Of a stretch of DNA of 64,000 nt, positions 1 to 64,000 are shown one piece after another. The translations under genes were made by a program, and so were the position numbers. Each line of letters begins with the position of its first letter. Within the stretch, counting starts at the first letter, position 1. A model generated the notes under the pieces. The model was given only the letters and a program-made list of their open reading frames with translations. It searched no databases and was not told where the DNA came from. The DNA is from Natranaeroarchaeum aerophilus. Lineage in GTDB: Archaea > Halobacteriota > Halobacteria > Halobacteriales > Natronoarchaeaceae. Location of the stretch: contig NZ_JAKRVY010000001.1 in assembly GCF_023638055.1 (NCBI RefSeq), forward strand, positions 689,815-753,814. The letters run 5' to 3'.

Positions 1-1
1 G

Positions 2-595
2 GCGGTCGTCGAAATTGGAGGCGACACCGTCGAGCTCGATCACGGCGAGGAAGGCGAGGACGACGAGTTCGAGTGGAGCGGCAACTGGATGATCCCCGAC
101 GACCAGGATCCCGGCACGGTCGAGTACGTCGTCGAGGTAACGAACGAAGGCGAGTACCACAACGTCGGCATCTACCAGGGAGAACTGGAGATCATCGAGG
201 GCGACGACCCGCGTAACTACGTCGTTACTAACGACGTCATCGCCGGCTCCGCGGAGATCCCCGACGATGCGAACGGATTTGCACAGTCCTGTGCACCCCA
301 GCATCAGTTCCGCCCCGGTATGCAAGCGGTCTTCAAGGTCGGGGTCTACGACGGCACGACCGGCGAAATGGTTGGGCCCAGCACGCTCGATGAAGTGACT
401 GTCGATCTCGATGGATACGATACGCTCGAACTGGACACTGAAGACGAGGAGGAGTGGGACGACGACGAATGGTCCAACAACTGGATCATCCCCGACGACG
501 CCGAGGAAGGCACGCTCGAGTACACGGTCGAGGTGACCAACGACGGTGTCTTCTACGACGTCGGCGTCGCCGCGGCCGAAATCGAGATCATCTAG
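2..595 (+). CDS. Secreted-type acidic repeat protein, 3' part only
   Basis: The reading frame is open from base 2, so the gene begins upstream of the window; an internal ATG at 89 is not the real start. The visible 197 residues contain two similar segments, each with a W-x-N-W-(M/I)-I-P-D-D motif, then G-T-(V/L)-E-Y-(V/T)-V-E-V-T-N and a closing E-(L/I)-E-I-I. Between them lies a stretch with R-P-G-M-Q-A-V-F-K-V-G-V-Y-D-G-T-T-G-E. The pattern suggests tandem Ig-like beta-sandwich units, as in haloarchaeal exported proteins. The function is unknown. It precedes the ferredoxin lipoprotein on the same strand by 114 bp and may belong to the same exported redox block (inference). Confidence 0.7.
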   Translation, partial: AVVEIGGDTVELDHGEEGEDDEFEWSGNWMIPDDQDPGTVEYVVEVTNEGEYHNVGIYQGELEIIEGDDPRNYVVTNDVIAGSAEIPDDANGFAQSCAPQHQFRPGMQAVFKVGVYDGTTGEMVGPSTLDEVTVDLDGYDTLELDTEDEEEWDDDEWSNNWIIPDDAEEGTLEYTVEVTNDGVFYDVGVAAAEIEII

Positions 596-709
596 CGCTG
601 ATCTATCCGTTTCGTCGAGTTCACACGACACCCCCACTCCGCCCTGCCCCTTTTAATAAGGTGTATATTCCACCCGAGTCCTGTAGGGAGTACGCTACAA
701 AACATAGGT

Positions 710-1555
710 ATGGCCAAGAGAGGTACTGACCGAGCGGCTGATTGTGATTCCGAAGCGAACGGGGACTGTGCGAACTGTCCCAACAGCGATGCCGACGCCC
801 GTCGACGGAGAATACTGACAGGGATGGCCGCGGGCGGTACGGCGGCGTTTGCCGGCTGTGCTGGCCTGTTCGACACCGGTGAGGACGACGGCCCGGAGAA
901 TTTCGTCTCCGAGGATGCCGAAGAAAACGGCGAGGAGAACGGTGAAGAAGCCCCCGCCTACGAACTCGAATTCCTCCGTAACGAACAGACGCTCGATATC
1001 GGTGAAGACGAGATTATTCTCGATGCCGGTCTCGATGCCGACCTCGACCTCCCCTACCAGTGTGAGGTCGGCGTCTGTGGACAATGTGAAGCCCACGTCA
1101 ACGGCGACGCCACCGATGTCGTCGAGATGGACGGCAACGAGTATCTCGACGACTCGGAGATCGAAGACGGGGCCTTCCTCACCTGTGTCGCCGAACCGCG
1201 CGCTGATTTCGCTATGGACGAACGTCCGGACGAATCCGGGAGCCCACTCGACGATGTCGAGGAAGCACAGGCGTTCGCGGTCGAGTATCTCGGCCACGAT
1301 ACCGGTGGGACGACGATCGACGTGCCGGAAGACGAGGAACTACTGTACGCCGGACTCGACGAAGGCTGGGATCTGCCATACCAGTGTGAGGTCGGCGTCT
1401 GTGGGCAGTGTGTCGCAGAAGTCGATGGTGATGCCAACGACGTGGTCGAGATGGACGGCAACGACTACCTGTCCGAGGAAGAGGTCGAGGACGGACAGCT
1501 ACTGACCTGCGTCGCCCAGCCTCGCGACGACTTTACGCTCGATACCGAACCCTGA
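710..1555 (+). CDS. Tat lipoprotein with two plant-type 2Fe-2S ferredoxin domains
   Basis: 281 residues. A four-arginine run (31-34) precedes a hydrophobic stretch ending in the lipobox F-A-G-C at Cys50, so the protein is probably Tat-exported and lipid-anchored outside the membrane. Two ferredoxin domains follow, each with P-Y-Q-C-E-V-G-V-C-G-Q-C and a distal T-C-V. The ligands are Cys118, 123, 126, 159 and Cys226, 231, 234, 267, so two [2Fe-2S] clusters are expected. The domains are near copies, which points to internal duplication. The n-region before the signal also has Cys12, 20 and 23. It probably transfers electrons outside the cell; the partner is unknown. The ATG at 710 gives the only complete signal peptide. 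Confidence 0.85.
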   Translation: MAKRGTDRAADCDSEANGDCANCPNSDADARRRRILTGMAAGGTAAFAGCAGLFDTGEDDGPENFVSEDAEENGEENGEEAPAYELEFLRNEQTLDIGEDEIILDAGLDADLDLPYQCEVGVCGQCEAHVNGDATDVVEMDGNEYLDDSEIEDGAFLTCVAEPRADFAMDERPDESGSPLDDVEEAQAFAVEYLGHDTGGTTIDVPEDEELLYAGLDEGWDLPYQCEVGVCGQCVAEVDGDANDVVEMDGNDYLSEEEVEDGQLLTCVAQPRDDFTLDTEP

Positions 1556-1559
1556 TCCG

Positions 1560-2090
1560 CTACGCGCGTTCGGGTTCGATCTCCGTTCTGATGTTCTCGA
1601 AGTAGCTGTTGAGATCCGACGTGACCGCCTTCCGGACGACGAGTTTCGGGAGCGAGGCGACCCCGCCGGAGTAGGATAGCTCGGCCGTATACGCCAGCTC
1701 CGTTCGATCGTCTTCGACCTCGCTCATCTCCATCGCGGCGAGCACGTCGAATCGACTTCCGGTCGTCGAATCGAACGCCTCCCCGTCGGCGACGATCCAG
1801 TCCGGCTCGTTCATCTCGACCATCTCCAGTTCGCCGTCGATCGAGATCGTCATCTTGCTGATTCCGCGGGTAACCTCACAGGTGTACCGGCGTTCCGTCT
1901 CCCTGGTGACCGATTCCGCGCCGGGAATACACTGGGCGAGATTCTGCGCTTCGGAAATGAACCCCCAGAGCTCCTCTTTTCGGGCGTCGATCGTGACGGA
2001 GTCCTCGAACTCCAGTTGTGTGTCGTCTCGCTCGGCCTCGTCGCTGGACCCCTCACCCTCCGCAGTGTCAGTCGATTCCTGGCTGTTCAT
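1560..2090 (-). CDS. CoxG-like SRPBCC family protein
   Basis: 176 residues. After an acidic N-terminal tail (about 30 residues) comes a SRPBCC / START-like fold: F-E-D-S-V-T-I-D-A, then E-E-L-W-G-F-I and C-I-P-G-A-E-S-V, the signature of the CoxG (carbon monoxide dehydrogenase subunit G) family. CoxG proteins help in maturation or membrane attachment of molybdenum hydroxylases and can bind small hydrophobic ligands. No molybdenum hydroxylase gene is in the window. It is convergent with the ferredoxin lipoprotein gene, 4 bp away. A TATA-like AATTATA and a TCTCA-N5-TGAGA palindrome lie upstream. Confidence 0.8.
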   Translation of the reverse strand: MNSQESTDTAEGEGSSDEAERDDTQLEFEDSVTIDARKEELWGFISEAQNLAQCIPGAESVTRETERRYTCEVTRGISKMTISIDGELEMVEMNEPDWIVADGEAFDSTTGSRFDVLAAMEMSEVEDDRTELAYTAELSYSGGVASLPKLVVRKAVTSDLNSYFENIRTEIEPERA

Positions 2091-2108
2091 ACGTTCCCTA
2101 TGTCGGTG

Positions 2109-2146
2109 GTATAATTAGGTGTTTTCTGGGTTCTCAGTCCGTGAGA
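2109..2146 (-). promoter_or_regulatory. Promoter and palindromic operator of the CoxG-like gene
   Basis: Read on the minus strand, a TCTCA-N5-TGAGA palindrome (2132-2146) lies about 20 bp upstream of the TATA-like CTAATTATAC (2109-2119), itself about 20-30 bp from the ATG at 2090. The same palindrome and spacing recur at 9924 and 12532. Confidence 0.5.
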
Positions 2147-2151
2147 TTCGT

Positions 2152-2910
2152 CTACTGGCCCTCCCAGGGCGTCAGGTAATCACCTGCGGCCTCGATGCCG
2201 TAGACGAAGACGATCCCGATGACGTTGATCAACATCAGTGCGACGTACAGTCGTGGGATCGTAAACAGTTGCCAGGAGTTCCAGATGACGTATCCGAGCC
2301 CGGCGTCGGCGGCGACCATCTCGATCACGACGATCAGGATAAAGCCGATTCCAAAGCCCAGGCTCAGCCCGGACACGGTCTGTGACAGCGCGCCGGGGAG
2401 CAACACTTCCCGATACAGATCGATGGTGCCGGCCCCGTTGTCGATCGCAGCGTCGATATAGACGTCATCGATCGCTCTGACACCCCCCATGGTACTGACT
2501 GACACCAGCAGGAAGACGGCGAGGCTCATCGTCACCACCCTCGCCGTCTCGGTGACGCCAAACAGGGCAAACGAGATCGGCAACAGCGTGATCTTCGGCA
2601 CCGGGTACAGGAGACCGACGTAGGGGTTCAACACGAGTCGGACCTGTCTGGACCAGCCCATGAGCAACCCGGCGACGACGCCGGTCGATGCACCGATGGC
2701 AAACGCAAGGACGATCCGGCGAAGGCTGACGCCGAAGTGGTAGAGCATCTCACCATGCACGATCTCGGTGTATGCGGCGTCGAGCACGACGGTCGGCGGC
2801 GGGAAGAACTGTGGAGTGATCAGCGCCAGCCGGGCCAGTAGCTCCCAGAGGAGCAGGCCACTGACGATCGGCGCGACGTTTAACAGGAGCCGACGGACGT
2901 ACATGGTCAC
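2152..2910 (-). CDS. ABC transporter permease, NitT/TauT (SsuC) type
   Basis: 252 residues with about six membrane segments and a BPD_transp_1 core. The E-x-x-A-A-x-x-x-G loop that contacts the ATPase is present in the form I-D-A-A-I-D-N-G-A-G. It is the membrane channel of an importer for a small organic or inorganic anion, together with the ATPase (4-bp overlap) and the binding protein upstream. The family imports nitrate, sulfonates, taurine or pyrimidine precursors; the substrate cannot be told here. Confidence 0.88.
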   Translation of the reverse strand: MTMYVRRLLLNVAPIVSGLLLWELLARLALITPQFFPPPTVVLDAAYTEIVHGEMLYHFGVSLRRIVLAFAIGASTGVVAGLLMGWSRQVRLVLNPYVGLLYPVPKITLLPISFALFGVTETARVVTMSLAVFLLVSVSTMGGVRAIDDVYIDAAIDNGAGTIDLYREVLLPGALSQTVSGLSLGFGIGFILIVVIEMVAADAGLGYVIWNSWQLFTIPRLYVALMLINVIGIVFVYGIEAAGDYLTPWEGQ

Positions 2911-3713
2911 GACCGCCCGTGCATCGATCGCTCGACCTCGCCGCTCAACGACGACCAGATCCGCTCTTCGAGCCGGTCGAGTCGTTCGAGCGGGATCTCC
3001 GTCCGGCCACGTGGTCGTTCCAGGTCGACATCGATTACTTCCTTGATTCGACCGGGGCGAGCCGACATCACGCCGATTCTGTCACCGAGTCGGATCGCCT
3101 CCTCGATGTCGTGGGTGACGTAGACGACCGTCTTTGTCGACTCGTTCCAGAGTTCCAGCAGTTCCTCGACGAGAAACCCCTTGGTCTGGGCGTCGAGCGC
3201 GCCGAACGGTTCGTCCATCAGGAACACCTCGGGATCGTTCGCGAACGCGCGGGCGATGCCGACCCGCTGTTTCATCCCGCCGGAGAGCTGATGTGGGTAC
3301 GATTCCTCGAAGCCGTCGAGATCGACTTTTCCGATGTACCGTCTGGCGGTCTCGTATCGCTCCTCCCGGGGGACGCCCTGCATTTTGAGCCCGAACGCGA
3401 CGTTGTCGATGACGGACTTCCACGGAAAGATCCCGTACTCCTGAAACACCATGTTCGTCGTCGGTCGGTCCGCATCGCCGGTCCGGATCTCGATGGTGCC
3501 CTCATCACTGTCGAGAAGCCCTCCCAGTAGTCGGAGGAGCGTCGACTTCCCACAGCCCGACGGGCCGACGATACAGAAAAACTCCCTGTCTTCCACCCGC
3601 AGCTGTACGTCGCTGAGAGCGCGGACCGCTCCGGACCGGCTCCGGTACGTCTTGCTGACGTCGCTGACGCTGATCCGGGGCTCGGTTCGGTCGGCTGTCG
3701 GGTCGGGCATCAT
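2907..3713 (-). CDS. ABC transporter ATP-binding protein, NitT/TauT (SsuB) type
   Basis: 268 residues. Walker A is G-P-S-G-C-G-K-S-T, the signature is L-S-G-G-M-K-Q-R, Walker B is V-F-L-M-D-E-P-F-G-A-L-D and the switch is V-T-H-D-I-E-E-A. The E-Y-G-I-F-P-W Q-loop region is typical of SsuB/TauB. It energises the neighbouring permease. It overlaps the permease by 4 bp downstream and lies 31 bp after the binding-protein gene, so the three form one operon on the minus strand. Confidence 0.92.
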   Translation of the reverse strand: MMPDPTADRTEPRISVSDVSKTYRSRSGAVRALSDVQLRVEDREFFCIVGPSGCGKSTLLRLLGGLLDSDEGTIEIRTGDADRPTTNMVFQEYGIFPWKSVIDNVAFGLKMQGVPREERYETARRYIGKVDLDGFEESYPHQLSGGMKQRVGIARAFANDPEVFLMDEPFGALDAQTKGFLVEELLELWNESTKTVVYVTHDIEEAIRLGDRIGVMSARPGRIKEVIDVDLERPRGRTEIPLERLDRLEERIWSSLSGEVERSMHGRS

Positions 3714-3744
3714 TATCGATCGTCCTCGGTGCCGTGTCGGTCAC

Positions 3745-4965
3745 CTACTCGCAGATCGCGTCGGTCGGGGACTCCGACGGCGGCGTCATGTCCCCGAGCG
3801 GTGGGTACGGAGCGGGTGCCGACTCGCTCCACTCCTCGATGTTCGCTACCGACGGCGTTGCTTCCGCCTCGTCGAGTCGGCCGACTTCCGCCAGCGCCTC
3901 GTCGAGAATCGACTCGTTGACGATCGCCTCGGCCTCGACGGTCTCGTCGACGTACCCCCGGCAGGCGTGGTACTCCTGCTGTCGCATGATACTGTCGACG
4001 TTGACGAACCCGTTTTTGTGTGGGAGCGATGGGATCGACGAGCGGATCGCCCCGACCGGGACGTCGATCGCGTCGCTGATGATTCCGGCCAGCTCCTCGT
4101 CTGGAAAGCCGCCCATCTCGTAGTACTCCCTGACGCCGAGCAGATACGCCTCCAGCCATCGACGCGCGACCGCCGGACGCTCCTCGATGAACGGCTGGCC
4201 GTAAAAGTATCCCGCGATCTGCATTCGTGGCGCGACTTCCGATCCGTACAGTAGCTGTCCGGCGTTGGCCTCCGAGGCGACCTGCAGGCCGAGCGGGTCC
4301 GGAATCGAACAGAGATCGATCTCGCCCCCCGCCATCGCGCCGATCATGTCCGGGAACGGCATCTCCGTGATCTCGATGTCGGCCCAGCCCATCCCTTCGC
4401 TGGCGAGCAGTCGGCCGACCACGTAATCCATCGATCCCCCTTCGCCGTTGATCGCTACTGTCGGCGTCCCCTCGACATCGGACAGCGCCATCCCATCGGA
4501 GTACAGTTCCTCCCTGACCCAGATCCGGTTTCCGGAGGGCTGGTTCTCCCACCACTGGGTCTGGTCCGCGACGATCTGGACAGGGACGTCCTGTGCGATC
4601 GAGTTGAAGATACTTGCGCCGATCGAACCGCTCGCCACATCCAGCTCCCCGGACGCGAGCTGTGGTACCGCCTGCGGTGCGCCGGTGATCCGTTCGATCT
4701 CCAGATCGATCCCCCTGTCCTCGAAGTAGCCACGTTCCTCTGCGAGATGTATCTCCGCAACTGCAGCGATCGGGAGCGTCCCGAACGTTACTACGTCGCC
4801 ATCGTCCCGAAGCGTCGACAAACAACCGGCAGTCACAGCGAGTGCGGCTCCGCTCCCTGCAGCGAGGAAGCGACGACGCGATGCAGTGACACCGGAACGG
4901 TGGTCCGGCCCCGAACGTCTCTCACGGCCTCGGGGATCCAGCCCGTTGGTCGAGTTATTTTGCAT
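3745..4965 (-). CDS. ABC transporter substrate-binding lipoprotein, NitT/TauT family
   Basis: 406 residues. A Tat motif (R-R-R-F-L) and lipobox V-T-A-G-C near residue 48 direct export and lipid anchoring. The mature part has the NMT1/SsuA-type opening (V-T-F-G-T-L-P-I) and a long C-terminal region with A-R-R-W-L-E-A-Y-L. It captures the substrate outside the cell for the permease and ATPase downstream. Ligand identity is open. Co-location with ferredoxin, CoxG-like and FeS/NrfD genes suggests a substrate or cofactor used by a redox enzyme, but this is inference. Confidence 0.88.
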   Translation of the reverse strand: MQNNSTNGLDPRGRERRSGPDHRSGVTASRRRFLAAGSGAALAVTAGCLSTLRDDGDVVTFGTLPIAAVAEIHLAEERGYFEDRGIDLEIERITGAPQAVPQLASGELDVASGSIGASIFNSIAQDVPVQIVADQTQWWENQPSGNRIWVREELYSDGMALSDVEGTPTVAINGEGGSMDYVVGRLLASEGMGWADIEITEMPFPDMIGAMAGGEIDLCSIPDPLGLQVASEANAGQLLYGSEVAPRMQIAGYFYGQPFIEERPAVARRWLEAYLLGVREYYEMGGFPDEELAGIISDAIDVPVGAIRSSIPSLPHKNGFVNVDSIMRQQEYHACRGYVDETVEAEAIVNESILDEALAEVGRLDEAEATPSVANIEEWSESAPAPYPPLGDMTPPSESPTDAICE

Positions 4966-5041
4966 TGCTGGTAACAGATTTCTTGTAACGGCAAATAAAG
5001 ATGCCGTCGAGTTCCCGCCGGGTGAGAAGCATCTCCTCGAA

Positions 5042-5689
5042 CTACTCGGGTGCGGGCGGTTCGATCGGCTGGATCACTGGATTCTCCGGGAACGTCAGCC
5101 CGAGTTTATCCAGCTCCGTTTCCCGTTTCAGGACCGCCGCGATATGGCCCTGGACCAGCTGCGCATCGACTGGTCGAAGCCCATCGACGAGTTCGTGGGC
5201 GCTCGTTTCCGACGGATCATCGTCGCTCAGCAGGGCCAACACGCCGGTGATCGTCTCGACGAGCATCGTGTAGCTGTTCCGGTCCAGAAACGTCTCGACG
5301 TCCTCGGAATAGGTGCCAGCGCCGACCACGCCGATGAGCGTCCCGTGAATATTGAACTGGGGTCCGATCCCCTCCGGATGTTCGGAGACGAAAATCTGCA
5401 TCGAGACCGGTTTGTACACCGTCGATCGGCCGGTCGCCGCCCCGGATTCGTAGAGGCTCCCCTCCGTGACCATCTCTTTGGTGAGGTTGTACAGCGTACT
5501 CTGTGGGATCGACACGGTACTGGCGAGCTCTTTCACGTCGAGGCCGTTTTGCAGCCAGCACTCGTGCCAGATCCGGCACTTGCGAGGATCAGCGAGCAGC
5601 TGTCCGGCGGCGACAACGGTATCGACCGTCGTGCGAAGCCCATCAGTCGGCGTCGACCCATCAGCGGCGGAAGGGGAACGCTCGGTCAT
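5042..5689 (-). CDS. Winged-helix transcriptional regulator
   Basis: 215 residues. Residues 33-85 form an HTH: D-P-R-K-C-R-I-W-H-E-C-W, then V-K-E-L-A-S-T-V-S-I-P-Q-S-T-L-Y-N-L-T-K-E-M. A wing follows (Y-E-S-G-A-A-T-G-R-S-T-V-Y-K). The C-terminal half has no recognised domain and may sense a ligand. Two Cys in the HTH region could matter for redox or metal sensing. It lies 76 bp upstream of the ABC operon, on the same strand, and is divergent from the FeS/NrfD pair, so it is a likely local regulator of either. Confidence 0.78.
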   Translation of the reverse strand: MTERSPSAADGSTPTDGLRTTVDTVVAAGQLLADPRKCRIWHECWLQNGLDVKELASTVSIPQSTLYNLTKEMVTEGSLYESGAATGRSTVYKPVSMQIFVSEHPEGIGPQFNIHGTLIGVVGAGTYSEDVETFLDRNSYTMLVETITGVLALLSDDDPSETSAHELVDGLRPVDAQLVQGHIAAVLKRETELDKLGLTFPENPVIQPIEPPAPE

Positions 5690-5944
5690 CGTATCACGGA
5701 TTACTCGAAACAGGCAATAAGTGTGCTGTTCGCTCCCAGTTCGTGAAACGGTCCCGGGGCCAGACCAGACCCGGGTGTCGTCGTGCTGTATCCCGGTGTC
5801 ACTTAAAGAACTTCAGTATCAAGCGGCATTCAAATCGGGGAACTGTCCGTATGTACTATTGTAATAGGACGCCGGCCGGGTGGATCTTCATCCGGTTGCG
5901 AGCATCGATCATCACGACCGATCATCTATGGAGACAGAAACGCC
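5690..5944. promoter_or_regulatory. Divergent promoter region between regulator and FeS gene
   Basis: 255 bp without a gene. TATA-like elements for the + strand include CACTTAAAGAA (about 5810) and ACTATTGTAATAGG (about 5857). Two GATCAT copies (about 5908 and 5920) lie shortly before the ATG at 5945. Confidence 0.35.
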
Positions 5945-7066
5945 ATGATACCCGACGACTCTCACGACGATATCGAGGACCGCGCTGCAAACCTTCTCGA
6001 CGACGTCGAGTACGACACGGAGCTTGCAAAGCAAATGAGCCGCGACGCGCGGCGTGTGAGCAACGGCGAACTCGCGGAAGGCGAGTTCCACGAGCGCTAC
6101 CGGGAGGCGGTCGAAGACGAGTTCGACCTCGACGTCCCCGAGTACTCGGAAATCAACGTCAAAGAGCAAGCGCTCGGCGGGAAATCGAAGTCCCGACGCT
6201 CCGTGCTGGCGGCTCTCGGGATGGCCGCCGGTGTTGCGACTGCCGGCGGGGCGGGATTCCGAGACGCGAGCACGCGCTTCGGTGTCGGCTCCGGCGACGA
6301 TACGGTCGTTGCGGAGGAAACGAGCGACGACGAGGGGCGGAAGGTCGGGATGGTCCTCGATACGGAAGCATGTATCAAATGTCTTCAGTGTGTCGAGGCC
6401 TGCAAGGAGGAAAACGCCACTCACGAGGGCGACTTCTGGATGGACGTCTTCCGCTACCAGCGTGAGGACCGCGAGTACACGAGCGACGACGAAGCCGATC
6501 AGGTCGAATCGCTCCAGCGTCCCTGCATGCACTGTGAGGACGCACCGTGTGTCAGCGTCTGTCCCAACAACTCGCGGTTTTACAGCGAGGACGGGCGGGT
6601 GCTCTGTGACTACGACATCTGTCTCGGCTGCAAGTACTGTGAGGTCGCGTGTCCGTACCACGTCAACGAGTTCGTCTTCTCGGAGCAGCCCGACGGCGTC
6701 GAGTTCGTCGGCGAGCCCCGCGACGACGAGGATCGCTGGGTCTCCGGTCCGCCACCGGAGGGCTCCTGTAGCAAGTGTACCTTCTGTTCGCATCGCGAGC
6801 AGGGCGAGGGCCACCAGGAGTCGACGGCGTGTGAGGATGCCTGTCCGGTCGACGCCATCCACTTTGGCGACCTCAACGACGAGGACAGCGATCCGAACCA
6901 GTACCTCGATCAGTTCGACGAGGAGGAGACGTTCAAGCTCCGGACCGACGCCTCGAACCCGAAAGTCACCTACATCGGTGACAACCCCGAGGACGTCGAA
7001 ACCGCACAGGTGCCCGGTCCGGTTACCTACGACGACATGGGACTGAGCGAGCCCACGGCAAAATAA
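5945..7066 (+). CDS. Four-cluster [4Fe-4S] ferredoxin subunit (DmsB/PsrB/NrfC-like)
   Basis: 373 residues. An N-terminal region of about 80 acidic residues precedes an S-R-R-S-V-L twin-arginine stretch and hydrophobic segment (82-105). Sixteen or more cysteines follow: C-I-K-C-L-Q-C (143-153), C-M-H-C-E-D-A-P-C (194-206), C-L-G-C-K-Y-C (226-236) and C-S-K-C-T-F-C (275-300). This is the wiring subunit of a complex iron-sulfur molybdoenzyme. Next comes an NrfD membrane subunit (17 bp gap), but no molybdopterin catalytic subunit or TorD-like chaperone is found in the window. The ATG at 5945 is preceded by GGAGACAG. Confidence 0.88.
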   Translation: MIPDDSHDDIEDRAANLLDDVEYDTELAKQMSRDARRVSNGELAEGEFHERYREAVEDEFDLDVPEYSEINVKEQALGGKSKSRRSVLAALGMAAGVATAGGAGFRDASTRFGVGSGDDTVVAEETSDDEGRKVGMVLDTEACIKCLQCVEACKEENATHEGDFWMDVFRYQREDREYTSDDEADQVESLQRPCMHCEDAPCVSVCPNNSRFYSEDGRVLCDYDICLGCKYCEVACPYHVNEFVFSEQPDGVEFVGEPRDDEDRWVSGPPPEGSCSKCTFCSHREQGEGHQESTACEDACPVDAIHFGDLNDEDSDPNQYLDQFDEEETFKLRTDASNPKVTYIGDNPEDVETAQVPGPVTYDDMGLSEPTAK

Positions 7067-7083
7067 CTACGGAGGATACACCA

Positions 7084-8091
7084 ATGATACACGACTCACC
7101 GGCGCTGTTCTGGGACTGGATGATCGGAGCGTACCTCTTCCTCGGCGGGATCTCCGGGGGAGCGTACCTGACTGGCGCGGCCGCGGACTACCTCCGCCAG
7201 CGATCGCAGAGCGGCGGCGTCCCTGGCTTCGATCGCACCGACACGAAATCGAGGGCGTATGGACTCACCGCGCTGGGCGGAATGGTCGTTAGCTTCGCCG
7301 CGATCTCGCTTGGCGGCCTGCTGTTGTTGTTCCACCTGGGCGAACCGCTCAACGCGATCGAGCTGTGGCTGTTCACCAACATCGAATCGTGGATGGCCAT
7401 CGGCGTCTGGGTGATTATCCTGTTTGTCGTCGCGGCACTGGCACAGCTCGCCTGGCTCGGCTTCGGTCGTGACGGCGGGTTTGGCCTCGATCTCGGCCCG
7501 ATCGACGAGATTGTCGACCGGACCCGTCCGGCCACGGATACCCGGCTTGCACTCCACATCGTCGGCGGAGCCCTCGCAGTGACGTTGATCGTGTACACCG
7601 CACTGCTGCTCAGCGCGGTCGCTCCGGTTGTCCCGCTCTGGCATCCGATCTTGCTCCCGCTGCTCTTTCTCACCAGCGGCATCTCGATGGGTATCAGCGC
7701 AACGGCGCTCGTACCGACGCTGCTGCTCGGTGTCGATGACACCGGCGTTCACGAGTTCAGTCTCGCTGACGACGCCGTGATCCTCGGGGAGATTGGTGTA
7801 CTCGCTGCCCTGCTGTGGTATCTCGCCGGTGCAGGTGGCACCGCTACCGCGAGCTACGAGCTGTTGACCCAGACGTTCATGCTGGAGTTCTGGGGCTTCG
7901 TCGTGGTGGTCGGACTGCTGCTCCCGCTTCTGATTTCGGGGACGCTCATCCTCCTGCACCGCCGTGGCACCCACGTCGACGGGCTGGTCGGGCGCGCGGC
8001 ATACGGCTCCAAGTTTGGCTTCGTCCTGATCGGCGGGCTATTCCTCCGTCTGTCGATCCTCTATGCGGCGCTGAACGTCCCGATCTTCTGA
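7084..8091 (+). CDS. NrfD/PsrC-family membrane subunit
   Basis: 335 residues with about eight to nine hydrophobic helices. The N-terminus (W-D-W-M-I-G-A-Y-L-F-L-G-G-I-S-G-G-A-Y) is typical of NrfD/PsrC quinol-interacting anchors. It would exchange electrons between the menaquinone pool and the FeS subunit encoded 17 bp upstream. An SD-like GGAGG lies 8 bp before the ATG. The catalytic partner is not encoded nearby. Confidence 0.88.
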   Translation: MIHDSPALFWDWMIGAYLFLGGISGGAYLTGAAADYLRQRSQSGGVPGFDRTDTKSRAYGLTALGGMVVSFAAISLGGLLLLFHLGEPLNAIELWLFTNIESWMAIGVWVIILFVVAALAQLAWLGFGRDGGFGLDLGPIDEIVDRTRPATDTRLALHIVGGALAVTLIVYTALLLSAVAPVVPLWHPILLPLLFLTSGISMGISATALVPTLLLGVDDTGVHEFSLADDAVILGEIGVLAALLWYLAGAGGTATASYELLTQTFMLEFWGFVVVVGLLLPLLISGTLILLHRRGTHVDGLVGRAAYGSKFGFVLIGGLFLRLSILYAALNVPIF

Positions 8092-8153
8092 GTGGCTCCG
8101 TTTCCGGCCGACGACTTCTCTGTCTCCATTCGCGCACGAACCGAACGGCCCCA

Positions 8154-8780
8154 TCACCCGACAGTATCCGCAAAGGCGGCAAGTGCCAGCTTCGACTCGA
8201 CCGCGCTCAAACGCTGTGACATCGCCGAATCGGAGATGCCAGCCTCTGTCGCGAGCTCTCCGATGGTCGTCTCTCTGGGCGTTCGGTAGTACCCTCTGGC
8301 GACTGCCTTGGCTGCGGTAGCCCGCTCCGTCTCGGTCAGCTCCGATAGATCAAGTGACGTCTGTCGGGGCTGGTCAGCCTCGGTGGCGTCCGTGCGAACG
8401 AGTCGTCGCAATGCGAGGCGACCGGTAACCGCTTTCAGCTCGTCGACCAGCGCCGCGAGCTGCGTTCGATCCGCGAGATGTGTCCTGACGACGACGTGCT
8501 CCTCCTGGACCTCGATGATCTCCGGGATCGAATCGAACTCGAGAAAGACGGGACAGTGACAGTCCTCACCCATCGTGGCCGTACTGTGAACGATCTCCGT
8601 CTCGCCGTCGTCGGTTTCGAGGGTCGTGTCGACGTGACAATCGTCACCGAGGGACTGTTGTGTGACACGTGTCACCTCCTCCTCTCCGAATGCCTCCAGG
8701 GGGCATTCTACGTCTGCGACCGAGCTCAACTCGAACTCGACGTAGAGAGTGTGACTCGTCTGCCCGTCCTCGGTCGTCAT
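8154..8780 (-). CDS. HTH-10 (bacterio-opsin activator type) regulator
   Basis: 208 residues from the chosen ATG at 8780 (an ATG 14 codons upstream, at 8822, is also possible). The C-terminal 60 residues are an HTH_10 domain: L-T-E-T-E-R-A-T-A-A-K-A-V-A-R-G-Y-Y, then I-G-E-L-A-T-E-A-G-I-S-D-S-A-M-S-Q-R-L. The N-terminal half carries C-P, D-D-C-H and D-C-H-C-P cysteines that could bind metal or sense redox, as proposed for DmsR-like relatives that control reductase operons. It is convergent with the NrfD gene, 62 bp away, and probably regulates that pair (inference). Confidence 0.82.
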   Translation of the reverse strand: MTTEDGQTSHTLYVEFELSSVADVECPLEAFGEEEVTRVTQQSLGDDCHVDTTLETDDGETEIVHSTATMGEDCHCPVFLEFDSIPEIIEVQEEHVVVRTHLADRTQLAALVDELKAVTGRLALRRLVRTDATEADQPRQTSLDLSELTETERATAAKAVARGYYRTPRETTIGELATEAGISDSAMSQRLSAVESKLALAAFADTVG

Positions 8781-8909
8781 ACCGGGGAGAAAGGCGTACG
8801 TGCTCAAAAGTGTTACCGACATATAACGGGATCTGCACGTTACGCCGATGCATTGTAACCTGTTTTATTTACGATCCACCGACCGACTCGGCCACTCGAC
8901 CGGTCCGCG

Positions 8910-8940
8910 TTCGCTATTAAACCCTCAATAATTTAGCGAA
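8910..8940. promoter_or_regulatory. Inverted repeat in intergenic region
   Basis: TTCGCTA (8910-8916) and TAGCGAA (8934-8940) form a perfect 7-bp inverted repeat around an AT-rich centre. It sits between two divergent genes (8780 and 9024) and could be an operator. Confidence 0.4.
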
Positions 8941-9023
8941 CCACCAATGGGGAACGCTGTTGTACTACTGAGTATGGCAGAACACCGGACATATTTCCGG
9001 AACTGCGGCCAACCGGGGAGACG

Positions 9024-9407
9024 ATGGGGGTGTATCGGCCGATGACTGGGGGTGGGTATCGGTACGAACTTACTTGCAAGGTCGATCCAGAACACGAACG
9101 GGCCTACCGGAACACGATGGCCGAGTCGGTACTCCGGTGGTTTGCGATCGAGCGCCTCGGTGGCTTCCGTCCGCTTGCAGAGCTTGATGGCAACGCGGTC
9201 CGGATCCAGTTCGAGTTCCCCGACAGGCAGGCGCTCGACACGTTCGTCTCCTCGGAGGCAAACCAGAAGTCACTCGCGGCCCTGCGATCGGTCTGCGAGC
9301 GAGTCGAGAGTCATTGCTGGGAACCGGGTGCTGTCACCCTCGACAGCGGTTCGTCATCGGTCTCGCCACAGGCGGAGATGGCTGTCCCGGAAGAGATTTC
9401 CGAGTGA
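9024..9407 (+). CDS. Small conserved protein, ferredoxin-like fold predicted
   Basis: 127 residues, not recognised. The sequence alternates strand and helix: Y-E-L-T-C-K-V-D-P-E-H-E-R-A-Y, then F-P-D-R-Q-A-L-D-T-F-V. This resembles a dimeric alpha-beta barrel subunit of the monooxygenase or ABM kind. Three cysteines are present. The start at 9024 is favoured over ATG 9042 because GGGGAG lies 4 bp upstream. Confidence 0.6.
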   Translation: MGVYRPMTGGGYRYELTCKVDPEHERAYRNTMAESVLRWFAIERLGGFRPLAELDGNAVRIQFEFPDRQALDTFVSSEANQKSLAALRSVCERVESHCWEPGAVTLDSGSSSVSPQAEMAVPEEISE

Positions 9408-9548
9408 GCCAGCAGTTGACATTCTTCGACGCCCGTCCACGAGCCGACCGTAAATCCCCACAGATCGCACCCTGTACGGCATACATATCGACGTCATACC
9501 ATCGATACGGACACGACGGCTGGCTGACTGCCCCGTCGACCTGCACCC

Positions 9549-9917
9549 ATGTCTTCCACAACCGACTCACACACTGCGGACGAACTCGCCTCGGCGCTCG
9601 AAACACGACTGACTCGTGCTTGCGGTGATGACCTCCGCGCTGTCGTCCGGTACGACGAGGACAGTATCGAGATACAGCGTATGAACGACGGCGCAAAGGA
9701 CGGTATCCCGCCGGAAAAGAAACTCCCCGTGCTCAAACAGACGACTGGTTACCGTCCGGTCGGCGGACCGTACGGAGAGCATTCGGCGACGATTTACAGC
9801 TACGAGGATGTGCTGGTGCTTCACGCGCCAGTTACCGAGAACAGTGGTGTCGTCGCAACGCTCGACCCCGACAGTACAAGGAGTGTGTCGCTCGCGGAAC
9901 TGCTCCCGGACCGCTGA
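9549..9917 (+). CDS. Conserved haloarchaeal protein of unknown function
   Basis: 122 residues, soluble and acidic. The layout looks like a small alpha-beta domain with a helix (residues 8-30), strands R-A-V-V-R-Y-D and I-E-I-Q-R, and a late V-L-V-L-H-A-P strand. No catalytic motif is seen. It lies 64 bp upstream of the GNAT gene, with a palindromic operator between them. Confidence 0.6.
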   Translation: MSSTTDSHTADELASALETRLTRACGDDLRAVVRYDEDSIEIQRMNDGAKDGIPPEKKLPVLKQTTGYRPVGGPYGEHSATIYSYEDVLVLHAPVTENSGVVATLDPDSTRSVSLAELLPDR

Positions 9918-9923
9918 GTCTCG

Positions 9924-9957
9924 TTCTCAGTTTCTGAGAGCGGGCCATCGGTTTATC
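9924..9957 (+). promoter_or_regulatory. Palindromic operator and TATA box of the GNAT gene
   Basis: TTCTCAG-TTT-CTGAGAG (9924-9940) is a 6+6 palindrome. It lies about 20 bp upstream of the TATA-like GTTTATC (9951-9957) and is centred 50 bp before the ATG at 9982. The geometry matches the sites at 2131 and 12532. Confidence 0.5.
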
Positions 9958-9981
9958 CTCCGTTCTCGCCAATGCAGACGT

Positions 9982-10599
9982 ATGAGGCCCGAAGCCACCT
10001 GCCAGTACTGGGACCCGTCGGACTGTGAGGGGACCGAACACTGCCCGTCTCGCTGTCCCCGGTTTGTCGACACCACCGGGTCGGTGTGGACCGTCCGTCC
10101 CTACGCGCCCTCGGACCGCGAGGCGCTGCTGGAGATGTATCGTGAGTTCGATTCCGACGACCGTGCGCAGGGGCTCCCACCACTGACTGAAGAGCGTCGC
10201 GTCGAGTGGATCGATACGCTCGTCGCCGACGGCGGGAATTTCGTCGCCACCGCCGACGGCGAGATTGCGGGCCACGCGGTCTACATGCCGACACACGATC
10301 CCGAGCCCGAACTCGCCGTCTTCGTTCACCAGGAGTATCAGTCTCGGGGGCTCGGGACCGAGCTCTGCAAACACGTCATCGCGGATGCCTCGGCTGCCGG
10401 TCGTGACGCGCTGGTCCTCGAAGTCGAGCCGTCGAACCGACACGCCATCGGTATGTACGAACGGCTCGGCTTCGAGCGCGTCGAGGCCGGTGGTTCTCGC
10501 TCCCGGATCGATCGGCGTGCACCCTCATTTCAGATGCGCCTGGAGCTCTCCTCACCGAGCGCGCTGACGACGCGCCATCCACCACTCGTTCGGGGCTGA
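9982..10599 (+). CDS. GNAT family N-acetyltransferase with Cys-rich N-terminus
   Basis: 205 residues from ATG 9982; an earlier ATG at 9808 overlaps the preceding gene and is rejected. The first 30 residues contain C-Q-Y, D-C-E-G, H-C-P-S-R-C-P, a possible metal site. The GNAT core follows: W-T-V-R-P-Y-A-P-S-D-R-E-A-L, the strand L-A-V-F-V-H-Q-E-Y, the acetyl-CoA loop Q-S-R-G-L-G-T-E-L, and N-R-H-A-I-G-M-Y-E-R-L-G-F. The acyl acceptor is unknown. The promoter carries the TCTCA-N5-TGAGA palindrome. Confidence 0.82.
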   Translation: MRPEATCQYWDPSDCEGTEHCPSRCPRFVDTTGSVWTVRPYAPSDREALLEMYREFDSDDRAQGLPPLTEERRVEWIDTLVADGGNFVATADGEIAGHAVYMPTHDPEPELAVFVHQEYQSRGLGTELCKHVIADASAAGRDALVLEVEPSNRHAIGMYERLGFERVEAGGSRSRIDRRAPSFQMRLELSSPSALTTRHPPLVRG

Positions 10600-10607
10600 T
10601 AGAGGGG

Positions 10608-11234
10608 TTAATTACCCGAGGTGGCGATCCTGATGCTTCCGGTCGAGCCATCGATGTGGACTCGTGCCGTCTTCCCCCCCAGTTCCATTGGGACGATCCA
10701 GAAACTCGTTCCCCGATAGGGCTCGTCGAGAACGTCGATCTCCTCGTATCCAGCCTCATCAACCGCTTCTCTCGCCCGTTCGAGCGCACGTTCGGGGGTG
10801 TCGATCGCGAGGTTTTCTTCGGCAACCCGGACGGTCGTAACCGGTATTGGTGACTCCCTGATCACACGCTCGGTGACGCTCCCGACGAGCAGACGGTCGA
10901 TGCCAGTACGGCCGTGTGTTCCCATTACCACCGCATCCGACCCCGACTCCTCGGCGGCCGCCAGAATCTCCTCGTGGGGGACGCCCCGCCGGAGCTCGCG
11001 ATTCAGGTCGATACCGACCCGATCGCATGCTCGTTCGACCGCATCGAGCGCCGACTCTCCGGCGTGTTTTCGCTCGTCGACCGCGTCTCCGTCGAGTTCG
11101 TCGAACTCGGTCGCGTTGAGCACGTAGACGGCATGGATAGCCGCGCCGACTTCATCGGCGAGCGCAACGGCATGTTCGATCGCTCGCTGGCTCCCCTCGC
11201 TCCCGTCGGTCGGTAACAAAATGCGTCTGTACAT
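10608..11234 (-). CDS. Universal stress protein with extra C-terminal domain
   Basis: 208 residues from ATG 11234; the upstream in-frame stretch lies opposite the ABC ATPase gene and is not coding. Residues 1-145 form a UspA domain: M-Y-R-R-I-L-L-P-T-D-G-S-E, and the ATP-binding G-T-H-G-R-T-G-x9-G-S-V-T. Residues 150-208 add a tail (A-R-E-A-V-D-E-A-G-Y-E-E-I-D-V and W-I-V-P-M-E-L-G-G-K-T-A-R-V) that resembles a PepSY-like alpha-beta unit and is absent from simple UspA proteins. It follows the ABC ATPase on the same strand by 52 bp. Confidence 0.85.
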   Translation of the reverse strand: MYRRILLPTDGSEGSQRAIEHAVALADEVGAAIHAVYVLNATEFDELDGDAVDERKHAGESALDAVERACDRVGIDLNRELRRGVPHEEILAAAEESGSDAVVMGTHGRTGIDRLLVGSVTERVIRESPIPVTTVRVAEENLAIDTPERALERAREAVDEAGYEEIDVLDEPYRGTSFWIVPMELGGKTARVHIDGSTGSIRIATSGN

Positions 11235-11286
11235 GTCCGACTCTATGGGGATCGGATACAAAACAGTGTGGCCGAGGGGTGCGTAG

Positions 11287-12465
11287 CTAGCTGCCGGCGT
11301 CGTCCTCGATCGGGAACCAGACGAGCTCGTGGTCGGCAACGAGACTGACGTCGACGCGCATGCCGAGTTCCAGCTTCTCGCTGTGGTTGTGCATGCACTG
11401 GAGCGCCTCACCGGTGTCGAGTTCGACCCTGTACAGTACCGTCGGGCCGAGATACCGTCGGTAGGTGATCTCGCCGTCGGCGTCGCCATCGCAGTTACAG
11501 GAGGCCAGCACGTCGTCGGGACGCACCAGAACGTCCAGTTCGGTGTGGTCGTACTCGGACTGCAGGCCGTGGACCTGTTCCCGGGGGAGTGTGTCGACCG
11601 GCGTCTCGATCTCGTCGCCCTGGATATAGCCGGGGAGAAAGCTAGCCTGCCCGAGGAACGTGGCGACAAAGCGGGATTTCGGCCGCTGGAACACCTCTTC
11701 GGGCGGGCCGACCTGCTCGATCTGTCCCTCGTCCATTACGGCGACGCGATCGCTGATCGACAGGGCCTCCTCCTGATCGTGGGTGACCGAGACCGCGGTG
11801 ACGCCGGTCTCCTTGACGATCCGGCGGACCTCCTCTCGCATCTCGACGCGCAGGTCGACGTCGAGGTTCGAGAACGGCTCGTCGAGCAGCAGGATTTCGG
11901 GTTCGGGTGCGAGCGCCCGAGCGAGCGCAACGCGCTGTTGCTGGCCACCCGACAGCTCCTCGGGGCGAGCATCACAGTGTGTAGAGAGGCCGACAAGTTC
12001 GAGTAGTTCCTCGACACGCGCCTCGCGTTCGGCGTCGGCCAAGTCGTCGATGCCGAAAGCGACGTTCTCGGCGGCGGTCATGTGCGGAAAGAGCGCGAAG
12101 TCCTGAAAGACGACGCCGACATCCCGGTGTTCGGGCCGAACGAAGGTCTCATCGTCCGCTGCAGCGACCGTTTCGCCCTCGATCCGCACCTGCCCGGCGT
12201 CGGGACGTTCGAGTCCGGCGATTAGTCGGAGTGTCGTCGATTTGCCACAGCCGGAGGGGCCCAGCAGTGTGACGAACTCTCCATCCTGCACCGACAATGA
12301 CAGTTCGTCGACTGCGACCTCCGGGCCGTAGTGTTTGCTCGCCCCGTCGAGTGAGAGGATCCGCCTGTCGCAATGGGTCTCGGACGTGGCCGACTGGTTG
12401 ACCGGCCGCTGACTCGTCCCCGACGGTTCCCCGACGATCTCCTCGGATTGTGTATTAACTGACAT
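11287..12465 (-). CDS. ABC transporter ATP-binding protein with TOBE domain, no permease nearby
   Basis: 392 residues. The ATG at 12465 is chosen because GGTGAG lies 6 bp upstream; an ATG at 12498 is also in frame. Walker A is G-P-S-G-C-G-K-S-T, the signature L-S-G-G-Q-Q-Q-R, Walker B I-L-L-L-D-E-P-F-S-N-L-D, and the switch V-T-H-D-Q-E-E-A. A TOBE domain follows (L-V-R-P-D-D-V-L, then G-P-T-V-L-Y-R-V-E-L). This is the PotA/CysA/FbpC type, which drives import of ions or polyamines. Permease and binding protein are not adjacent, so partners must be elsewhere. Confidence 0.85.
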   Translation of the reverse strand: MSVNTQSEEIVGEPSGTSQRPVNQSATSETHCDRRILSLDGASKHYGPEVAVDELSLSVQDGEFVTLLGPSGCGKSTTLRLIAGLERPDAGQVRIEGETVAAADDETFVRPEHRDVGVVFQDFALFPHMTAAENVAFGIDDLADAEREARVEELLELVGLSTHCDARPEELSGGQQQRVALARALAPEPEILLLDEPFSNLDVDLRVEMREEVRRIVKETGVTAVSVTHDQEEALSISDRVAVMDEGQIEQVGPPEEVFQRPKSRFVATFLGQASFLPGYIQGDEIETPVDTLPREQVHGLQSEYDHTELDVLVRPDDVLASCNCDGDADGEITYRRYLGPTVLYRVELDTGEALQCMHNHSEKLELGMRVDVSLVADHELVWFPIEDDAGS

Positions 12466-12514
12466 TATCTCACCCGGGCGCTGCTCGTGTACCCACATCT
12501 CGGTGTAGTACGTG

Positions 12515-12548
12515 GTTTAACAACACGCCTATTCTCAGTTGCTGAGAA
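12515..12548 (-). promoter_or_regulatory. Palindromic operator between ABC ATPase and zinc-finger genes
   Basis: TTCTCAG-TTG-CTGAGAA (12532-12548) is a perfect 7+7 palindrome. On the minus strand it lies about 20 bp upstream of a TATA-like GTTAAACC (12515-12522) serving the ABC ATPase gene. It is also 60 bp before the divergent zinc-finger gene. Confidence 0.55.
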
Positions 12549-12607
12549 CAGCCCAATGTGTGGTGAAATCCCCGATACTTACGGCTGTGAGTAACCGTAC
12601 CACTCGT

Positions 12608-12772
12608 ATGAGCGTCACCGGCCTCTGTGGGATCTGCGAAGTCAGCCCTGCGATCGAGCGGTGCCGCGGCTGTGGTACCCTGGTCTGTCACACCCATTAC
12701 CGGGAGAAGACGGAACTCTGTGTCGAGTGTGGGTCCGACGGCGACTCCGGCGGGCCGACACGACAGTTCTGA
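12608..12772 (+). CDS. Small zinc-finger protein
   Basis: 54 residues; a longer frame from 12539 runs through the operator and is rejected. The spaced ligands C-G-I-C, C-R-G-C, C-H-T-H and C-V-E-C suggest two zinc sites of the HIT or B-box kind. Haloarchaea have many such small zinc-finger proteins, mostly of unknown role. It is divergent from the ABC ATPase and convergent with the S8e gene, ending 2 bp from it. Confidence 0.65.
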   Translation: MSVTGLCGICEVSPAIERCRGCGTLVCHTHYREKTELCVECGSDGDSGGPTRQF

Positions 12773-12773
12773 G

Positions 12774-13145
12774 CTACTCGACGAGAACGGCGTTGACCTG
12801 GCCCGTCTGGCCGGGTCGCGAGGTGACGCGGGCACGACCTTCGCTCGTCTCGATGACTGCGCCTTTCGTGATGATGTTTCGTCGGGCGTAGTTCGGGTCG
12901 GCGTCGTTCTCGACGACGTCCTCGATGTCGGCCTGGACCGTCTCGTCACCAGTTGCGACGCTTGCGGTGTCGATCTTGAGCGCGCGGACCTTGACGGTGC
13001 CGCCGCGTGCATCGACGGTTCGCAGTGACGTCTCGCCGACGCTGGTCTCGGTCGGCTCGCGGCCGAGCTGGTGTTTCTTTCGGTCGGTGTTCGGTCGCAG
13101 TCGCCCGCCCGTGCGTTTTCGCAGAGAGCGTCCGTGGTCTACCAT
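12774..13145 (-). CDS. rps8e: 30S ribosomal protein S8e
   Basis: 123 residues, the normal archaeal length. It opens with the basic G-R-S-L-R-K-R-T-G-G-R-L-R-P and carries R-N-I-I-T-K-G-A-V-I-E-T, both typical of S8e, an archaeal-eukaryotic protein of the small subunit. The ATG at 13145 is chosen because the first family motif follows directly; a start five codons upstream would add unrelated residues. Confidence 0.95.
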   Translation of the reverse strand: MVDHGRSLRKRTGGRLRPNTDRKKHQLGREPTETSVGETSLRTVDARGGTVKVRALKIDTASVATGDETVQADIEDVVENDADPNYARRNIITKGAVIETSEGRARVTSRPGQTGQVNAVLVE

Positions 13146-13234
13146 ACACTGGTGAAACACCGGGCAACACTTGAATGGATCGACTTGCAGGTCGAATCGG
13201 CAGGTTTACCGAGCGCCTGTGCTACTCACGAGAC

Positions 13235-13684
13235 ATGAGTCTCCGGATCACGGTCGCCGCGCCGTTCCGACAGAAAGGGACGGAGCGACTCGCCGAAAAC
13301 GAGTTCGTCGTCGCACTGTCGCTCGATCGGGACTGGTTCTCCCCGGACCAGGCGACTCGCCTCGTCGATGTCGCAACGGGTCGGGGTCTGCTCGACCGTA
13401 CCGAGGGCCACGTCGAGATCACGTTTGACCCGACCGAGGTCACCATCCCCGACGGCTTCGTCCCCGACGAGGACATCATCCAGCAACAGTCACCCTTCGA
13501 GCAGGCGCTCTCGACGCTCGAAGACGAGGGGATCGAAAAACAAAACGCCGTCGCGGGGATCAACCGCCTCCAGTCCGACCTCGGCGTGACCATCGAGACG
13601 GCCGCGGTCGTCTACGCACGTCGGAACGGCATCGCGCTCGACGGCGTGGCCGAGCAGGCGCGAGCGGAGCTGGCCGAGGAGTGA
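13235..13684 (+). CDS. DUF2240 family protein
   Basis: 149 residues from ATG 13235 (in-frame ATG 13175 lies among the S8e leader and is less likely). It starts M-S-L-R-I-T-V-A-A-P-F-R and contains F-S-P-D-Q-A-T-R-L and the closing V-Y-A-R-R-N-G-I-A-L-D, as in archaeal DUF2240 proteins. The central part may be a winged helix. The function is unknown. A pair of ACACATTGT repeats follows its stop codon. Confidence 0.75.
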   Translation: MSLRITVAAPFRQKGTERLAENEFVVALSLDRDWFSPDQATRLVDVATGRGLLDRTEGHVEITFDPTEVTIPDGFVPDEDIIQQQSPFEQALSTLEDEGIEKQNAVAGINRLQSDLGVTIETAAVVYARRNGIALDGVAEQARAELAEE

Positions 13685-13697
13685 GGCAGTATCGGAC

Positions 13698-13725
13698 TAC
13701 ACATTGTAGAAGTTCTACACATTGT
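13698..13725. repeat. CTACACATTGT direct repeat with palindromic first copy
   Basis: CTACACATTGT occurs at 13698-13708 and 13715-13725. The first copy extends to CTACA-CAT-TGTAG, a perfect palindrome. It lies 14 bp after the DUF2240 stop and 135 bp before the riboflavin synthase start. A related TTACATTGTAA site is at 26348. Confidence 0.45.
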
Positions 13726-13860
13726 GAACAGTGTACGCTGCTTCGCACTATCTTCGTCCCGTTGTCGGAGCCCGAATTGATCTATCACGCAGAGATCCGG
13801 ATTGAATGACACGCGAGGGCGAACGGAATCCTTTCGTCGCGGCCATCCCAATACGATCGT

Positions 13861-14451
13861 ATGTTCACCGGCATCGTCGAGGAGACGGGCGAGATCGCCG
13901 CGCGGACGGAGACCAGCGATGGGCTTCGACTCCGTATCGCGGGCGAAGTAGTCACCGAGGACCTGGCGCACGGGCAGAGTATCAGTGTCAGTGGCGCCTG
14001 CCTCACGGTCGAGGAATACGGCGACCACTGGTTCGAGACGTTCCTTGCCGCCGAGACCATCGAGAAGACGTATCTCGGAACGCTCGACGTGGGCGACGCC
14101 GTCAACCTCGAACGCGCGCTCGCGGCGGATGCACGTCTGGACGGCCACTTCGTGCAGGGCCACGTCGACGGTGTCGCGGAGGTTCGGGCTATTCGGCAGG
14201 TCGGCGAGGACTGGGAGTTCGATTTCACCCTCCCCGAGGAGTTCGACCAGTACGTCGTCGAGAAGGGGTCGATCGCCCTCGATGGGATCAGCCTCACCGT
14301 GGCGGATCGTACGGAGGATTCGGTCACAATCGCAGTGATCCCGACCACGTACGATCTGACGACGCTCTCAGAGAAGTCGGTCGGAGATCCCATCCACCTC
14401 GAAGTCGACGTCATCGCGAAGTACGCGGAACGGATGCTGGACGGCTACTGA
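13861..14451 (+). CDS. ribE: Riboflavin synthase, bacterial (alpha-subunit) type
   Basis: 196 residues. It begins with the family signature M-F-T-G-I-V-E-E-T-G and has two lumazine-binding halves (1-97, 98-196), the second marked by G-H-F-V-Q-G-H-V-D-G. It joins two molecules of 6,7-dimethyl-8-ribityllumazine to give riboflavin and a pyrimidine. Many other archaea use an unrelated archaeal riboflavin synthase; haloarchaea have this bacterial-type enzyme. It ends tail-to-tail with the PrsW-like gene, overlapping by 7 bp. Confidence 0.93.
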   Translation: MFTGIVEETGEIAARTETSDGLRLRIAGEVVTEDLAHGQSISVSGACLTVEEYGDHWFETFLAAETIEKTYLGTLDVGDAVNLERALAADARLDGHFVQGHVDGVAEVRAIRQVGEDWEFDFTLPEEFDQYVVEKGSIALDGISLTVADRTEDSVTIAVIPTTYDLTTLSEKSVGDPIHLEVDVIAKYAERMLDGY

Positions 14452-15725
14452 AACTCCCAGTCGTCGAGCGAGTCAGCCTCCGGCCCGTCTTCGGCACCGT
14501 CGGTAGACGTGCCCTCAGGCGATCCAGTGGCTCTGTCTCCACTGCCGGTCGACCCTGGTCCCTCGACGGAGCCGGTTGCCGAGTCGCTGGGTGGGTCAGA
14601 CGGTGTTCGCTGTGACGTGACTGCCACCGCACCAGTCGATGTTGGCGCAGTGTGTGTCGATCCGTCGAACTCGGCCAGCTCGGGCGTCGGTGCGCGATCG
14701 GGCTGCCCCGCTCCGACTGCCCGGTACGTGTCCTGATACCGTTTCAGCTTCAGATACAGGAAATAGCCCGCGGCGATATCGAACGCGACCACGTAGATGA
14801 CGACGGCCGAGAGCGAGGACAGCGAGAGCGTCCCGACGAGCCAGGGCGGGACGATGCTCGCTCCAGTGTTGTACGTGGCGTGGATAACGGCTGCCAGCAG
14901 GAGTCCTTTTGCAACCAGTGGGACTGCATGGTCCCGATTGAACTTTGCCAGTCCGAGATAGAACCCGGCCAGAGCGGAGTAGATAACGTGACCCGGTCCC
15001 GCAAGCGTCCTGGCTGCCGTCGTCCCCCCAGCGGTCTGTAACACGTCCGCCGTCGTGGTCACCGATTCGAGCGGCCGTGTGATGTAGAGCGCATTCTCAA
15101 TCGTCGCAAAACCGAGGCCCGCGACTGCCCCGTAGACCGCCCCGTCGATCACGGCGTCGAATCGATCGTCCCGGTAGGCGTACAGCCTGATCGCGAGCAG
15201 CTTCACCGTCTCCTCGACGGGGCCGACGACGAGGAAGAAAAACAGGACGAGCATGATCGGCGTCCCGACGACCTCCGCGCCGAACGTCGCTGCGCCGACA
15301 ACGTTGATAATCGTACTCCCGAGTTCGTTCAACAGCGCCGCAGCACCTGCGAGCACCATCGTGAGCAGGAACGTCACGACGAGCAGTGAGGCGGGTTCAC
15401 CCGTCGTCACGTCGACGTGCCAGATGTAGGCGGCGATGAGTAGTGCAGGAACGACCGAGAGAACCACGAGTACGGTAACCACCGGATCCGTGACGGCATC
15501 GAGGTTGCCGAACTGGAATTCGGCGACGAGGACGAGCGCGGAGACGCCAATGACTGACGCGAGGGCGAGTCCAGCGGCCAACCACACGAGGAGCCGGTAG
15601 AACGTCCGTGCCCGATCTTCGGTCCCGACGAGTAGCCGATCCAGTCGTGTGCGTGGCTCCCACGAGGAGACTTCGTAGAGATCGACATCGTCGTCGGCGA
15701 CACGCTCGACCGGATCTCGCTCCAT
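14445..15725 (-). CDS. prsW: PrsW-family intramembrane metalloprotease
   Basis: 426 residues from ATG 15725; the longer frame runs back into pstB and is rejected. About eight membrane segments are followed by a 90-residue acidic, Ser/Thr/Pro-rich cytoplasmic tail. The PrsW motifs are visible: G-P-V-E-E-T-V-K (E-E-x-x-K), F-A-T-I-E-N, and G-H-V-I-Y-S-A with a later A-V-I-H-A-T-Y-N. In Bacillus, PrsW cleaves an anti-sigma factor within the membrane; the target here is unknown. It follows pstB by 37 bp on the same strand and may be read with the pst operon. Confidence 0.83.
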   Translation of the reverse strand: MERDPVERVADDDVDLYEVSSWEPRTRLDRLLVGTEDRARTFYRLLVWLAAGLALASVIGVSALVLVAEFQFGNLDAVTDPVVTVLVVLSVVPALLIAAYIWHVDVTTGEPASLLVVTFLLTMVLAGAAALLNELGSTIINVVGAATFGAEVVGTPIMLVLFFFLVVGPVEETVKLLAIRLYAYRDDRFDAVIDGAVYGAVAGLGFATIENALYITRPLESVTTTADVLQTAGGTTAARTLAGPGHVIYSALAGFYLGLAKFNRDHAVPLVAKGLLLAAVIHATYNTGASIVPPWLVGTLSLSSLSAVVIYVVAFDIAAGYFLYLKLKRYQDTYRAVGAGQPDRAPTPELAEFDGSTHTAPTSTGAVAVTSQRTPSDPPSDSATGSVEGPGSTGSGDRATGSPEGTSTDGAEDGPEADSLDDWEFQ

Positions 15726-15762
15726 ACCCCCGACAACGAACGCGCGGGGGTTAGATGTTGTC

Positions 15763-16641
15763 CTACCCGAACTTGCCGGTGATATAATCCTCGACGCGCT
15801 GGTGTTTGGGGTTCTCGAAGATCGTGTTCGTGTCGTCGAACTCGACGAGCTGGCCACCGGTGAGGAAGACGGCTGTCTTGTCGGAGATCCGTGCCGCCTG
15901 CTGCATGTTGTGCGTCACGACCACGACTGTGTAATCCTCCGATAGCTCGGCGATCAGGTCCTCGATCTGTGAGGTTGCGACGGGATCGAGCGCGCTCGCC
16001 GGCTCGTCCATGAGGATGACTTCCGGGTCCGGCGCGATTGCGCGTGCGATACAGAGGCGCTGTTGCTGGCCGCCCGAGAGGTCGAGACCGCTCTTGTCGA
16101 GTTGGCCCTTCACCTCGTCCCACAGCGCAGCACGTTTCAGTGCCTGCTCGACGGCCTCGTCCATGTTGTCGGTCTGGCCCTTGATCCGAAGCCCGTACGC
16201 CACGTTATCGTAGATCGACTTGGGAAACGGGTTGGGCTTTTGAAACACCATCCCGATCTTGCGCCGGAGCGCGACCGGATCGACATCGTCGTCGTAGACG
16301 TCCTTACCGCGAAACCGGAGACTCCCGGTGATATCGGCGGCATCGACCAGATCGTTCATCCGGTTGATACAGCGCAGGAACGTGGACTTCCCACAGCCCG
16401 ACGGACCGATAATCGCGGTTACTTCCTTTTCCGGGAGTCCAACTGATACCGGCTGCAGCGCCTGAATATCACCGTACTGGACGACCAGTTCCTCGGCTTT
16501 GAGAATCGGATCGCGCACGTCGGCGATCCATGGCTCCATCTCATCGTCGTCTTCGGAGCCGAAACTCCGGTCGGCACTCTCGTCGTCCGTTTCCGTGTCG
16601 ACCTCCGTTGCTGTCGTCGTACCGAGTGATGTGTCGCTCAT
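15763..16641 (-). CDS. pstB: Phosphate ABC transporter ATP-binding protein PstB
   Basis: 292 residues. Walker A is [19 protein letters not shown], which is diagnostic of PstB. The signature is [13 protein letters not shown] and Walker B is [13 protein letters not shown]. It powers high-affinity phosphate import through PstC and PstA. The first 45 residues are a variable acidic extension. It is the fourth gene of pstSCAB, 3 bp after pstA. Confidence 0.97.
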
Positions 16642-16644
16642 TGG

Positions 16645-17595
16645 TTATGTTGGTGTATCGTACTTGTTACGGATATAGATCGCCGTCGCGTTCATCAGCA
16701 AGAGCACAGTCAGCAGGACGACAATGCCTGCCGCGGCGACGTGCTGGAACTCCGCTGCAGGCTGTTTGGCCCAGTCGAAGATCTGCATGGGCATCGCGGC
16801 GAAGGCCCCGAGTGGACCGTCCGGCGGCGCGAACATCGCCGTCGCCGCACCGATCAGCACCAGCGGTGCCGTCTCGCCGATCGCCCGCGAGAGCGAGAGG
16901 ATCATGCCGGTCATGATGCCGGGCAGGGCGTTCGGAAGCACGACGTTCCGGATCGTCTGCCAGCGCGTCGCGCCGACCCCGTACGACGCGTTTCGCAGGG
17001 AATCCGGCACTGCCCGTAACGCCTCCTGCGAGGAGACGATCACGATCGGCAAGATCAGCAGCGTCAGTGTCAGTGCGCCGGCGAGGAGACTCGATCCGGT
17101 GTTGAGCGCCCGGACGAAGATCGCCAGTCCGAGCAGGCCGTACACGATCGACGGGACGCCAGCGAGGTTGGCGATGTTGGCGTTGATCAGTGTCGTCAAC
17201 CAGTTGTCGCTGGCGTATTCTTCCAGATAGATTGCCGCACCGACACCGAGGAACACGGTAAACAGCGCGGTCATGGCAATCAGGTAGATCGAACCGATCA
17301 GCGCCGGGTAGATACCGGCCGGACGTGTATCCGGATCGGCGTACAGCGCGGGATCGAAGTTCTCGACGAACCGCGATGGTGGGTACGTCAGGAACTCCCA
17401 GGTCACCCATCCCCACGCCTCGTACACCACGTCCGCGATCAACGCAATCAACGCGACGATGCCGACCATCGTCGCCGACAGGCAGAGCCCAACGAATATC
17501 TTGCCGTAGAGCCGCTTGCGCTGGACCTGTTCGCCGCCATCGAGCGGGAACTCGTCCTCGACGACGCCGCCGTCGGTTCGTGGTTCGTCGCTCAT
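16645..17595 (-). CDS. pstA: Phosphate ABC transporter permease PstA
   Basis: 316 residues with six to seven membrane segments. The core motifs [22 protein letters not shown] and [11 protein letters not shown] are typical of PstA. It forms the membrane channel with PstC. Its start overlaps the end of pstC by 4 bp. Confidence 0.96.
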
Positions 17596-18530
17596 TGATA
17601 CTCCTCCCTGTAGCGCGCTTTGATCGCCAGACTCAACATGTTCATCGCCAGCGTCATCACGAACAGCGTCATGCCGACCGCAAAGAGGCTCTGATAGCCG
17701 ACCGAGCCCACAGAGACGTCACCCATCCCGACGTTAACCATGTACGATGTCATCGTCTGGATCGGCTCCAGCGGATTCGCGGTGATCTGTGGTGTAATCC
17801 CTGCCGCCAGCGCGACCGCCATCGTCTCGCCGATCGCCCGCGAGATCGCGAGGATGTACGATGCCAGGATGCCCGACATCGCGGAGGGGACGACGATTCC
17901 GGTACTGACCTCGAATTTGGTCGCGCCGAGACCGTAGCCCGCATTCCGCAACTCGTCCGGCACCGCGCTCATCGCGTCTTCCGACAGCGAGGAGACCATC
18001 GGGATGATCATGATCCCGACCACGATCGCCGCCGAGGCGGCGTTGAACGTCCCGGTCTGTGGAAACACGCGCTGGATGAGCGGGGTAATGAACGAGAGAG
18101 CGAAGAAACCGTACACGATCGTCGGGATCCCCGCCAGCACTTCGAGCGTCGGCTTGATGATCGATCGAACACGGGCACTCGCGTACTCGCTGAGGTAGAT
18201 CGCCGTTGCCGTCCCGACCGGGAGGGCAACGACTGCAGAGCCGACGGTGATCAGCAGCGTCCCATAGACCAGCGAGAGCACACCGTAACTCGGCGGGTTA
18301 CGCTGGGGCGACCACTCCGATCCGGTGTAAAACGTCAGGATCGAGACGTCCGAAAAGAACGTCCATGCGCCGCGAAAGAGCACGACGATGATGCCGACCG
18401 TTGTCAGGACCGACAGGAACGCACAGGCAAAGAAGACCCATTTCACGAACGTATTCCGGCGCTGTTCGCTTGCCGTTCCCGCATTCGTCAGTTCCCCAGT
18501 ATCGGAGTACGAATCCGCCCCCGCCATCAC
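17592..18530 (-). CDS. pstC: Phosphate ABC transporter permease PstC
   Basis: 312 residues with six membrane segments. The motifs [22 protein letters not shown] and [11 protein letters not shown] identify PstC. It pairs with PstA, and both flanking genes overlap it by 4 bp (pstA and pstS), so translation is probably coupled. Confidence 0.96.
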
Positions 18531-19549
18531 CGCACCTCCGCGATTTTGGCTTCGAGGCGCTCGGACTCACGCTCTACCAGTGGGTCGGGAATGGGGTAGA
18601 ATTTGACCCGGGGTGCGACACGCTGTGTCCATGCTTGCCCGTCGGGCTCTTCTCGTCGGAAAAAGAATCGCACGAACTCCCGAACCACTTCGCGTTCCAG
18701 TTCGTTCACGTTCACATAGACGTACATCGAGCGCGAAAGGGGCGTGTACGCAGGACCGTCCGGCTCCTCCTCGAACGCCCTTCCAACTGTCTCGTCGGTC
18801 GGTATAACCCCGCCGTTGTCGTCGTCAACCTCGACCAGTTTCAGATCGTCCTCGTTCTCGTAGAAGTAGCCTGCACCGCCAAAGCCGAGGGCGTCCCTGT
18901 TCCCGCGGACGCCCCGGACGATGACGTTCGTATCTGCAGTCTCGTTGTACCCCCGGCGGATGCTCCCTGCCTCACCGTTGATCGCCTCGGTGAAGTAGTC
19001 GTACGTCCCCGACGCCGAGTCACGCCCGTACAGCGAGATCTCCCTGTCGGGCCACTCGGGATCGAGATCGCTCCACTGCTCCACGTCCGAGCCCTGCCGC
19101 CAGAGCTGGTGGAGCTGATCGACGGTCAATCGATCGACTGGTCCGTCGGGATGAGCCATGATCGCGATCCCGTCGAGCACGGCTTCCAGTTCGAGGAACT
19201 CGACACCGTTTGCGTCGGCATCGGCCCGTTCTTCGTCGGTAATCCGACGACTGGCGTTCTGTAGCGCGGTCTCACCGGCTGTGAACTGCTGGAAACCAGC
19301 GCCGGTGCCCGAGCCGCGAACGGGAATGCGGACACCGTTGTTTCGCCACTGGAACTCCTCGGCGACTGCTGCGGTGTGGGGCAACACCGTGTTCGAGCCG
19401 TCGACGATGATCTCTCCGGTGAGGTCGCTTTCCTCGCCGCGGGTGATACAGCCTGAAAGTCCGGCTACGCCGACTGATCCCGCAGCAAAAAGGAATTCAC
19501 GCCGCGACCGGCTGCAAGAAGACGCACCAGACTCCCGGTGACTTGCCAT
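18527..19549 (-). CDS. pstS: Phosphate-binding lipoprotein PstS
   Basis: 340 residues from ATG 19549; the longer frame to 19738 crosses the AT-rich promoter. The N-terminus has S-R-R-E-F-L-F and the lipobox G-L-S-G-C (Tat lipoprotein). The mature protein has the PstS features [23 protein letters not shown] and [12 protein letters not shown], which surround the phosphate ion. It is the first gene of pstSCAB. Confidence 0.95.
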
Positions 19550-19746
19550 CAACAATACAGTGGTGATAGGAGGTCTAAATACCCTTCTATTATCAATATA
19601 TAGTCCTATATAGCTATATGTTTGGTAGTTCATCATACTCTGTGGAGTGTAGAAAACACCACTCAGAATGGATATACCGTAACAATAGATTAGAACATCA
19701 CTCCATAGATAGCAGGTGTTTAGTATCGGCTCGCTCAACTGCCCGT
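19550..19746. promoter_or_regulatory. Divergent pstS / phoU promoter region
   Basis: 197 bp, very AT-rich. On the minus strand TATATTGATAATAG (about 19587-19602) is a likely TATA element for pstS, which implies a short leader. ATATAGCTATAT (19608-19619) is a perfect 12-bp palindrome next to it. For phoU, GATATACC (about 19671) is a candidate. The region probably mediates phosphate-starvation control. Confidence 0.5.
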
Positions 19747-20742
19747 ATGGAGACGCGAAAAGTCCAGATTACTGGCGGCTCGACGTATACGGTCTCGTTG
19801 CCAAAGTCGTGGGCGACGGAGAACGATGTCGCTGCCGGGACCGAAGTCGAGTTCCACGCCGAGGACGATTCGCTGTTGTTGACGCCAAAGAGTGAGCGCG
19901 AACACACGGAAGGAACGCTTGACGTTACCGACCTCGCGGGCGAGCAGCTGACGCGGGCGGTGATGACGATGTACGTCAGCGGCTTCGACCGGATCGCGCT
20001 CGAAGGATCGACCATCACGAGCGAACAGCGCCGTGCGATCAGGAGCGCTACCCAGAGCCTGATCGGCGTCGAGGTGCTCGAAGAGACCGGCGAACGCGTC
20101 GTCCTGCAGGATCTACTCGACTCCTCGGAGCTGTCGATTACCAACGCTGTCACGCGAATGCGCCTGATCGCCGAATCGATGCTCGCCGACGCCGTGACCG
20201 CGCTCGTCGAGAACGACGACGACCTCGCACGCGACGTCATCCAGCGCGACGACGACGTCGACCGGCTCTGGTTTGTCGTCTCGCGGACCTTTCGTGCGAC
20301 GTTGCGCTCGACGAGCGCGGCCACGGAGCTTGGGCTCCCGCGCGAGGACTGTTTCGACTACCACTCCAGTGCCCGCCAGCTTGAACGGAGCGCAGATCAC
20401 GCCGCCAAGATCAGCCAGCTCACCCTCCAACTCGGTGAAATACCCGAAGAAGTCAGCATGGAAATCGTCGAACTTCACGACAACGCCGCCGATATCATCG
20501 ACCAGGCGATGGACGCGCTGCTGACCGACGACAGTGCCCGGTCGAGCGAGATTGCTCACGAGGTGCGCGAGTCGATCCTCGGGCTGGACGAACAGACCCG
20601 CCGCATCCACGACAAACTCCGCCAGCTCGATCCCCACGAGGCACAACTGCTCGGGATCATCGTCGATTCGCTCTCCCGCAGTGCGGACTACGGCGGCAAC
20701 ATCGCCGAGACGGCACTGCAGAAGGCCGCGCCGCGACCGTGA
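19747..20742 (+). CDS. phoU: AbrB-PhoU phosphate regulatory protein
   Basis: 331 residues from ATG 19747. The N-terminus is an AbrB/SpoVT DNA-binding fold (R-K-V-Q-I-T-G-G-S-T-Y-T-V-S-L-P-K-S-W). PhoU helical repeats fill residues 110-331, with the D-E-Q-T-R-R-I-H and D-S-L-S-R-S-A-D-Y-G-G-N-I-A-E motifs. PhoU links PstSCAB transport to gene control; the AbrB domain, common in archaeal PhoU-like proteins, suggests direct DNA binding. It is divergent from pstS. Confidence 0.92.
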   Translation: METRKVQITGGSTYTVSLPKSWATENDVAAGTEVEFHAEDDSLLLTPKSEREHTEGTLDVTDLAGEQLTRAVMTMYVSGFDRIALEGSTITSEQRRAIRSATQSLIGVEVLEETGERVVLQDLLDSSELSITNAVTRMRLIAESMLADAVTALVENDDDLARDVIQRDDDVDRLWFVVSRTFRATLRSTSAATELGLPREDCFDYHSSARQLERSADHAAKISQLTLQLGEIPEEVSMEIVELHDNAADIIDQAMDALLTDDSARSSEIAHEVRESILGLDEQTRRIHDKLRQLDPHEAQLLGIIVDSLSRSADYGGNIAETALQKAAPRP

Positions 20743-20874
20743 GCTCGAACTGAAACGTTCGACATTTTCTAGATATATCTTATAGATATTGCCGTTAGCA
20801 CCATTATGCGGGGTCTATCGCCCATTATACTGGTTGTTCCGATCTAGAGCCCACGTCTAGTCACGTATCACCTT

Positions 20875-20888
20875 GTGTATATATACAC
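20875..20888 (+). promoter_or_regulatory. TATA element of the SipW-dependent protein gene
   Basis: GTGTATATATACAC is palindromic and lies 66 bp before the ATG at 20954. GGTGA at 20944-20948 is a likely ribosome-binding site for that start. Confidence 0.5.
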
Positions 20889-20953
20889 ACCCACGTCCGG
20901 CCACTCTCTCGTACGTGGCAGACGGCGGGACGCCGCTGTCGCGTGGTGAAAAT

Positions 20954-22753
20954 ATGGCAGACGAAGACAGCGGACGACTCAATCGACGGAGCGTACTGGC
21001 CGGGATCGGTGCAGCCGGTGCCGGTGCAGCGCTCGGGGGATTCGGCACATCAGCACTCTTCACCGACGAAGAGCATCTGGACGACAACGAGATCGTTGCG
21101 GGCGAGCTGGACCTGTTCATCGACTGGCAGGAAAAGTACGACAAGGGAGATGGGCTAAAGCTCATCGACGTGTTCCCTGCGGATGAAAAAGGGGGTAAAG
21201 AACAGGCAGACCTCGAAATAGACGACTTCTGTAAGACGTTCGGCGAGCTCGGTCCACCGCTCCACAGCAAGCGCCGGTCGGTCATCGATTACGATACTCG
21301 CGAGCCGACGAAGGGCAACAAGGCGGACGAGCCGCTTGTCTACCTCGACGACGTCAAGCCCGGCGACCGCTGGGAGACGACGTTCAGCTACCATCTCTGT
21401 GGTAACGACGGCTGGGTCTGGTTCCGGACGAAAAACAAGGAGTACCTCGACGCGCACGGGGAGGACAAGCCAGAGGACCATCTCGCTGACAAGGCGCATG
21501 CACGTGTCTGGTACGACATGTACGAGGGTCCCGACGGGGATGCCGCTTCAGTCACAGGCGATATCACCGAGGACACCACGGAAATCGACGAGATTTTCAG
21601 CACGCTAACTGACTCACGGTTCCCTGAACCCGGTGCGCGGAACTTCGATTGCGACGACTATGAGGAACGACTCGGTCGGTTCGAGGAGGGCGATCTGGCT
21701 GGAGACGAACTGTTCGAAGGCGATTTCGAGGAGAGCGATTCTGCCGAGGGGGAATGTGGAACAGTTACAGTCGATGAAAGGACGGGCGGGACTGTCACCT
21801 TCTCATCGGATGGACCTGTTCTGATCGTCAGCGTAAAAGGCGGCAACGAGGGCGAGAACGTCTACGTGTTCCAGGAGCCAGTCATCCTCGATGGAGCGAC
21901 GTTCTCGACACCAACCGGGCAGGACATTAGCAACATCGACGTGTGCTGTGCTGCCAACGGCGAGGAGATCATCGAACCGGGCGATAACGTCTATCAGGAA
22001 GGCAAAGAGCCGCTCATCGCCGAGGGGACGCTACGGGAGGTTCTCGACGAGCTCAACGACGGCGTCTTGCTCGACGCCGACCCGGATATCGGATCGATGT
22101 ACAACGACGACAGCGACCCGGCCTGTACCGAGGCCTCGACGACCCGGTATATCGGCTTCGAGTGGTGGCTGCCGATGGACGTGGGCAACGAGATCCAGCA
22201 GGATCGTCTGGAGTTCGACCTCGGCTTCTACACCGAACAGTGTCGACACAACCCGAACCCGCAGAATCCGTTTGTCGACGAACCGGACCGAATCGACCTG
22301 CCACCGAATGCCGATCCTGAGGCAGAACTCGAAGAGCAGTTCAATATCCTGTCGGACATCGATTTCGACACTAACGCGGTCGAGATCTGTGTCGAACAGC
22401 CGGAAGCCGATGGGGAAACGGATATTGGCGTCCAGGTCACCGATCACCACGGAACGTTCGATGAAACGCCGACGACGTGGAACCCCGGTTCTTCGTTCTT
22501 GGCATCACGAACGATCGAGTTCGAGGATGGCGTTGGTTGCTTCAAGATGGGCAACCCGGGCGTCGATGATGTGCTACTGACGCTCTTACCGTTCGATGGC
22601 GGTCTCGAAACCGTCGACGACATCGACAACATCGCCGTCGCTGTCGAGGGAGAAGAGCCAGCCAGCATGAACATCAGAGGCGTCGACGTGGCGCAGTCAG
22701 AGATGACCGCCGAGGCGAGCACCGGGTTCGAAGACCACGAATCCGACCGATAA
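20954..22753 (+). CDS. Exported protein with SipW-type signal peptide
   Basis: 599 residues from ATG 20954 (an ATG at 20873 lies inside the TATA box region). The signal has L-N-R-R-S-V-L-A-G-I-G-A-A-G and the T-S-A-L-F-T-D-E-E-x-L-D-D-N-E-I-V-A-G-E-L-D-L pattern known from TasA/CalY-type substrates of SipW peptidases. The rest is acidic with several D-(D/V)-C-C and C motifs and a late discoidin- or jelly-roll-like strand pattern. It is probably a surface or matrix protein. A SipW-like peptidase is encoded 0.5 kb downstream on the other strand. Confidence 0.8.
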   Translation: MADEDSGRLNRRSVLAGIGAAGAGAALGGFGTSALFTDEEHLDDNEIVAGELDLFIDWQEKYDKGDGLKLIDVFPADEKGGKEQADLEIDDFCKTFGELGPPLHSKRRSVIDYDTREPTKGNKADEPLVYLDDVKPGDRWETTFSYHLCGNDGWVWFRTKNKEYLDAHGEDKPEDHLADKAHARVWYDMYEGPDGDAASVTGDITEDTTEIDEIFSTLTDSRFPEPGARNFDCDDYEERLGRFEEGDLAGDELFEGDFEESDSAEGECGTVTVDERTGGTVTFSSDGPVLIVSVKGGNEGENVYVFQEPVILDGATFSTPTGQDISNIDVCCAANGEEIIEPGDNVYQEGKEPLIAEGTLREVLDELNDGVLLDADPDIGSMYNDDSDPACTEASTTRYIGFEWWLPMDVGNEIQQDRLEFDLGFYTEQCRHNPNPQNPFVDEPDRIDLPPNADPEAELEEQFNILSDIDFDTNAVEICVEQPEADGETDIGVQVTDHHGTFDETPTTWNPGSSFLASRTIEFEDGVGCFKMGNPGVDDVLLTLLPFDGGLETVDDIDNIAVAVEGEEPASMNIRGVDVAQSEMTAEASTGFEDHESDR

Positions 22754-22762
22754 CGTTCTACA

Positions 22763-22775
22763 TTTCTTTTTTATT
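22763..22775 (+). terminator. T-rich transcription terminator
   Basis: TTTCTTTTTTATT begins 9 bp after the stop codon of the preceding + strand gene, as in archaeal oligo-T terminators. Confidence 0.55.
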
Positions 22776-22888
22776 GGCGTACTTGTCCCAGACAGAGTTA
22801 CTCTCCTCTGACAGAGCGGGATTCAGCATATTGGCTGACGCTTCGAAGTGACTGGGGATCAGGGACCGAACTAACTGGAAAAAGAGGA

Positions 22889-23275
22889 TTACTGGTCGTC
22901 CGAATCCGCTTCGCTCGCAGTTCCCTCATCATCCGCCGCTTCGTCGTCTGTCTCTTCCTCTGTGTCCGTACTGGTGTCGTCGCTATCATCTGCGTTCTCG
23001 TACTCTGACTCGTCGGTTTCGTCCTCAGTAGTCTCCTCGATATCGTCTCCAGCCTCAGCATCCGACGAATCGTTCACGTCCGACTGGCCAGGAGGTTCAT
23101 CGGGCGGTCCCCCCGGAGATTCGTCCTGTTCCCCCTCGTCTTCACCCCCTTCGATCTCGTTTCCGTCCAGACTCACGCCGTCGCTCAACAGCCCGCCGGT
23201 CATCCCGATTGAGAGACTGAGCAGCCCCACAAGCGCGATTACGCCGACGAGCGCGACTCGACGTCGACGCCTCAT
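22889..23275 (-). CDS. Small acidic exported protein, possible SipW substrate
   Basis: 128 residues. M-R-R-R-R-R-V-A-L-V-G-V is followed by a hydrophobic stretch and G-G-L-L-S-D-G-V-S-L-D-G-N-E-I. This resembles the L-F-T-D-E-E-x-L-D-D-N-E-I of the larger exported protein at 20954. The remaining 85 residues are almost all Asp, Glu, Ser, Thr and Gly, so low complexity. It overlaps the signal peptidase gene by 4 bp, so the two are an operon. It may be a small secreted or cell-surface polypeptide. Confidence 0.6.
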   Translation of the reverse strand: MRRRRRVALVGVIALVGLLSLSIGMTGGLLSDGVSLDGNEIEGGEDEGEQDESPGGPPDEPPGQSDVNDSSDAEAGDDIEETTEDETDESEYENADDSDDTSTDTEEETDDEAADDEGTASEADSDDQ

Positions 23276-23892
23276 CGATCCACCTCCTCGTCATCTGTCC
23301 GGGCGTCGTCCGACTGGTCGGATTCGCTGTCGGCGTCCGATTCCGCCGAGTCACCGGATTCGTCGTCGGACTCCGATTCGTCCATCCCTTTTTTCAGCTC
23401 CCAGACTTCGGTCCCGACCAGCGCCAGCCCCGGCAGAATCACCAGCGAGATGATGCCGATCGTCGTCTGCGCGAAGGCGACGAAGCGTCCGAAGTACGGG
23501 ATCGTCAGCGTGACCTCGCCGATTACACGCTCGGCGGCCACCGGCTGTGGGTCAGGGTTTTCATTTGCGTCACCCTGTGTGACGAACTGCGTCTGGCCGT
23601 CCTCCTCTTCAATCTCGACGACGCGATGGGTCGTCCGGCGCTCGTCGTCACCCGGCGGTGCGAACGTGATTACGTCATCTTCCTCGATCTGATCGGGACT
23701 GCGCTCGGTAACGATCACGACATCACCGCCCTCGATTTCGGGCGACATGCTGTCGGAGGTGACGACGTAGCTTTCGTCGGCACCGATCACCTGCGGGACG
23801 GCGACCACGACGACCGCACAGAGGGTGATGATCAGCGCGAACCCAAGCAGGACGCGCGCGGCGGCGCTTGCCTTCCGGCGAAGATACGACAT
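23272..23892 (-). CDS. Signal peptidase I, SipW / archaeal type
   Basis: 206 residues. An N-terminal membrane segment is followed by the catalytic S-D-S-M-S-P-E-I-E-G-G-D, then T-H-R-V-V-E-I and G-D-A-N-E-N-P-D-P. The general base is His rather than the Lys of bacterial LepB, as in SipW and archaeal/ER enzymes. A second membrane segment (about 140-160) precedes an acidic tail of 40 residues. It would cleave the signal peptides of the two exported proteins nearby. It starts 6 bp after the membrane HTH protein gene. Confidence 0.87.
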   Translation of the reverse strand: MSYLRRKASAAARVLLGFALIITLCAVVVVAVPQVIGADESYVVTSDSMSPEIEGGDVVIVTERSPDQIEEDDVITFAPPGDDERRTTHRVVEIEEEDGQTQFVTQGDANENPDPQPVAAERVIGEVTLTIPYFGRFVAFAQTTIGIISLVILPGLALVGTEVWELKKGMDESESDDESGDSAESDADSESDQSDDARTDDEEVDR

Positions 23893-23898
23893 GCTCGA

Positions 23899-24513
23899 TC
23901 ACCCCCTGGGCGGCCCTTCGTCCCCGACCTGCATGCGTCTGTCGTGCAGTACGTGCGCTACCCCCGAGGCGAAAAACAGCGTCGAGAACAGCAACGCGCC
24001 GATTCCACCGGCCAGCAGCGAAAAGGGCGGGAGTCCGGCCACTACCAGCGCGGCGAACCCCACACAGAGCGCGCCGAGCCCGGCGTAATACGTACTCCAC
24101 GGGATATCGTCGTGCGGGACGACATCGAGGTAGACGTCCAGTTGCGCCGCGGCGTCGGTCAGCGTGACCGTCGACCGATCGGCATCGAACTCGACGACGC
24201 CGCCGTCGTCCATCTTTGGCAGATGTGACTGCCGGAGCGCGGTGTACACGCGAACCCGTTGCTGGTAGGTGATTTCCTCGGGATCGGTATCGTTTTCCCA
24301 CGCGGCGATGCGTCGTGAGAGCGTCCGGAGCGTCGCGCTCCCGTCATTCTGCCGGAGATAGTGAAGGACGTGGCGGCGTCGACGACAGCTCAACATCTGG
24401 AAGGCCAGTTCCTGATCGATCGGCGGGCGTTCGGTCCGACCCCGTGTCTCATCGCCGGATTCCACACCGTCCGGAGTGACCGTCTCGCTTTGCTGGACTG
24501 CGGTCGCGCTCAC
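23899..24513 (-). CDS. Winged-helix membrane protein, DUF7344-like
   Basis: 204 residues. Residues 30-125 form a winged helix typical of haloarchaeal regulators (A-F-Q-M-L-S-C-R-R-R-R-H-V-L-H-Y-L, then L-R-Q-S-H-L-P-K-M-D-D-G-G-V-V-E-F-D). Two membrane helices follow (about 135-185). Proteins of this build may be membrane-bound transcription regulators. It is the first gene of the minus-strand operon with the signal peptidase and the small exported protein, so it is a candidate regulator of that module. Confidence 0.72.
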   Translation of the reverse strand: MSATAVQQSETVTPDGVESGDETRGRTERPPIDQELAFQMLSCRRRRHVLHYLRQNDGSATLRTLSRRIAAWENDTDPEEITYQQRVRVYTALRQSHLPKMDDGGVVEFDADRSTVTLTDAAAQLDVYLDVVPHDDIPWSTYYAGLGALCVGFAALVVAGLPPFSLLAGGIGALLFSTLFFASGVAHVLHDRRMQVGDEGPPRG

Positions 24514-24674
24514 GCTCGATCACCGACGGGTGGAGTCGCAGTTACGACATCGTTGCTATATACCATCGTTCCACTGTCAGATGCAGTCTTCCGACCGATA
24601 GTTATGAAATATATTACAGCAAGTAAACGATGGCATCGATCGGTAAGCGGTGGTATCGCGCCGGTAAGCCGCTG

Positions 24675-25508
24675 CTAGCGGTACTGGTTGAGTCGGCGCT
24701 TTAGCCGCTTGGCGGCGTCACCAGCGGCGCTGGCAAACCGGTCGGCATCCCCCTCGGCCCGGTCGGCGTTTTCGCCAGCGAAGATGATCCCGCGCGAGGA
24801 GTTGACGACGCCGACGCCGTCGGCGAGGCCGTGTTCGACCGCCGCTTCGGCGTCGCCGCCCTGACTCCCGACGCCGGGGACGAGGAAGGGGAGGTCGGGG
24901 ACCTGCTCGCGAACGTCTTCGAGCTCTTCGGGCGTCGTCGCGCCAACGACCAGTCCGATGTTTCCATGTTCGTTCCAGAGATCCGCGAGCGCGGCGACGC
25001 GCTCGTATAGCAGGTCCCCCTCAGCGAGTTCGAGATCCTGCAGATCGGCACCGCCCGGATTCGACGTCCGACAGAGGATGAAGACTCCTGCACTCTCGGT
25101 GTCGAGGAAGGGCTGAAGCGAGTCCCGGCCCATGTAGGGGTTGACCGTGATTGCGTCCGCGCCGGTGCTCCCCGTGTCGGGATCGACGAGTTCGGCGTAC
25201 TGCCGCGTCGTGTTGCCGATATCCGCCCGTTTGGCGTCGAGGAGCACCGGCACACCCTTGCCCTTGGCGTAGGCGATCGTCTCTTCGAGTGCCCGCCAGC
25301 CGTCCGGATCCTCGTAGAACGCCGCGTTTGGCTTGAACGCCGCGGCGTGCTCGTGGGTCGCGTCGATGATCCGGCGATTGAACGCAAAGCGGGGTAGATC
25401 GTACTCGTGGAACACGTCGGGGAGTCGGTCCATGTCGGGATCGAGGCCAACACTGACGACGCTGTCCGTCGTCTCGATCCGATGGGCCAGTCGGTCGAAG
25501 AAGTTCAT
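24675..25508 (-). CDS. pyrF: Orotidine 5'-phosphate decarboxylase
   Basis: 277 residues, the longer pyrF type. The motifs are S-V-G-L-D-P-D-M-D, A-A-F-K-P-N-A-A-F-Y-E, the catalytic D-A-K-R-A-D-I-G-N-T and the phosphate-binding V-P-G-V-G-S-Q-G-G-D. It converts OMP to UMP, the last step of pyrimidine synthesis. It is a single gene with its own short AT-poor leader. Confidence 0.95.
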   Translation of the reverse strand: MNFFDRLAHRIETTDSVVSVGLDPDMDRLPDVFHEYDLPRFAFNRRIIDATHEHAAAFKPNAAFYEDPDGWRALEETIAYAKGKGVPVLLDAKRADIGNTTRQYAELVDPDTGSTGADAITVNPYMGRDSLQPFLDTESAGVFILCRTSNPGGADLQDLELAEGDLLYERVAALADLWNEHGNIGLVVGATTPEELEDVREQVPDLPFLVPGVGSQGGDAEAAVEHGLADGVGVVNSSRGIIFAGENADRAEGDADRFASAAGDAAKRLKRRLNQYR

Positions 25509-25611
25509 ACTTGCCCGTGTGCGACCGGTCCACTACAAGATATCGATCGACAGCGGTGGCCGATCGTGCGGGGATAGATAGGCTCAAATCCGTGGGTGTG
25601 TACTACCATCT

Positions 25612-26271
25612 ATGACGGTTTCGGCGGTCGTCTTCGATCTGGACGAGACGCTCGCGATCCCCCGACGCGAACGACAGACGCTGATGACGGACGCGATGGC
25701 ATCGATCGGCGCGCCTACGCCCACGCGTGAAGAGTATCTGGAGGCCCACAGACAGCATCTCACCGGCGAGACACGTGCACCGATCTTCACCGACATTTTC
25801 GAGGCGTACGACGACGACGCTGATCCGGCTGCTGCGGCGGCGGCCTACCGCGACGAGATCGCTGGTTCGCTCCGGCCGGTCACCGACGCCGAATCGTTAC
25901 TGGCCGACCTGCGCGGGAACTATCGGGTCGGTCTCCTGACTAACGGGCCGGTCGTCGCACAGCGAGACAAACTCGCCACGCTCGGCTGGGAGGACCTCTT
26001 CGACGAGGCGATCGTTACGGGCGAACTGAGTGCGGGGAAGCCGGACACTCGCGCATTCGAGGCGATCCTTGACGCCCTCGACGTTCCGGCAGCCGAGACG
26101 GTCTACATCGGTGACAAGGTCCGGACCGATATTCACGGCGCGAAAGACGCCGGGCTACGCGCGATTCAGGTGCTGTACGCGGGCGGCCCGGAACCTGACG
26201 ACAGTGCTGACGCACACGTCGACCGGGCGGCGATGGCGACCGAACTCCCGGCCGCGCTCGGCGCGTTGTGA
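25612..26271 (+). CDS. HAD superfamily hydrolase
   Basis: 219 residues. Motif I is F-D-L-D-E-T-L (nucleophile Asp), motif II L-L-T-N-G, motif III K-P-D, and motif IV Y-I-G-D-K-V-R-T-D-I. A helical cap lies at about residues 20-90. Members are mostly small-molecule phosphatases; the substrate cannot be told. It is divergent from pyrF and convergent with the following gene. Confidence 0.87.
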   Translation: MTVSAVVFDLDETLAIPRRERQTLMTDAMASIGAPTPTREEYLEAHRQHLTGETRAPIFTDIFEAYDDDADPAAAAAAYRDEIAGSLRPVTDAESLLADLRGNYRVGLLTNGPVVAQRDKLATLGWEDLFDEAIVTGELSAGKPDTRAFEAILDALDVPAAETVYIGDKVRTDIHGAKDAGLRAIQVLYAGGPEPDDSADAHVDRAAMATELPAALGAL

Positions 26272-26342
26272 CGTCCGGCCGGGATTCTGCCGACAGTCGT
26301 ACGCCAGCCGTTGTATCATCCTGTAGTTTGTCACATTGTACA

Positions 26343-26363
26343 CGATGTTACATTGTAACATCG
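26343..26363. repeat. Perfect 21-bp palindrome
   Basis: CGATGTTACA is mirrored by TGTAACATCG around a single T. An ACATTGTA copy just upstream (26334-26341) shares the core. It lies between two convergent genes, so it is not at an obvious promoter. It could be a protein-binding site or fold as a 9-bp stem. Confidence 0.55.
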
Positions 26364-26408
26364 CAGCAGACGTCGGGAAAGTAGCGAGCGTCGTTGAACA
26401 GGGGGCCG

Positions 26409-26846
26409 CTACTCGGCCAGCTCCTCGCTTACTGCATCGAGGACGGCCGCACCACGTTTGGTCTCCGCACCACTCTCGACGAACACGAGCGTCTTCGGTG
26501 GGTGGACGGCTTTCGGGCGGACCCGGAGTTCCTCCGCCTCGGCGCGCTCGGCGGCGACGTTCTGGCCTGCGGAAATCTCGATCCGAACCCGGTCGTCGTG
26601 GACGAACACCTGTGCGACCTGCCGCCCGTCCTCGACGTCGCCCTGCCGTCTGGCATCGTCCGGGTCCTCGATCGGCTCCTCGGTCCATTCGATGTCGTAG
26701 GCGCGCTCGCCCTCGGCGGTCCCCGAGACCGTCCGGTCCGGGTTCGTCACCGAGAGGCGCGCGAGCGCCCCATCGACACGCCCGTCGATCTCCGAGGAGA
26801 GTAGCTGGGCGATCCGGACCCCGTCGGTGACACGTTCTTCGACCAT
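26409..26846 (-). CDS. Conserved haloarchaeal protein of unknown function
   Basis: 145 residues from ATG 26846; the longer frame overlaps the next gene's leader and reads as noise. It has R-I-A-Q-L-L-S-S-E-I-D-G-R at the start, R-V-R-I-E-I-S-A-G-Q-N-V-A and P-K-T-L-V-F-V-E-S-G later. This looks like a small alpha-beta protein. No catalytic residues or membrane segments are seen. Confidence 0.65.
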   Translation of the reverse strand: MVEERVTDGVRIAQLLSSEIDGRVDGALARLSVTNPDRTVSGTAEGERAYDIEWTEEPIEDPDDARRQGDVEDGRQVAQVFVHDDRVRIEISAGQNVAAERAEAEELRVRPKAVHPPKTLVFVESGAETKRGAAVLDAVSEELAE

Positions 26847-26962
26847 ACCGTGCCTTCGAGTGTGGGGGGTTTCGGCGTTGCGTTCCGGGACGACGACTCG
26901 TCGGTCAAAGAGCGACTGTAGCCATCGCGGGCTTGATGACAACAGACGGTGAAGTGGCAGGT

Positions 26963-27553
26963 ATGAAACGACGTGCGCTCCTCGTCGCTGCTGGCGCACT
27001 CGGTGTGGGATCGGTCGGGACGAGCGCAGCCGACGAGAACGACCCGGACTGCGAGGAGACGACCGAAATCGTGACCGGCCGGTCGGGCGACGAGGTGACC
27101 TCGACCGAGATGGTTCCCGCCCCGTGGTGGGACCAGGTAGAGCGCGTTCGGGCGGTACAGGACGAGTTGAGCGAGGAGTTCGGCGACGAGGAGTGGTTCG
27201 AGGCGACGGGCCGATCGAGCGGGAGCCGTGAGATTTGCGGCCGCAACGTTCTGGTCGTCACCGTCTACGCCTCGGACGTCGAGACTGCCCGTGAGTATAT
27301 CGACGAGGACAGCAAGGACGTACCGCTGTCGATCGAAGAGCGGATCGAGGACCCGGTCTGGGATGTGGAAGGTGACGTAGCGCGCGAAGGTGATCAAGAG
27401 CGCGATACCGATGAAACAGAGGGGGAGACGAACAATGCGGACGACGAGGACGATCCGACGCCCGGCCCGGGAGTGGTCGGGGCGCTCGCCGGGGTCGGGA
27501 CGGCGGGTCTGCTGCTCGGGAAGCGAATGGGCAACGGGCCGGACCGCACCTGA
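26963..27553 (+). CDS. Exported protein with PGF-CTERM-like anchor
   Basis: 196 residues from ATG 26963. The start M-K-R-R-A-L-L-V-A-A-G is a Tat-like signal. The mature part has three cysteines. The end, P-T-P-G-P-G-V-V-G-A-L-A-G-V followed by a hydrophobic run and K-R, resembles PGF-CTERM sorting signals, which archaeosortase A removes while attaching the protein to lipid. Function is unknown. Confidence 0.7.
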   Translation: MKRRALLVAAGALGVGSVGTSAADENDPDCEETTEIVTGRSGDEVTSTEMVPAPWWDQVERVRAVQDELSEEFGDEEWFEATGRSSGSREICGRNVLVVTVYASDVETAREYIDEDSKDVPLSIEERIEDPVWDVEGDVAREGDQERDTDETEGETNNADDEDDPTPGPGVVGALAGVGTAGLLLGKRMGNGPDRT

Positions 27554-27723
27554 TCGCGACCTGCGTCGAGTTCTCGATCACCAGCGATCGGTAAGAACAG
27601 GATTGGCACTACATTTCGCCACCGGGTTGGCCGTCTCGATTCCGTCTACCCGAGCAACTGGCACCGTTTTGCAGCCCTCCAACCGGGGAACTGTTATCCG
27701 AGTTGATCCCTTCGATACCGTGT

Positions 27724-28215
27724 ATGTCGCCTGCTAGCGGGACGGTCGATCCACGGGCACCTCGATTCGGACAGGGGGTCACAGCAGCCCTGGCACTCGG
27801 TGGGGTCGTCCTCCAGGAACCGGTGTTGATATACATCCTGACAGCCCTGCTCGTCGTGGCAGTCGCCTCGCGGTGGCGGATCGACCCCTATCGGTTCCTG
27901 TGGCTGCGCGTTCGGCGGTTCGTCGATCCCCCCACGACCACCGAGTCGGCACTCCCACACCGGTTCGCCCGAGTCGTCGGTGCGATGTTCACGAGTGTTG
28001 CGTCGATCTGTCTCGTCGTGGCGGGAGTGACAGGCATCGGATCGCTCGCGCTGGTTGGCTATGGCCTCATCGGAATCGTCGGTGTTCTCGCGGCGCTGGG
28101 TGCCTTTGCAAACTTCTGTCTCGGCTGTCGGATGTACCGCCAAGTGTCGCTGTTCAAGGGCTGGAAACTGCTGACGACGCCGGCAGAGGATATCGAAGAG
28201 ATGGCTCGTTTATAA
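27724..28215 (+). CDS. DUF4395 membrane protein
   Basis: 163 residues from ATG 27724. It has four membrane segments and the DUF4395 mark F-A-N-F-C-L-G-C-R-M-Y near residue 130, a membrane-edge C-x-x-C pair. Such proteins are often near thiol-redox genes, and a redox role of the C-x-x-C is possible. No partner is adjacent. Confidence 0.82.
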   Translation: MSPASGTVDPRAPRFGQGVTAALALGGVVLQEPVLIYILTALLVVAVASRWRIDPYRFLWLRVRRFVDPPTTTESALPHRFARVVGAMFTSVASICLVVAGVTGIGSLALVGYGLIGIVGVLAALGAFANFCLGCRMYRQVSLFKGWKLLTTPAEDIEEMARL

Positions 28216-28376
28216 TTGGTGTCAGTAGATGATCGACTCAATGGAACCTGATCGGGCCTGGGTTTCCTGTGACCCTCTCCGGATGGATGCAGAGACGTTT
28301 TTCAACATCAACATCGGTGGGATCGCCACTTGAACTCGGATAAGGCATCATATACCGGCGTGCGGCGATTCATCTT

Positions 28377-28403
28377 CTCCCTGCTCGCTCCTCGAGGAAG
28401 GGG
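28377..28403. mobile_element. Relic of an IS1341-type element end
   Basis: CTCCCTGC, GCTCCT and GAGGAAGGGG in this order match the outer end of the tnpB element at 46740-46767 with few changes. No tnpB coding sequence remains here. The intergenic region 28216-28506 otherwise holds no recognisable gene. Confidence 0.4.
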
Positions 28404-28433
28404 TATTCTCGCCTATCTTCTGGTAAATCGGTA

Positions 28434-28447
28434 GCCTCGGCACTCAT
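28434..28447 (+). repeat. 14-bp direct repeat, left copy of island
   Basis: GCCTCGGCACTCAT occurs here and at 31424-31437, on either side of the toxin-antitoxin and AT-rich lipoprotein region. It may be the footprint of an insertion, or chance. Confidence 0.35.
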
Positions 28448-28506
28448 GACTCATAATCTATCCATAGTGAATGTATACAACACGCCTTTAGGATCCGCTC
28501 GTTTCG

Positions 28507-28977
28507 TTACTGCTCGTCCAGCATCCGGATCCCACGCTCCACGACCGCCTCGGTCACGAAGAGACTCGTTTCACGCTGGAGTGCTCGCATCCGAGATACC
28601 GCCTCGTCTCTATCGAGTAATCCCCGAGAGTAACCGAGCGCAATTATGCCGATGGTGCCGTGTACTTCGACACCCGCGTCGGACGCTGCCTTTCGGGCGG
28701 CGAGGTCGTCGCTCAGGAGAACGACTCCCCGCTCTTTTGCGACCGCAATCGCGGCGCGTTCTCCGGCATCCAGTTCTTCAGCTTCAATTCGGCGTTCGTC
28801 GGCTTCAACGAGTCCGTACGAGAGGTCGGCTAACCCGTTCGGAACACCACCGGCTTTGACCTCCCTGTACACCGTCTCTGGAACGAGGAGTGTGTCAAAC
28901 GTCGAGAGGAGTTCGAGCGAGTCGATTTCGGCGAGGTGAATGAGCGGTCCTGCATCCGAGACAGCCACGAGCGTCAC
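28507..28977 (-). CDS. PIN-domain toxin, DUF3368 type
   Basis: 156 residues. The PIN-fold acidic residues are visible: V-S-D-A-G-P-L-I-H-L-A near the start, E-R-A-A-I-A-V-A and L-L-S-D-D-L-A-A-R, with G-T-I-G-I later. DUF3368 proteins are predicted RNases that act as toxins. It overlaps the end of the upstream antitoxin gene by 4 bp, the usual arrangement with the antitoxin first. Confidence 0.83.
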   Translation of the reverse strand: MTLVAVSDAGPLIHLAEIDSLELLSTFDTLLVPETVYREVKAGGVPNGLADLSYGLVEADERRIEAEELDAGERAAIAVAKERGVVLLSDDLAARKAASDAGVEVHGTIGIIALGYSRGLLDRDEAVSRMRALQRETSLFVTEAVVERGIRMLDEQ

Positions 28978-29225
28978 GCGTTCAGGCCCCAGTCGACGTC
29001 TTCCTCGATGACCTCGCGCTCTCGGTCCGCTCGCTCGACTTTCGTTCGACCGACGCGCTCGATGGCCTCCTTGCGGTCAAGTTCGTCGTCGAGGTACTGT
29101 GTGAGCACGAGGTCCTCCCACAGGTCTTCTAGCCCGCGTTCGAGTGCCTGTTCGAACACTTCTGACTCTGGAAGGCCGCGAGCCTCCGCGATTTCTCGTA
29201 CCCGGTCGGAAATTTCGGCGGCCAT
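28974..29225 (-). CDS. Antitoxin of the PIN toxin pair
   Basis: 83 residues from ATG 29225 (ATG 29252 adds nine residues and is also possible). A helix-rich N-terminus (R-V-R-E-I-A-E-A-R-G-L-P-E-S-E-V-F-E-Q-A) resembles small DNA-binding antitoxins of the UPF0175 or ribbon-helix-helix kind. The basic C-terminal third would bind the toxin. It overlaps the toxin by 4 bp. Confidence 0.75.
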   Translation of the reverse strand: MAAEISDRVREIAEARGLPESEVFEQALERGLEDLWEDLVLTQYLDDELDRKEAIERVGRTKVERADREREVIEEDVDWGLNA

Positions 29226-29306
29226 ACAGTACGATTGCTCGGCAACGTTCATAAATCCGTGTCTGCCTACTCGGCGAGAGCCTGACCGGGGCCTATTGAG
29301 ATCGCG

Positions 29307-29483
29307 ATGGGAAACAACCCTCGGGAAATCGAGCACGTAGAGAAACACCTAACAAAGTTTGACACAGTGTGGATCGTCTGCCCGAGCAACGATGTCTGTG
29401 ATGGACTGACGCAACGACTCAAAAAAGGGGTTACTGAGCGATTCGATAGTATTCCGGGTATTTCCGGACTTCAACAATGCTGA
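29307..29483 (+). pseudogene. Gene remnant, 3' end of an unidentified ORF
   Basis: A 58-codon frame with convincing protein texture: M-G-N-N-P-R-E-I-E-H-V-E-K-H-L, then F-D-T-V-W-I-V-C-P-S-N and D-G-L-T-Q-R-L-K-K. It looks like the end of a larger P-loop or helicase-type protein. An in-frame stop lies 8 codons upstream, so the 5' part is missing. It fits a decayed accessory gene in this island. Confidence 0.4.
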
Positions 29484-29670
29484 TATCCCGCCGAGATAGG
29501 ATTTTCCGGGCATCGGAATCTACTGTTCTATCTTTAAACAGCGAGAGCATCCTGCCGTTCACACCGGGCGAGAATGTCATGCGACTTACGGCTGTGAATG
29601 GGGATACACTACCGAACAGAACCCTGATAGTCTAATCAAAGAAATAAGACAACCTACTCTTCTTGGAAAC

Positions 29671-29817
29671 ATGGATCAAGACATATTTGACCTGTTTAGT
29701 GAAAGACACTCTGAGGAAGAGCAAATAGGTCTAAGAAAAAGCTACACAAGTCAAGGATTCGTAGAACAAATGGACAACTGGGGTAACCAACCCAATGAAG
29801 GATCACTGATAAGCTAG
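29671..29817 (+). CDS. Possible small acidic protein
   Basis: 48 codons from ATG 29671, preceded by TTGGAAAC. It encodes M-D-Q-D-I-F-D-L-F-S-E-R-H-S-E-E-E and a Q/N-rich second half. Codon use is AT-rich like the neighbouring lipoprotein gene, and its stop lies 15 bp before the convergent end of that gene. Coding status is unproven. The rest of 29253-29832 holds only the gene remnant. Confidence 0.3.
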   Translation: MDQDIFDLFSERHSEEEQIGLRKSYTSQGFVEQMDNWGNQPNEGSLIS

Positions 29818-29832
29818 CCTTTTCCCTATATT

Positions 29833-31164
29833 CTACTCCAGTAACTGTTCCAAACCTTCGAAATCGGGATTTTCCCGTACTTCGCTGAAAGTATCTCTAC
29901 CGTTATTCCAGTCAGCAAGCAAAGTAGGCTGTCTTGGTGTTCCAAACACGCCTACATGTCTGCCTGTTTCATTGTAATGATCTCCTGCAACTTTAACAGG
30001 GTTGAAAATCTCGTCTCTCTCCCCGTTATCCCGAATCATTTCCAAACCGATCGAACCATAGTTATCGGAGATAGTTACGTCTCTTGTTGATGGTCCAGAC
30101 GCCGGGACGACTTGACTTAAAAAGAAGACGTCTTGTCTACGAGTTTTTATGAAGTATTTTACTTCTTCCATTTCTCCCCGTTCAAACTCTCCGAGAATCG
30201 ATACATAGTCCGGGTTTGATATCCCGTCAACCATATCGATTCTTTCTATATCTTCTATGTGCGCTACTTCTGATCCTATTGTTTCGTGGTGGTACCAGTC
30301 GCTGTCAAGGTGTATAGCTTTAGATCCATGGTTGGTCCCCCCAGTGTCTGCTGTGTCGTCGTGAGGATTGTTAAAACCATTTGCGTGTACTTGGTCTGGT
30401 TCAAAATCAGTGTAGTTATGTATTATCTGTTCTTCTGTAGCTGCCTGTACCTGTGCATGACCCGAATGTCTACCTATTTCAGCTCTAACATGTCTGCCTA
30501 CCATATCTATTAACTGGTTTTTTCCTTCTTTTGTAGTGGTGTCTATTTCTTCTATTTCTTTTGGGTTGAAATTTTCTACTACCTCTTCTCTGGCGCGGTC
30601 TCTTACTGCTTGCTGTCTTTTCCGTTCGAACCAGTCGGTCTCCAGATTGTGGTTGTCGAAGCTGTACGGTGTTTCGTGTTCTGTTATTTTTTGGTTGTCT
30701 ACGTATGCTTCGATAAGATAGCTGGTTGGTAGTTTTTTTGTAACGTCTATCTGTTCTGTTGTGGTGTCGCTGTTTTTTTCTGTTTCTATGGTTAATGTGT
30801 TGGTTCCCGGTTCGAGCTGTGTGCATGCAATTTTTTGGAGGCTGTCTTCTGTGTCGTGTTCGAGCTGTCCGTTTGAACCTATTATTCTTATGTTGTCGGG
30901 TTCGACTTTTTCTTGGTTTTCGTAAAGGTTTATCCCGAGTTTGATGTAGTCTTGGTCTCTTACTGTGTCTTCCGTGTGTTCCCAGTTTTTAAGATCTGTG
31001 AGATCTGTTTCTGTGTTTTCCGGTTCTATCTCGATTTTGTATTCTGTGGTTTCTGTACTGTTTTCGTTTCTGTCTGGTAGATTTGTGCATCCAGCTAAAC
31101 CGCCAGCTGTTGCTGTGGTAGTTGCCAATAGGAATTTCCGGCGTGAGTGAACCTCTTGGCTCAT
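29833..31164 (-). CDS. AT-rich Tat lipoprotein of unknown function
   Basis: 443 residues. S-R-R-K-F-L-L-A-T and the lipobox L-A-G-C (Cys26) mark a Tat lipoprotein. Residues 35-150 look like an Ig-like beta domain. A helical region (180-260) with many Q, R, E and H follows, and a last domain has H-L-D-S-D-W-Y-H-H-E and A-D-W-N-N-G-R. Codons are rich in A and T and the protein has many Asn, Lys, Ile, unlike the rest of the window, so recent acquisition is likely. Function is not recognised. Confidence 0.7.
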   Translation of the reverse strand: MSQEVHSRRKFLLATTTATAGGLAGCTNLPDRNENSTETTEYKIEIEPENTETDLTDLKNWEHTEDTVRDQDYIKLGINLYENQEKVEPDNIRIIGSNGQLEHDTEDSLQKIACTQLEPGTNTLTIETEKNSDTTTEQIDVTKKLPTSYLIEAYVDNQKITEHETPYSFDNHNLETDWFERKRQQAVRDRAREEVVENFNPKEIEEIDTTTKEGKNQLIDMVGRHVRAEIGRHSGHAQVQAATEEQIIHNYTDFEPDQVHANGFNNPHDDTADTGGTNHGSKAIHLDSDWYHHETIGSEVAHIEDIERIDMVDGISNPDYVSILGEFERGEMEEVKYFIKTRRQDVFFLSQVVPASGPSTRDVTISDNYGSIGLEMIRDNGERDEIFNPVKVAGDHYNETGRHVGVFGTPRQPTLLADWNNGRDTFSEVRENPDFEGLEQLLE

Positions 31165-31553
31165 AGACAGTTGTTACTACCGAATTGGTAGTCCATGTTT
31201 CAAATAATTACCGGCAAGTGAACACAACCGGTCCAACGAAATCTACTGAGATCGAGCCCACAGAACTATTTAACTATCAAACACCAACTCTCCCTTGAAA
31301 ATCCAAACGAAACGAGGAGAGTGAAAGAGGACTTGAAAAACGGCCTTTCAACCGTTTATACCATGGACGGATCGGCCATCAAACCAACAGTCACTGCCCG
31401 TATATTCGCACTTAGGAGAAGCGGCCTCGGCACTCATAGGGCTCGTCACAACCAGTTGCCGAGACTGGCTCGGAGCGAGTGCGTCGTCATCGGCCAGCCG
31501 ACGCTACAGGGGGCGCGTGCAAGGCGGTTTCGGAAGGCGTCCCGCCGGACGGC
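31165..31553. other. Gene-poor stretch between island and amylase
   Basis: 389 bp without a supported gene. The left part is AT-rich and carries the promoter of the lipoprotein gene (TATTTGAAAC region on the minus strand). The right part returns to GC-rich composition after the 14-bp repeat copy at 31424. Confidence 0.5.
31424..31437 (+). repeat. 14-bp direct repeat, right copy of island
   Basis: Second copy of GCCTCGGCACTCAT, 2,990 bp from the first. It coincides with the change from AT-rich to GC-rich DNA. Confidence 0.35.
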
Positions 31554-33053
31554 TCACTCCCCCAGCGTGTACATGACCCAGCTCCGGGCCGGAACGGTTA
31601 CCTCGACTGCCCCGCCCTCGACGACGTCGACGCTCGGCTGATGACCAGTGTAGTCCACGAGCGTCGTCCCCTCGTCCCAGGACGTCTCGACCGTGTACGT
31701 CTGGCGACGTCGGGAGACGTTGATCCCCGCAAGCAGGTTCTCCTCGCGCTCGTAGAGGTAGGTGTCCTCGCTGACGTGTCGGTCGATCAGCGCGCCGCGG
31801 GCGAGTCGGTTCTTGACCTCGATGAGTCGCTGGGTGTCGGCGTCGAGATCGGCACCGATCGTCGTGCTGAACAGGTGGGGAGTGCCGGGATAGGAGAGAA
31901 TGAAGGCGTTCGCGAGGGCCATCTCCTCGCCTTCCGGGCTGTCCGGGCCGACACCCGGTCCGGCGGTGTCGTGGTTCTGGGCGAACGTGACCGCGGCGTC
32001 GGGATCCTCGTAGACGACGCCGTTGCCGCCGTCCTGTGCGAGGCCGGTGAGGTCGTCCTCTTCGAAGGCGGTGACGATGTTGCTGTACAGCGGGAAATCG
32101 AAGGCGTTCATCCCCGTGTCGACGAACTCCATGAGGAAGTCGGTGTCTCCCTCGTCCCACATCTCGCCGACGCGCCAGAGGTCCAGCTCCTCACAGAGGG
32201 GATTGATCTCCTCGGCGAAGTACCACGGCCAGATGTGTGCGGCAGCGTCGAAGCGGATCCCGTCGATCCCGAACTCGGCGATCGTGGTCAGATACGCCTC
32301 GTGGGCCGCCTGTACCTCGGGATGGGAGACGTCGAGGTTCGGCAGTCCGAGCAACGACTCGTCGTACTGTTCGTTTTCGATCTCGCCGCGATAGTTGAAC
32401 GCCGGCACCTCCGTGAAGTGCTCTTCCACCTCGAACTGGGGCCACTCCAGCTGGGTCGTTTCCGTCGGGTCGTCCGAGTCGCCCCACCGGTCCGCGGGCG
32501 CGGGGTCGGGGTTCGCAACGTGGTTCAGAACGGTGTCGACGATCACCTCGATCCCACGCTCGTGGGCGGCATCGACGAGCGACTGGAGTTCGGCCTCGGT
32601 CCCGAACACCGAGTCGAAATCGCGCAGATCGACCGGCTGGTAGCCAAGCGGGGGGTGTGGTTCGAGGTGGCCGAAGTCGGGATGCTCCGGTTCGTAAAAC
32701 CCCTCCTGGTCCTCGGTCCCGAGATGCTGGAAGTCGAGCTTGCCGACCGCCGGCTGGGGGAGCCAGATGGCGTCGATCCCCGCCTCCGTGAGCATCGGTA
32801 AGTCCGCCTCGACGTCGGCCCACGGCGTGTGAAAGTACTGGTAGATGACTCCCTCCCCCTCCGCGTCGGTCGTGACGCTCGCCTCGATATCGGGAATATC
32901 TACGGCGTCCGGACCGCCGAAGTCGCTTCCGGGTGTTGCACAGCCAGCGGTTGACACACCGAACGCCGCGGCCGAGGCGGCCGCTGCGCCGCGAAGAAAC
33001 TCGCGTCTCCCCGTTCGATCGTCCGCCAGCGAGTCATCAGTGGGATCTATCAC
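31554..33053 (-). CDS. Secreted alpha-amylase family (GH13) lipoprotein
   Basis: 499 residues. Signal: G-R-R-E-F-L-R-G-A and lipobox S-T-A-G-C. The GH13 regions are all present: I: D-T-V-L-N-H-V; II: G-I-R-F-D-A-A (nucleophile Asp); III: V-G-E-M-W-D (acid/base Glu); IV: F-A-Q-N-H-D. It should hydrolyse alpha-1,4 glucans such as starch outside the cell. It lies 84 bp downstream of the second GH13 gene on the same strand; the pair may break external glucan down in two steps. Confidence 0.92.
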   Translation of the reverse strand: MIDPTDDSLADDRTGRREFLRGAAAASAAAFGVSTAGCATPGSDFGGPDAVDIPDIEASVTTDAEGEGVIYQYFHTPWADVEADLPMLTEAGIDAIWLPQPAVGKLDFQHLGTEDQEGFYEPEHPDFGHLEPHPPLGYQPVDLRDFDSVFGTEAELQSLVDAAHERGIEVIVDTVLNHVANPDPAPADRWGDSDDPTETTQLEWPQFEVEEHFTEVPAFNYRGEIENEQYDESLLGLPNLDVSHPEVQAAHEAYLTTIAEFGIDGIRFDAAAHIWPWYFAEEINPLCEELDLWRVGEMWDEGDTDFLMEFVDTGMNAFDFPLYSNIVTAFEEDDLTGLAQDGGNGVVYEDPDAAVTFAQNHDTAGPGVGPDSPEGEEMALANAFILSYPGTPHLFSTTIGADLDADTQRLIEVKNRLARGALIDRHVSEDTYLYEREENLLAGINVSRRRQTYTVETSWDEGTTLVDYTGHQPSVDVVEGGAVEVTVPARSWVMYTLGE

Positions 33054-33137
33054 GATGATCTACTACATCGTTATTTTGAGAGCGTATAGAATACCGGGTT
33101 CTCGTTCGAGTTCCTGATACAGCGAACGATGTTCCAG

Positions 33138-35528
33138 CTACTGTTCGAGTGAGAAGACGCCGACGGTATCGACGCTGACCGTCTGACCATCCGCAGCCCC
33201 GTCGTCGACTGCGACGAGGTTCTCCGTGTCGACGGCCTCCGGAAGGTCGATCCGAACCGACTCGGATTCGAAGTTCACGACGACGAGCACCGTCTCGGGT
33301 CCGGACACGTCGGCTTCCTCACCGACCTCTCGCGTGAACGCCACTGCATCGACGTCCTCGTCAGTCGACTGGAGCGTCACGTCGGCATCGGGTCCGAGCA
33401 CGTCGAGGTCGTGATACAGGTCAATCAGGGTCCTGTAGAACGCCAGATGCGCCTCGTCGTACTCGTTCCAGTTCATGAAGGCGCGCTGGCGACCGCCCGG
33501 CCGGACGTCCGCGTGGGCTTTGACGCTCCCGTCGTCGGTCCGGCCACGGTGGTCGTCCGGTTCGGAGACTCGCCCTTCGCCGTAGCGGCTGATCTGGCGT
33601 TCCTGTCCGTAGTAGAGCATCGGAAGCCCGGGCAGAGTGATGCAGGCGGCGAAAGCGGCGCGCTGCCCTTTCGCTGCCTCGTCCCACTCTTCGTCGGTAA
33701 CCGCGTCGTGGTCGGGGTCCGCAAGGTCGACTGCGGTGCGGTTGAGCAGCCGTTGTTCGTCGTGATTTTCGACCGCGTTGATGACCCGCGAATGGTCGGG
33801 GATGCCGTGGTCCCGCCGGGTCAGGATGTCCTCGACGAGCCGGTCGGGATTGCTCGGATCGTCCGAGAAGTCGTACTGGTCGGCCATCCGCTGCTGGTTC
33901 TCGGTAAGTCCTTCGCCGTCTTCCAGCAGGTTCTGGGAGGTGTAGGTGAACCCGTACGAGTCGTAGTGCATGTCGAACTCGTTTTCCGAGAACTTCGGGT
34001 CGGTCGGGAGCGTCTCGTCAAGCATGAGGAACTCGCCATTATTCGCCCGCACGACTTCCCGGACGTCCTTCCAGAAACTGTGAGGGACGCCGTAGGCCAC
34101 GTCACAGCGAAAGCCGTCGACACCGACTTCGCCCGACCAGAAGTCCGCGACTGCGAGGATATACTCGCGCATCGCGAGGTTCTCGTAGTTGATGTTTGGC
34201 ATCCACTGCAGGTCGGCGAAGCCGGTCGCCCGCGGGGCGGCCTCGATCTGTGTACCGTCCTCGTCGTAGCGGGGCGAGTCCACTCGGTCCCACCAGTCGA
34301 AGTACTTCGAGTCCTCGTTCCAGGCCTCGACCGTGGCGCTGTCGCCTGCTTCGACAGATTGATCGCCCTCTGCAATAGTGTCGACGAACTGGTCGATCCA
34401 GCGCCCCGCGTGGTTGATCACGAGGTCGAAGAGGACGGCGATACCGTGGTCGTTACACGCCTCGACGAAGTCGGCGTAGGCTGCGACCGGATCGTCGTAT
34501 CCCTCGGGAACGAGATCCTCGGCGATCCCGAGATAATCGAGCGTTCCGTAGCCGTGCGGGCCGCCCGGTGGCAGATCCATCTGCGCGCTCGTCGCGGGGA
34601 CGACGGGGGTCACCCAGAGCACATCGACGCCCAGTTCGTCCAGATACTCGACGCCGCGTGCGCCGGTTTCTTCGTCCCCCTCGATCAGCGTCTCGAAGGT
34701 CGTTGCGCCGCGCTCGCCCGCCCACGACCGCGGGAAGATCTGATACATGACGGCGTCGTCGATCCACTCGGGTGGACGGTTCGGCAGGTATACGTCGCCA
34801 TCGGGATCCAGTTCGATCGAGTCCTGCGCGCTCGCCACCTGGCCGTCGTAGGCGGCAGCGTGGACACGGGCCGACTCGTCACCCAGTGCGTCGAGCGAGA
34901 CTGTTGCCGTCCGGGCGTCCGCACCGATCTCGATGTCTTCGGTTGCCAGCGCGTCCCGGTCGTCCGCGAGGAACTCGACCCGAACGTCGTCGGGATCGGC
35001 GTCGCTGGACGGCGCGAGCTGTGCGTTCGATTCGATCCGGAACTCCCCGGCATCGGCGTCGTACTCGCCGTCGAGTTCGATCCGGGGGAGGGGAGCGTCG
35101 GTTCCCTCGGGGAAGGCGTACAGCGTTAACTCGTGGTGCCCATCCGGCGCGTCGAGCCCGAGCACGTACTCGCCGGGCACGTCGGCCTCGAACTCCGCGG
35201 CGTGGTCGTAGCCCGCGTCGTAGCGCGGGATTTCGGTGTCGTCGGTCGCAAACGAAAGCACATCGCCGTCGCTGTCGGCGGGCGTCGAGACGACAGACCA
35301 CTCGAACTCCCCGGGGTCGTAGTTGTCGGGATCGACCGAGAGATCGGTCAGGCGTGGCGCGAGGTTATCGCGGCCGCCGTGCTCGATGTCGACCTCGACG
35401 TCCAGTCCGTTCGTGTCGGCATCGATGACGAACACTGAGTCGTGAATTGGCTCGCCGACCTGTACAAACCGGGGGTGTCCGGGATGGGGCGAGTCGACGG
35501 GCGTCTGTGGATCGAACAAGGATGACAT
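33138..35528 (-). CDS. GH13 hydrolase with N-terminal domains (neopullulanase/cyclomaltodextrinase-like)
   Basis: 796 residues from ATG 35528. No signal peptide, so probably cytoplasmic. About 280 residues of beta domains come before the catalytic barrel. GH13 regions: D-L-V-I-N-H-A; G-F-R-C-D-V-A (nucleophile); M-L-D-E-T-L (acid/base); V-E-N-H-D-E-Q. The C-terminus is a beta domain. It may split maltodextrins or cyclodextrins taken up by the cell. The N-terminal part seems to use a haloarchaeal-specific starch-related fold. Confidence 0.9.
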   Translation of the reverse strand: MSSLFDPQTPVDSPHPGHPRFVQVGEPIHDSVFVIDADTNGLDVEVDIEHGGRDNLAPRLTDLSVDPDNYDPGEFEWSVVSTPADSDGDVLSFATDDTEIPRYDAGYDHAAEFEADVPGEYVLGLDAPDGHHELTLYAFPEGTDAPLPRIELDGEYDADAGEFRIESNAQLAPSSDADPDDVRVEFLADDRDALATEDIEIGADARTATVSLDALGDESARVHAAAYDGQVASAQDSIELDPDGDVYLPNRPPEWIDDAVMYQIFPRSWAGERGATTFETLIEGDEETGARGVEYLDELGVDVLWVTPVVPATSAQMDLPPGGPHGYGTLDYLGIAEDLVPEGYDDPVAAYADFVEACNDHGIAVLFDLVINHAGRWIDQFVDTIAEGDQSVEAGDSATVEAWNEDSKYFDWWDRVDSPRYDEDGTQIEAAPRATGFADLQWMPNINYENLAMREYILAVADFWSGEVGVDGFRCDVAYGVPHSFWKDVREVVRANNGEFLMLDETLPTDPKFSENEFDMHYDSYGFTYTSQNLLEDGEGLTENQQRMADQYDFSDDPSNPDRLVEDILTRRDHGIPDHSRVINAVENHDEQRLLNRTAVDLADPDHDAVTDEEWDEAAKGQRAAFAACITLPGLPMLYYGQERQISRYGEGRVSEPDDHRGRTDDGSVKAHADVRPGGRQRAFMNWNEYDEAHLAFYRTLIDLYHDLDVLGPDADVTLQSTDEDVDAVAFTREVGEEADVSGPETVLVVVNFESESVRIDLPEAVDTENLVAVDDGAADGQTVSVDTVGVFSLEQ

Positions 35529-35621
35529 AGTTCGTCGTTTCTCACCCTGGGGACAATATCGCTTTGGTCTCGCAGTCGAAAGTATAATAAAACAAAAAAC
35601 AGACGTATACAACGACGATAC

Positions 35622-35960
35622 ATGCCCCGTGACGACAGTGACAAAACGACCTCCATCGCGACGAAACTCGGATACTACCTCAGACGCGAGTATTTTTATA
35701 CAACTCGCGAGTCGCCCTCTGACGGCCTACCGCTACTCGTGGACCTGATCGGATATACGGCTGTACTTGCGGTGTTTCTCGGCATTTCCTTCACCGTGTT
35801 TGCCACAATTGGTGCACCCGGACCCGGCATTATCAGTCTGATCCTCTACGTGCTACTGTGGCTGATGGTACAACTCGCGTTTCTCCACGTTGTCCTCTGG
35901 GTTGCCAGTAAACTCTGGCGGCTACTGAACGGATATCCGAAGGCTGCCAGCGCACAATGA
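35622..35960 (+). CDS. Small membrane protein of unknown function
   Basis: 112 residues with two hydrophobic helices (about 40-63 and 70-98) after a basic N-terminus. No family is recognised. It is divergent from the GH13 gene, 93 bp away, with a TATA-like ATAATAAAA at about 35585. Confidence 0.6.
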   Translation: MPRDDSDKTTSIATKLGYYLRREYFYTTRESPSDGLPLLVDLIGYTAVLAVFLGISFTVFATIGAPGPGIISLILYVLLWLMVQLAFLHVVLWVASKLWRLLNGYPKAASAQ

Positions 35961-35969
35961 CTCCATAGT

Positions 35970-37643
35970 TCAGTCTTCGCCCTGCCGTTCCCGCATCCCC
36001 TGCCGGGTGAACTGCAGGCGGGCGCGGATCCCGCGGCCCTTGGTAAAGGAGCGGTAGAGGAGCGCCCCGACGACCAGCGTCGGAACGCTCGCGACCGCTG
36101 CAGCCTCCGGGGTCGAGAAGGCGTACAGCACGGCGACCGACAGCACCCCAGCGGCGACCACTAATCCGAGCACCAGCCGTTTCGCCAGTCGATCGAGCAG
36201 GTTACCCGAGTCCTCGATATCGGCGCGCAGATGGAAGTTCTCGCGCTCGATCCGGTCGAGCGCGTTCTCGGCTTTCGGCGGGACGTTCAACAGGGATCGG
36301 GCAGTACCCTGTAGCTCCTCGCCCGCCTCGGAGAGATAGCGACGCGCGGTCTCCTCGCGGTAGCCCTCTTCGGTGAGATAATCAGTGGCGATCGTGATGA
36401 AATCGAAGTCCGGATCAAGCGTGACACAGACACCCTCGACTACCGTTGCGACACGGAGCACGAGGGCGAGGTTTTTTGGCAGGCGAAAGGGGAACTCGTA
36501 GATCGAGTCCTCGATCTGTCCGACGATCTCCTGGACGCGATACGTTTCGATATCCTCTCCGCGGGCGTCGGCGATCGCCAGTTCGAGCGCGTCGGCCATC
36601 ACCGCTCGGTCGGCGTCGGGCGAGAGCGTCCCGAGCTCGATCAGGACATCGAGAATGGCGTCGATGTCCTGATTCGCCACGGCGACGTAGAAATCGACGA
36701 CTTTCTCCTGGACGAACGGGTCGACCTGCCCGCTCATTCCGAAGTCGTAGAAGACGATGGTGCCGTCCTCCTGTACCGCGAGGTTACCGGGATGCGGATC
36801 GGCGTGGAAGACGCCGTCGTCGATGATCATCTTGAGATAGGCTCGCTGGAGGGTCGTTGCGATCTCGGTCCGGTCGATCCCCTGCTCGTCGAGCCGATCG
36901 AGATCGTTGATCTTCGTCCCCGGAACGTATTCCATCGTGAGCACTTTGGGTCCCGAATGAGAGTCGATTACCGAGGGGATCCGCACGGAACTGTCGTCGG
37001 CGAAGTTACCCTTGATCTCTTCGAGCATCGCCGCCTCGCGCTGGTAGTTCATCTCCTCGCGGATCGTCTTGGCGAACTCTTCGGAGAGGTTTCGTAGCGA
37101 GAACGACCGGGCCTCGCCGACGAAGAACATCAGGATCGGCAGCGACCAGTTGATCACGCGCAGGTCGGCCTCGACCAGCGATTCGATGTTCGGTCGGCGG
37201 ATCTTCACCGCGACGTCCTGTCCGTCGATCTCGGCGAGATGGACCTGTCCGAGGCTCGCACCACTGATCGAGTCGGTGTCGAACTCGTCGAACGTTTCGT
37301 CGACTGGTCCGAGCTCGTCCTCGATAACACGTTTCGCGTCGGCCCACTCGGCTGGTGGGACTTCGTCCTGTAGCTGGGAGAGGACCGTGATGTATTCCGG
37401 TGGAAGAATATCCGGCCGAGTCGAGAGCAACTGTCCGAGTTTGATAAAGGTCGGACCGAGTGTCAACAGCGACTCCAGCAGGTGCTCAGCACGTCGCTGG
37501 CGCGTCTTCCCATCGACCGAGCGGCCCCGACCGAACAGGAAGAACCGGTTCCGGTCGCGGGCGTACGCCAGCAAGAGCGGAAGGAACTGTCTCGCGACGA
37601 CCAAAAACCGCCAGTAGGCACGGAGGTTTACCAGTGTCACCAC
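35970..37643 (-). CDS. UbiB / ABC1 / AarF-family kinase-like protein
   Basis: 557 residues. The family marks are K-L-G-Q-L-L-S-T-R-P-D (KxGQ), A-S-L-G-Q-V-H-L-A (Ala-rich loop), V-A-V-K-I-R-R-P (ATP Lys), G-V-F-H-A-D-P-H-P-G-N-L (catalytic) and F-Y-D-F-G-M-S-G (DFG-like). Two membrane segments end the protein. Relatives support isoprenoid quinone synthesis and membrane lipid balance, with ATPase rather than protein kinase activity. Hsp20 lies 6 bp upstream on the same strand. Confidence 0.92.
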   Translation of the reverse strand: MVTLVNLRAYWRFLVVARQFLPLLLAYARDRNRFFLFGRGRSVDGKTRQRRAEHLLESLLTLGPTFIKLGQLLSTRPDILPPEYITVLSQLQDEVPPAEWADAKRVIEDELGPVDETFDEFDTDSISGASLGQVHLAEIDGQDVAVKIRRPNIESLVEADLRVINWSLPILMFFVGEARSFSLRNLSEEFAKTIREEMNYQREAAMLEEIKGNFADDSSVRIPSVIDSHSGPKVLTMEYVPGTKINDLDRLDEQGIDRTEIATTLQRAYLKMIIDDGVFHADPHPGNLAVQEDGTIVFYDFGMSGQVDPFVQEKVVDFYVAVANQDIDAILDVLIELGTLSPDADRAVMADALELAIADARGEDIETYRVQEIVGQIEDSIYEFPFRLPKNLALVLRVATVVEGVCVTLDPDFDFITIATDYLTEEGYREETARRYLSEAGEELQGTARSLLNVPPKAENALDRIERENFHLRADIEDSGNLLDRLAKRLVLGLVVAAGVLSVAVLYAFSTPEAAAVASVPTLVVGALLYRSFTKGRGIRARLQFTRQGMRERQGED

Positions 37644-37649
37644 CCCCGT

Positions 37650-38006
37650 CTACTCGTCATTGATGTCGATCGTCGTCTCGACCTCGGCTGTCGTCTTCGG
37701 CAGCGTGAGTTCGAGCACACCCCGGTCGATCGTCGCCGACCCATCCCGCCCCGTCGCGTCGGGTGGAAGCGGCAGTTCGGCGTCAAGAAACAGCGACCGA
37801 TCCTCACGGAGATACTCGAACTCCCGTGGCAAGGCTTTCTCTCGGCGGGCCTCGATGATCAGTCGCCCGTCGGCAACCTGCAGATCGAGTGTGTCCGCGG
37901 TCACGCCGGGTAGATCGATCACCAGTAGATACTCCTCCTCGCTCTCCAGGAGATCGGCGAACACGGCGTCGGGCAGGTCCCGCAGAGCATCGCGCAGCGC
38001 TGACAT
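37650..38006 (-). CDS. Small heat shock protein, Hsp20 / alpha-crystallin family
   Basis: 118 residues from ATG 38006. The alpha-crystallin domain is clear: L-V-I-D-L-P-G-V-T-A-D-T-L, then R-L-I-I-E-A-R-R-E and G-V-L-E-L-T-L-P-K (A-x-x-x-n-G-v-L variant). The N-terminal arm is short. It would hold unfolded proteins under stress. It stops 6 bp before the UbiB-family start. Confidence 0.87.
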   Translation of the reverse strand: MSALRDALRDLPDAVFADLLESEEEYLLVIDLPGVTADTLDLQVADGRLIIEARREKALPREFEYLREDRSLFLDAELPLPPDATGRDGSATIDRGVLELTLPKTTAEVETTIDINDE

Positions 38007-38062
38007 GAGAGTGCCTTGGGAACGAGAAGCGAAAAAGGCGGTGGTCGCGGCACGACACTGGT

Positions 38063-38851
38063 TCACAGGAGTTCGGATGCGAGAACTATCCCCGGGACCA
38101 GCATAAACATGAGACCGAACACCGTTGCCGCGACCCCCGCTGCGAACTGTCGTTGTATCGAGTTCGACGCCGAGGCGTCCGCCACGTGAAACAACGGCGT
38201 CTCCGGCCCGTCGCCGATCGCGGCGTTGACCGTTCCGGTCGGTCCCTCGAACGGCCGGTCGTTGATCTGCCCGTACACGTGGACTGTATCACCCACATCG
38301 ATCCGCCGCTCGACATAGCGGCGCTTGTCCCCCGTCGAGACGGTGATCGGCCCGATATCCGAACTGGCTCCCTCCCCGGGGTCGACATCGTCGATCGTCT
38401 CGAGGAACTCCGCGATCCGTCCCTCGGCAGTCTCGTCACGGCCGACGGTGATCCGATCGCCAGAAGTAAGCGAGAGGTCGGCGTCCTCGCTCTCGATCAC
38501 TACCGACCCCGTCTCGTCCTCGACGAGAAACTGGACGCGTTCGTCGTCGGAGTGCATCGTTCGCCAGTTCGAGCCGTTATCGCTCGAGCGGTACCGCTGG
38601 ACTTTGTACTCGTAGGCCAGACACTCGGTTCCGGTGAACGGTGCTGTAAGCGTCTCGTCGGCCGGGACTGCACTCGCTTCGAGTTCGGTTCGGCCAGTGC
38701 CGTGTGCGACCTCCATGACGTCGACGGGCTCGCTTCGCCAGAACAACACGGCACGGCGAAGCGCCCGGGCACCGACGAATACCGCGCCGACGCCGATGAG
38801 CATAAACACGCCAACGAACAGGAGTACCGGAATCGGAACGGTCCCAGGCAT
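38063..38851 (-). CDS. GIDE-domain membrane protein (E3-ligase-like), copy 1
   Basis: 262 residues from ATG 38851. Membrane helices at both ends (about 7-28 and 235-258) frame a soluble region. That region contains F-T-G-T-E-C-L-A-Y-E-Y-K-V-Q and the V-x-x-R-R-I-D-V-G-D-T-V-H-V-Y-G pattern of the GIDE (MULAN/MAPL BAM) domain. No RING finger is present, so ubiquitin ligase activity is not implied. It lies 79 bp downstream of its paralogue. Confidence 0.72.
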   Translation of the reverse strand: MPGTVPIPVLLFVGVFMLIGVGAVFVGARALRRAVLFWRSEPVDVMEVAHGTGRTELEASAVPADETLTAPFTGTECLAYEYKVQRYRSSDNGSNWRTMHSDDERVQFLVEDETGSVVIESEDADLSLTSGDRITVGRDETAEGRIAEFLETIDDVDPGEGASSDIGPITVSTGDKRRYVERRIDVGDTVHVYGQINDRPFEGPTGTVNAAIGDGPETPLFHVADASASNSIQRQFAAGVAATVFGLMFMLVPGIVLASELL

Positions 38852-38930
38852 TGGTGGGGTGTCTCGTCGATCCGAAAAAGTTCTATCGGGTGTCGCCCGC
38901 TCGAAGGTGCCAGTCCGGGAACGTGGACAC

Positions 38931-39773
38931 TCACACCACACCGAGCAGTGGCAGCGAGAACAGCGCCCCGGCGACACCGAACAACAGCACTGCTATCGAG
39001 AAGAACCGAAGAAACCGTTTGAGGCTGGATCGCGGGAGCCTCGTCGCCGACTGATCACTGAACACCAACCGGTCGTCGTCACTCGCCGTAATGAGTGGCG
39101 CTCCCTGACGGACGTCCACGGCTCCGTACGCCGTGACTGCATCCCCATCGTGGACGTGCCGCGTCTCGAACCGCTTCGCTTCCGCGTCGGTGTCCGACGT
39201 CGGTCTCGACCCGAGAAAGTCGGCGAGCTGGCGGGGCAACTCCGCCGGATCGGTGACCGATGTACGATGGGACCGACCTTCCAGCAGCAGCGTTGACGAA
39301 CCGAACGGACTCGACTTGCTTGGCCCCCACCCGGAGCCTGAATCGGGAGGCGCTGCCTGTTTGTCGTGGCGTCGTTTCAGCCACTCGAAATCGACCATAA
39401 TTTCGTCGCTCCCCGTATCGATGACCACGTCCCCATACTCCAGCCCGTAATCCGTGACCTGCCGTTGATTCTTTTTGCGACCGTTCCGTCGACGCCGTGG
39501 TCCTGACTCGCTGCGACCATGCAGTTCCCACGCATACGCGCCCACATCGCTCCCGTCGTCATCGACCGGCAACGTCACCGGGGTACGCACCCGCAGTTCA
39601 CCGTCGATGATCGCCGTCTCACCGGAATCGTACGATATCTCGTCGATCGTTTTTGTTCCGGCCCGCGAAAAGGTCCGAAAGTTGCGGAAGGAGCCGACTG
39701 CGGGGTAGAGAAAGAGCAGGCCCATCACCCCAAAGAACAGCCCGATCACTATCGCTGCCAGCAGCCCCTCCAT
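38931..39773 (-). CDS. GIDE-domain membrane protein (E3-ligase-like), copy 2
   Basis: 280 residues from ATG 39773; the much longer frame upstream overlaps moeA and is rejected. An N-terminal helix (5-25), a soluble region with A-Y-A-W-E-L and F-E-T-R-H-V-H-D-G-D-A-V-T-A-Y-G, and a C-terminal helix (255-278) match copy 1. It also has a basic patch R-R-R-R-N-G-R-K-K. The two likely arose by duplication; function in archaea is unknown. Confidence 0.7.
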   Translation of the reverse strand: MEGLLAAIVIGLFFGVMGLLFLYPAVGSFRNFRTFSRAGTKTIDEISYDSGETAIIDGELRVRTPVTLPVDDDGSDVGAYAWELHGRSESGPRRRRNGRKKNQRQVTDYGLEYGDVVIDTGSDEIMVDFEWLKRRHDKQAAPPDSGSGWGPSKSSPFGSSTLLLEGRSHRTSVTDPAELPRQLADFLGSRPTSDTDAEAKRFETRHVHDGDAVTAYGAVDVRQGAPLITASDDDRLVFSDQSATRLPRSSLKRFLRFFSIAVLLFGVAGALFSLPLLGVV

Positions 39774-39899
39774 AAGATTCCTTTGTACTGAGCGTGCCTT
39801 ATTTATTACGACTGAGATACTGTTCAGGAAATGGCGGGCGTGGACTACAGGACCGGTCCGCACGCGCGGTTTTTTGCCCGTCGGGCGATACTCACCTGT

Positions 39900-41132
39900 A
39901 TGAGCGATACCGAGCCCGACCGCAAACAGTCGGGCTTCAAACGCCGGACCCCGGTCGAGGAGGCCAGAGAGCGACTGCGCGAGGCGACGACCCGGTGCGT
40001 CGGGACGATGGAGCTCCCGCTCACGCGGGCCGACGAGCGCGTCCTTGCGGAGTCGGTAAACGCAAACCGAAACGTCCCACACTACCGCCGGGCGGCGATG
40101 GACGGCTACGCCGTGCGCGCCGCGGATACCTTCGGGGCGAGCGAGCGCTCGCCGGAGCTCCTGCGCGTTACAGAGAGAGAGGCCGATCCCGCGCCGGGCG
40201 AGGCCGTTCGCGTGCACACCGGTAGTGAGGTCCCCGAGAGCTGTGACGCCGTGGTGATGATCGAGGACGTCGACGAGATCGGTGCCGAGCTGGAAGTCTT
40301 CGACGCGGTCGCCAGAGGGGAAAACGTCGCGCCGATCGGCGAGGACGTCGAGGCTGGACAGGCGCTGTACGAGCCGGGTCACCGACTGCGACCCTCGGAT
40401 CTCGGCCTGCTGAAATCCCTCGCCGTCGACGAGGTCGAGGTGTACGATCAGCCGACGGTGGGGGTGATCCCGACCGGCGAGGAACTCGTCCAGCACGACC
40501 CCGACCCCGGAGAGATCATCGAGACCAACGGGCTGACGGTCTCACGGCTGGTCTCGCGGTGGGGCGGGCGCGCGGAGTACCGCAACGTCGTCACCGACGA
40601 CCCCGAGAGCCTGCGAGCCGCGATTCAGCGCGACCTGACAAAGGATATCGTAGTGACCACTGGCGGCTCCTCGGTGGGCGAACGGGATCTCATCCCGGAG
40701 GTCGTCGACGACCTGGGGGAGGTGCTGGTCCACGGCGTCGGCCTCAAGCCCGGCCACCCGGTGGCGCTCGGCGTTGTCGAGGAGACGCCCGTGCTCATGC
40801 TGCCTGGCTACCCGGTCGCATGTATCGTCAACGCCGTGCAGTTCCTGCGCCCCGCGATGCACTGGGTGCAGGGACGCTCGCCGCCGCCACATCCCACACA
40901 GCAGGCCCGGTTGACCCGCAAGATCGCCAGCGAGCCCGGCACCAGGACGTTCGCCCGCGTCCGGACCGAGCAGGAGGGCAAAGAGCTGGTCGCGGAACCG
41001 ACCCGCGCGAAGGGATCGGGCGTCCTCTCCAGCGTGGCGCTCGCGGACGGCTGGGTCGTCGTGCCCGAGGCCCGCGAGGGGATCCCGGAGGGAGAAACCG
41101 TTGAGGTCCAGCGCTGGGAGTGGTCGGCATGA
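39900..41132 (+). CDS. moeA: Molybdopterin molybdenumtransferase MoeA
   Basis: 410 residues from ATG 39900 (an earlier ATG at 39831 adds unlikely residues). MoeA features: D-G-Y-A-V-R-A, G-E-A-V-R-V-H-T-G, P-T-V-G-V-I-P-T-G-E-E-L, T-T-G-G-S-S-V-G and L-P-G-Y-P-V-A. It inserts molybdate (or tungstate) into molybdopterin adenylate. The next gene starts inside its stop codon (ATGA), so the two MoeA proteins are translationally coupled. Confidence 0.95.
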   Translation: MSDTEPDRKQSGFKRRTPVEEARERLREATTRCVGTMELPLTRADERVLAESVNANRNVPHYRRAAMDGYAVRAADTFGASERSPELLRVTEREADPAPGEAVRVHTGSEVPESCDAVVMIEDVDEIGAELEVFDAVARGENVAPIGEDVEAGQALYEPGHRLRPSDLGLLKSLAVDEVEVYDQPTVGVIPTGEELVQHDPDPGEIIETNGLTVSRLVSRWGGRAEYRNVVTDDPESLRAAIQRDLTKDIVVTTGGSSVGERDLIPEVVDDLGEVLVHGVGLKPGHPVALGVVEETPVLMLPGYPVACIVNAVQFLRPAMHWVQGRSPPPHPTQQARLTRKIASEPGTRTFARVRTEQEGKELVAEPTRAKGSGVLSSVALADGWVVVPEAREGIPEGETVEVQRWEWSA

Positions 41133-43021
41133 GCGAGCGTCGCGAGTTCCGCGAACTGACCGATCCGGACGTCGCCCACGAGATCGTCGCGGACCTCGAC
41201 CTCGATCCGGCTACCGAAGGCGTCCCGCTGGCCGACGCCCGCGGGCGGGTGCTCGCCGAGCGCGTCGACGCCGACATCGACGTGCCGGGGTTCGATCGCG
41301 CCAGTCTCGACGGCTACGCGCTCCGCGCGAGTGACACGTTCGGCGCGGACGAGGTCGATCCCGCCCGCCTCGACGTGATCGGCGAGGTCCACGCCGGTGT
41401 GGAGCCGACCGCCGAACTCGGCGAGGGCGAGGCAGTCGAGATCTCGACCGGCGCGGTGATGCCGCCGGGTGCTGACGCGATGGTGCCGGTTGAGCAAACC
41501 GACGAGGAGCGCGTGGATGATCAGCGAACCGTGCTGGTCCGGACCGCGGTCGCGCCGGGCGACAACGTCATGCTCGCGGGTGCGGATGTTGCCGCGGGCG
41601 AGCGCGCGCTCGGCCCCGGAACCCGCCTGACCGCCCGCGAAATCGGCCTGCTGTCGGCGCTCGGCGTCGACGAGGTGCCGGTCCGTGGAAAACCGACAGT
41701 CGGCATCGTATCGACTGGCGACGAACTCGTCCGGCCGGGCGAACCCCTCGACAGCGACGCCGGACAGATCTACGACGTCAACAGTTATACCATCGCGACT
41801 GCGGTCGAGGAGGCGGGTGGCGAACCCGTGCTCTATCCCCACGCTGGCGACGACTACGACGAGATGGAGCGGCTCCTGATCGAGGCGGGCGAGGAGTGCG
41901 ATCTCGTCCTCTCCTCGGGGTCGACCAGCGCCAGCGCGGTCGACGTGATCTATCGCGTGATCGAGGACCGTGGCGAACTGCTGCTCCACGGCGTCGGCAT
42001 CAAACCGGGCAAGCCGATGCTGGTCGGCGAACTTCCGGGCGGCGCGTACGTCGGACTGCCGGGCTACCCGGTCTCCGCGATGATGACGTTCCGGGTCTTC
42101 GTCGCGCCGCTGATCCGGGAGGCTGCAGGGCTTCAGGAACCAGACTCCGCGACGCTAACCGGCGAGATGGCCACAGAGGTCCGCCACGAGCAGGGACGGC
42201 GCCGACTCATGCCGGTCGGGCTGGTCGAGAACGCCGATGGCGACCGGCTCGTCTACCCGGTCGACAAGGGCAGCGGCGCGACCACGAGCCTCGCAGACGC
42301 CGACGGGCTCGTCACGATCGAGGCGACGACCGATTACCTCGCGGCGGGCGAGCCGGTCACTGTCACGCTGTTCTCGCCGGATGTCCGGCCGCCGACCGTC
42401 TTCGGCGTCGGCGAGGACGACCCTGCACTCTCCCGACTGCTGGATCGCCTCTCGAACCCGCGATACCGCTCCGTCGGAACCCGACAGGGGCTTCGGCGGC
42501 TCCGCGATGGCGTCCCGGACATCGCGGTGATCAGCGGCTCGCCGGGCCCGGACGTCGAGAGCGAGCAACTCGCCGCCTGGGAGCGCGAGTGGGGCCTGGT
42601 CGTCCCCACGGGTAACCCCGAGGGAATCGAGGGGCTCGGAGACCTCGTCGACCGCGACCTGCGGCTGATCAACCGGACGACTGACTCGGGCCTGCGGACG
42701 ACCCTCGGCGAAGCCGTTGCTGATCTCGCGGACGAGCGCGGGACGACACGTCACGAACTCGTCGAATCGATCGAGGGCTTCGAGCTAGCAGCTCGCGCCC
42801 ATGAGAGTCCAGCGCGGAGGGTCGCTGCGGGGCAGGCTGACGCCGGGCTTGGCCTGCGGGCGACGGCTGCGAGGCTCGATCTGGGATTCGTCTCTCTGGG
42901 AACCGAGACGGTTCGCGTGCTGGCGAACCCGGGTCGGACGGACAAAGAGGGGCTGGCGGAGCTACGTGACGTGCTCGCACACGCCGACGACGTGCTGGAC
43001 GACCTTGCAGGATATCAGTAG
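41129..43021 (+). CDS. moeA: MoeA fused to a periplasmic-binding-protein-like domain
   Basis: 630 residues. The first 410 form a second MoeA (D-G-Y-A-L-R-A, V-G-I-V-S-T-G-D-E-L, S-S-G-S-T-S-A, L-P-G-Y-P-V-S). Residues about 420-620 are a PBP-like (LysR substrate-type) domain with L-D-R-L-S-N and A-V-I-S-G-S-P-G-P-D, and L-I-N-R-T-T-D-S-G. The added domain may bind molybdate, tungstate or a product as a regulator. Archaea often have two MoeA paralogues, possibly for Mo and W. Confidence 0.93.
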   Translation: MSERREFRELTDPDVAHEIVADLDLDPATEGVPLADARGRVLAERVDADIDVPGFDRASLDGYALRASDTFGADEVDPARLDVIGEVHAGVEPTAELGEGEAVEISTGAVMPPGADAMVPVEQTDEERVDDQRTVLVRTAVAPGDNVMLAGADVAAGERALGPGTRLTAREIGLLSALGVDEVPVRGKPTVGIVSTGDELVRPGEPLDSDAGQIYDVNSYTIATAVEEAGGEPVLYPHAGDDYDEMERLLIEAGEECDLVLSSGSTSASAVDVIYRVIEDRGELLLHGVGIKPGKPMLVGELPGGAYVGLPGYPVSAMMTFRVFVAPLIREAAGLQEPDSATLTGEMATEVRHEQGRRRLMPVGLVENADGDRLVYPVDKGSGATTSLADADGLVTIEATTDYLAAGEPVTVTLFSPDVRPPTVFGVGEDDPALSRLLDRLSNPRYRSVGTRQGLRRLRDGVPDIAVISGSPGPDVESEQLAAWEREWGLVVPTGNPEGIEGLGDLVDRDLRLINRTTDSGLRTTLGEAVADLADERGTTRHELVESIEGFELAARAHESPARRVAAGQADAGLGLRATAARLDLGFVSLGTETVRVLANPGRTDKEGLAELRDVLAHADDVLDDLAGYQ

Positions 43022-43656
43022 GGAACCGGGCCAAGCTCCTCGAACGAACGGATCCGCCGGTCACCCCACACGACGAAGCCGCGCTCGTTCGGGTCGTATC
43101 GCTGGACGTGGATCCCGTCGAGTCCGGCGTTTCGGGCTGCACCGATGTCCTCCGCGCTGTCGCCGACGAGCGCCCCGGTGTGGCCGTTGTGCGCGACGCC
43201 GAGGTCGGTCATGGCACGCTCTACCGGTGCTGGGTCGGGCTTCCACCCCAGGTCGTCCGTACAGCAGATCACCGTGTCGAACCAGTCGGCGATATCGTGG
43301 TGGTCCAATACCGGACCGGTCAGGTAGTTCTGGCAGTGCGTGACGAGGCCGGTCGGCCGGTCGAGGTCGCCGACGAATTCGGCGTCCTCGTACAGGAACG
43401 TCGACTCGGCGCGGGTGGTTGGGTCCTCGACCTCGTGGAAGGTAGCCCAGAACCGCTGGGGGTCGATATCCAGCTGTCGCAGCAGCTGGTCGCGCTGCCC
43501 GCCGTAGCCGTGCCAGAGCAGCTCGGCCTGCCGAGTCGTAAACTCCTGACCGAGCCGCCGTCCTACCTCGTCGAGCACGTCGTAGACGTAGGCGGGTTCG
43601 ACATCGACGAGCGTACCGTCGAGATCGAGCAGCCAGAAGTCGTAGTCGGGCACCAT
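43015..43656 (-). CDS. HAD hydrolase, phosphoglycolate-phosphatase-like
   Basis: 213 residues. Motif I is L-D-L-D-G-T-L, motif II G-L-V-T-H-C, motif III K-P-D-P-A-P, and motif IV V-G-D-S-A-E-D-I-G. The cap domain lies at about 20-85. It overlaps the MoeA-PBP gene by 7 bp tail to tail. The substrate is not known. Confidence 0.87.
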   Translation of the reverse strand: MVPDYDFWLLDLDGTLVDVEPAYVYDVLDEVGRRLGQEFTTRQAELLWHGYGGQRDQLLRQLDIDPQRFWATFHEVEDPTTRAESTFLYEDAEFVGDLDRPTGLVTHCQNYLTGPVLDHHDIADWFDTVICCTDDLGWKPDPAPVERAMTDLGVAHNGHTGALVGDSAEDIGAARNAGLDGIHVQRYDPNERGFVVWGDRRIRSFEELGPVPY

Positions 43657-43759
43657 CGGGACACTTACGTATGCGTGGGAGCTGAATAAGTATTCTCCTG
43701 CTGCCGCCCCTAAACACCTCTCTAGGGTCCAGTATGTGCTCCCTTCGGCACCGGGTCAG

Positions 43760-44128
43760 TCACCGGACTTCCAGCGATCCCTTGAAGTATTTCGACAGCA
43801 CCTCGCTGACGCTGTCGGCGTTGAACTGATCGAGATCCCTCGCAATCTCGGTTTTCAGTTCGTCCAGATAGGCGTCGTCGGTCTCGAATGCGCGGTACTC
43901 GACCGACTCGACGTCGACGCCGAGTTTCTCCGAGGCAATTTTGCACATGTGTTCCTCGTCGCCGACAGCGCCGCGCCAGAGGTTGTCCCGGAAGAACAGC
44001 CAGCCGTCCTCGCCCGGCGGGTTGGCCGCGCGATAGAGTTTCGTCTCGAAGGTTGCCGGATCGAGCCGTAGCTCCGCAGACGGTGTCGGGATCCGGAACT
44101 CCACGGCGAAGACGTAGCGGGCGTCCAC
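43760..44128 (-). CDS. lwrS: LWR-salt protein
   Basis: 122 residues. F-F-R-D-N-L-W-R-G-A-V-G-D-E-E-H contains the L-W-R motif that names this haloarchaea-restricted family. It is soluble and acidic. The family's role is unknown. It ends close to the PCD gene (2 bp gap), as a likely two-gene operon. Confidence 0.75.
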   Translation of the reverse strand: MDARYVFAVEFRIPTPSAELRLDPATFETKLYRAANPPGEDGWLFFRDNLWRGAVGDEEHMCKIASEKLGVDVESVEYRAFETDDAYLDELKTEIARDLDQFNADSVSEVLSKYFKGSLEVR

Positions 44129-44130
44129 GG

Positions 44131-44409
44131 TCAGCTGTGTTCTGACTCGATCAGCTCCGCCATGTGGATGTCCTGATCCGTGATCCCGCCTTCCTCGTGG
44201 CTGGTAAAGCGGATCTCGACTTTCTTGTAGCGGATCTCGATCGTCGGGTGGTGAAACTCTGCTTCCGAGATCTCACCAACCATCTGAGCGAAGGCGACAC
44301 CACGGAGATACTCGTCGAACTCGTAGACACGGACGATCTCGTCGCCGTCTCGTTCCCACTCGTCAGGGAGTTGCTCGCTGATCTCGTCGTCGGATAGCAG
44401 GTCAGCCAT
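44131..44409 (-). CDS. Pterin-4a-carbinolamine dehydratase
   Basis: 92 residues, the full family length. The motif E-F-H-H-P-T-I-E-I-R-Y-K-K-V-E-I-R-F-T-S-H and the late G-G-I-T-D-Q-D hold the catalytic His pair. It dehydrates 4a-hydroxytetrahydropterin. In archaea it may serve pterin recycling linked to Moco or other folates. It comes just before lwrS on the minus strand. Confidence 0.9.
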   Translation of the reverse strand: MADLLSDDEISEQLPDEWERDGDEIVRVYEFDEYLRGVAFAQMVGEISEAEFHHPTIEIRYKKVEIRFTSHEEGGITDQDIHMAELIESEHS

Positions 44410-44639
44410 ATAACGCTCATTAACCTACGAGAAAATAAAAGGTGCCCTCAGAGAGAGTCATAGAACCCCTGTCGTAGTACATTGTCTGGTCAATTGCCTC
44501 GGGATCAAGCCCCGTGGTATCTGCCTCGATTATACTGTGAAGAAACAGGTATATTCTAACTGGTGTGCATGGTAGAACAACCGTATCTTGCACTACTTCT
44601 AATCAATAATTTTTTATAGATAGAATCAAAGACACTTCT
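44410..44639. promoter_or_regulatory. AT-rich promoter region before the lipoprotein
   Basis: 230 bp. TTTTTTATAG (about 44609-44618) lies some 25 bp before the ATG at 44640, so the message is probably leaderless. Nothing else is recognised. Confidence 0.4.
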
Positions 44640-45146
44640 ATGGTAAGCAGACGTGGATTTTTGTCAGGAGTTGCCAGTACAGGCGCAGTTGCAATTGCAG
44701 GGTGTAGTAGCAGTAGTGTACCAGTTATTGGAGGAGACAGTGGCCCGGAAGATGCGGTTGAGCAATATCTCACTGCCGGACAGTCCGGTGATATCGAAGC
44801 CGCAAATGAGGTATTACATCCCGAATCCAGTATATACCCAGTTGAAGAAGGAGACCTTGAGAATGAAGATGATTTCACCGTTAACGACATAGATCAGGTT
44901 TCAACGAGAGAGCGGGTTGAATGGGAGATGGAACAATTCGGCGACTCAGGGGATGAAGCAACCGAAGAAGAAATTCAGGATCGGGTAGAGAGACTGGACC
45001 AAGACGCTGAGGAGGAACTCGATGAATTGGGTGCAGACGATTACGCTTGGGTTCTGGTGTCTCTACAGGGGGACGATGACGATGAGGATGAAGAAGTACC
45101 ACTTGTGACGGTTCAAGATGACGGCGATTGGTATCTTCTGCTGTAA
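44640..45146 (+). CDS. Small Tat lipoprotein
   Basis: 168 residues. The signal is S-R-R-G-F-L-S-G-V and lipobox I-A-G-C (Cys22). The mature part starts with A-V-E-Q-Y-L-T-A-G-Q-S-G-D-I-E-A-A, similar to NTF2/DUF4878-like lipoproteins. An acidic linker leads to W-V-L-V-S-L-Q, and Q-D-D-G-D-W-Y-L-L-L at the end. Codons are more AT-rich than in the core. The neighbouring transposon suggests mobility. Confidence 0.65.
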   Translation: MVSRRGFLSGVASTGAVAIAGCSSSSVPVIGGDSGPEDAVEQYLTAGQSGDIEAANEVLHPESSIYPVEEGDLENEDDFTVNDIDQVSTRERVEWEMEQFGDSGDEATEEEIQDRVERLDQDAEEELDELGADDYAWVLVSLQGDDDDEDEEVPLVTVQDDGDWYLLL

Positions 45147-45228
45147 CCGTACTTGTGTCACTATAGACAGGTCTCCAATCTAATAAATCAGACAGCTTCA
45201 TAGCTATCTGCTAGTATGTAGTGAACTA

Positions 45229-45278
45229 CCCCACCCTACTCGCTCACCGCTGATGCGGTTCGCTCCTTAACGGTGGGG
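45229..45278 (-). ncRNA. IS-end stem-loop, candidate omega RNA segment
   Basis: CCCCACC (45229-45235) pairs with GGTGGGG (45272-45278), and ACCGC pairs with GCGGT inside (45246-45259). The 50-nt stem-loop covers the 3' end of tnpB on the coding strand. In IS200/IS605 elements this region is the right end and the scaffold of the guide RNA used by TnpB. Transcription is not shown. Confidence 0.4.
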
Positions 45279-46468
45279 CTTCCTGTTTCCATGACGCGCT
45301 TTGCAGACACCGAATCGGTGTCCACAGGAAGCGCAGTCTCCACAGGCGTTGATTCGGAGTGTCCCACTCCTACATCTTCGAGACCGCGAGAGAGGATGTT
45401 CCACGACGCATTCGCGTCTCTGTCCGCTTCGAGCCCACACGACGGACACGAATGCTCACGCACCCACAGCGGCTTGTCCGTCTCCGTTCCGCACGACGCG
45501 CATTCTTTGGTCGTCCCTCGGGGGTCTACGGCGACGAAGTGCGTTCCTTCGCGTTCGCACTTGTATTCGAGCATTCGGAGGAACGTTCCTCACGAGGCTC
45601 CGGCTCGATTCCGAGAGTTGCCGGGGAGTTCGATCAACCCCTTCGCGTCCAGGTCCTCAACGGCCACAAGGTCGTATTCTCGGGCGTAGTAGTTAGATAA
45701 CTTATGGAGGAAATCTTGACGCTTGCGTTTCAGGTCGGCGTGTCGTCGGGCGACCGTCTTGCGTTGTTCCTCCCAGTTGTTCGAGCCGTGTTCCTTCCGC
45801 GAGAGATCGCGTTGGGCGCGTTCCAACCGCTCGCGTTCAGCGGAGAAGTCCGGCGACTCAACAGCGGTTCCGTCCGTATCGTGTGCGTACTTCAGGATAC
45901 CAACGTCAATTCCGACGACTCGCCCTGGATTCTCCGGCTTCTCGGGTGTGTCCTCTTCCACGTCGATCCCGAACGTGGCGAACCACTCGCCCGTGGGTTC
46001 TTGCTTGACCGTGACCTGTTTGATGATCGCGTTTTCGGGAATGCCTCGGTGGAGATTGATGGGTATCTCACCGATTTTGCTCAACCACAGGACAGGCCGA
46101 CCACTCGTATTCTTGAGTTCGAAGCCGGACTGGTTGTAGGTGAGCGACCGATATTCCCGAGGCGGTTTCCACTTGAGCATCCCCACGGCACGTCCGTTCT
46201 CCTTCTGTGCCTTGAGCGTGGAGAGGTTGTCGTAGACGCGCTTGACGACCATCTGCAACACTTTTGAGTGAATGTCTCCGAGGTCGTCCCACCACCTTTT
46301 GAGGTCGGGGAGTGTGCCCTGTACCTTGTAGCGTGCTGGAATGTCGTCTGCCTTGTTGAGTTTGTAGAGAACGTGGTTGTAGAGTTGTCTACAAGCATCG
46401 ACGTGGTGCAGAAGCGTCTCGGTGAGGGCTTCCGGCGGGTCGAGTCGATACTTGTAGTTGTAGTGCAT
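45236..46468 (-). pseudogene. tnpB: TnpB (IS1341/IS605 OrfB) with internal stop codon
   Basis: 411 codons with TGA at codon 293 (45590-45592) and no frame change. The first 292 codons encode the RuvC opening V-V-G-I-D-V-G (D188) and A-V-E-D-L (E271). The rest, after the stop, encodes the zinc ribbon C-A-S-C-G and C-P-S-C-G and the last catalytic Asp (D-R-D-A-N-A-S-W-N). Intact relatives read A-S-W-R-T-F-L-R-M at this site, so Trp TGG became TGA. The stop splits the active site. TnpB is an RNA-guided nuclease; this copy should be dead without readthrough. Confidence 0.85.
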
Positions 46469-46471
46469 GGG

Positions 46472-46621
46472 CTATTCGTCTGGATCGGGTTCGGAGACGC
46501 GGACGACTTTCACGTCGGCTCCGCGCCAGCGTTTGGGGACGATGACGTGGGCACTGTTCCCCGACGGTTTTGCGGTTCCGTCGAGGACTTCTTCGCCTTC
46601 GATTTCAAACCTATCCATCAT
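46472..46621 (-). CDS. DUF2080-type transposon-associated small protein
   Basis: 49 residues starting M-M-D-R-F-E-I-E-G. It has the family pattern G-T-A-K-P-S-G-N-S-A-H-V-I-V-P-K-R-W-R-G and ends in V-S-E-P-D-P-D-E. It looks like a small AbrB-like DNA-binding protein and usually precedes tnpB in haloarchaeal elements, as it does here (3 bp gap). It is intact. Role in transposition is unknown. Confidence 0.75.
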   Translation of the reverse strand: MMDRFEIEGEEVLDGTAKPSGNSAHVIVPKRWRGADVKVVRVSEPDPDE

Positions 46622-46814
<193 letters not shown>

Positions 46815-48200
46815 TCAATCGTCCGAGAGTACGCTCTCGACGATCTCATCCGGGACCTCGTCGGGGAGTTCGCCAGGGGAGATTTCCGCCAGCGCATCGG
46901 GCAGCTCAGAGGGGTCGACACCATCGGGGAACGGCGGGTACGCCTCGCCGTCGAACTCGGGATCGAACAGCTGTAACGCCGTGTTGATCGTCGTCCAGTC
47001 GTCCTCGCCCGCGGCTTCGCGCAGACTTCTGGTTGGTGGCGCGAGCAGTTTGTTTACGAGCGCGTCGGCCATCGACTCGACAACCTCGCGTTCGCCTGCG
47101 GTGAGTTCGCCGTCCGTTTCGGCTTCCAGTTGCGAGATTGCGGTCGAGATCTCCTGTGATTTCACGCGATCCGCGCTCTCGTACATCGCCGCGATGACCT
47201 CGTCGGCGCGCTTTCGTTTGTACTGGTCGAGCAGGCGGTCGAACTCCGCGTCGATGATGCGCTTTGCCTCTGCTGCCGCTGCCCGGCGCTGTCGGCGGGT
47301 CTGTTCGGTGACCGACGTAAGCGTGTCGAGGTCGTACACCGTCACGTCGTCGAGATCGGCGACCGAAGGGTCGACATCACGCGGCTGTGCGAGATCGACC
47401 ACGACAGTCTTGCCCCCGTGCTCGAACGGCTCGGCGCTGATCACCGGCTCCTCACTGGCAGTCGTCGAGACCACGAGGTCGGCCCGTCGGGCGACGGTGT
47501 CGAGGCCCTGTAGCGGGACGGCGCTCGCGTCGGCGTCAACCTCGTTCGCCAGATGTTCCGCATGGGGCACTGTCCGGTTGGCGACGATCATATCGGTGAT
47601 CCCCCGGTCCGCGAGCGCCTTGACTGCGGTCGTCCCCATCTCGCCTGCCCCGATGACGAGCGCTGTTGGATCGTCGACACCGAGGTCGTTTACTGCGACC
47701 GTCGCGGCGGCGCTTCCCAGCGAGACGATCCCTTCGTTGATTTCGGTCTCGGTCCGAACGCGCTCGCCGACGTGGATCGCCTTCGTGACGGCGTCTTCGA
47801 GCATCGGACCGATCCCGTCCTCGCCGCGTGCATCCTCGTAGGCAGTGCGGACCTGCCCGAGGATCTGATCCTCGCCGAGTACGAGTGATTCGAGCCCTGC
47901 GGCGACCCGCATGAGGTGTTCGAGGCTCTCCTCGTGGTCCAGATACCGGATAGAGTCGTCATCGACGTGCGGCGCGAACGTCTCGAACGCTGCACGTCCG
48001 ACTGCGGCGTCGTCGGTGACGACGAACGCTTCGGTGCGGTTGCAGGTGTGGAGCGCGAACGCCTCGCTCACGTAGGGTTTGGCGATCAGATTGGCGACTT
48101 CGGCGCGCTGGTCGTCTGCCCCCGCTCGTGCCACGTCGTCGACAGACGCACTGCTGTGCGAGACGCTAATGCCAGTGACGACGCCCGTCGCTTGCATCAT
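46815..48200 (-). CDS. hemA: Glutamyl-tRNA reductase
   Basis: 461 residues. The catalytic Cys is in L-H-T-C-N-R-T-E (Cys53). The NADPH domain has V-I-G-A-G-E-M-G-T-T-A, and the C-terminal helical dimerisation domain holds R-A-D-E-V-I-A. It reduces Glu-tRNA to glutamate-1-semialdehyde, the first step toward tetrapyrroles. Its start overlaps the end of the precorrin-2 dehydrogenase gene by 4 bp. The C-terminal 60 residues are a haloarchaeal extension. Confidence 0.95.
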   Translation of the reverse strand: MMQATGVVTGISVSHSSASVDDVARAGADDQRAEVANLIAKPYVSEAFALHTCNRTEAFVVTDDAAVGRAAFETFAPHVDDDSIRYLDHEESLEHLMRVAAGLESLVLGEDQILGQVRTAYEDARGEDGIGPMLEDAVTKAIHVGERVRTETEINEGIVSLGSAAATVAVNDLGVDDPTALVIGAGEMGTTAVKALADRGITDMIVANRTVPHAEHLANEVDADASAVPLQGLDTVARRADLVVSTTASEEPVISAEPFEHGGKTVVVDLAQPRDVDPSVADLDDVTVYDLDTLTSVTEQTRRQRRAAAAEAKRIIDAEFDRLLDQYKRKRADEVIAAMYESADRVKSQEISTAISQLEAETDGELTAGEREVVESMADALVNKLLAPPTRSLREAAGEDDWTTINTALQLFDPEFDGEAYPPFPDGVDPSELPDALAEISPGELPDEVPDEIVESVLSDD

Positions 48201-48865
48201 TGCTCACCACCGTGGGTCTCCCCGAGCTCCTCCTGAATCACGTCCTCGGCCACTTGGCGACCCTTGGATGTTCGGGTACGTAAAGCCTTCCAAACGTCGG
48301 AAGAATTGACGACGGTTCTGACGGCGTCCCGTCGCTCGCCCGGCGAGGGCGACCGCTCCCGGAGTTCGCCGCGTAACTCGCCCGTCAACTTGGCCATCGC
48401 ACCGGCTCCCTCGATATCCGATTCGATCTCCTGGCGAAGATATCTCGATACTGCCGGACTCGCCCCACCGGTCGAAACGGAAACGACGACTGGGTCGTCC
48501 CGGATCGTCGCCGGCACCACCACGTCGTCGACCGGTCGGTCCGCCCCGGTCGCATCGCTCCGATCCGTCCGGTTGACCAGCGCACCGACTTCACGGGCCG
48601 CCTGCTCTGCCGCCTCGTTGATCGCCGCGTCGTCGGTCGCCGCGACGACCAGCGCCGGATTCGTCCGGTCGACCCACTCGCGGATCGCCTCCGCGTCCGG
48701 CGCGTCACGCACCAGTTCGCTGTCGCCGAACTCCCCGTCGAAGGAGGGGCTGACGACGATCACCTCGGCTTCTCTGGCGAACCGGCGGGCCTTTCGCGCA
48801 CCGACGGCTCCACCGCCGAAAACGAGAACGGTCTCCTCAGTGAAATCGTGCAGTAGTGGAATCAT
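48197..48865 (-). CDS. Precorrin-2 dehydrogenase / sirohydrochlorin ferrochelatase-type protein
   Basis: 222 residues from ATG 48865. The NAD-binding motif is V-L-V-F-G-G-G-A-V-G-A-R-K-A, followed by V-V-A-A-T-D-D-A-A-I-N and S-V-S-T-G-G-A-S-P-A as in CysG/Met8 N-terminal domains. It oxidises precorrin-2 to sirohydrochlorin. The methyltransferase half of CysG is absent. It is followed by hemA with a 4-bp overlap, as in the archaeal siroheme-dependent heme route. Confidence 0.9.
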   Translation of the reverse strand: MIPLLHDFTEETVLVFGGGAVGARKARRFAREAEVIVVSPSFDGEFGDSELVRDAPDAEAIREWVDRTNPALVVAATDDAAINEAAEQAAREVGALVNRTDRSDATGADRPVDDVVVPATIRDDPVVVSVSTGGASPAVSRYLRQEIESDIEGAGAMAKLTGELRGELRERSPSPGERRDAVRTVVNSSDVWKALRTRTSKGRQVAEDVIQEELGETHGGEQ

Positions 48866-48939
48866 ACGTCGGAGCCGGCTGTGATATCCGATTGGTTCGG
48901 GGGCTGTGACATGACTGTTGTGCCGTACATGTGTGGGCG

Positions 48940-50013
48940 TTACTCCGCTCCCGAAGCGGTGTTCGCTTCTGCGCGTTCGTCCAGCCTGATGCCGGTCTTT
49001 TTCAGAATCTGCGTCGAGAACAGCGAGTCCCAGTCGCCCTCGTCGACGTCCCAGTACTCGGCCATCCGGTCGCGAACCTGCTCGATCCGGCGCTCGCTCT
49101 CGGCCTCGGTGCGCCCGTGGGTCATCGCGAAGAAGTTGTACGGCCAGACCCCCTCGTGACGGGGTCGTCGATAGCAGTGGGTGACGAAGGGTAGTCCGGC
49201 GATCTCCGGCCCGACCTCGTCGACCAGCTCGTCGGGGACGTTCCAGACAGTCATCCCGTTTTCCGTGTAGCCCAGCGCGTAGTGGTTTGGGATCACGCCG
49301 ATCCGGCGGATCTTCCCCTCGGCATTGAATCGCTTGATCGTCTCGACGACCCACTCGGCCTCCGCGCCGATCGCGTCGGCGACGTCCTCGTAGGGCGTCG
49401 GAGAGAGCGGCAAGCCGTCCTGGATCTCCAGAACGAGATCGAGTTCCGTGGGAGTGAGCGTGTCGCGCTCGCTCGGCGTGACGTCCGGGCCGAGCGCAGA
49501 GCAGTCGACCGCACCCCCCTCGATCGGCCCGTCGACATAGAACTTCGCCTCGACACGGAACTCGCGTTTTTTGGGCAGGTTGTACGTCTCTTGACCTGTC
49601 GCATCTTCGATTTTTCCGAGCACTTCCCCGACCCGGTCAGGATTAGCGACGCTCACAACGAACCACATGTTGAGGTGTGGGTGCTCGCGTTCGTAGTTGT
49701 GTGCGACCTCCGTGAACGCGTTGACCTGTTCAGCAACCTCGTCGAACCGCTCCTCGGGGGCGTGCATGGCGACGAGCGTCGCCGCACCGCCGATCTCCTG
49801 GGCGTTGATCAGCGCCCCAAAACGGGTCAGCGTGCCGTCCTCGTCCAGTTGCCGGATCCGTGTCAGTAGCTCGTCCGCAGAGATATCGATCCCGTGGTCA
49901 GACAGTGTCGCCGCTGCCGGTTCGAACGGCTCGCGGACGACGGGAAAACCGCCCTGAAACGCGTTGACGATCGCCCGGTCCAGACCGTCCAGCTCCGCGG
50001 CGTCAGTGTTCAT
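48940..50013 (-). CDS. Fused siroheme decarboxylase AhbA-AhbB
   Basis: 357 residues from ATG 50013, holding two AsnC/Lrp-type units (about 1-165 and 175-345). Each has a winged helix and an effector-like domain. The first carries Y-E-R-E-H-P-H-L-N-M-W-F, the second H-C-Y-R-R-P-R-H-E-G-V-W-P-Y-N-F-F-A-M; these are the AhbA/AhbB signatures. AhbA and AhbB together convert siroheme to didecarboxysiroheme. In most organisms they are two separate proteins of about 150-170 residues. Often annotated only as Lrp regulator. Confidence 0.85.
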   Translation of the reverse strand: MNTDAAELDGLDRAIVNAFQGGFPVVREPFEPAAATLSDHGIDISADELLTRIRQLDEDGTLTRFGALINAQEIGGAATLVAMHAPEERFDEVAEQVNAFTEVAHNYEREHPHLNMWFVVSVANPDRVGEVLGKIEDATGQETYNLPKKREFRVEAKFYVDGPIEGGAVDCSALGPDVTPSERDTLTPTELDLVLEIQDGLPLSPTPYEDVADAIGAEAEWVVETIKRFNAEGKIRRIGVIPNHYALGYTENGMTVWNVPDELVDEVGPEIAGLPFVTHCYRRPRHEGVWPYNFFAMTHGRTEAESERRIEQVRDRMAEYWDVDEGDWDSLFSTQILKKTGIRLDERAEANTASGAE

Positions 50014-50129
50014 ACACGTCACTCGGGAACGACCGGACATAAGCCCCTCGGCACCGAGCAGGCTCGTGGTTCCCACCTGGGTAATCGATCATCCGAGAAA
50101 TTAATTGGGCCCGGTTCCATCGACCGGCT

Positions 50130-50552
50130 ATGAGTGGCCGATACCGGTTGACGAGCGTCGAGACGGTCCGAGACGAGGGGTCGTGGCTGTTCCGGGTCCG
50201 GGATGCACACGGCGCGCGCGAGGAAGTGATACTCGTCCCCTGCGAGGAGTCGGGTGTCGAGGCGTGGCGCAACCGCTGTACGCACGAGAACCAGCGTCTC
50301 CATCGCGAGGGGGTCGGTGCAGCCGTCCGCGAGTCCGGCATCGTCTGTCCGAAACACGGCTCGATCTTCGACACCTGTTCGGGTGCCTGTGACAACGGGG
50401 AGGCCGCGGACACGACACTCCCGTCGGTCGATGTGACCGTCGAGAACGGACAGGTGTACCTGACAGATGACGACGTTGATTACCTCGGAACCGGCGGTAT
50501 CGACGATGATGAGGAGGACGGGCCGAGTTCGAGCTCACACCTGCAGTTCTGA
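50130..50552 (+). CDS. Rieske [2Fe-2S] domain protein
   Basis: 140 residues. The ligands lie in C-T-H-E (C50, H52) and C-P-K-H-G-S-I-F-D (C73, H76). No signal or membrane segment is seen, so it is a soluble, low-complexity-tailed ferredoxin-type Rieske protein. It may pass electrons to an oxygenase or to heme pathway steps. It is divergent from the AhbAB gene. Confidence 0.87.
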   Translation: MSGRYRLTSVETVRDEGSWLFRVRDAHGAREEVILVPCEESGVEAWRNRCTHENQRLHREGVGAAVRESGIVCPKHGSIFDTCSGACDNGEAADTTLPSVDVTVENGQVYLTDDDVDYLGTGGIDDDEEDGPSSSSHLQF

Positions 50553-50583
50553 GTGCGGTCCAGTACGGGAGCCACTAGCCTGC

Positions 50584-50994
50584 TCACTCGCCTTTGACGC
50601 CGCTCACTGCAAAGCCAGCGTCCTCGATATCCGCGAGGATGGCCTCGTGGTCCGCGCTGGCCTCGTAATAAAAGACGATATCGAAGGTACCCTCGCGGAG
50701 CAACTGCTGGCACTCCCAGACGAACTCTTCGTCATCAAGCGTGAGCCCCTGATGCTGATTCGAGGAGAAGTCGGGATCGTCGTTACCCGAGTAGACGTAG
50801 GTGTCTTTCGGGTCCAGTCCCGCATGCTCGGCGATAATGTCGCCGACGTCCAGTGTCGCCTGCATCATGTCGATCTCGTCCGGGGAGCCCAGATCGGTGT
50901 GGACGACCGCGCCGTTGAGCTGGATCTCGCCCGGTTCGAGTAGCTGTTTGGTGCGTCGATGCAGATCCTCGTCGAGTACCTCGGGCATACCCAT
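50584..50994 (-). CDS. Conserved haloarchaeal protein, probably DUF5778
   Basis: 136 residues from ATG 50994 (a second ATG lies two codons later). Sequence: L-H-R-R-T-K-Q-L-L-E-P-G-E-I-Q-L-N-G, then D-V-G-D-I-I-A-E-H-A-G and F-Y-Y-E-A-S-A-D-H-E-A-I. An acidic alpha-beta protein. No known function. It is convergent with the Rieske gene. Confidence 0.65.
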   Translation of the reverse strand: MGMPEVLDEDLHRRTKQLLEPGEIQLNGAVVHTDLGSPDEIDMMQATLDVGDIIAEHAGLDPKDTYVYSGNDDPDFSSNQHQGLTLDDEEFVWECQQLLREGTFDIVFYYEASADHEAILADIEDAGFAVSGVKGE

Positions 50995-51212
50995 ACTTTC
51001 GGAACTGAACGTATATCGCTCACGGTATCGCCATCGCTCCACACGCACGTGATGCGGTGAGCGATCGGGATACCATCGGCTCAACGGGACACGGTCGGCG
51101 TGATCGAGATACCGTCGGCTGGTGGATGTTGAAAATACGGGAAGACGTACTGCACGGGCGGACCGCCTGAGTGTAACCCCAACGCGACGCCCGGAGTCGC
51201 ACCGTTCGGGTC

Positions 51213-51407
51213 TTACAGGCGGACGAGGTTCGTCGCTCGTGGGCCTTTCTCGGCCTCTTCGATCTCGAATTCGACTTCCTGCCCCTCCTCGAGGTCAGGA
51301 CCGCCGACGTCTTCCATGTGGAAGAACACGTCTTCGTCCGCGTCGTCACTTTCGATGAATCCGTAGCCGCCCGTGTCGTTGAAGAAGTCAACCGTACCTT
51401 TCGCCAT
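51213..51407 (-). CDS. cspA: Cold shock protein
   Basis: 64 residues. The RNA-binding motifs are G-G-Y-G-F-I (RNP1 variant) and D-V-F-F-H (RNP2), in the standard order and length for a single cold shock domain. It probably melts RNA secondary structure. The gene is alone between two operons. Confidence 0.93.
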   Translation of the reverse strand: MAKGTVDFFNDTGGYGFIESDDADEDVFFHMEDVGGPDLEEGQEVEFEIEEAEKGPRATNLVRL

Positions 51408-51485
51408 TGCATCTATCTATCGTACATACGAGTATAAAAACGATTGGGTTCCGATCCGCAGTTCGGCCGCCTGTGATCCCCCGAA

Positions 51486-52094
51486 CTATCGGCCGAACCG
51501 GCGCGAGCGCTGTTTGTACTCGCGAACGGCTCGCAGATAATCGCGCTGCCGGAAGTCCCGCCAGTTGACGTCGGTGAAGTACAGCTCCGAGTAGACCGAC
51601 TGCCAGATCATGAAATCCGAGAGTCGCTCGGCTCCGGTTTTGACCACCAGATCCGGGGCGTCGGGGAAGACCAGCCGCTCCTCGACGTCCTCCTCGGTGA
51701 CTGCACCCGGCTGGAGGTCGCCGTCCGCGACCTCTCCCGCGAGTGATCGCACAGCCGCGGTGAACTCGTGTTTCCCGCCGAGACCGATGCTCACCTGAAT
51801 TGGGGCGTCCGCCCGGGTCCGATCTGTCGGCCCCCTGATCGCCATCGGTTTCGGCGCATCGACGTCCTGCAGTGCGCGTTCGAGCGTCGGGGCAACCGCC
51901 TCGTCGAGCACGCTGACGTAGACCGTCACGCGATCGGTGCCGTACTCGAAGGCGAGCTCGAAAAACGATTCGAGCGTGTCGTAGGCACCGCGTTCCAGCA
52001 GGTCGCGCTCCGCGAGGACGAGTGCGACGTGTGCCGGGGGCGCGGCCTCGTGACGGCGGACGCGAACCGAGAGATATCGGTCGTACAGTCCCAC
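51486..52094 (-). CDS. UppS-like cis-prenyltransferase family protein without catalytic motif
   Basis: 202 residues. The C-terminal half is typical of the family: L-V-V-K-T-G-A-E-R-L-S-D-F-M-I-W-Q and E-L-Y-F-T-D-V-N-W-R-D-F. The usual N-terminal H-x-x-x-x-M-D-G-N-x-R is missing; the aligned stretch reads H-V-A-L-V-L-A-E-R-D, so the catalytic Asp of M-D-G-N is replaced. It is also short. It could be an inactive partner of an active UppS or have a new role. It is divergent from DUF92. Confidence 0.8.
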   Translation of the reverse strand: MGLYDRYLSVRVRRHEAAPPAHVALVLAERDLLERGAYDTLESFFELAFEYGTDRVTVYVSVLDEAVAPTLERALQDVDAPKPMAIRGPTDRTRADAPIQVSIGLGGKHEFTAAVRSLAGEVADGDLQPGAVTEEDVEERLVFPDAPDLVVKTGAERLSDFMIWQSVYSELYFTDVNWRDFRQRDYLRAVREYKQRSRRFGR

Positions 52095-52191
52095 GTGTCA
52101 TCGATCAGCCCGCTCCGAAGTAAACACACTGGGTTGAAACAGGACCGGTTCGGGACTCTTATGTAAGCGACAGGTAAAGGAAGGCAGTAGT

Positions 52192-53508
52192 GTGAGTTCG
52201 CCAGTACGACGAGCAGGGGCGTTTGCCGGTGTCGGGACGCTCGCGCTCGTCGCACCAGTCGACGAACGCGTCGCGACCGCGCTCTTCGCGCTGATCGCGC
52301 TCTCTGCCGTCTTCGTGACGGACGGGCCGGTCTTCGAGCTGTTCGCCCGCCCCGGCGACCATCGCGATGAACGCCTGAAGGGTCTGGTCGGTTTCTCCGT
52401 CGCCGCCGTAGTCCTCGGCTTCCTCACGAGTTTTACCGGGCTCACGGTACAGGTGTTCGCCGGAGCGATCGTCCTGTATGCCTACGGGAACCTCGCTGCC
52501 GAGATCGGCCGAAGCTACGGCGACGGCCCCTTTGCTGACGCCGCCGGGTTCGTCGTCGGGGGGCTACTGGCGGGTGTTGCGGCCCAGTACCTCGCCCTGC
52601 TACTCGCTGGGAGTCCGCTGCCACACGCCTCACAGATCGTCGTCATGGCGACCTGTGGCGCGCTGGTCGGTGCACTGATCCGGACGGTGCTGCTCGGCCG
52701 GGACGATCCACCGGTGATCCTCTCGATCGGGCTGCTTCTCTGGTTGCTCTCGGAAGTGACTGTCACGACGAGTACGCTGGATGTCGCTATCGCTCTCGCC
52801 ATTACCGTCGCGGTCGGCTATCTCTCCTACGCGCTGGAGACGGCCTCGGTCGAAGGGATGCTGACCGGTGTCTTCCTCGCCTTTGTCGCCATCGTGCTCG
52901 GGGGCTACGCCTGGTTTGCCGTGATGATCGCCTTCTTCGGCATCGGCGGACTCTCGACGAAGTACCGCTTCGAGGAGAAACAGGCTCGCGGCGTCGCCGA
53001 GGGCAATGACGGCGCACGCGGGAGCGCGAACGTTCTGGGCAACGCCACGGTCGCGCTCGCGTCCGTGTTCGGCTACGCAGCCGCTGATGCGGGACTGATC
53101 GATGTCGCCCCGCTTTTCTTCCTGTTTGCGTTTGCGGGCTCGCTCTCGACCGCGCTGGCCGACACCCTCTCCAGCGAGATCGGGAGCGTCTTCGACGACC
53201 CGCGGCTCATTACGACGTTCAAGCGCGTCGAACCCGGTACTGACGGCGCGGTAACCTGGCAGGGCGAACTCGCGGGGGGTATCGGGGCAGGGACGATCGG
53301 GCTCTTGACCGGGCTGCTGTTTGCCAGCGTCGGGACGACCGGGTCGCTTGTCGTTGTCGTCGCCGGCATCGCCGGGATGACCGTCGATAGCCTCGTCGGC
53401 GCGACGCTCGAAGGCACGTATCTCGCCAACCAGAGCGTCAACTTCCTCGCGACGCTTTCGGGCGGTCTCGTCGGCGTCGGGCTGGCGATCGGACTGGCTC
53501 TCGTATGA
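52192..53508 (+). CDS. DUF92 family membrane protein (VTE6-like)
   Basis: 438 residues, start GTG at 52192 (GTGAGTTCG). About 12 hydrophobic segments. The DUF92 hallmark is G-G-L-S-T-K-Y-R-F-E-E-K and S-T-A-L-A-D-T-L-S-S-E-I-G. Plant VTE6 in this family phosphorylates phytyl phosphate. In archaea a polyprenyl phosphate kinase role is possible. A GNAT gene starts in its stop codon (ATGA), and the UppS-like gene is divergent. Confidence 0.8.
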   Translation: MSSPVRRAGAFAGVGTLALVAPVDERVATALFALIALSAVFVTDGPVFELFARPGDHRDERLKGLVGFSVAAVVLGFLTSFTGLTVQVFAGAIVLYAYGNLAAEIGRSYGDGPFADAAGFVVGGLLAGVAAQYLALLLAGSPLPHASQIVVMATCGALVGALIRTVLLGRDDPPVILSIGLLLWLLSEVTVTTSTLDVAIALAITVAVGYLSYALETASVEGMLTGVFLAFVAIVLGGYAWFAVMIAFFGIGGLSTKYRFEEKQARGVAEGNDGARGSANVLGNATVALASVFGYAAADAGLIDVAPLFFLFAFAGSLSTALADTLSSEIGSVFDDPRLITTFKRVEPGTDGAVTWQGELAGGIGAGTIGLLTGLLFASVGTTGSLVVVVAGIAGMTVDSLVGATLEGTYLANQSVNFLATLSGGLVGVGLAIGLALV

Positions 53509-53921
53509 TCCGCTTCGCCGATCCGAGCGACGCGCCGATCCTCCGCGCACTCCAGTCGCTGCTCCCCGAACCTGCCCCGGAAACGCTGGAGCGTGCGCTT
53601 TCGGGCTACGGTCTCCTCCTCGTCTCGGCGGACGACAGCGACACGCCGGTCGGCTACGCGCTCACCCTGCCCGGGGACGAGCACGCGTATCTGGCCGAAC
53701 TCGTCGTCGCGCCGGACGCCCGCCGTGAGGGGCGCGCGACGTCGTTGCTCGGGGCGACCGTCGCACGGCTCCCCGACGGTGTAACGACGCTCTCGCTTGC
53801 GGTCTCGCCTGACAACGAGGCAGCACGAGAGCTGTATGAAACGGCTGGCTTCCGGGTCGTCGACGTCGATCCCGAGTACTACGAGAGAGGGCCAGCACTG
53901 ATACTCGCGCGGACGGTGTAG
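53505..53921 (+). CDS. GNAT family N-acetyltransferase
   Basis: 138 residues. It starts M-I-R-F-A-D-P-S-D-A and has the acetyl-CoA strand and loop L-A-E-L-V-V-A-P-D-A-R-R-E-G-R-A-T-S-L-L and N-E-A-A-R-E-L-Y-E-T-A-G-F. Coupled to the DUF92 gene by an ATGA overlap. Acceptor unknown, although a similar layout is used by ribosomal protein acetylases. Confidence 0.87.
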   Translation: MIRFADPSDAPILRALQSLLPEPAPETLERALSGYGLLLVSADDSDTPVGYALTLPGDEHAYLAELVVAPDARREGRATSLLGATVARLPDGVTTLSLAVSPDNEAARELYETAGFRVVDVDPEYYERGPALILARTV

Positions 53922-53947
53922 GCGGGAGAAGAGATCGACGGCTGGCG

Positions 53948-55300
53948 CTACACCGGATCGTCGACCAGCTGATCGATCGTTCGCAGCCTGACGTTCGTCG
54001 GGCGTTTCGTGAACTCGCCGAGCGACGCCGACACCGTCTGAGTGACGCCTCGCTGGGCGGCCAGATCAAGCAGTCGCTGGGTGAGCGGTCCGTCGAGCAC
54101 GAGTGCAGTCGGCGTCTCTTCTGTCCTGTCGAGTAGTTCGAACGCCTCCGAGACCGCCTCTTCGGCGACAATGTCGCACTCGTCGTCGAGTAGTCGGACG
54201 AGGGCGTTTCCGGCGACGGCGCTCGCGTGGCCCTGGATCGTCTCTGGCTGGGTTGCACCGTCGTCCGCCGCATCGTCTACTGGCTCCTCGCTCGCGTCGG
54301 CGTTGGCATCTGCCTCCGACATCGTGTCACTGTCGGCCGATTTGGCAACTGCGTCGTCGCTTTCTACCGCTGTGGTATCGGGTTCCGGATCGATTGTAGT
54401 CGCTGGCCGGTTCTCGCCGCCGTCCGTCCCGTCGTTCGTCGGTGCCGGACTGGCACTCCCGTCCGTCGCCGCAACGGCTGTGCGCGGGGCAGTGGCGTCC
54501 TTGACGACGGTGTAGGGTACTTTCTCGCGGAGCGCCTCGAACACATCGTCTCTGGAGAGGTCCTCGACGGACTTGCCGTCCGGCGCGAACGTGACGTAGT
54601 CGATATCACCGACCTGACTGAACTCCTTGAGTATCAGGTCGCCACCGCGGTCGCCGTCGAGAAAGACGGTCGTCGTGCGCTCGTTCGACAGCGCCGCGAC
54701 CGACTCGGGAATGTCGGTTCCTTCGACCGCGATGGCGTTTTTGACGCCGTACTGCAGCAGCGTCAGGACGTCTGAGCGTCCCTCAACGACGATGATCGCA
54801 TCGCTATCCGCGACGCGTGGCCCGGCGGGCAACCCCTCGTGCTCGGTAATATCGGCGACCCGGACCTGCTGGCGGACCTCGTCGAGGATGCGCTGGCTGG
54901 AGCCGGTCGTCTCGTCGAACGCCTCGACGAACAGCTCCTGGGCGCGCTCGATCACCTCTCGGCGTTTGGCCGCGCGGACGTCCTCGATGTTCGTCACTTC
55001 GAGGTCCGCGCGACAGGGCCCGATCCGGGTGAGTGTCTCCAGTGCCGCTGCGAGCGTCGCCGTCTCGACCTTGTCGAGGCTGGTCGCAATCGTTACAGTT
55101 CCGTGCGTCTCGCCGCCCGTGGAGTCGATTTCGACGTCGATGCGACCAACTTTCGAGGACTGCTGTAAGCTTCGCAGATCGAGCTCGTCGCCCAGCAGTC
55201 CCTCGGTCTGCCCGAAGATCGCACCGACGACGTCACTGCGTTCGACCACCCCGCTGGCGATGACGTCGGCGTGAATGAGATATTTCGTGGTGTCGTCCAT
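53948..55300 (-). CDS. dnaG: DNA primase DnaG, archaeal type
   Basis: 450 residues. The TOPRIM motif I-I-V-V-E-G-R-S-D-V-L is followed by F-L-D-G-D-R-G-G-D. A 120-residue low-complexity acidic linker (about 270-390) lies before the conserved C-terminal region L-A-Q-R-G-V-T-Q-T. Archaeal DnaG also serves the RNA exosome. The gene is alone on the minus strand, with a TATA box (TTATATA, 55364-55370). Confidence 0.95.
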   Translation of the reverse strand: MDDTTKYLIHADVIASGVVERSDVVGAIFGQTEGLLGDELDLRSLQQSSKVGRIDVEIDSTGGETHGTVTIATSLDKVETATLAAALETLTRIGPCRADLEVTNIEDVRAAKRREVIERAQELFVEAFDETTGSSQRILDEVRQQVRVADITEHEGLPAGPRVADSDAIIVVEGRSDVLTLLQYGVKNAIAVEGTDIPESVAALSNERTTTVFLDGDRGGDLILKEFSQVGDIDYVTFAPDGKSVEDLSRDDVFEALREKVPYTVVKDATAPRTAVAATDGSASPAPTNDGTDGGENRPATTIDPEPDTTAVESDDAVAKSADSDTMSEADANADASEEPVDDAADDGATQPETIQGHASAVAGNALVRLLDDECDIVAEEAVSEAFELLDRTEETPTALVLDGPLTQRLLDLAAQRGVTQTVSASLGEFTKRPTNVRLRTIDQLVDDPV

Positions 55301-55362
55301 TGATGATCTGCCCCGGTGTGGGGCGTGAGTGTGATGTGCCCATGATGATCGCCATGGAACAG

Positions 55363-55370
55363 TTTATATA
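55363..55370 (-). promoter_or_regulatory. TATA box of dnaG
   Basis: TTTATATA on the + strand gives TATATAAA on the coding strand, 63 bp upstream of the dnaG ATG. An array of half-sites starts 79 bp further up. Confidence 0.55.
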
Positions 55371-55448
55371 CGAGTTCGGCGGCCCAAATAGCTGTCGTCA
55401 CGCCCTCGTACAGCCCACAGATGGTGGTAATCGCCGCTTTGCTCGCTA

Positions 55449-55557
55449 ACTACATATCTCGAAGTGATTCACTACAATTTTCGAAGTATAATACTACAGA
55501 GAATGAACCGTTACACTACAATTTCTGTAGTTTACACTACGACATCTGTTGTCTTAT
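55449..55557. repeat. Array of ACTACA half-sites with 22-bp spacing
   Basis: ACTACA starts at 55449, 55471, 55493 and 55515 and ACTACG at 55536: spacings of 22, 22, 22 and 21 bp. In each unit the second half, after five bases, reads CGAAGT, CGAAGT, TGAACC, TGTAGT or TGTTGT, so most units are imperfect palindromes. The fourth (ACTACA-N5-TGTAGT) is perfect. It lies between dnaG and the 3' end of the sugar isomerase gene. Confidence 0.7.
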
Positions 55558-56294
55558 CGCGCCTGATGCGGATCCTGCAAGACGGCATCGGCGGTCGCCA
55601 GCGAGGCGAGTGGATCCTCGGGATGGTCGTGCTCGAACAGCAACCACTCGACGCCAGCGTCGCGTGCCGCGTCGACGCAGGCCGGAATATCGAGCACGCC
55701 GTCGCCGAGGTCCGTTGGCTCGCCCTCGGCGGTGACGTCTTTGAGGTGGACGAGCGGGATCCGATCGCTGTACTGGTCAAGCAGGTCGACGGGATCCCGA
55801 CCGGCGGCCTCGGCCCAGCCCAAATCCAGTTCGAAGCCGACCGATTCGTCGGTCTCCTCGACGAGCAGGTCGAAGGCTGCCATGGCGTCCGTGTCGGCTG
55901 GCGTGACGAACTCGTGGTCATGATTATGATAGAGCAGGCGGCAGTCGTGCTCGTCGAGCGCGTCGGCGAGTGAGTCGAGCCGCGCTGCCGTCTCCGTCAC
56001 CGCTTCGCGGTCCACGAAGTGTGATTCGTCGAGATACGGGACGATGACTGTCGCGCAGTCGAGCGCGCGGCAGGCGTCGGCGACCGCTCCGGGATCGCGT
56101 TCGATCTCTTCGGCCTGTACGTGTGCCCCGGCCATAGTGAGTTCAGCCGCCGATAGCGCCGCCTGCAGGCCGTCCGCGCTCGGGACGCCTGCGAACTCGA
56201 CGCCATCGAGCGACGTCTCGCCAACGGCCGAAAGCTGATCGGGAAGCGACGCGTCGAGTTCGCGCAACGTGTACAGCTGAATACCAGTCTGCAT
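55554..56294 (-). CDS. Sugar phosphate isomerase/epimerase family (AP endonuclease 2 fold)
   Basis: 246 residues from ATG 56294. The TIM-barrel metal ligands are visible: L-L-Y-H-N-H-D-H-E-F, G-F-E-L-D-L-G-W-A, L-V-H-L-K-D-V and a late E in F-E-H-D-H. It begins M-Q-T-G-I-Q-L-Y-T-L-R, typical of myo-inosose/hydroxypyruvate-isomerase-like enzymes. The substrate is not known. Divergent from the DUF3311/SSS genes. Confidence 0.88.
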   Translation of the reverse strand: MQTGIQLYTLRELDASLPDQLSAVGETSLDGVEFAGVPSADGLQAALSAAELTMAGAHVQAEEIERDPGAVADACRALDCATVIVPYLDESHFVDREAVTETAARLDSLADALDEHDCRLLYHNHDHEFVTPADTDAMAAFDLLVEETDESVGFELDLGWAEAAGRDPVDLLDQYSDRIPLVHLKDVTAEGEPTDLGDGVLDIPACVDAARDAGVEWLLFEHDHPEDPLASLATADAVLQDPHQAR

Positions 56295-56448
56295 GTCCTC
56301 CACTCGGACGCCGACTGTGAAAAAGCTCGGCGTCGGTTTCGGATCGCCGGGAGGGGAATCATCGGTTTCAGCTCGCCCAAAGCGGGATCGTCGGCGATCC
56401 AACACGATGCGACAGGCCTTACCATCCCCGGACCTCACTCACTGACAA

Positions 56449-56724
56449 ATGGCGACACGTTTGCGACGGATCGGCTGGGCGCTGGCCTTCCTCGCGCTGG
56501 CGGTGTTCGGCATCCCATGGTTCCTCTGGGGCGTGGATACGGTCGTGCTCGGACTTCCCGTCTGGCTCTGGTGGCATATCGGCGTGATGGTGGGGGCGAC
56601 GCTTCTGTTCTGGTTGTTCGCCCGCACTGACTGGGGCATCTGGATCGAGCCGGACCCGACTGCTGAACCGGATGACAAACCGACCGCTGAACCGAACGGC
56701 GACCGCGGGGGCGATGGGCGATGA
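56449..56724 (+). CDS. DUF3311 small membrane protein
   Basis: 91 residues with two membrane helices and F-G-I-P-W-F-L-W-G. Proteins of this kind are small partners of SSS-type symporters and often sit just before them. Here the symporter gene overlaps its end by 4 bp (ATGA). Confidence 0.82.
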   Translation: MATRLRRIGWALAFLALAVFGIPWFLWGVDTVVLGLPVWLWWHIGVMVGATLLFWLFARTDWGIWIEPDPTAEPDDKPTAEPNGDRGGDGR

Positions 56725-58199
56725 ACGCGATTGGCATCCAGCTTGGTATCGTCGTTGCCTACCTGTGTCTGGCGCTCGTGATTGGCCTGCTCGCGTATCG
56801 TGTTACCGAGCGGACCGCCGAGGACTTCTATCTGGCGAGCCGCTCGTTCGGAACGATCGTCCTGCTGTTTACGACCTTCGCGACGCTGCTGTCAGCGTTC
56901 ACCTTCTTCGGCGGACCGGACATCGCCTACCAGAGCGGGCCGGAGTGGATCCTCGTCATGGGTCTGATGGACGGGATCATCTTCGCGATCCTGTGGTACG
57001 TGATCGGCTACAAACAGTGGCTAATCGGGAATCGACACGGGTACGTGACGCTCGGTGAGATGCTCGGCGATCGCTTCGGCTCCATGGGCCTCCGGGGACT
57101 GGTCGCTGTCGTCAGCCTGTTTTGGCTGTTCCCGTACGTTATGCTCCAGCAGATGGGTGCGGGAGCGGCACTGACCGGGCTGACTGACGGGTGGTTACCC
57201 TACTGGGCCGGTGCGGCATTGGTTACCGTCTTCATGATCGTCTACGTCGTGCTCGCGGGCATGCGTGGGATCGCCTGGACCGACACGCTACAGGGAGCGT
57301 TCATGCTCGGAATCACCTGGGTCGCCGCGCTGTGGGTACTAGACGCCGTCGGCGGTGCGGGTGCGGCGACCGCGTCGGTGGCGGATTCGAACCCCGAGTT
57401 CCTCGCGCTCGGGAGCAGCGTCTACACGCCGGAATTCATGCTTTCGACGGCAATCTCGATAGGTTTCGGGGTCGCGATGTTCCCACAGGTCAACCAGCGG
57501 TTTTTCACCGCCGGCTCGAAGACGGTGTTCAAACGCACCTTCGTCCTCTGGCCGGTGCTCGTCGTGCTCCTGTTCGTACCTGCCTTCCTTCTCGGGACGT
57601 GGGCTGCGGGACTCGGTATCGATGCCAATATCGATGCCGGTGAGAGCGTCCTGCCGATCCTGCTCAACGAGTACACCCCAGTCTGGTTTGCCGCGCTGGT
57701 TATCGCGGGTGCGATGGCCGCGATGATGTCCTCTAGCGATTCGATGCTGCTGTCGGGCTCGTCGTACTTTACACGGGACGTCTACCGACCTTTCATCAAT
57801 GCCGACATCTCCGACCGCCGCGAGGACCTGCTCGGCCGGATCGGTGTCGTCGTCTTCGCGGCCGCGACCTTCGTTGCCAGCCTTGGTCAGCCCGGAACGC
57901 TGGTCGAGATCGGCGAACTCGCATTCTCCGGGTTCGCACAGCTTGCGTTCCCGGTAATCGTCGCCCTGTACTGGCGCAAGACGACGCTCACCGGGATGTA
58001 CGCCGGCATCGGTGGCAGTCAGCTTTTTTATTTATTGGCCCGGTTCACCTCAGTCGTCCCCGCAACCTACTTCGGCTGGAACGCCTCGGTCGTCGGCATG
58101 CTGCTCGGGCTCGTCCTGACGGTCGGCGTCTCGGCGGCGACGAGCGCTGCTGCGGACGAGCGTCACTCGCGCTTCTTGTACGGCGTCGAGACCGAGTAG
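56721..58199 (+). CDS. Sodium:solute symporter (SSS family)
   Basis: 492 residues, about 13 membrane helices. Signatures: D-F-Y-L-A-S-R-S-F-G, T-L-L-S-A-F-T-F-F-G-G-P and A-M-A-A-M-M-S-S-S-D-S-M-L-L, where sodium binds. Substrates in this family include sugars, monocarboxylates and amino acids; position near a sugar isomerase suggests a carbon source. It overlaps the DUF3311 gene by 4 bp. Confidence 0.92.
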   Translation: MNAIGIQLGIVVAYLCLALVIGLLAYRVTERTAEDFYLASRSFGTIVLLFTTFATLLSAFTFFGGPDIAYQSGPEWILVMGLMDGIIFAILWYVIGYKQWLIGNRHGYVTLGEMLGDRFGSMGLRGLVAVVSLFWLFPYVMLQQMGAGAALTGLTDGWLPYWAGAALVTVFMIVYVVLAGMRGIAWTDTLQGAFMLGITWVAALWVLDAVGGAGAATASVADSNPEFLALGSSVYTPEFMLSTAISIGFGVAMFPQVNQRFFTAGSKTVFKRTFVLWPVLVVLLFVPAFLLGTWAAGLGIDANIDAGESVLPILLNEYTPVWFAALVIAGAMAAMMSSSDSMLLSGSSYFTRDVYRPFINADISDRREDLLGRIGVVVFAAATFVASLGQPGTLVEIGELAFSGFAQLAFPVIVALYWRKTTLTGMYAGIGGSQLFYLLARFTSVVPATYFGWNASVVGMLLGLVLTVGVSAATSAAADERHSRFLYGVETE

Positions 58200-58224
58200 T
58201 CACGGGGACAGTTGTTCGCCCGGG

Positions 58225-59808
58225 CTACTCCACGAGGCTCGGCGGATTGATAACAGTCGGCTCGTGATCACCACAGCCGTGGCGATAGATCACCTGGGTC
58301 GACCGATCCCGATCCTCCGGGCTGTCGATCGTCTCCAGCGTGACGTCCTCGCTGGCGTAGTACATGTTGACGTGGGTGAGCTCCTCGCCGTCCTCGCCCT
58401 CCCACGTCTCACAGAGATGCTCCGCGAGCGCCAGCGATGCTGAACCGGTGTCACCGGCGCGCCGAACGCTGTTCATATAGAACCGCTCCCGGTAGGTGCC
58501 ATACTGCTGTTGTAGCTCCTTGCCGGGACGCTCGAAGGTGAACTCACGATCGTTGTAGACGTCGATCCGCTCGCCGGTCGTTGTCTGGGCGGCGAAGACG
58601 TGGTACCGATCGGTCGTCCGCGGGATCGGCGCGAAGATACTCCACTCTGGTTGGTAGATCATCGTGTCGTAGGCCACGTCCTCGACCTGTTCTTTCGGCC
58701 CCTCGTCCGCGGGAACGACACCTGCGCCAGTACCGACTGCCAGCAGCGCGAGCGCGACCACGAGGAAGGCGGCGACCCCGTAGACTCCGGTGTACACCGC
58801 TCGCCGGGTCCACAATTCGCCGCCTGCGGTCGGGATGTGACGGGGGAATACAAGCGCCACTGCGCCAACCCGTCCCGCGGCAGCGTGAAGCCGGTCGACC
58901 GGGACGCCGACCAGCCGCGCCAGACGATCCAGATCACGCCAGAATTCCCCCTGTGCAAACAGCAACAGCCCCGCCATTGCGACGTAGGGGAACGCCCCGA
59001 TTCGGACGGTGACGGCGAAACTCGCGTGGGCGACGACGAACATCCCCGCGAAGACGAGCCGAAGACGGCCAGTCAGGAAGAAGAGCAGCCAGCCGTACAG
59101 CAGCATGTAGTACCAGGTCAGCCCACCGAGCTGTAGCAGCTCGGGGAACTGCCGCATCGTCTCGCCGAGCAGAAAGGTCGTATCGTCGAGTCCCATGATC
59201 AGCGGCGTCGCCTCCCCGCCGGTCCACAGCTCCTCGCCCGACTTGTGGTAGCCGTTGATCACGTACATCGCGATCATCTGGAAGAGTGCGCCGAGGGTAG
59301 CAATGCTGAACACCGACGTCCGTGCCTCTCGATCCCGGTGGACGGCGTCGATCGACCAGCGCTCGCCGAGCGGCAGGAAGAGCGCCCAGAAGAGCAGCAG
59401 TCGGAAGAGCACGTCGGCGTAGCTCGTCACCAGCGGGTTGTGCTGGTCCAGCGAAATCACGAACACGAAGGAGATGACCATCGCCACGCGCGTCTTGTAG
59501 CCGACCAGCAGTTGCAGGGCAACTAGCGCGTGAACGACGAACAGGGCGGCGATGATCGTTGGATCGCTCGTGTACGCGAAGACGTTGAGCCCATCGCTCG
59601 CCATCGATGCCGTCACGGCACCGTCGTCAGTATAATAGAAGTGGAAGTTCCGCGACCGCGAGAGCACGTCGCCGACGATGAGCACCGCGACGATCATGCG
59701 GAACACCGCGAGCGTACGGGTGTCGATGGAACCGCGGCGCTTGAGGCCGCCATAGAGGACACGTCCTGCTCGAGCCGCCCGATTCGTGATCGTGGTCGGG
59801 TCAGACAT
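58225..59808 (-). CDS. HTTM-domain membrane protein
   Basis: 527 residues. The first 350 residues hold the HTTM (horizontally transferred transmembrane) domain: L-A-V-F-R-M-I-V-A, F-R-L-L-L-F-W-A-L-F-L-P-L-G-E-R-W-S-I-D-A and Y-V-I-N-G-Y-H-K-S-G. The soluble C-terminal part has E-W-S-I-F-A-P-I-P. Relatives include the vitamin K-dependent gamma-carboxylase. Carboxylase activity is not implied. It is convergent with the SSS symporter, with 25 bp between the ends. Confidence 0.85.
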   Translation of the reverse strand: MSDPTTITNRAARAGRVLYGGLKRRGSIDTRTLAVFRMIVAVLIVGDVLSRSRNFHFYYTDDGAVTASMASDGLNVFAYTSDPTIIAALFVVHALVALQLLVGYKTRVAMVISFVFVISLDQHNPLVTSYADVLFRLLLFWALFLPLGERWSIDAVHRDREARTSVFSIATLGALFQMIAMYVINGYHKSGEELWTGGEATPLIMGLDDTTFLLGETMRQFPELLQLGGLTWYYMLLYGWLLFFLTGRLRLVFAGMFVVAHASFAVTVRIGAFPYVAMAGLLLFAQGEFWRDLDRLARLVGVPVDRLHAAAGRVGAVALVFPRHIPTAGGELWTRRAVYTGVYGVAAFLVVALALLAVGTGAGVVPADEGPKEQVEDVAYDTMIYQPEWSIFAPIPRTTDRYHVFAAQTTTGERIDVYNDREFTFERPGKELQQQYGTYRERFYMNSVRRAGDTGSASLALAEHLCETWEGEDGEELTHVNMYYASEDVTLETIDSPEDRDRSTQVIYRHGCGDHEPTVINPPSLVE

Positions 59809-60059
59809 GGGCGATCGAACCGACCGTGGAATCCAGTGATGTAGGGGGCGACATGTGTGGTTTTTACTTCGTTTTGAGGTGCATTATATATATTTTGTGT
59901 CCTCCGAGCACTCTCCGTGGACGACGCTGTTGCTTGCTGCACTCAGAGATGTGCGATTCAGGGGCGTTCGTGGTGGAGTCAGACTGCACGGTTTCCACTG
60001 AGGAGTCGCTTGCGGGTCTACATCAGCAGAATGCACCTGAGCGGATGCAGTAGTAGAAA

Positions 60060-60255
60060 GCCCCCGCGGCGGGAGCGAGCAAACGCGGCTTGTTTGCGAG
60101 CTACGATCGACGGAGCCGATCGGGATTTGAACTCATCCAGAGACGGTCGCTCTCACTCCGTTCGAGCGCTGCGACTCTTTGTGTTCAAATCCCTTCTGTT
60201 GCCGTTTCGCTGACGCAGGGGCTCGCTACGCTCGCCGGTTTGCGTCAGCAGAAAG
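60060..60255. repeat. Degenerate tRNA-Asp 3'-end modules
   Basis: A 13-of-15 copy of the tRNA-Asp acceptor (GCCCCCGCGGCGGGA, 60060) is followed by hairpins. Then GGGATTTGAA (60122-60131) and its inverted copy TTCAAATCCC (60184-60193) frame a 52-bp spacer. A stem (TTTCGCTGACGCA at 60205 with TGCGTCAGCAGAAA at 60241) follows. The rest of 59809-60059 contains only the promoter of the HTTM gene. Confidence 0.55.
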
Positions 60256-60390
60256 CGCCCGAGGCGGGATTTGAACCCCGGTCACAGCAAAGCTGTTCCC
60301 TGCTTCAAATCCCTTGGAGGGTATTTGCGGCTCACGGAGTGACGAGCACACGCTACGCGGTGCTCGTCGACGTTGTTCGCCGCAAAAGTA
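60256..60390. repeat. tRNA-Asp 3'-end module B
   Basis: CGCCCGAGGCGGGATTTGAA (60256-60275) is identical to the last 20 bases of the tRNA-Asp gene (minus strand). The inverted TTCAAATCCC is at 60304-60313. Then TTTGCGGC (60325) and GCCGCAAA (60380) frame a hairpin that ends just before the tRNA gene. Length 135 bp. Confidence 0.65.
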
Positions 60391-60463
60391 CGCCCGAGGC
60401 GGGATTTGAACCCGCGTCACGACCGTGACAGGGTCATATGATAGGCCACTACACCACCCGGGC
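60391..60463 (-). tRNA. tRNA-Asp (GUC), copy 1
   Basis: 73 bases without encoded CCA. Acceptor stem GCCCGGG pairs with CTCGGGC (one G-T pair), discriminator G. The anticodon arm is C-C-T-G-T-C-A-C-G-G with anticodon GTC. The T-arm is CGGGTTCAAATCCCG. CTTAAG at 60494-60499 is a likely TATA element. Identical to the gene at 61831. Confidence 0.96.
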
Positions 60464-60591
60464 TGACTACACTCCTGCTTTCCCGGCCATCGACTTAAGC
60501 CCCTCGCATTGAACTGCCCCTGTGAACGGTTCACCCAACACCCTCCATGCATGGGTACAACACACAAGTTCCATGAGTCCGAACACCAGCC

Positions 60592-60984
60592 ATGGCCTCG
60601 ATACCCGAGGAGTACCACGACCTGTTCGAGCGCCCGACCATCGCTCACGTCTCGACGACGCTTCCCAACGGCTACCCGCACGTCACGCCGGTCTGGATCG
60701 ATTACGACGTCGAGGAACACCTGTTGCTGGTCAACACCGAGCGCGAGCGTCGCAAGGAGCTGAACGTCAGAGAGGACCCGAAGGTGGGCGTCAGCATGAC
60801 CGATCCTGACGATCCCTATCGACGCATCTCGGTGTTCGGCGACGTCGTCGAACACACGACCGAAGGCGCACGCGAGCATATCGACGAGCTCTCCCAGCGG
60901 TACACCGGCCAGGAGTACACCGAGGCAAACGAGATCGAGACCGAGCGCGTCCTCCTGAAAATATCCCCGGAGCGGGTATTCTAA
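60592..60984 (+). CDS. Pyridoxamine 5'-phosphate oxidase-fold, F420/FMN-binding protein
   Basis: 130 residues. P-T-I-A-H-V-S-T-T-L-P-N-G-Y-P-H-V-T-P-V-W-I-D-Y is the PPOX split-barrel opening, followed by V-N-T-E-R-E-R-R-K and the late E-R-V-L-L-K-I-S-P-E. It matches F420-dependent or heme-utilisation PPOX proteins. It probably binds F420 or FMN to reduce a small molecule. Confidence 0.85.
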   Translation: MASIPEEYHDLFERPTIAHVSTTLPNGYPHVTPVWIDYDVEEHLLLVNTERERRKELNVREDPKVGVSMTDPDDPYRRISVFGDVVEHTTEGAREHIDELSQRYTGQEYTEANEIETERVLLKISPERVF

Positions 60985-61032
60985 CCAACAGCCGACGACC
61001 AGACATTTCTCCGTAGAGACCATAGAAACGGT

Positions 61033-61644
61033 ATGAGCGACAGTCCAGACGTCACTGCGTCTCGTCCCGACAGCCCGATTCAACTGGCGGGGACCGACCA
61101 CATCTCCGTCATCGGCAGCAACGAGGAGGATACGATCGAGTTCTACCGAGACCTGCTCGGGATGTCGCTGGTGCTTCGCCAGCCCAACCTCGACGATCCC
61201 AACCAGACCCACCTCTTTTTCGACACCGGCGACGGGCGGATCCTCACCTTCTTCGTCGCCGACGAGCGCGAGTCGAACCCACAGCCCCACCGCCACCGGG
61301 TTGGTTCGGTGCACCACCTCTCCTTTTCGGTCGAGCCCGAGCGCTTCGTCGAGACCCGCGAGGCCCTCGAAGAGACCGGCCACGGATACAACGAGTTCGA
61401 CCGCGGCATCTTCCACTCGCTCTATACGCGAGATCACAACGGACTGACCCTCGAACTCGCTACGGACAAGTTCTCGATTCCTGACGAGCGGCGCGGCGAG
61501 GTGCTTGCGACCGCCCAGCGCCTGCGCGTTGAGGACGGTGCGGAGTACGCCGAAGAACGACATCTCGAAGCCGCGCTGGAGGAGCTGGGTATCGAGAGTG
61601 AAAAGTACGAACTACCGGATGCAGACAGCGGCGTCGGTATCTGA
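61033..61644 (+). CDS. VOC family (glyoxalase/dioxygenase) protein
   Basis: 203 residues. The first beta-alpha-beta unit has G-T-D-H-I-S-V-I and Y-R-D-L-L-G-M. The second has S-V-H-H-L-S-F-S-V and the metal Glu region G-L-T-L-E-L-A. The metal ligands fit His, His and Glu. A C-terminal 40-residue helical tail is added. The reaction is unknown: an isomerase, ring-cleaving dioxygenase or resistance protein. Confidence 0.85.
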   Translation: MSDSPDVTASRPDSPIQLAGTDHISVIGSNEEDTIEFYRDLLGMSLVLRQPNLDDPNQTHLFFDTGDGRILTFFVADERESNPQPHRHRVGSVHHLSFSVEPERFVETREALEETGHGYNEFDRGIFHSLYTRDHNGLTLELATDKFSIPDERRGEVLATAQRLRVEDGAEYAEERHLEAALEELGIESEKYELPDADSGVGI

Positions 61645-61685
61645 TCCGGATGCTGTCGAGCCACTTCGTCAGGACCTCGTAGAAG

Positions 61686-61830
61686 CGCCCGAGGCGGGAT
61701 GTTGAACTCCCGGAACTTCGCTCGCGCTGCTCGCTCGTTCCGTCGTTCAAATCCCTTGGAGCCGCTCTTCCGATCTCGGGGTTCGCTCGGCGATGAAACG
61801 CCTCGCTAGGAGAAGTGAGATCGGAAGAAG
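61686..61830. repeat. tRNA-Asp 3'-end module C
   Basis: CGCCCGAGGCGGGA (61686-61699) repeats the tRNA-Asp end, then GTTGAAC and the inverted TTCAAATCCC (61746-61755). CTCTTCCGATCTC (61764) pairs with GAGATCGGAAGAAG (61817) and ends at the tRNA gene at 61831. 145 bp, the same layout as the module before copy 1. Confidence 0.65.
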
Positions 61831-61903
61831 CGCCCGAGGCGGGATTTGAACCCGCGTCACGACCGTGACAGGGTCATATGATAGGCCACTACACCACCCG
61901 GGC
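61831..61903 (-). tRNA. tRNA-Asp (GUC), copy 2
   Basis: 73 bases identical to copy 1 over the whole gene. Anticodon GTC. The flanks differ except for the 3'-end module pattern. TTCTTAAG (61936-61943) is the likely TATA element, at a similar distance as in copy 1. Confidence 0.96.
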
Positions 61904-62198
61904 TTGCGAACGCATCCTATCGTTGCCGGGTGGTATTCTTAAGACTTTCCAAACGGTCACGGTATGCCATCGGGGGACAGCCGTGTCACGACCCCACAAA
62001 CGCTTTAAAGGTTGCTCGCATAGCGGTCAGTACTGACAGCCGACAGATCCACACCCACCGACCCGCGTTTGCCCGCTCCTTCTGGGGTCCGATAGCTGTA
62101 TATCCCAACCTACTTGGTAAGCCTTAATAGTCCTGCGTCGGTAAGGGCCTGTAGTATCTCGTGATAGCAGTTTCTCTCTCCGGTCAGACCCACAACAC
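61904..62198. promoter_or_regulatory. Promoter region of tRNA-Asp copy 2 and the rpo operon
   Basis: 295 bp. For the minus strand, TTCTTAAG serves the tRNA. For rpoH, CTTTAAAG (62003-62010) and CTTAATAG (62123-62130) are candidate TATA boxes; the second is 70 bp before the ATG. Confidence 0.5.
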
Positions 62199-62426
62199 AT
62201 GGTAGACGTAAGCCAACACGAACTCGTCCCCGAGCACTCAGTCGTCGACGAGGACGCACTCGACGACCTGCTCGATGAGTACGACATCGGACGTACAGAC
62301 CTGCCGAAGATCAAACGGGCAGACCCAGCATTGCCCGACGACGCCGAGGTCGGCGACGTAATCAAGATCGTCCGTGACTCGCGGACGACTGACCGATCCG
62401 TAACCTATCGGATGGTGGTTGAATAA
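62199..62426 (+). CDS. rpoH: RNA polymerase subunit H (Rpo5)
   Basis: 75 residues, the full archaeal length. [12 protein letters not shown], then [12 protein letters not shown] and [15 protein letters not shown] identify it as Rpb5-like. The stop overlaps the next start (TAATG), the usual opening of the haloarchaeal rpo operon. Confidence 0.96.
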
Positions 62427-63994
62427 TGAATCAACAGGATAGACGGACGATCTCGCGGGAGTATTTCGGAAAGGAACGGCTCGCAGAACATCACTATCGC
62501 TCGTTTAACTCCTTCCTCAATCGGGGGATGCAACAGGTCGTCGACGAGAAGGAGACGATCGACACCGATATCGGCGACAAGGAAGGCGAAGAGCCCGTCC
62601 ACGTCGAACTCGGTGACGTCCGCGTCGTGACGCCGCGCGTTCGCGAGGCGGACGGCAGCGAAGAACTGCTCTACCCGCAGGAAGCCCGACTTCGCAACAT
62701 CACGTACTCCGCGCCGGTCTTCATGGAGATGGAGATCGTCAAGGGCGACCCCGAAGAGGGCGAACAGCGGGTTGTCGACAGCACCGAAACGAAGGTTGGC
62801 CGGATGCCGATTATGGTCGGCTCCGAGAAGTGTAACATCGCCGGCTTCAGCGACGAGGAGCTGATCGAGATCGGCGAGGACCCCGCCGACCCCGGTGGCT
62901 ACTTCATCGTCAACGGCTCCGAGCGCGTGCTGATGACCAGCGAGGACCTCGCGCCCAACAAGATCCTCGCGGAGTACGACACCAAGTACGGCGACGAGAT
63001 CCAGGTCGCCAAGACGTTCAGCCAGCGCCGTGGCTACCGCGCACTCGTACTCACCGAGCGCACCCGCGATGGGCTGCTCGAAGTATCCTTCCCGTCGGTC
63101 TCGGGGAGCGTCAACTTCGTTACGCTCGTCCGTGCGCTCGGGCTCGAATCCGACGAAGAGATCGTCCACCGCGTCTCCGACGACCCGGAGATCGTGAAGT
63201 TTATGCTCGAAAACCTGGAGGCTGCCGAGGTCCAGACGACCGAGGAAGCCATCGAGACCCTCGGCGAACGCGTCGCCTCCGGGCAGGGCAAGAACTACCA
63301 GCTCAAACGCGCCAACTACGTCATCGATCGGTATCTCCTGCCGCATCTGCACGAGGAGGGCGTCGAAGAGGAAGACGTCCGGATCAACAAGGCGTACTAC
63401 CTCTGTCGGATGGCGGAAGCCTGCTTCGAGCTGGCGCTGGAACGCCGTGAATCAGACGACAAGGACCACTACGCGAACAAGCGTCTGAAGGTCAGCGGCG
63501 ACCTGATGAAGGATCTGTTCCGGACCGCGCTGAACAAGCTGGCACGAGACGTGAAGTACCAGCTCGAACGCGCCAACATGCGGAACCGACAGCTCTCCGT
63601 GAACACGGTCGTCCGTTCGGACGTGCTGACCGAGCGGCTCGAACATCCGATCGCGACCGGGAACTGGGTCGGCGGGCGCTCGGGCGTCTCCCAGCTGGTC
63701 GACCGAACCGACTTCATGGGTGTACTCTCACACCTGCGACGCCTGCGCTCGCCGCTTTCGCGCAGTCAGCCACACTTCGAGGCGCGGGACCTGCACGCGA
63801 CCCAGTGGGGTCGTATCTGTCCCTCCGAGACGCCGGAGGGGCCGAACTGTGGGCTGGTGAAGAACTTCGCGCAGGCGATGGAGCTATCCCAGAACGTCGA
63901 GGACGAACAGGAGCTGAAACGCGAACTCGCCTCTATGGGTGTCGAGGGGATCCCCGGCATCGAGGGCGTCGATCGACGAGTGGAGGGAGACTAA
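62426..63994 (+). CDS. rpoB2: RNA polymerase subunit B'' (Rpo2 N-terminal part)
   Basis: 522 residues. The lobe and fork regions are present: M-P-I-M-V-G-S-E-K-C, Y-F-I-V-N-G-S-E-R-V, and R-Q-L-S-V-N-T-V-V-R. The C-terminus has A-T-Q-W-G-R-I-C-P-S-E-T-P-E-G-P-N-C-G-L-V-K-N. In haloarchaea the large subunit B is split into B'' and B'. This is the complete N-terminal half. Confidence 0.96.
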   Translation: MNQQDRRTISREYFGKERLAEHHYRSFNSFLNRGMQQVVDEKETIDTDIGDKEGEEPVHVELGDVRVVTPRVREADGSEELLYPQEARLRNITYSAPVFMEMEIVKGDPEEGEQRVVDSTETKVGRMPIMVGSEKCNIAGFSDEELIEIGEDPADPGGYFIVNGSERVLMTSEDLAPNKILAEYDTKYGDEIQVAKTFSQRRGYRALVLTERTRDGLLEVSFPSVSGSVNFVTLVRALGLESDEEIVHRVSDDPEIVKFMLENLEAAEVQTTEEAIETLGERVASGQGKNYQLKRANYVIDRYLLPHLHEEGVEEEDVRINKAYYLCRMAEACFELALERRESDDKDHYANKRLKVSGDLMKDLFRTALNKLARDVKYQLERANMRNRQLSVNTVVRSDVLTERLEHPIATGNWVGGRSGVSQLVDRTDFMGVLSHLRRLRSPLSRSQPHFEARDLHATQWGRICPSETPEGPNCGLVKNFAQAMELSQNVEDEQELKRELASMGVEGIPGIEGVDRRVEGD

Positions 63995-63995
63995 T

Positions 63996-64000
63996 ATGAG
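63996..64000 (+). CDS. rpoB1: RNA polymerase subunit B' (first codon only)
   Basis: ATG at 63996, one base after the rpoB'' stop, preceded by GGAGGGAG. The gene runs off the window. Identity rests on operon order. Confidence 0.6.

Follow-up and report, generated by a model that had tools for sequence, protein, structure and literature searches.

Upstream of the DNA primase gene dnaG of Natranaeroarchaeum aerophilus lies a short array of repeated half-sites, which raises the question of whether it serves dnaG or has a wider role on the chromosome. The window analyzed here is a stretch of 64,000 nucleotides from this genome (G000), and coordinates without a prefix refer to it.

The array at dnaG

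Five 17-bp units span positions 55449-55552. ACTACA occurs at 55449, 55471, 55493 and 55515, and ACTACG at 55536, in steps of 22, 22, 22 and 21 bp, as described in the first-pass annotation. All units read on the plus strand. Unit 1 is ACTACA-TATCT-CGAAGT (55449..55465), with a near-identical unit in the sister species G033 (G033:C1:2593926), and unit 2 is ACTACA-ATTTT-CGAAGT (55471..55487), identical in G033. The sequence of unit 3, ACTACA-GAGAA-TGAACC (55493..55509), has a degenerate right half. Unit 4, ACTACA-ATTTC-TGTAGT (55515..55531), is the perfect palindrome noted earlier, and its G033 counterpart reads ACTTCA-ATTTC-TGTAGT. Unit 5, ACTACG-ACATC-TGTTGT (55536..55552), starts 21 bp after unit 4. 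Matching right halves had been listed at an offset of 11 bases for most units, and these hold for units 1, 2, 4 and 5, leaving unit 3 as the exception. The AT-rich character of the array was also borne out, with a G+C content of 34% at 55450-55549 against 60–70% in most of the surroundings.

The array stands far above chance expectation. The pattern ACTWCR-N5-YGWAGT matched three times in the window (0.07 expected), and ACTACR at 22-bp spacing also three times (0.01 expected); in each case none of 100 shuffles reached three. Both tests by which the first-pass annotation proposed to refute the array, namely absence of a motif excess over shuffled sequence and loss of the spacing in close relatives, thus turned out in its favor: the window counts far exceeded the controls, and the spacing is kept in G033.

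Both flanking genes lie on the minus strand. The gene dnaG (53948..55300; NCBIfam NF003108, 538 bits) faces the array with its 5′ end, about 149 bp away, confirming the upstream position. On the other side is an open reading frame resembling sugar isomerases/epimerases (55554..56303; partial, weak match to TIGR04379), whose start codon is uncertain (56303 or 56438). The array had been thought to run into the 3′ end of this gene. In fact the last unit ends at 55552, one base before the stop codon at 55554-55556.

Between the array and dnaG, a probable dnaG TATA box (TATATAAA, 55363..55370, minus strand) was found, and other genomes of the family have a TATA-like sequence in the corresponding position. 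A second element (TGACGACAGCTATTTG, 55385..55400, minus strand) is separate from the array; it is varied but kept in nine family genomes, and it persists in family genomes without the array. Across 55300-55400 (minus strand; loci L149-L157) the upstream element has the form TGACGACAGSTATTTG in two relatives as well as in this genus, and is looser elsewhere. Together with the TATA-like sequence and with a leader whose end lies near GGGCAGATCAYCAATG, it is varied but conserved in the nine family genomes; the region is possibly a regulated leader or promoter.

In seven genomes from the family's other two genera, no array was detected upstream of dnaG, where the isomerase gene usually still precedes dnaG and the core promoter is kept. 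A dnaG-specific operator was therefore rejected. Because the array is absent from these genera, and because similar arrays adjoin many unrelated genes, a specific link to dnaG is unsupported. In one genome of a related genus (G179, 400 kb examined) no AT-rich 22-bp arrays with another motif were seen either.

Dispersal of the arrays

Combined pattern and profile searches, on which the locus counts rest, gave about 46 array loci in the 3.29-Mb genome of N. aerophilus and about 40 in the complete 3.04-Mb chromosome of G033, i.e. one array of two to six units per 72–76 kb in this genus. The 17-bp pattern matched 66 times in G000, compared to four matches for the reversed control, and three half-sites in register were found 40 times in G000 and 27 times in G033, compared to none for the control in either genome. 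In G000, 180 kb of background sequence contained no array. The strict 22-bp phasing is seen again at dozens of loci and has been conserved, which lends good support to the early description of a multi-site binding platform on one helix face, taken here as a platform for protein.

Iteron arrays at plasmid origins repeat roughly every 22 bp, contain shorter recognition units and mostly run head to tail, and the arrays described here share these features. An iteron or replication-origin function, which had been considered for the dnaG array, is nevertheless unlikely, because the genome has about 46 short, scattered arrays (G033 about 40) and not a single one at an origin. On the G033 chromosome the 40 loci showed random spacing, with no directional bias (p = 0.46) and no even spacing. 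Neither a domain pattern nor an origin/terminus pattern was apparent, which counts against the chromosome-wide reading favored below.

Among 394 haloarchaeal genomes, a four-half-site pattern matched only in G000, G033, G284 and G310. A two-unit profile additionally detected arrays in members of the genera g27 (G045, G175, G284), g49 (G120, G310, G314) and g58 (G138, G248), all three from another family. In this class-wide run the array counts per genome are "at least" figures, and weak single matches elsewhere (e.g. in G244) may be due to chance. In the loci fetched from these genera the arrays are intergenic too. Array loci are common to genomes within a genus, and no convincing case of a locus shared between genera was found. 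Literature searches on the motif, or on dispersed haloarchaeal arrays, returned no matches. At one contig end in G284 (L142:46-215), about seven 22-bp units follow each other in almost perfect repetition, which makes this array far more regular than the others.

A candidate binding protein and the relation to promoters

The HxlR family (PF01638) consists of winged-helix proteins, with dimeric DNA-binding members. Several lines of evidence connect this family with the motif. When 84,980 species, each represented by one genome, were scanned with the DNA pattern, the motif turned up in proteobacteria, and at eight bacterial loci, retrieved by the DNA pattern only, the sites adjoin a gene for a PF01638 protein. 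In N. aerophilus, an HxlR gene lies downstream of one array region (L015:1943-2356 = G000:C1:810445-810855; PF01638, 48 bits). It encodes 137 amino acids, and both the orthologue and the upstream site are present in G033. Among 18 HxlR homologues from other haloarchaeal genomes, some of which are orthologues of each other, eight have a strict site within 230 bp upstream; the count for other genes is six of 1063 (Fisher p about 3e-12). The site-bearing haloarchaeal proteins, including the G000 and G033 candidates, form one supported group in the tree, and the remaining haloarchaeal HxlR groups have no sites. Furthermore, arrays and HxlR promoters agree in their variants: in g49 both carry ACTTCG/ACTTTG and no ACTAC, and in g1 both carry ACTACA/ACTTCG. 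The layout of the arrays, with inverted, dimer-sized half-sites in units repeated in a fixed register, is that expected of operators of this family. It resembles the operators of HxlR, YodB, CatR and QsrR (MarR/DUF24), where inverted half-sites are bound by a dimeric winged-helix protein, in a comparison of layout and not of letters. Taken together, these observations make it quite likely that the arrays are HxlR-type sites.

The protein encoded at G000:C1:810445-810855 (G033 orthologue at 2517661-2518071) is the most likely binder on this sequence evidence. Two further HxlR paralogues are encoded in G000, at C10:8248 and C1:802970. Which paralogue would occupy the arrays is uncertain, because the promoter of the candidate also bears a site whose spacer is 6 bp long, and because G160 and G129, two genomes without detected arrays, encode close homologues (63–65% identity); the presence of the protein alone does not, therefore, predict arrays. 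The 6-bp-spacer site is ACTTCG-N6-CGAAGT in G000 and ACTTTG-N6-CAAAGT in G033 (loci L254 and L255), a matching change on both sides that suggests a selected palindrome. YodB is a homodimer with a thiol switch (PMC8063818). Such a switch is not expected here, since the candidate has no cysteine.

The characterized HxlR-family regulators act at a few promoters. In contrast, the haloarchaeal sites form dozens of multi-unit arrays over the chromosome, regardless of promoters. All of the first 36 arrays analyzed were intergenic. The surroundings of 69 arrays from both species, which are not all independent as the two species share most loci, were co-directional in 37, divergent in 18 and convergent in 14 cases (0.54/0.26/0.20). 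These fractions agree with a random placement that leaves out genes and the 50 bp preceding start codons (0.51/0.26/0.23). Since the gene calls came from a simple codon-usage finder, single start codons may be misplaced.

The main rival to an architectural role is a broad HxlR regulon, in which the arrays would be conventional operators of a global transcription factor, the window array controlling dnaG and the others their neighbors. The match between the motif and the autoregulatory HxlR sites fits this explanation, as does the position of 35 arrays, out of 55 faced by a start codon, at 50–92 bp from the nearest one. Some arrays are indeed located 50–90 bp ahead of starts, a position from which an activator could work, and this counts against an architectural role. 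The peak disappeared, however, once the 50 bp before starts were simply excluded (p = 0.28), and activating sites at a fixed distance from the start codon were rejected. The arrays are neither concentrated upstream of genes nor rare between convergent genes, the 14 convergent cases being about as many as random placement predicts, and the core promoter of dnaG is retained without the array in other genera. The flanking genes identified (by NCBIfam, others by eye; part of all neighbors) include those for dnaG, RFC small subunit 2, malate dehydrogenase, citrate synthase, SRP54, PEP carboxylase, hisF and glyA; among this annotated part no functional theme was apparent. Overall, control of the neighboring genes by a global HxlR regulator is considered unlikely, and the indifference of the arrays to promoters points instead to a function on the scale of the chromosome.

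DUF7522 genes adjoin or neighbor arrays at L023, L041 and L142, in two unrelated lineages. The occurrence of DUF7522/DUF5813 genes beside arrays in two lineages was judged coincidental, and no DNA-binding domain was matched in them.

It is improbable that an unrelated protein, e.g. of the ribbon-helix-helix or SegB-like type, recognizes a similar half-site. The 11-bp phasing of half-sites would also suit ribbon-helix-helix proteins, and RHH_1 proteins were present in 15 of 15 genomes tested, but as they occur with and without arrays they do not discriminate, whereas the motif adjoins HxlR genes in two domains of life. A ParB/parS or Noc system was rejected, as no ParB_N protein was found in six array-bearing genomes (G000, G033, G045, G284, G138 and G248).

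Unit structure, conservation and possible role

The consensus unit is ACTACA-N4-TCGAAGT, usually combining one ACTAC half with one ACTTC half. Across the sites from 69 arrays, the unlike halves ACTACA and ACTTCG(A) are joined inversely, and 138 of 179 units are of the mixed ACTAC/ACTTC type; random joining of halves would give about half. The step from unit to unit is 22 bp in 98 of 112 cases, 21 bp in eight and 44 bp in six. Adjacent asymmetric units mostly run head to tail (same direction 47, opposite 15). The arrays open with ACT and close with AGT, and only one of the 69 has an extra terminal half-site, indicating that the module is a 17-bp pseudo-palindrome with a 5-bp linker and not a run of single half-sites.

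Most of the G033 arrays examined, the counterpart of the window array among them, occupy the same intergenic slot as an array in G000, between orthologous genes with a median protein identity of about 92%. The fraction of shared loci is not free of bias, since the sites were picked in G000 and the regions of G033 were taken around that species' own arrays. In 21 aligned array pairs, identity was 87.6% in half-sites, 74.6% in inner spacers and 60.5% in linkers, which suggests that the half-sites are under selection while the linkers drift. Whole 22-bp units have been gained or lost between some pairs (e.g. L017 compared to L122).

Such gain and loss of tandem 22-bp units, together with the near-perfect seven-unit array in G284, would fit selfish or mutational short repeats (tandem or mobile) without function. 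This origin is nevertheless very hard to reconcile with half-sites conserved above their linkers, with arrays that keep their loci between two species, and with units that outside the half-sites are mostly not copies of one another, within or between arrays. RNA elements, i.e. terminator or processing hairpins, can practically be dismissed: the units are imperfect inverted repeats and many lie near gene ends, but most join unlike halves so that full pairing is impossible, arrays also occur between divergent genes, no Rfam match was obtained, and hairpin pairing across halves fell below 500 of 500 shuffles, which argues for protein-DNA recognition rather than RNA.

The evidence from the sequences leans somewhat towards helically phased HxlR-type operators with a chromosome-wide and probably architectural role in a few haloarchaeal lineages. 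One HxlR dimer would bind each 17-bp unit, and as the 22-bp repeat corresponds to two helical turns, successive dimers would be placed on one face of the DNA and may bind cooperatively. The bound arrays could then form nucleoprotein nodes about every 72–76 kb that mark or organize the chromosome. Being clear of core promoters and indifferent to gene direction, they would act chromosome-wide rather than switch dnaG or any other single gene.

Three site sets are comparable to the arrays in logic, although they differ in motif and placement. SegB of the Sulfolobales, a ribbon-helix-helix protein, binds 13-bp TCTAGA-S-TCTAGA sites, about 83% of which lie inside genes (PMC12284271). Like the arrays, these are dozens of palindromic sites spread over an archaeal chromosome and untied to gene function (PMC12284271), but the arrays are tandem, intergenic and of the form ACTWCR-N5-YGWAGT, a different motif. 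The bacterial nucleoid-occlusion proteins Noc (about 70) and SlmA (24–52) also have dispersed palindromic sites, which are under-represented in the terminus region, and both proteins use the chromosome as a template (PMC4726725). The arrays resemble these sets in their dispersal. They appear to differ from them in the random spacing seen in G033, and ParB_N proteins, the family of Noc, are absent from G000 and G033.

A more far-reaching proposal, made here tentatively, is that an HxlR protein, elsewhere a local regulator responding to stress or metabolites, may have become a factor for chromosome organization, segregation or division control in some haloarchaea, with the phased, promoter-independent arrays as its anchors. 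In that case the arrays would illustrate how the operator of a local regulator could spread over a chromosome. Haloarchaea carry many chromosome copies, and the arrays bear on how these are organized and segregated. One possible mechanism is directly testable, now that about 46 sites are mapped, a candidate binder is named and a closely related species is available for comparison. A DNA motif is also provided for an HxlR subfamily in archaea and proteobacteria.

Array-like repeats were also seen further afield. A viral contig (L218:5360-5490; 32% G+C), with no haloarchaeal link, contains repeated ACTACTACGGTTTCCGTAGTA units in an array-like layout. In the Bacteroidetes metagenome-assembled genome RUG11139, four contigs (L045, L047, L050 and L055) carry near-perfect 22-bp tandem repeats of ACTACA-N5-TGTAGT with a constant linker.
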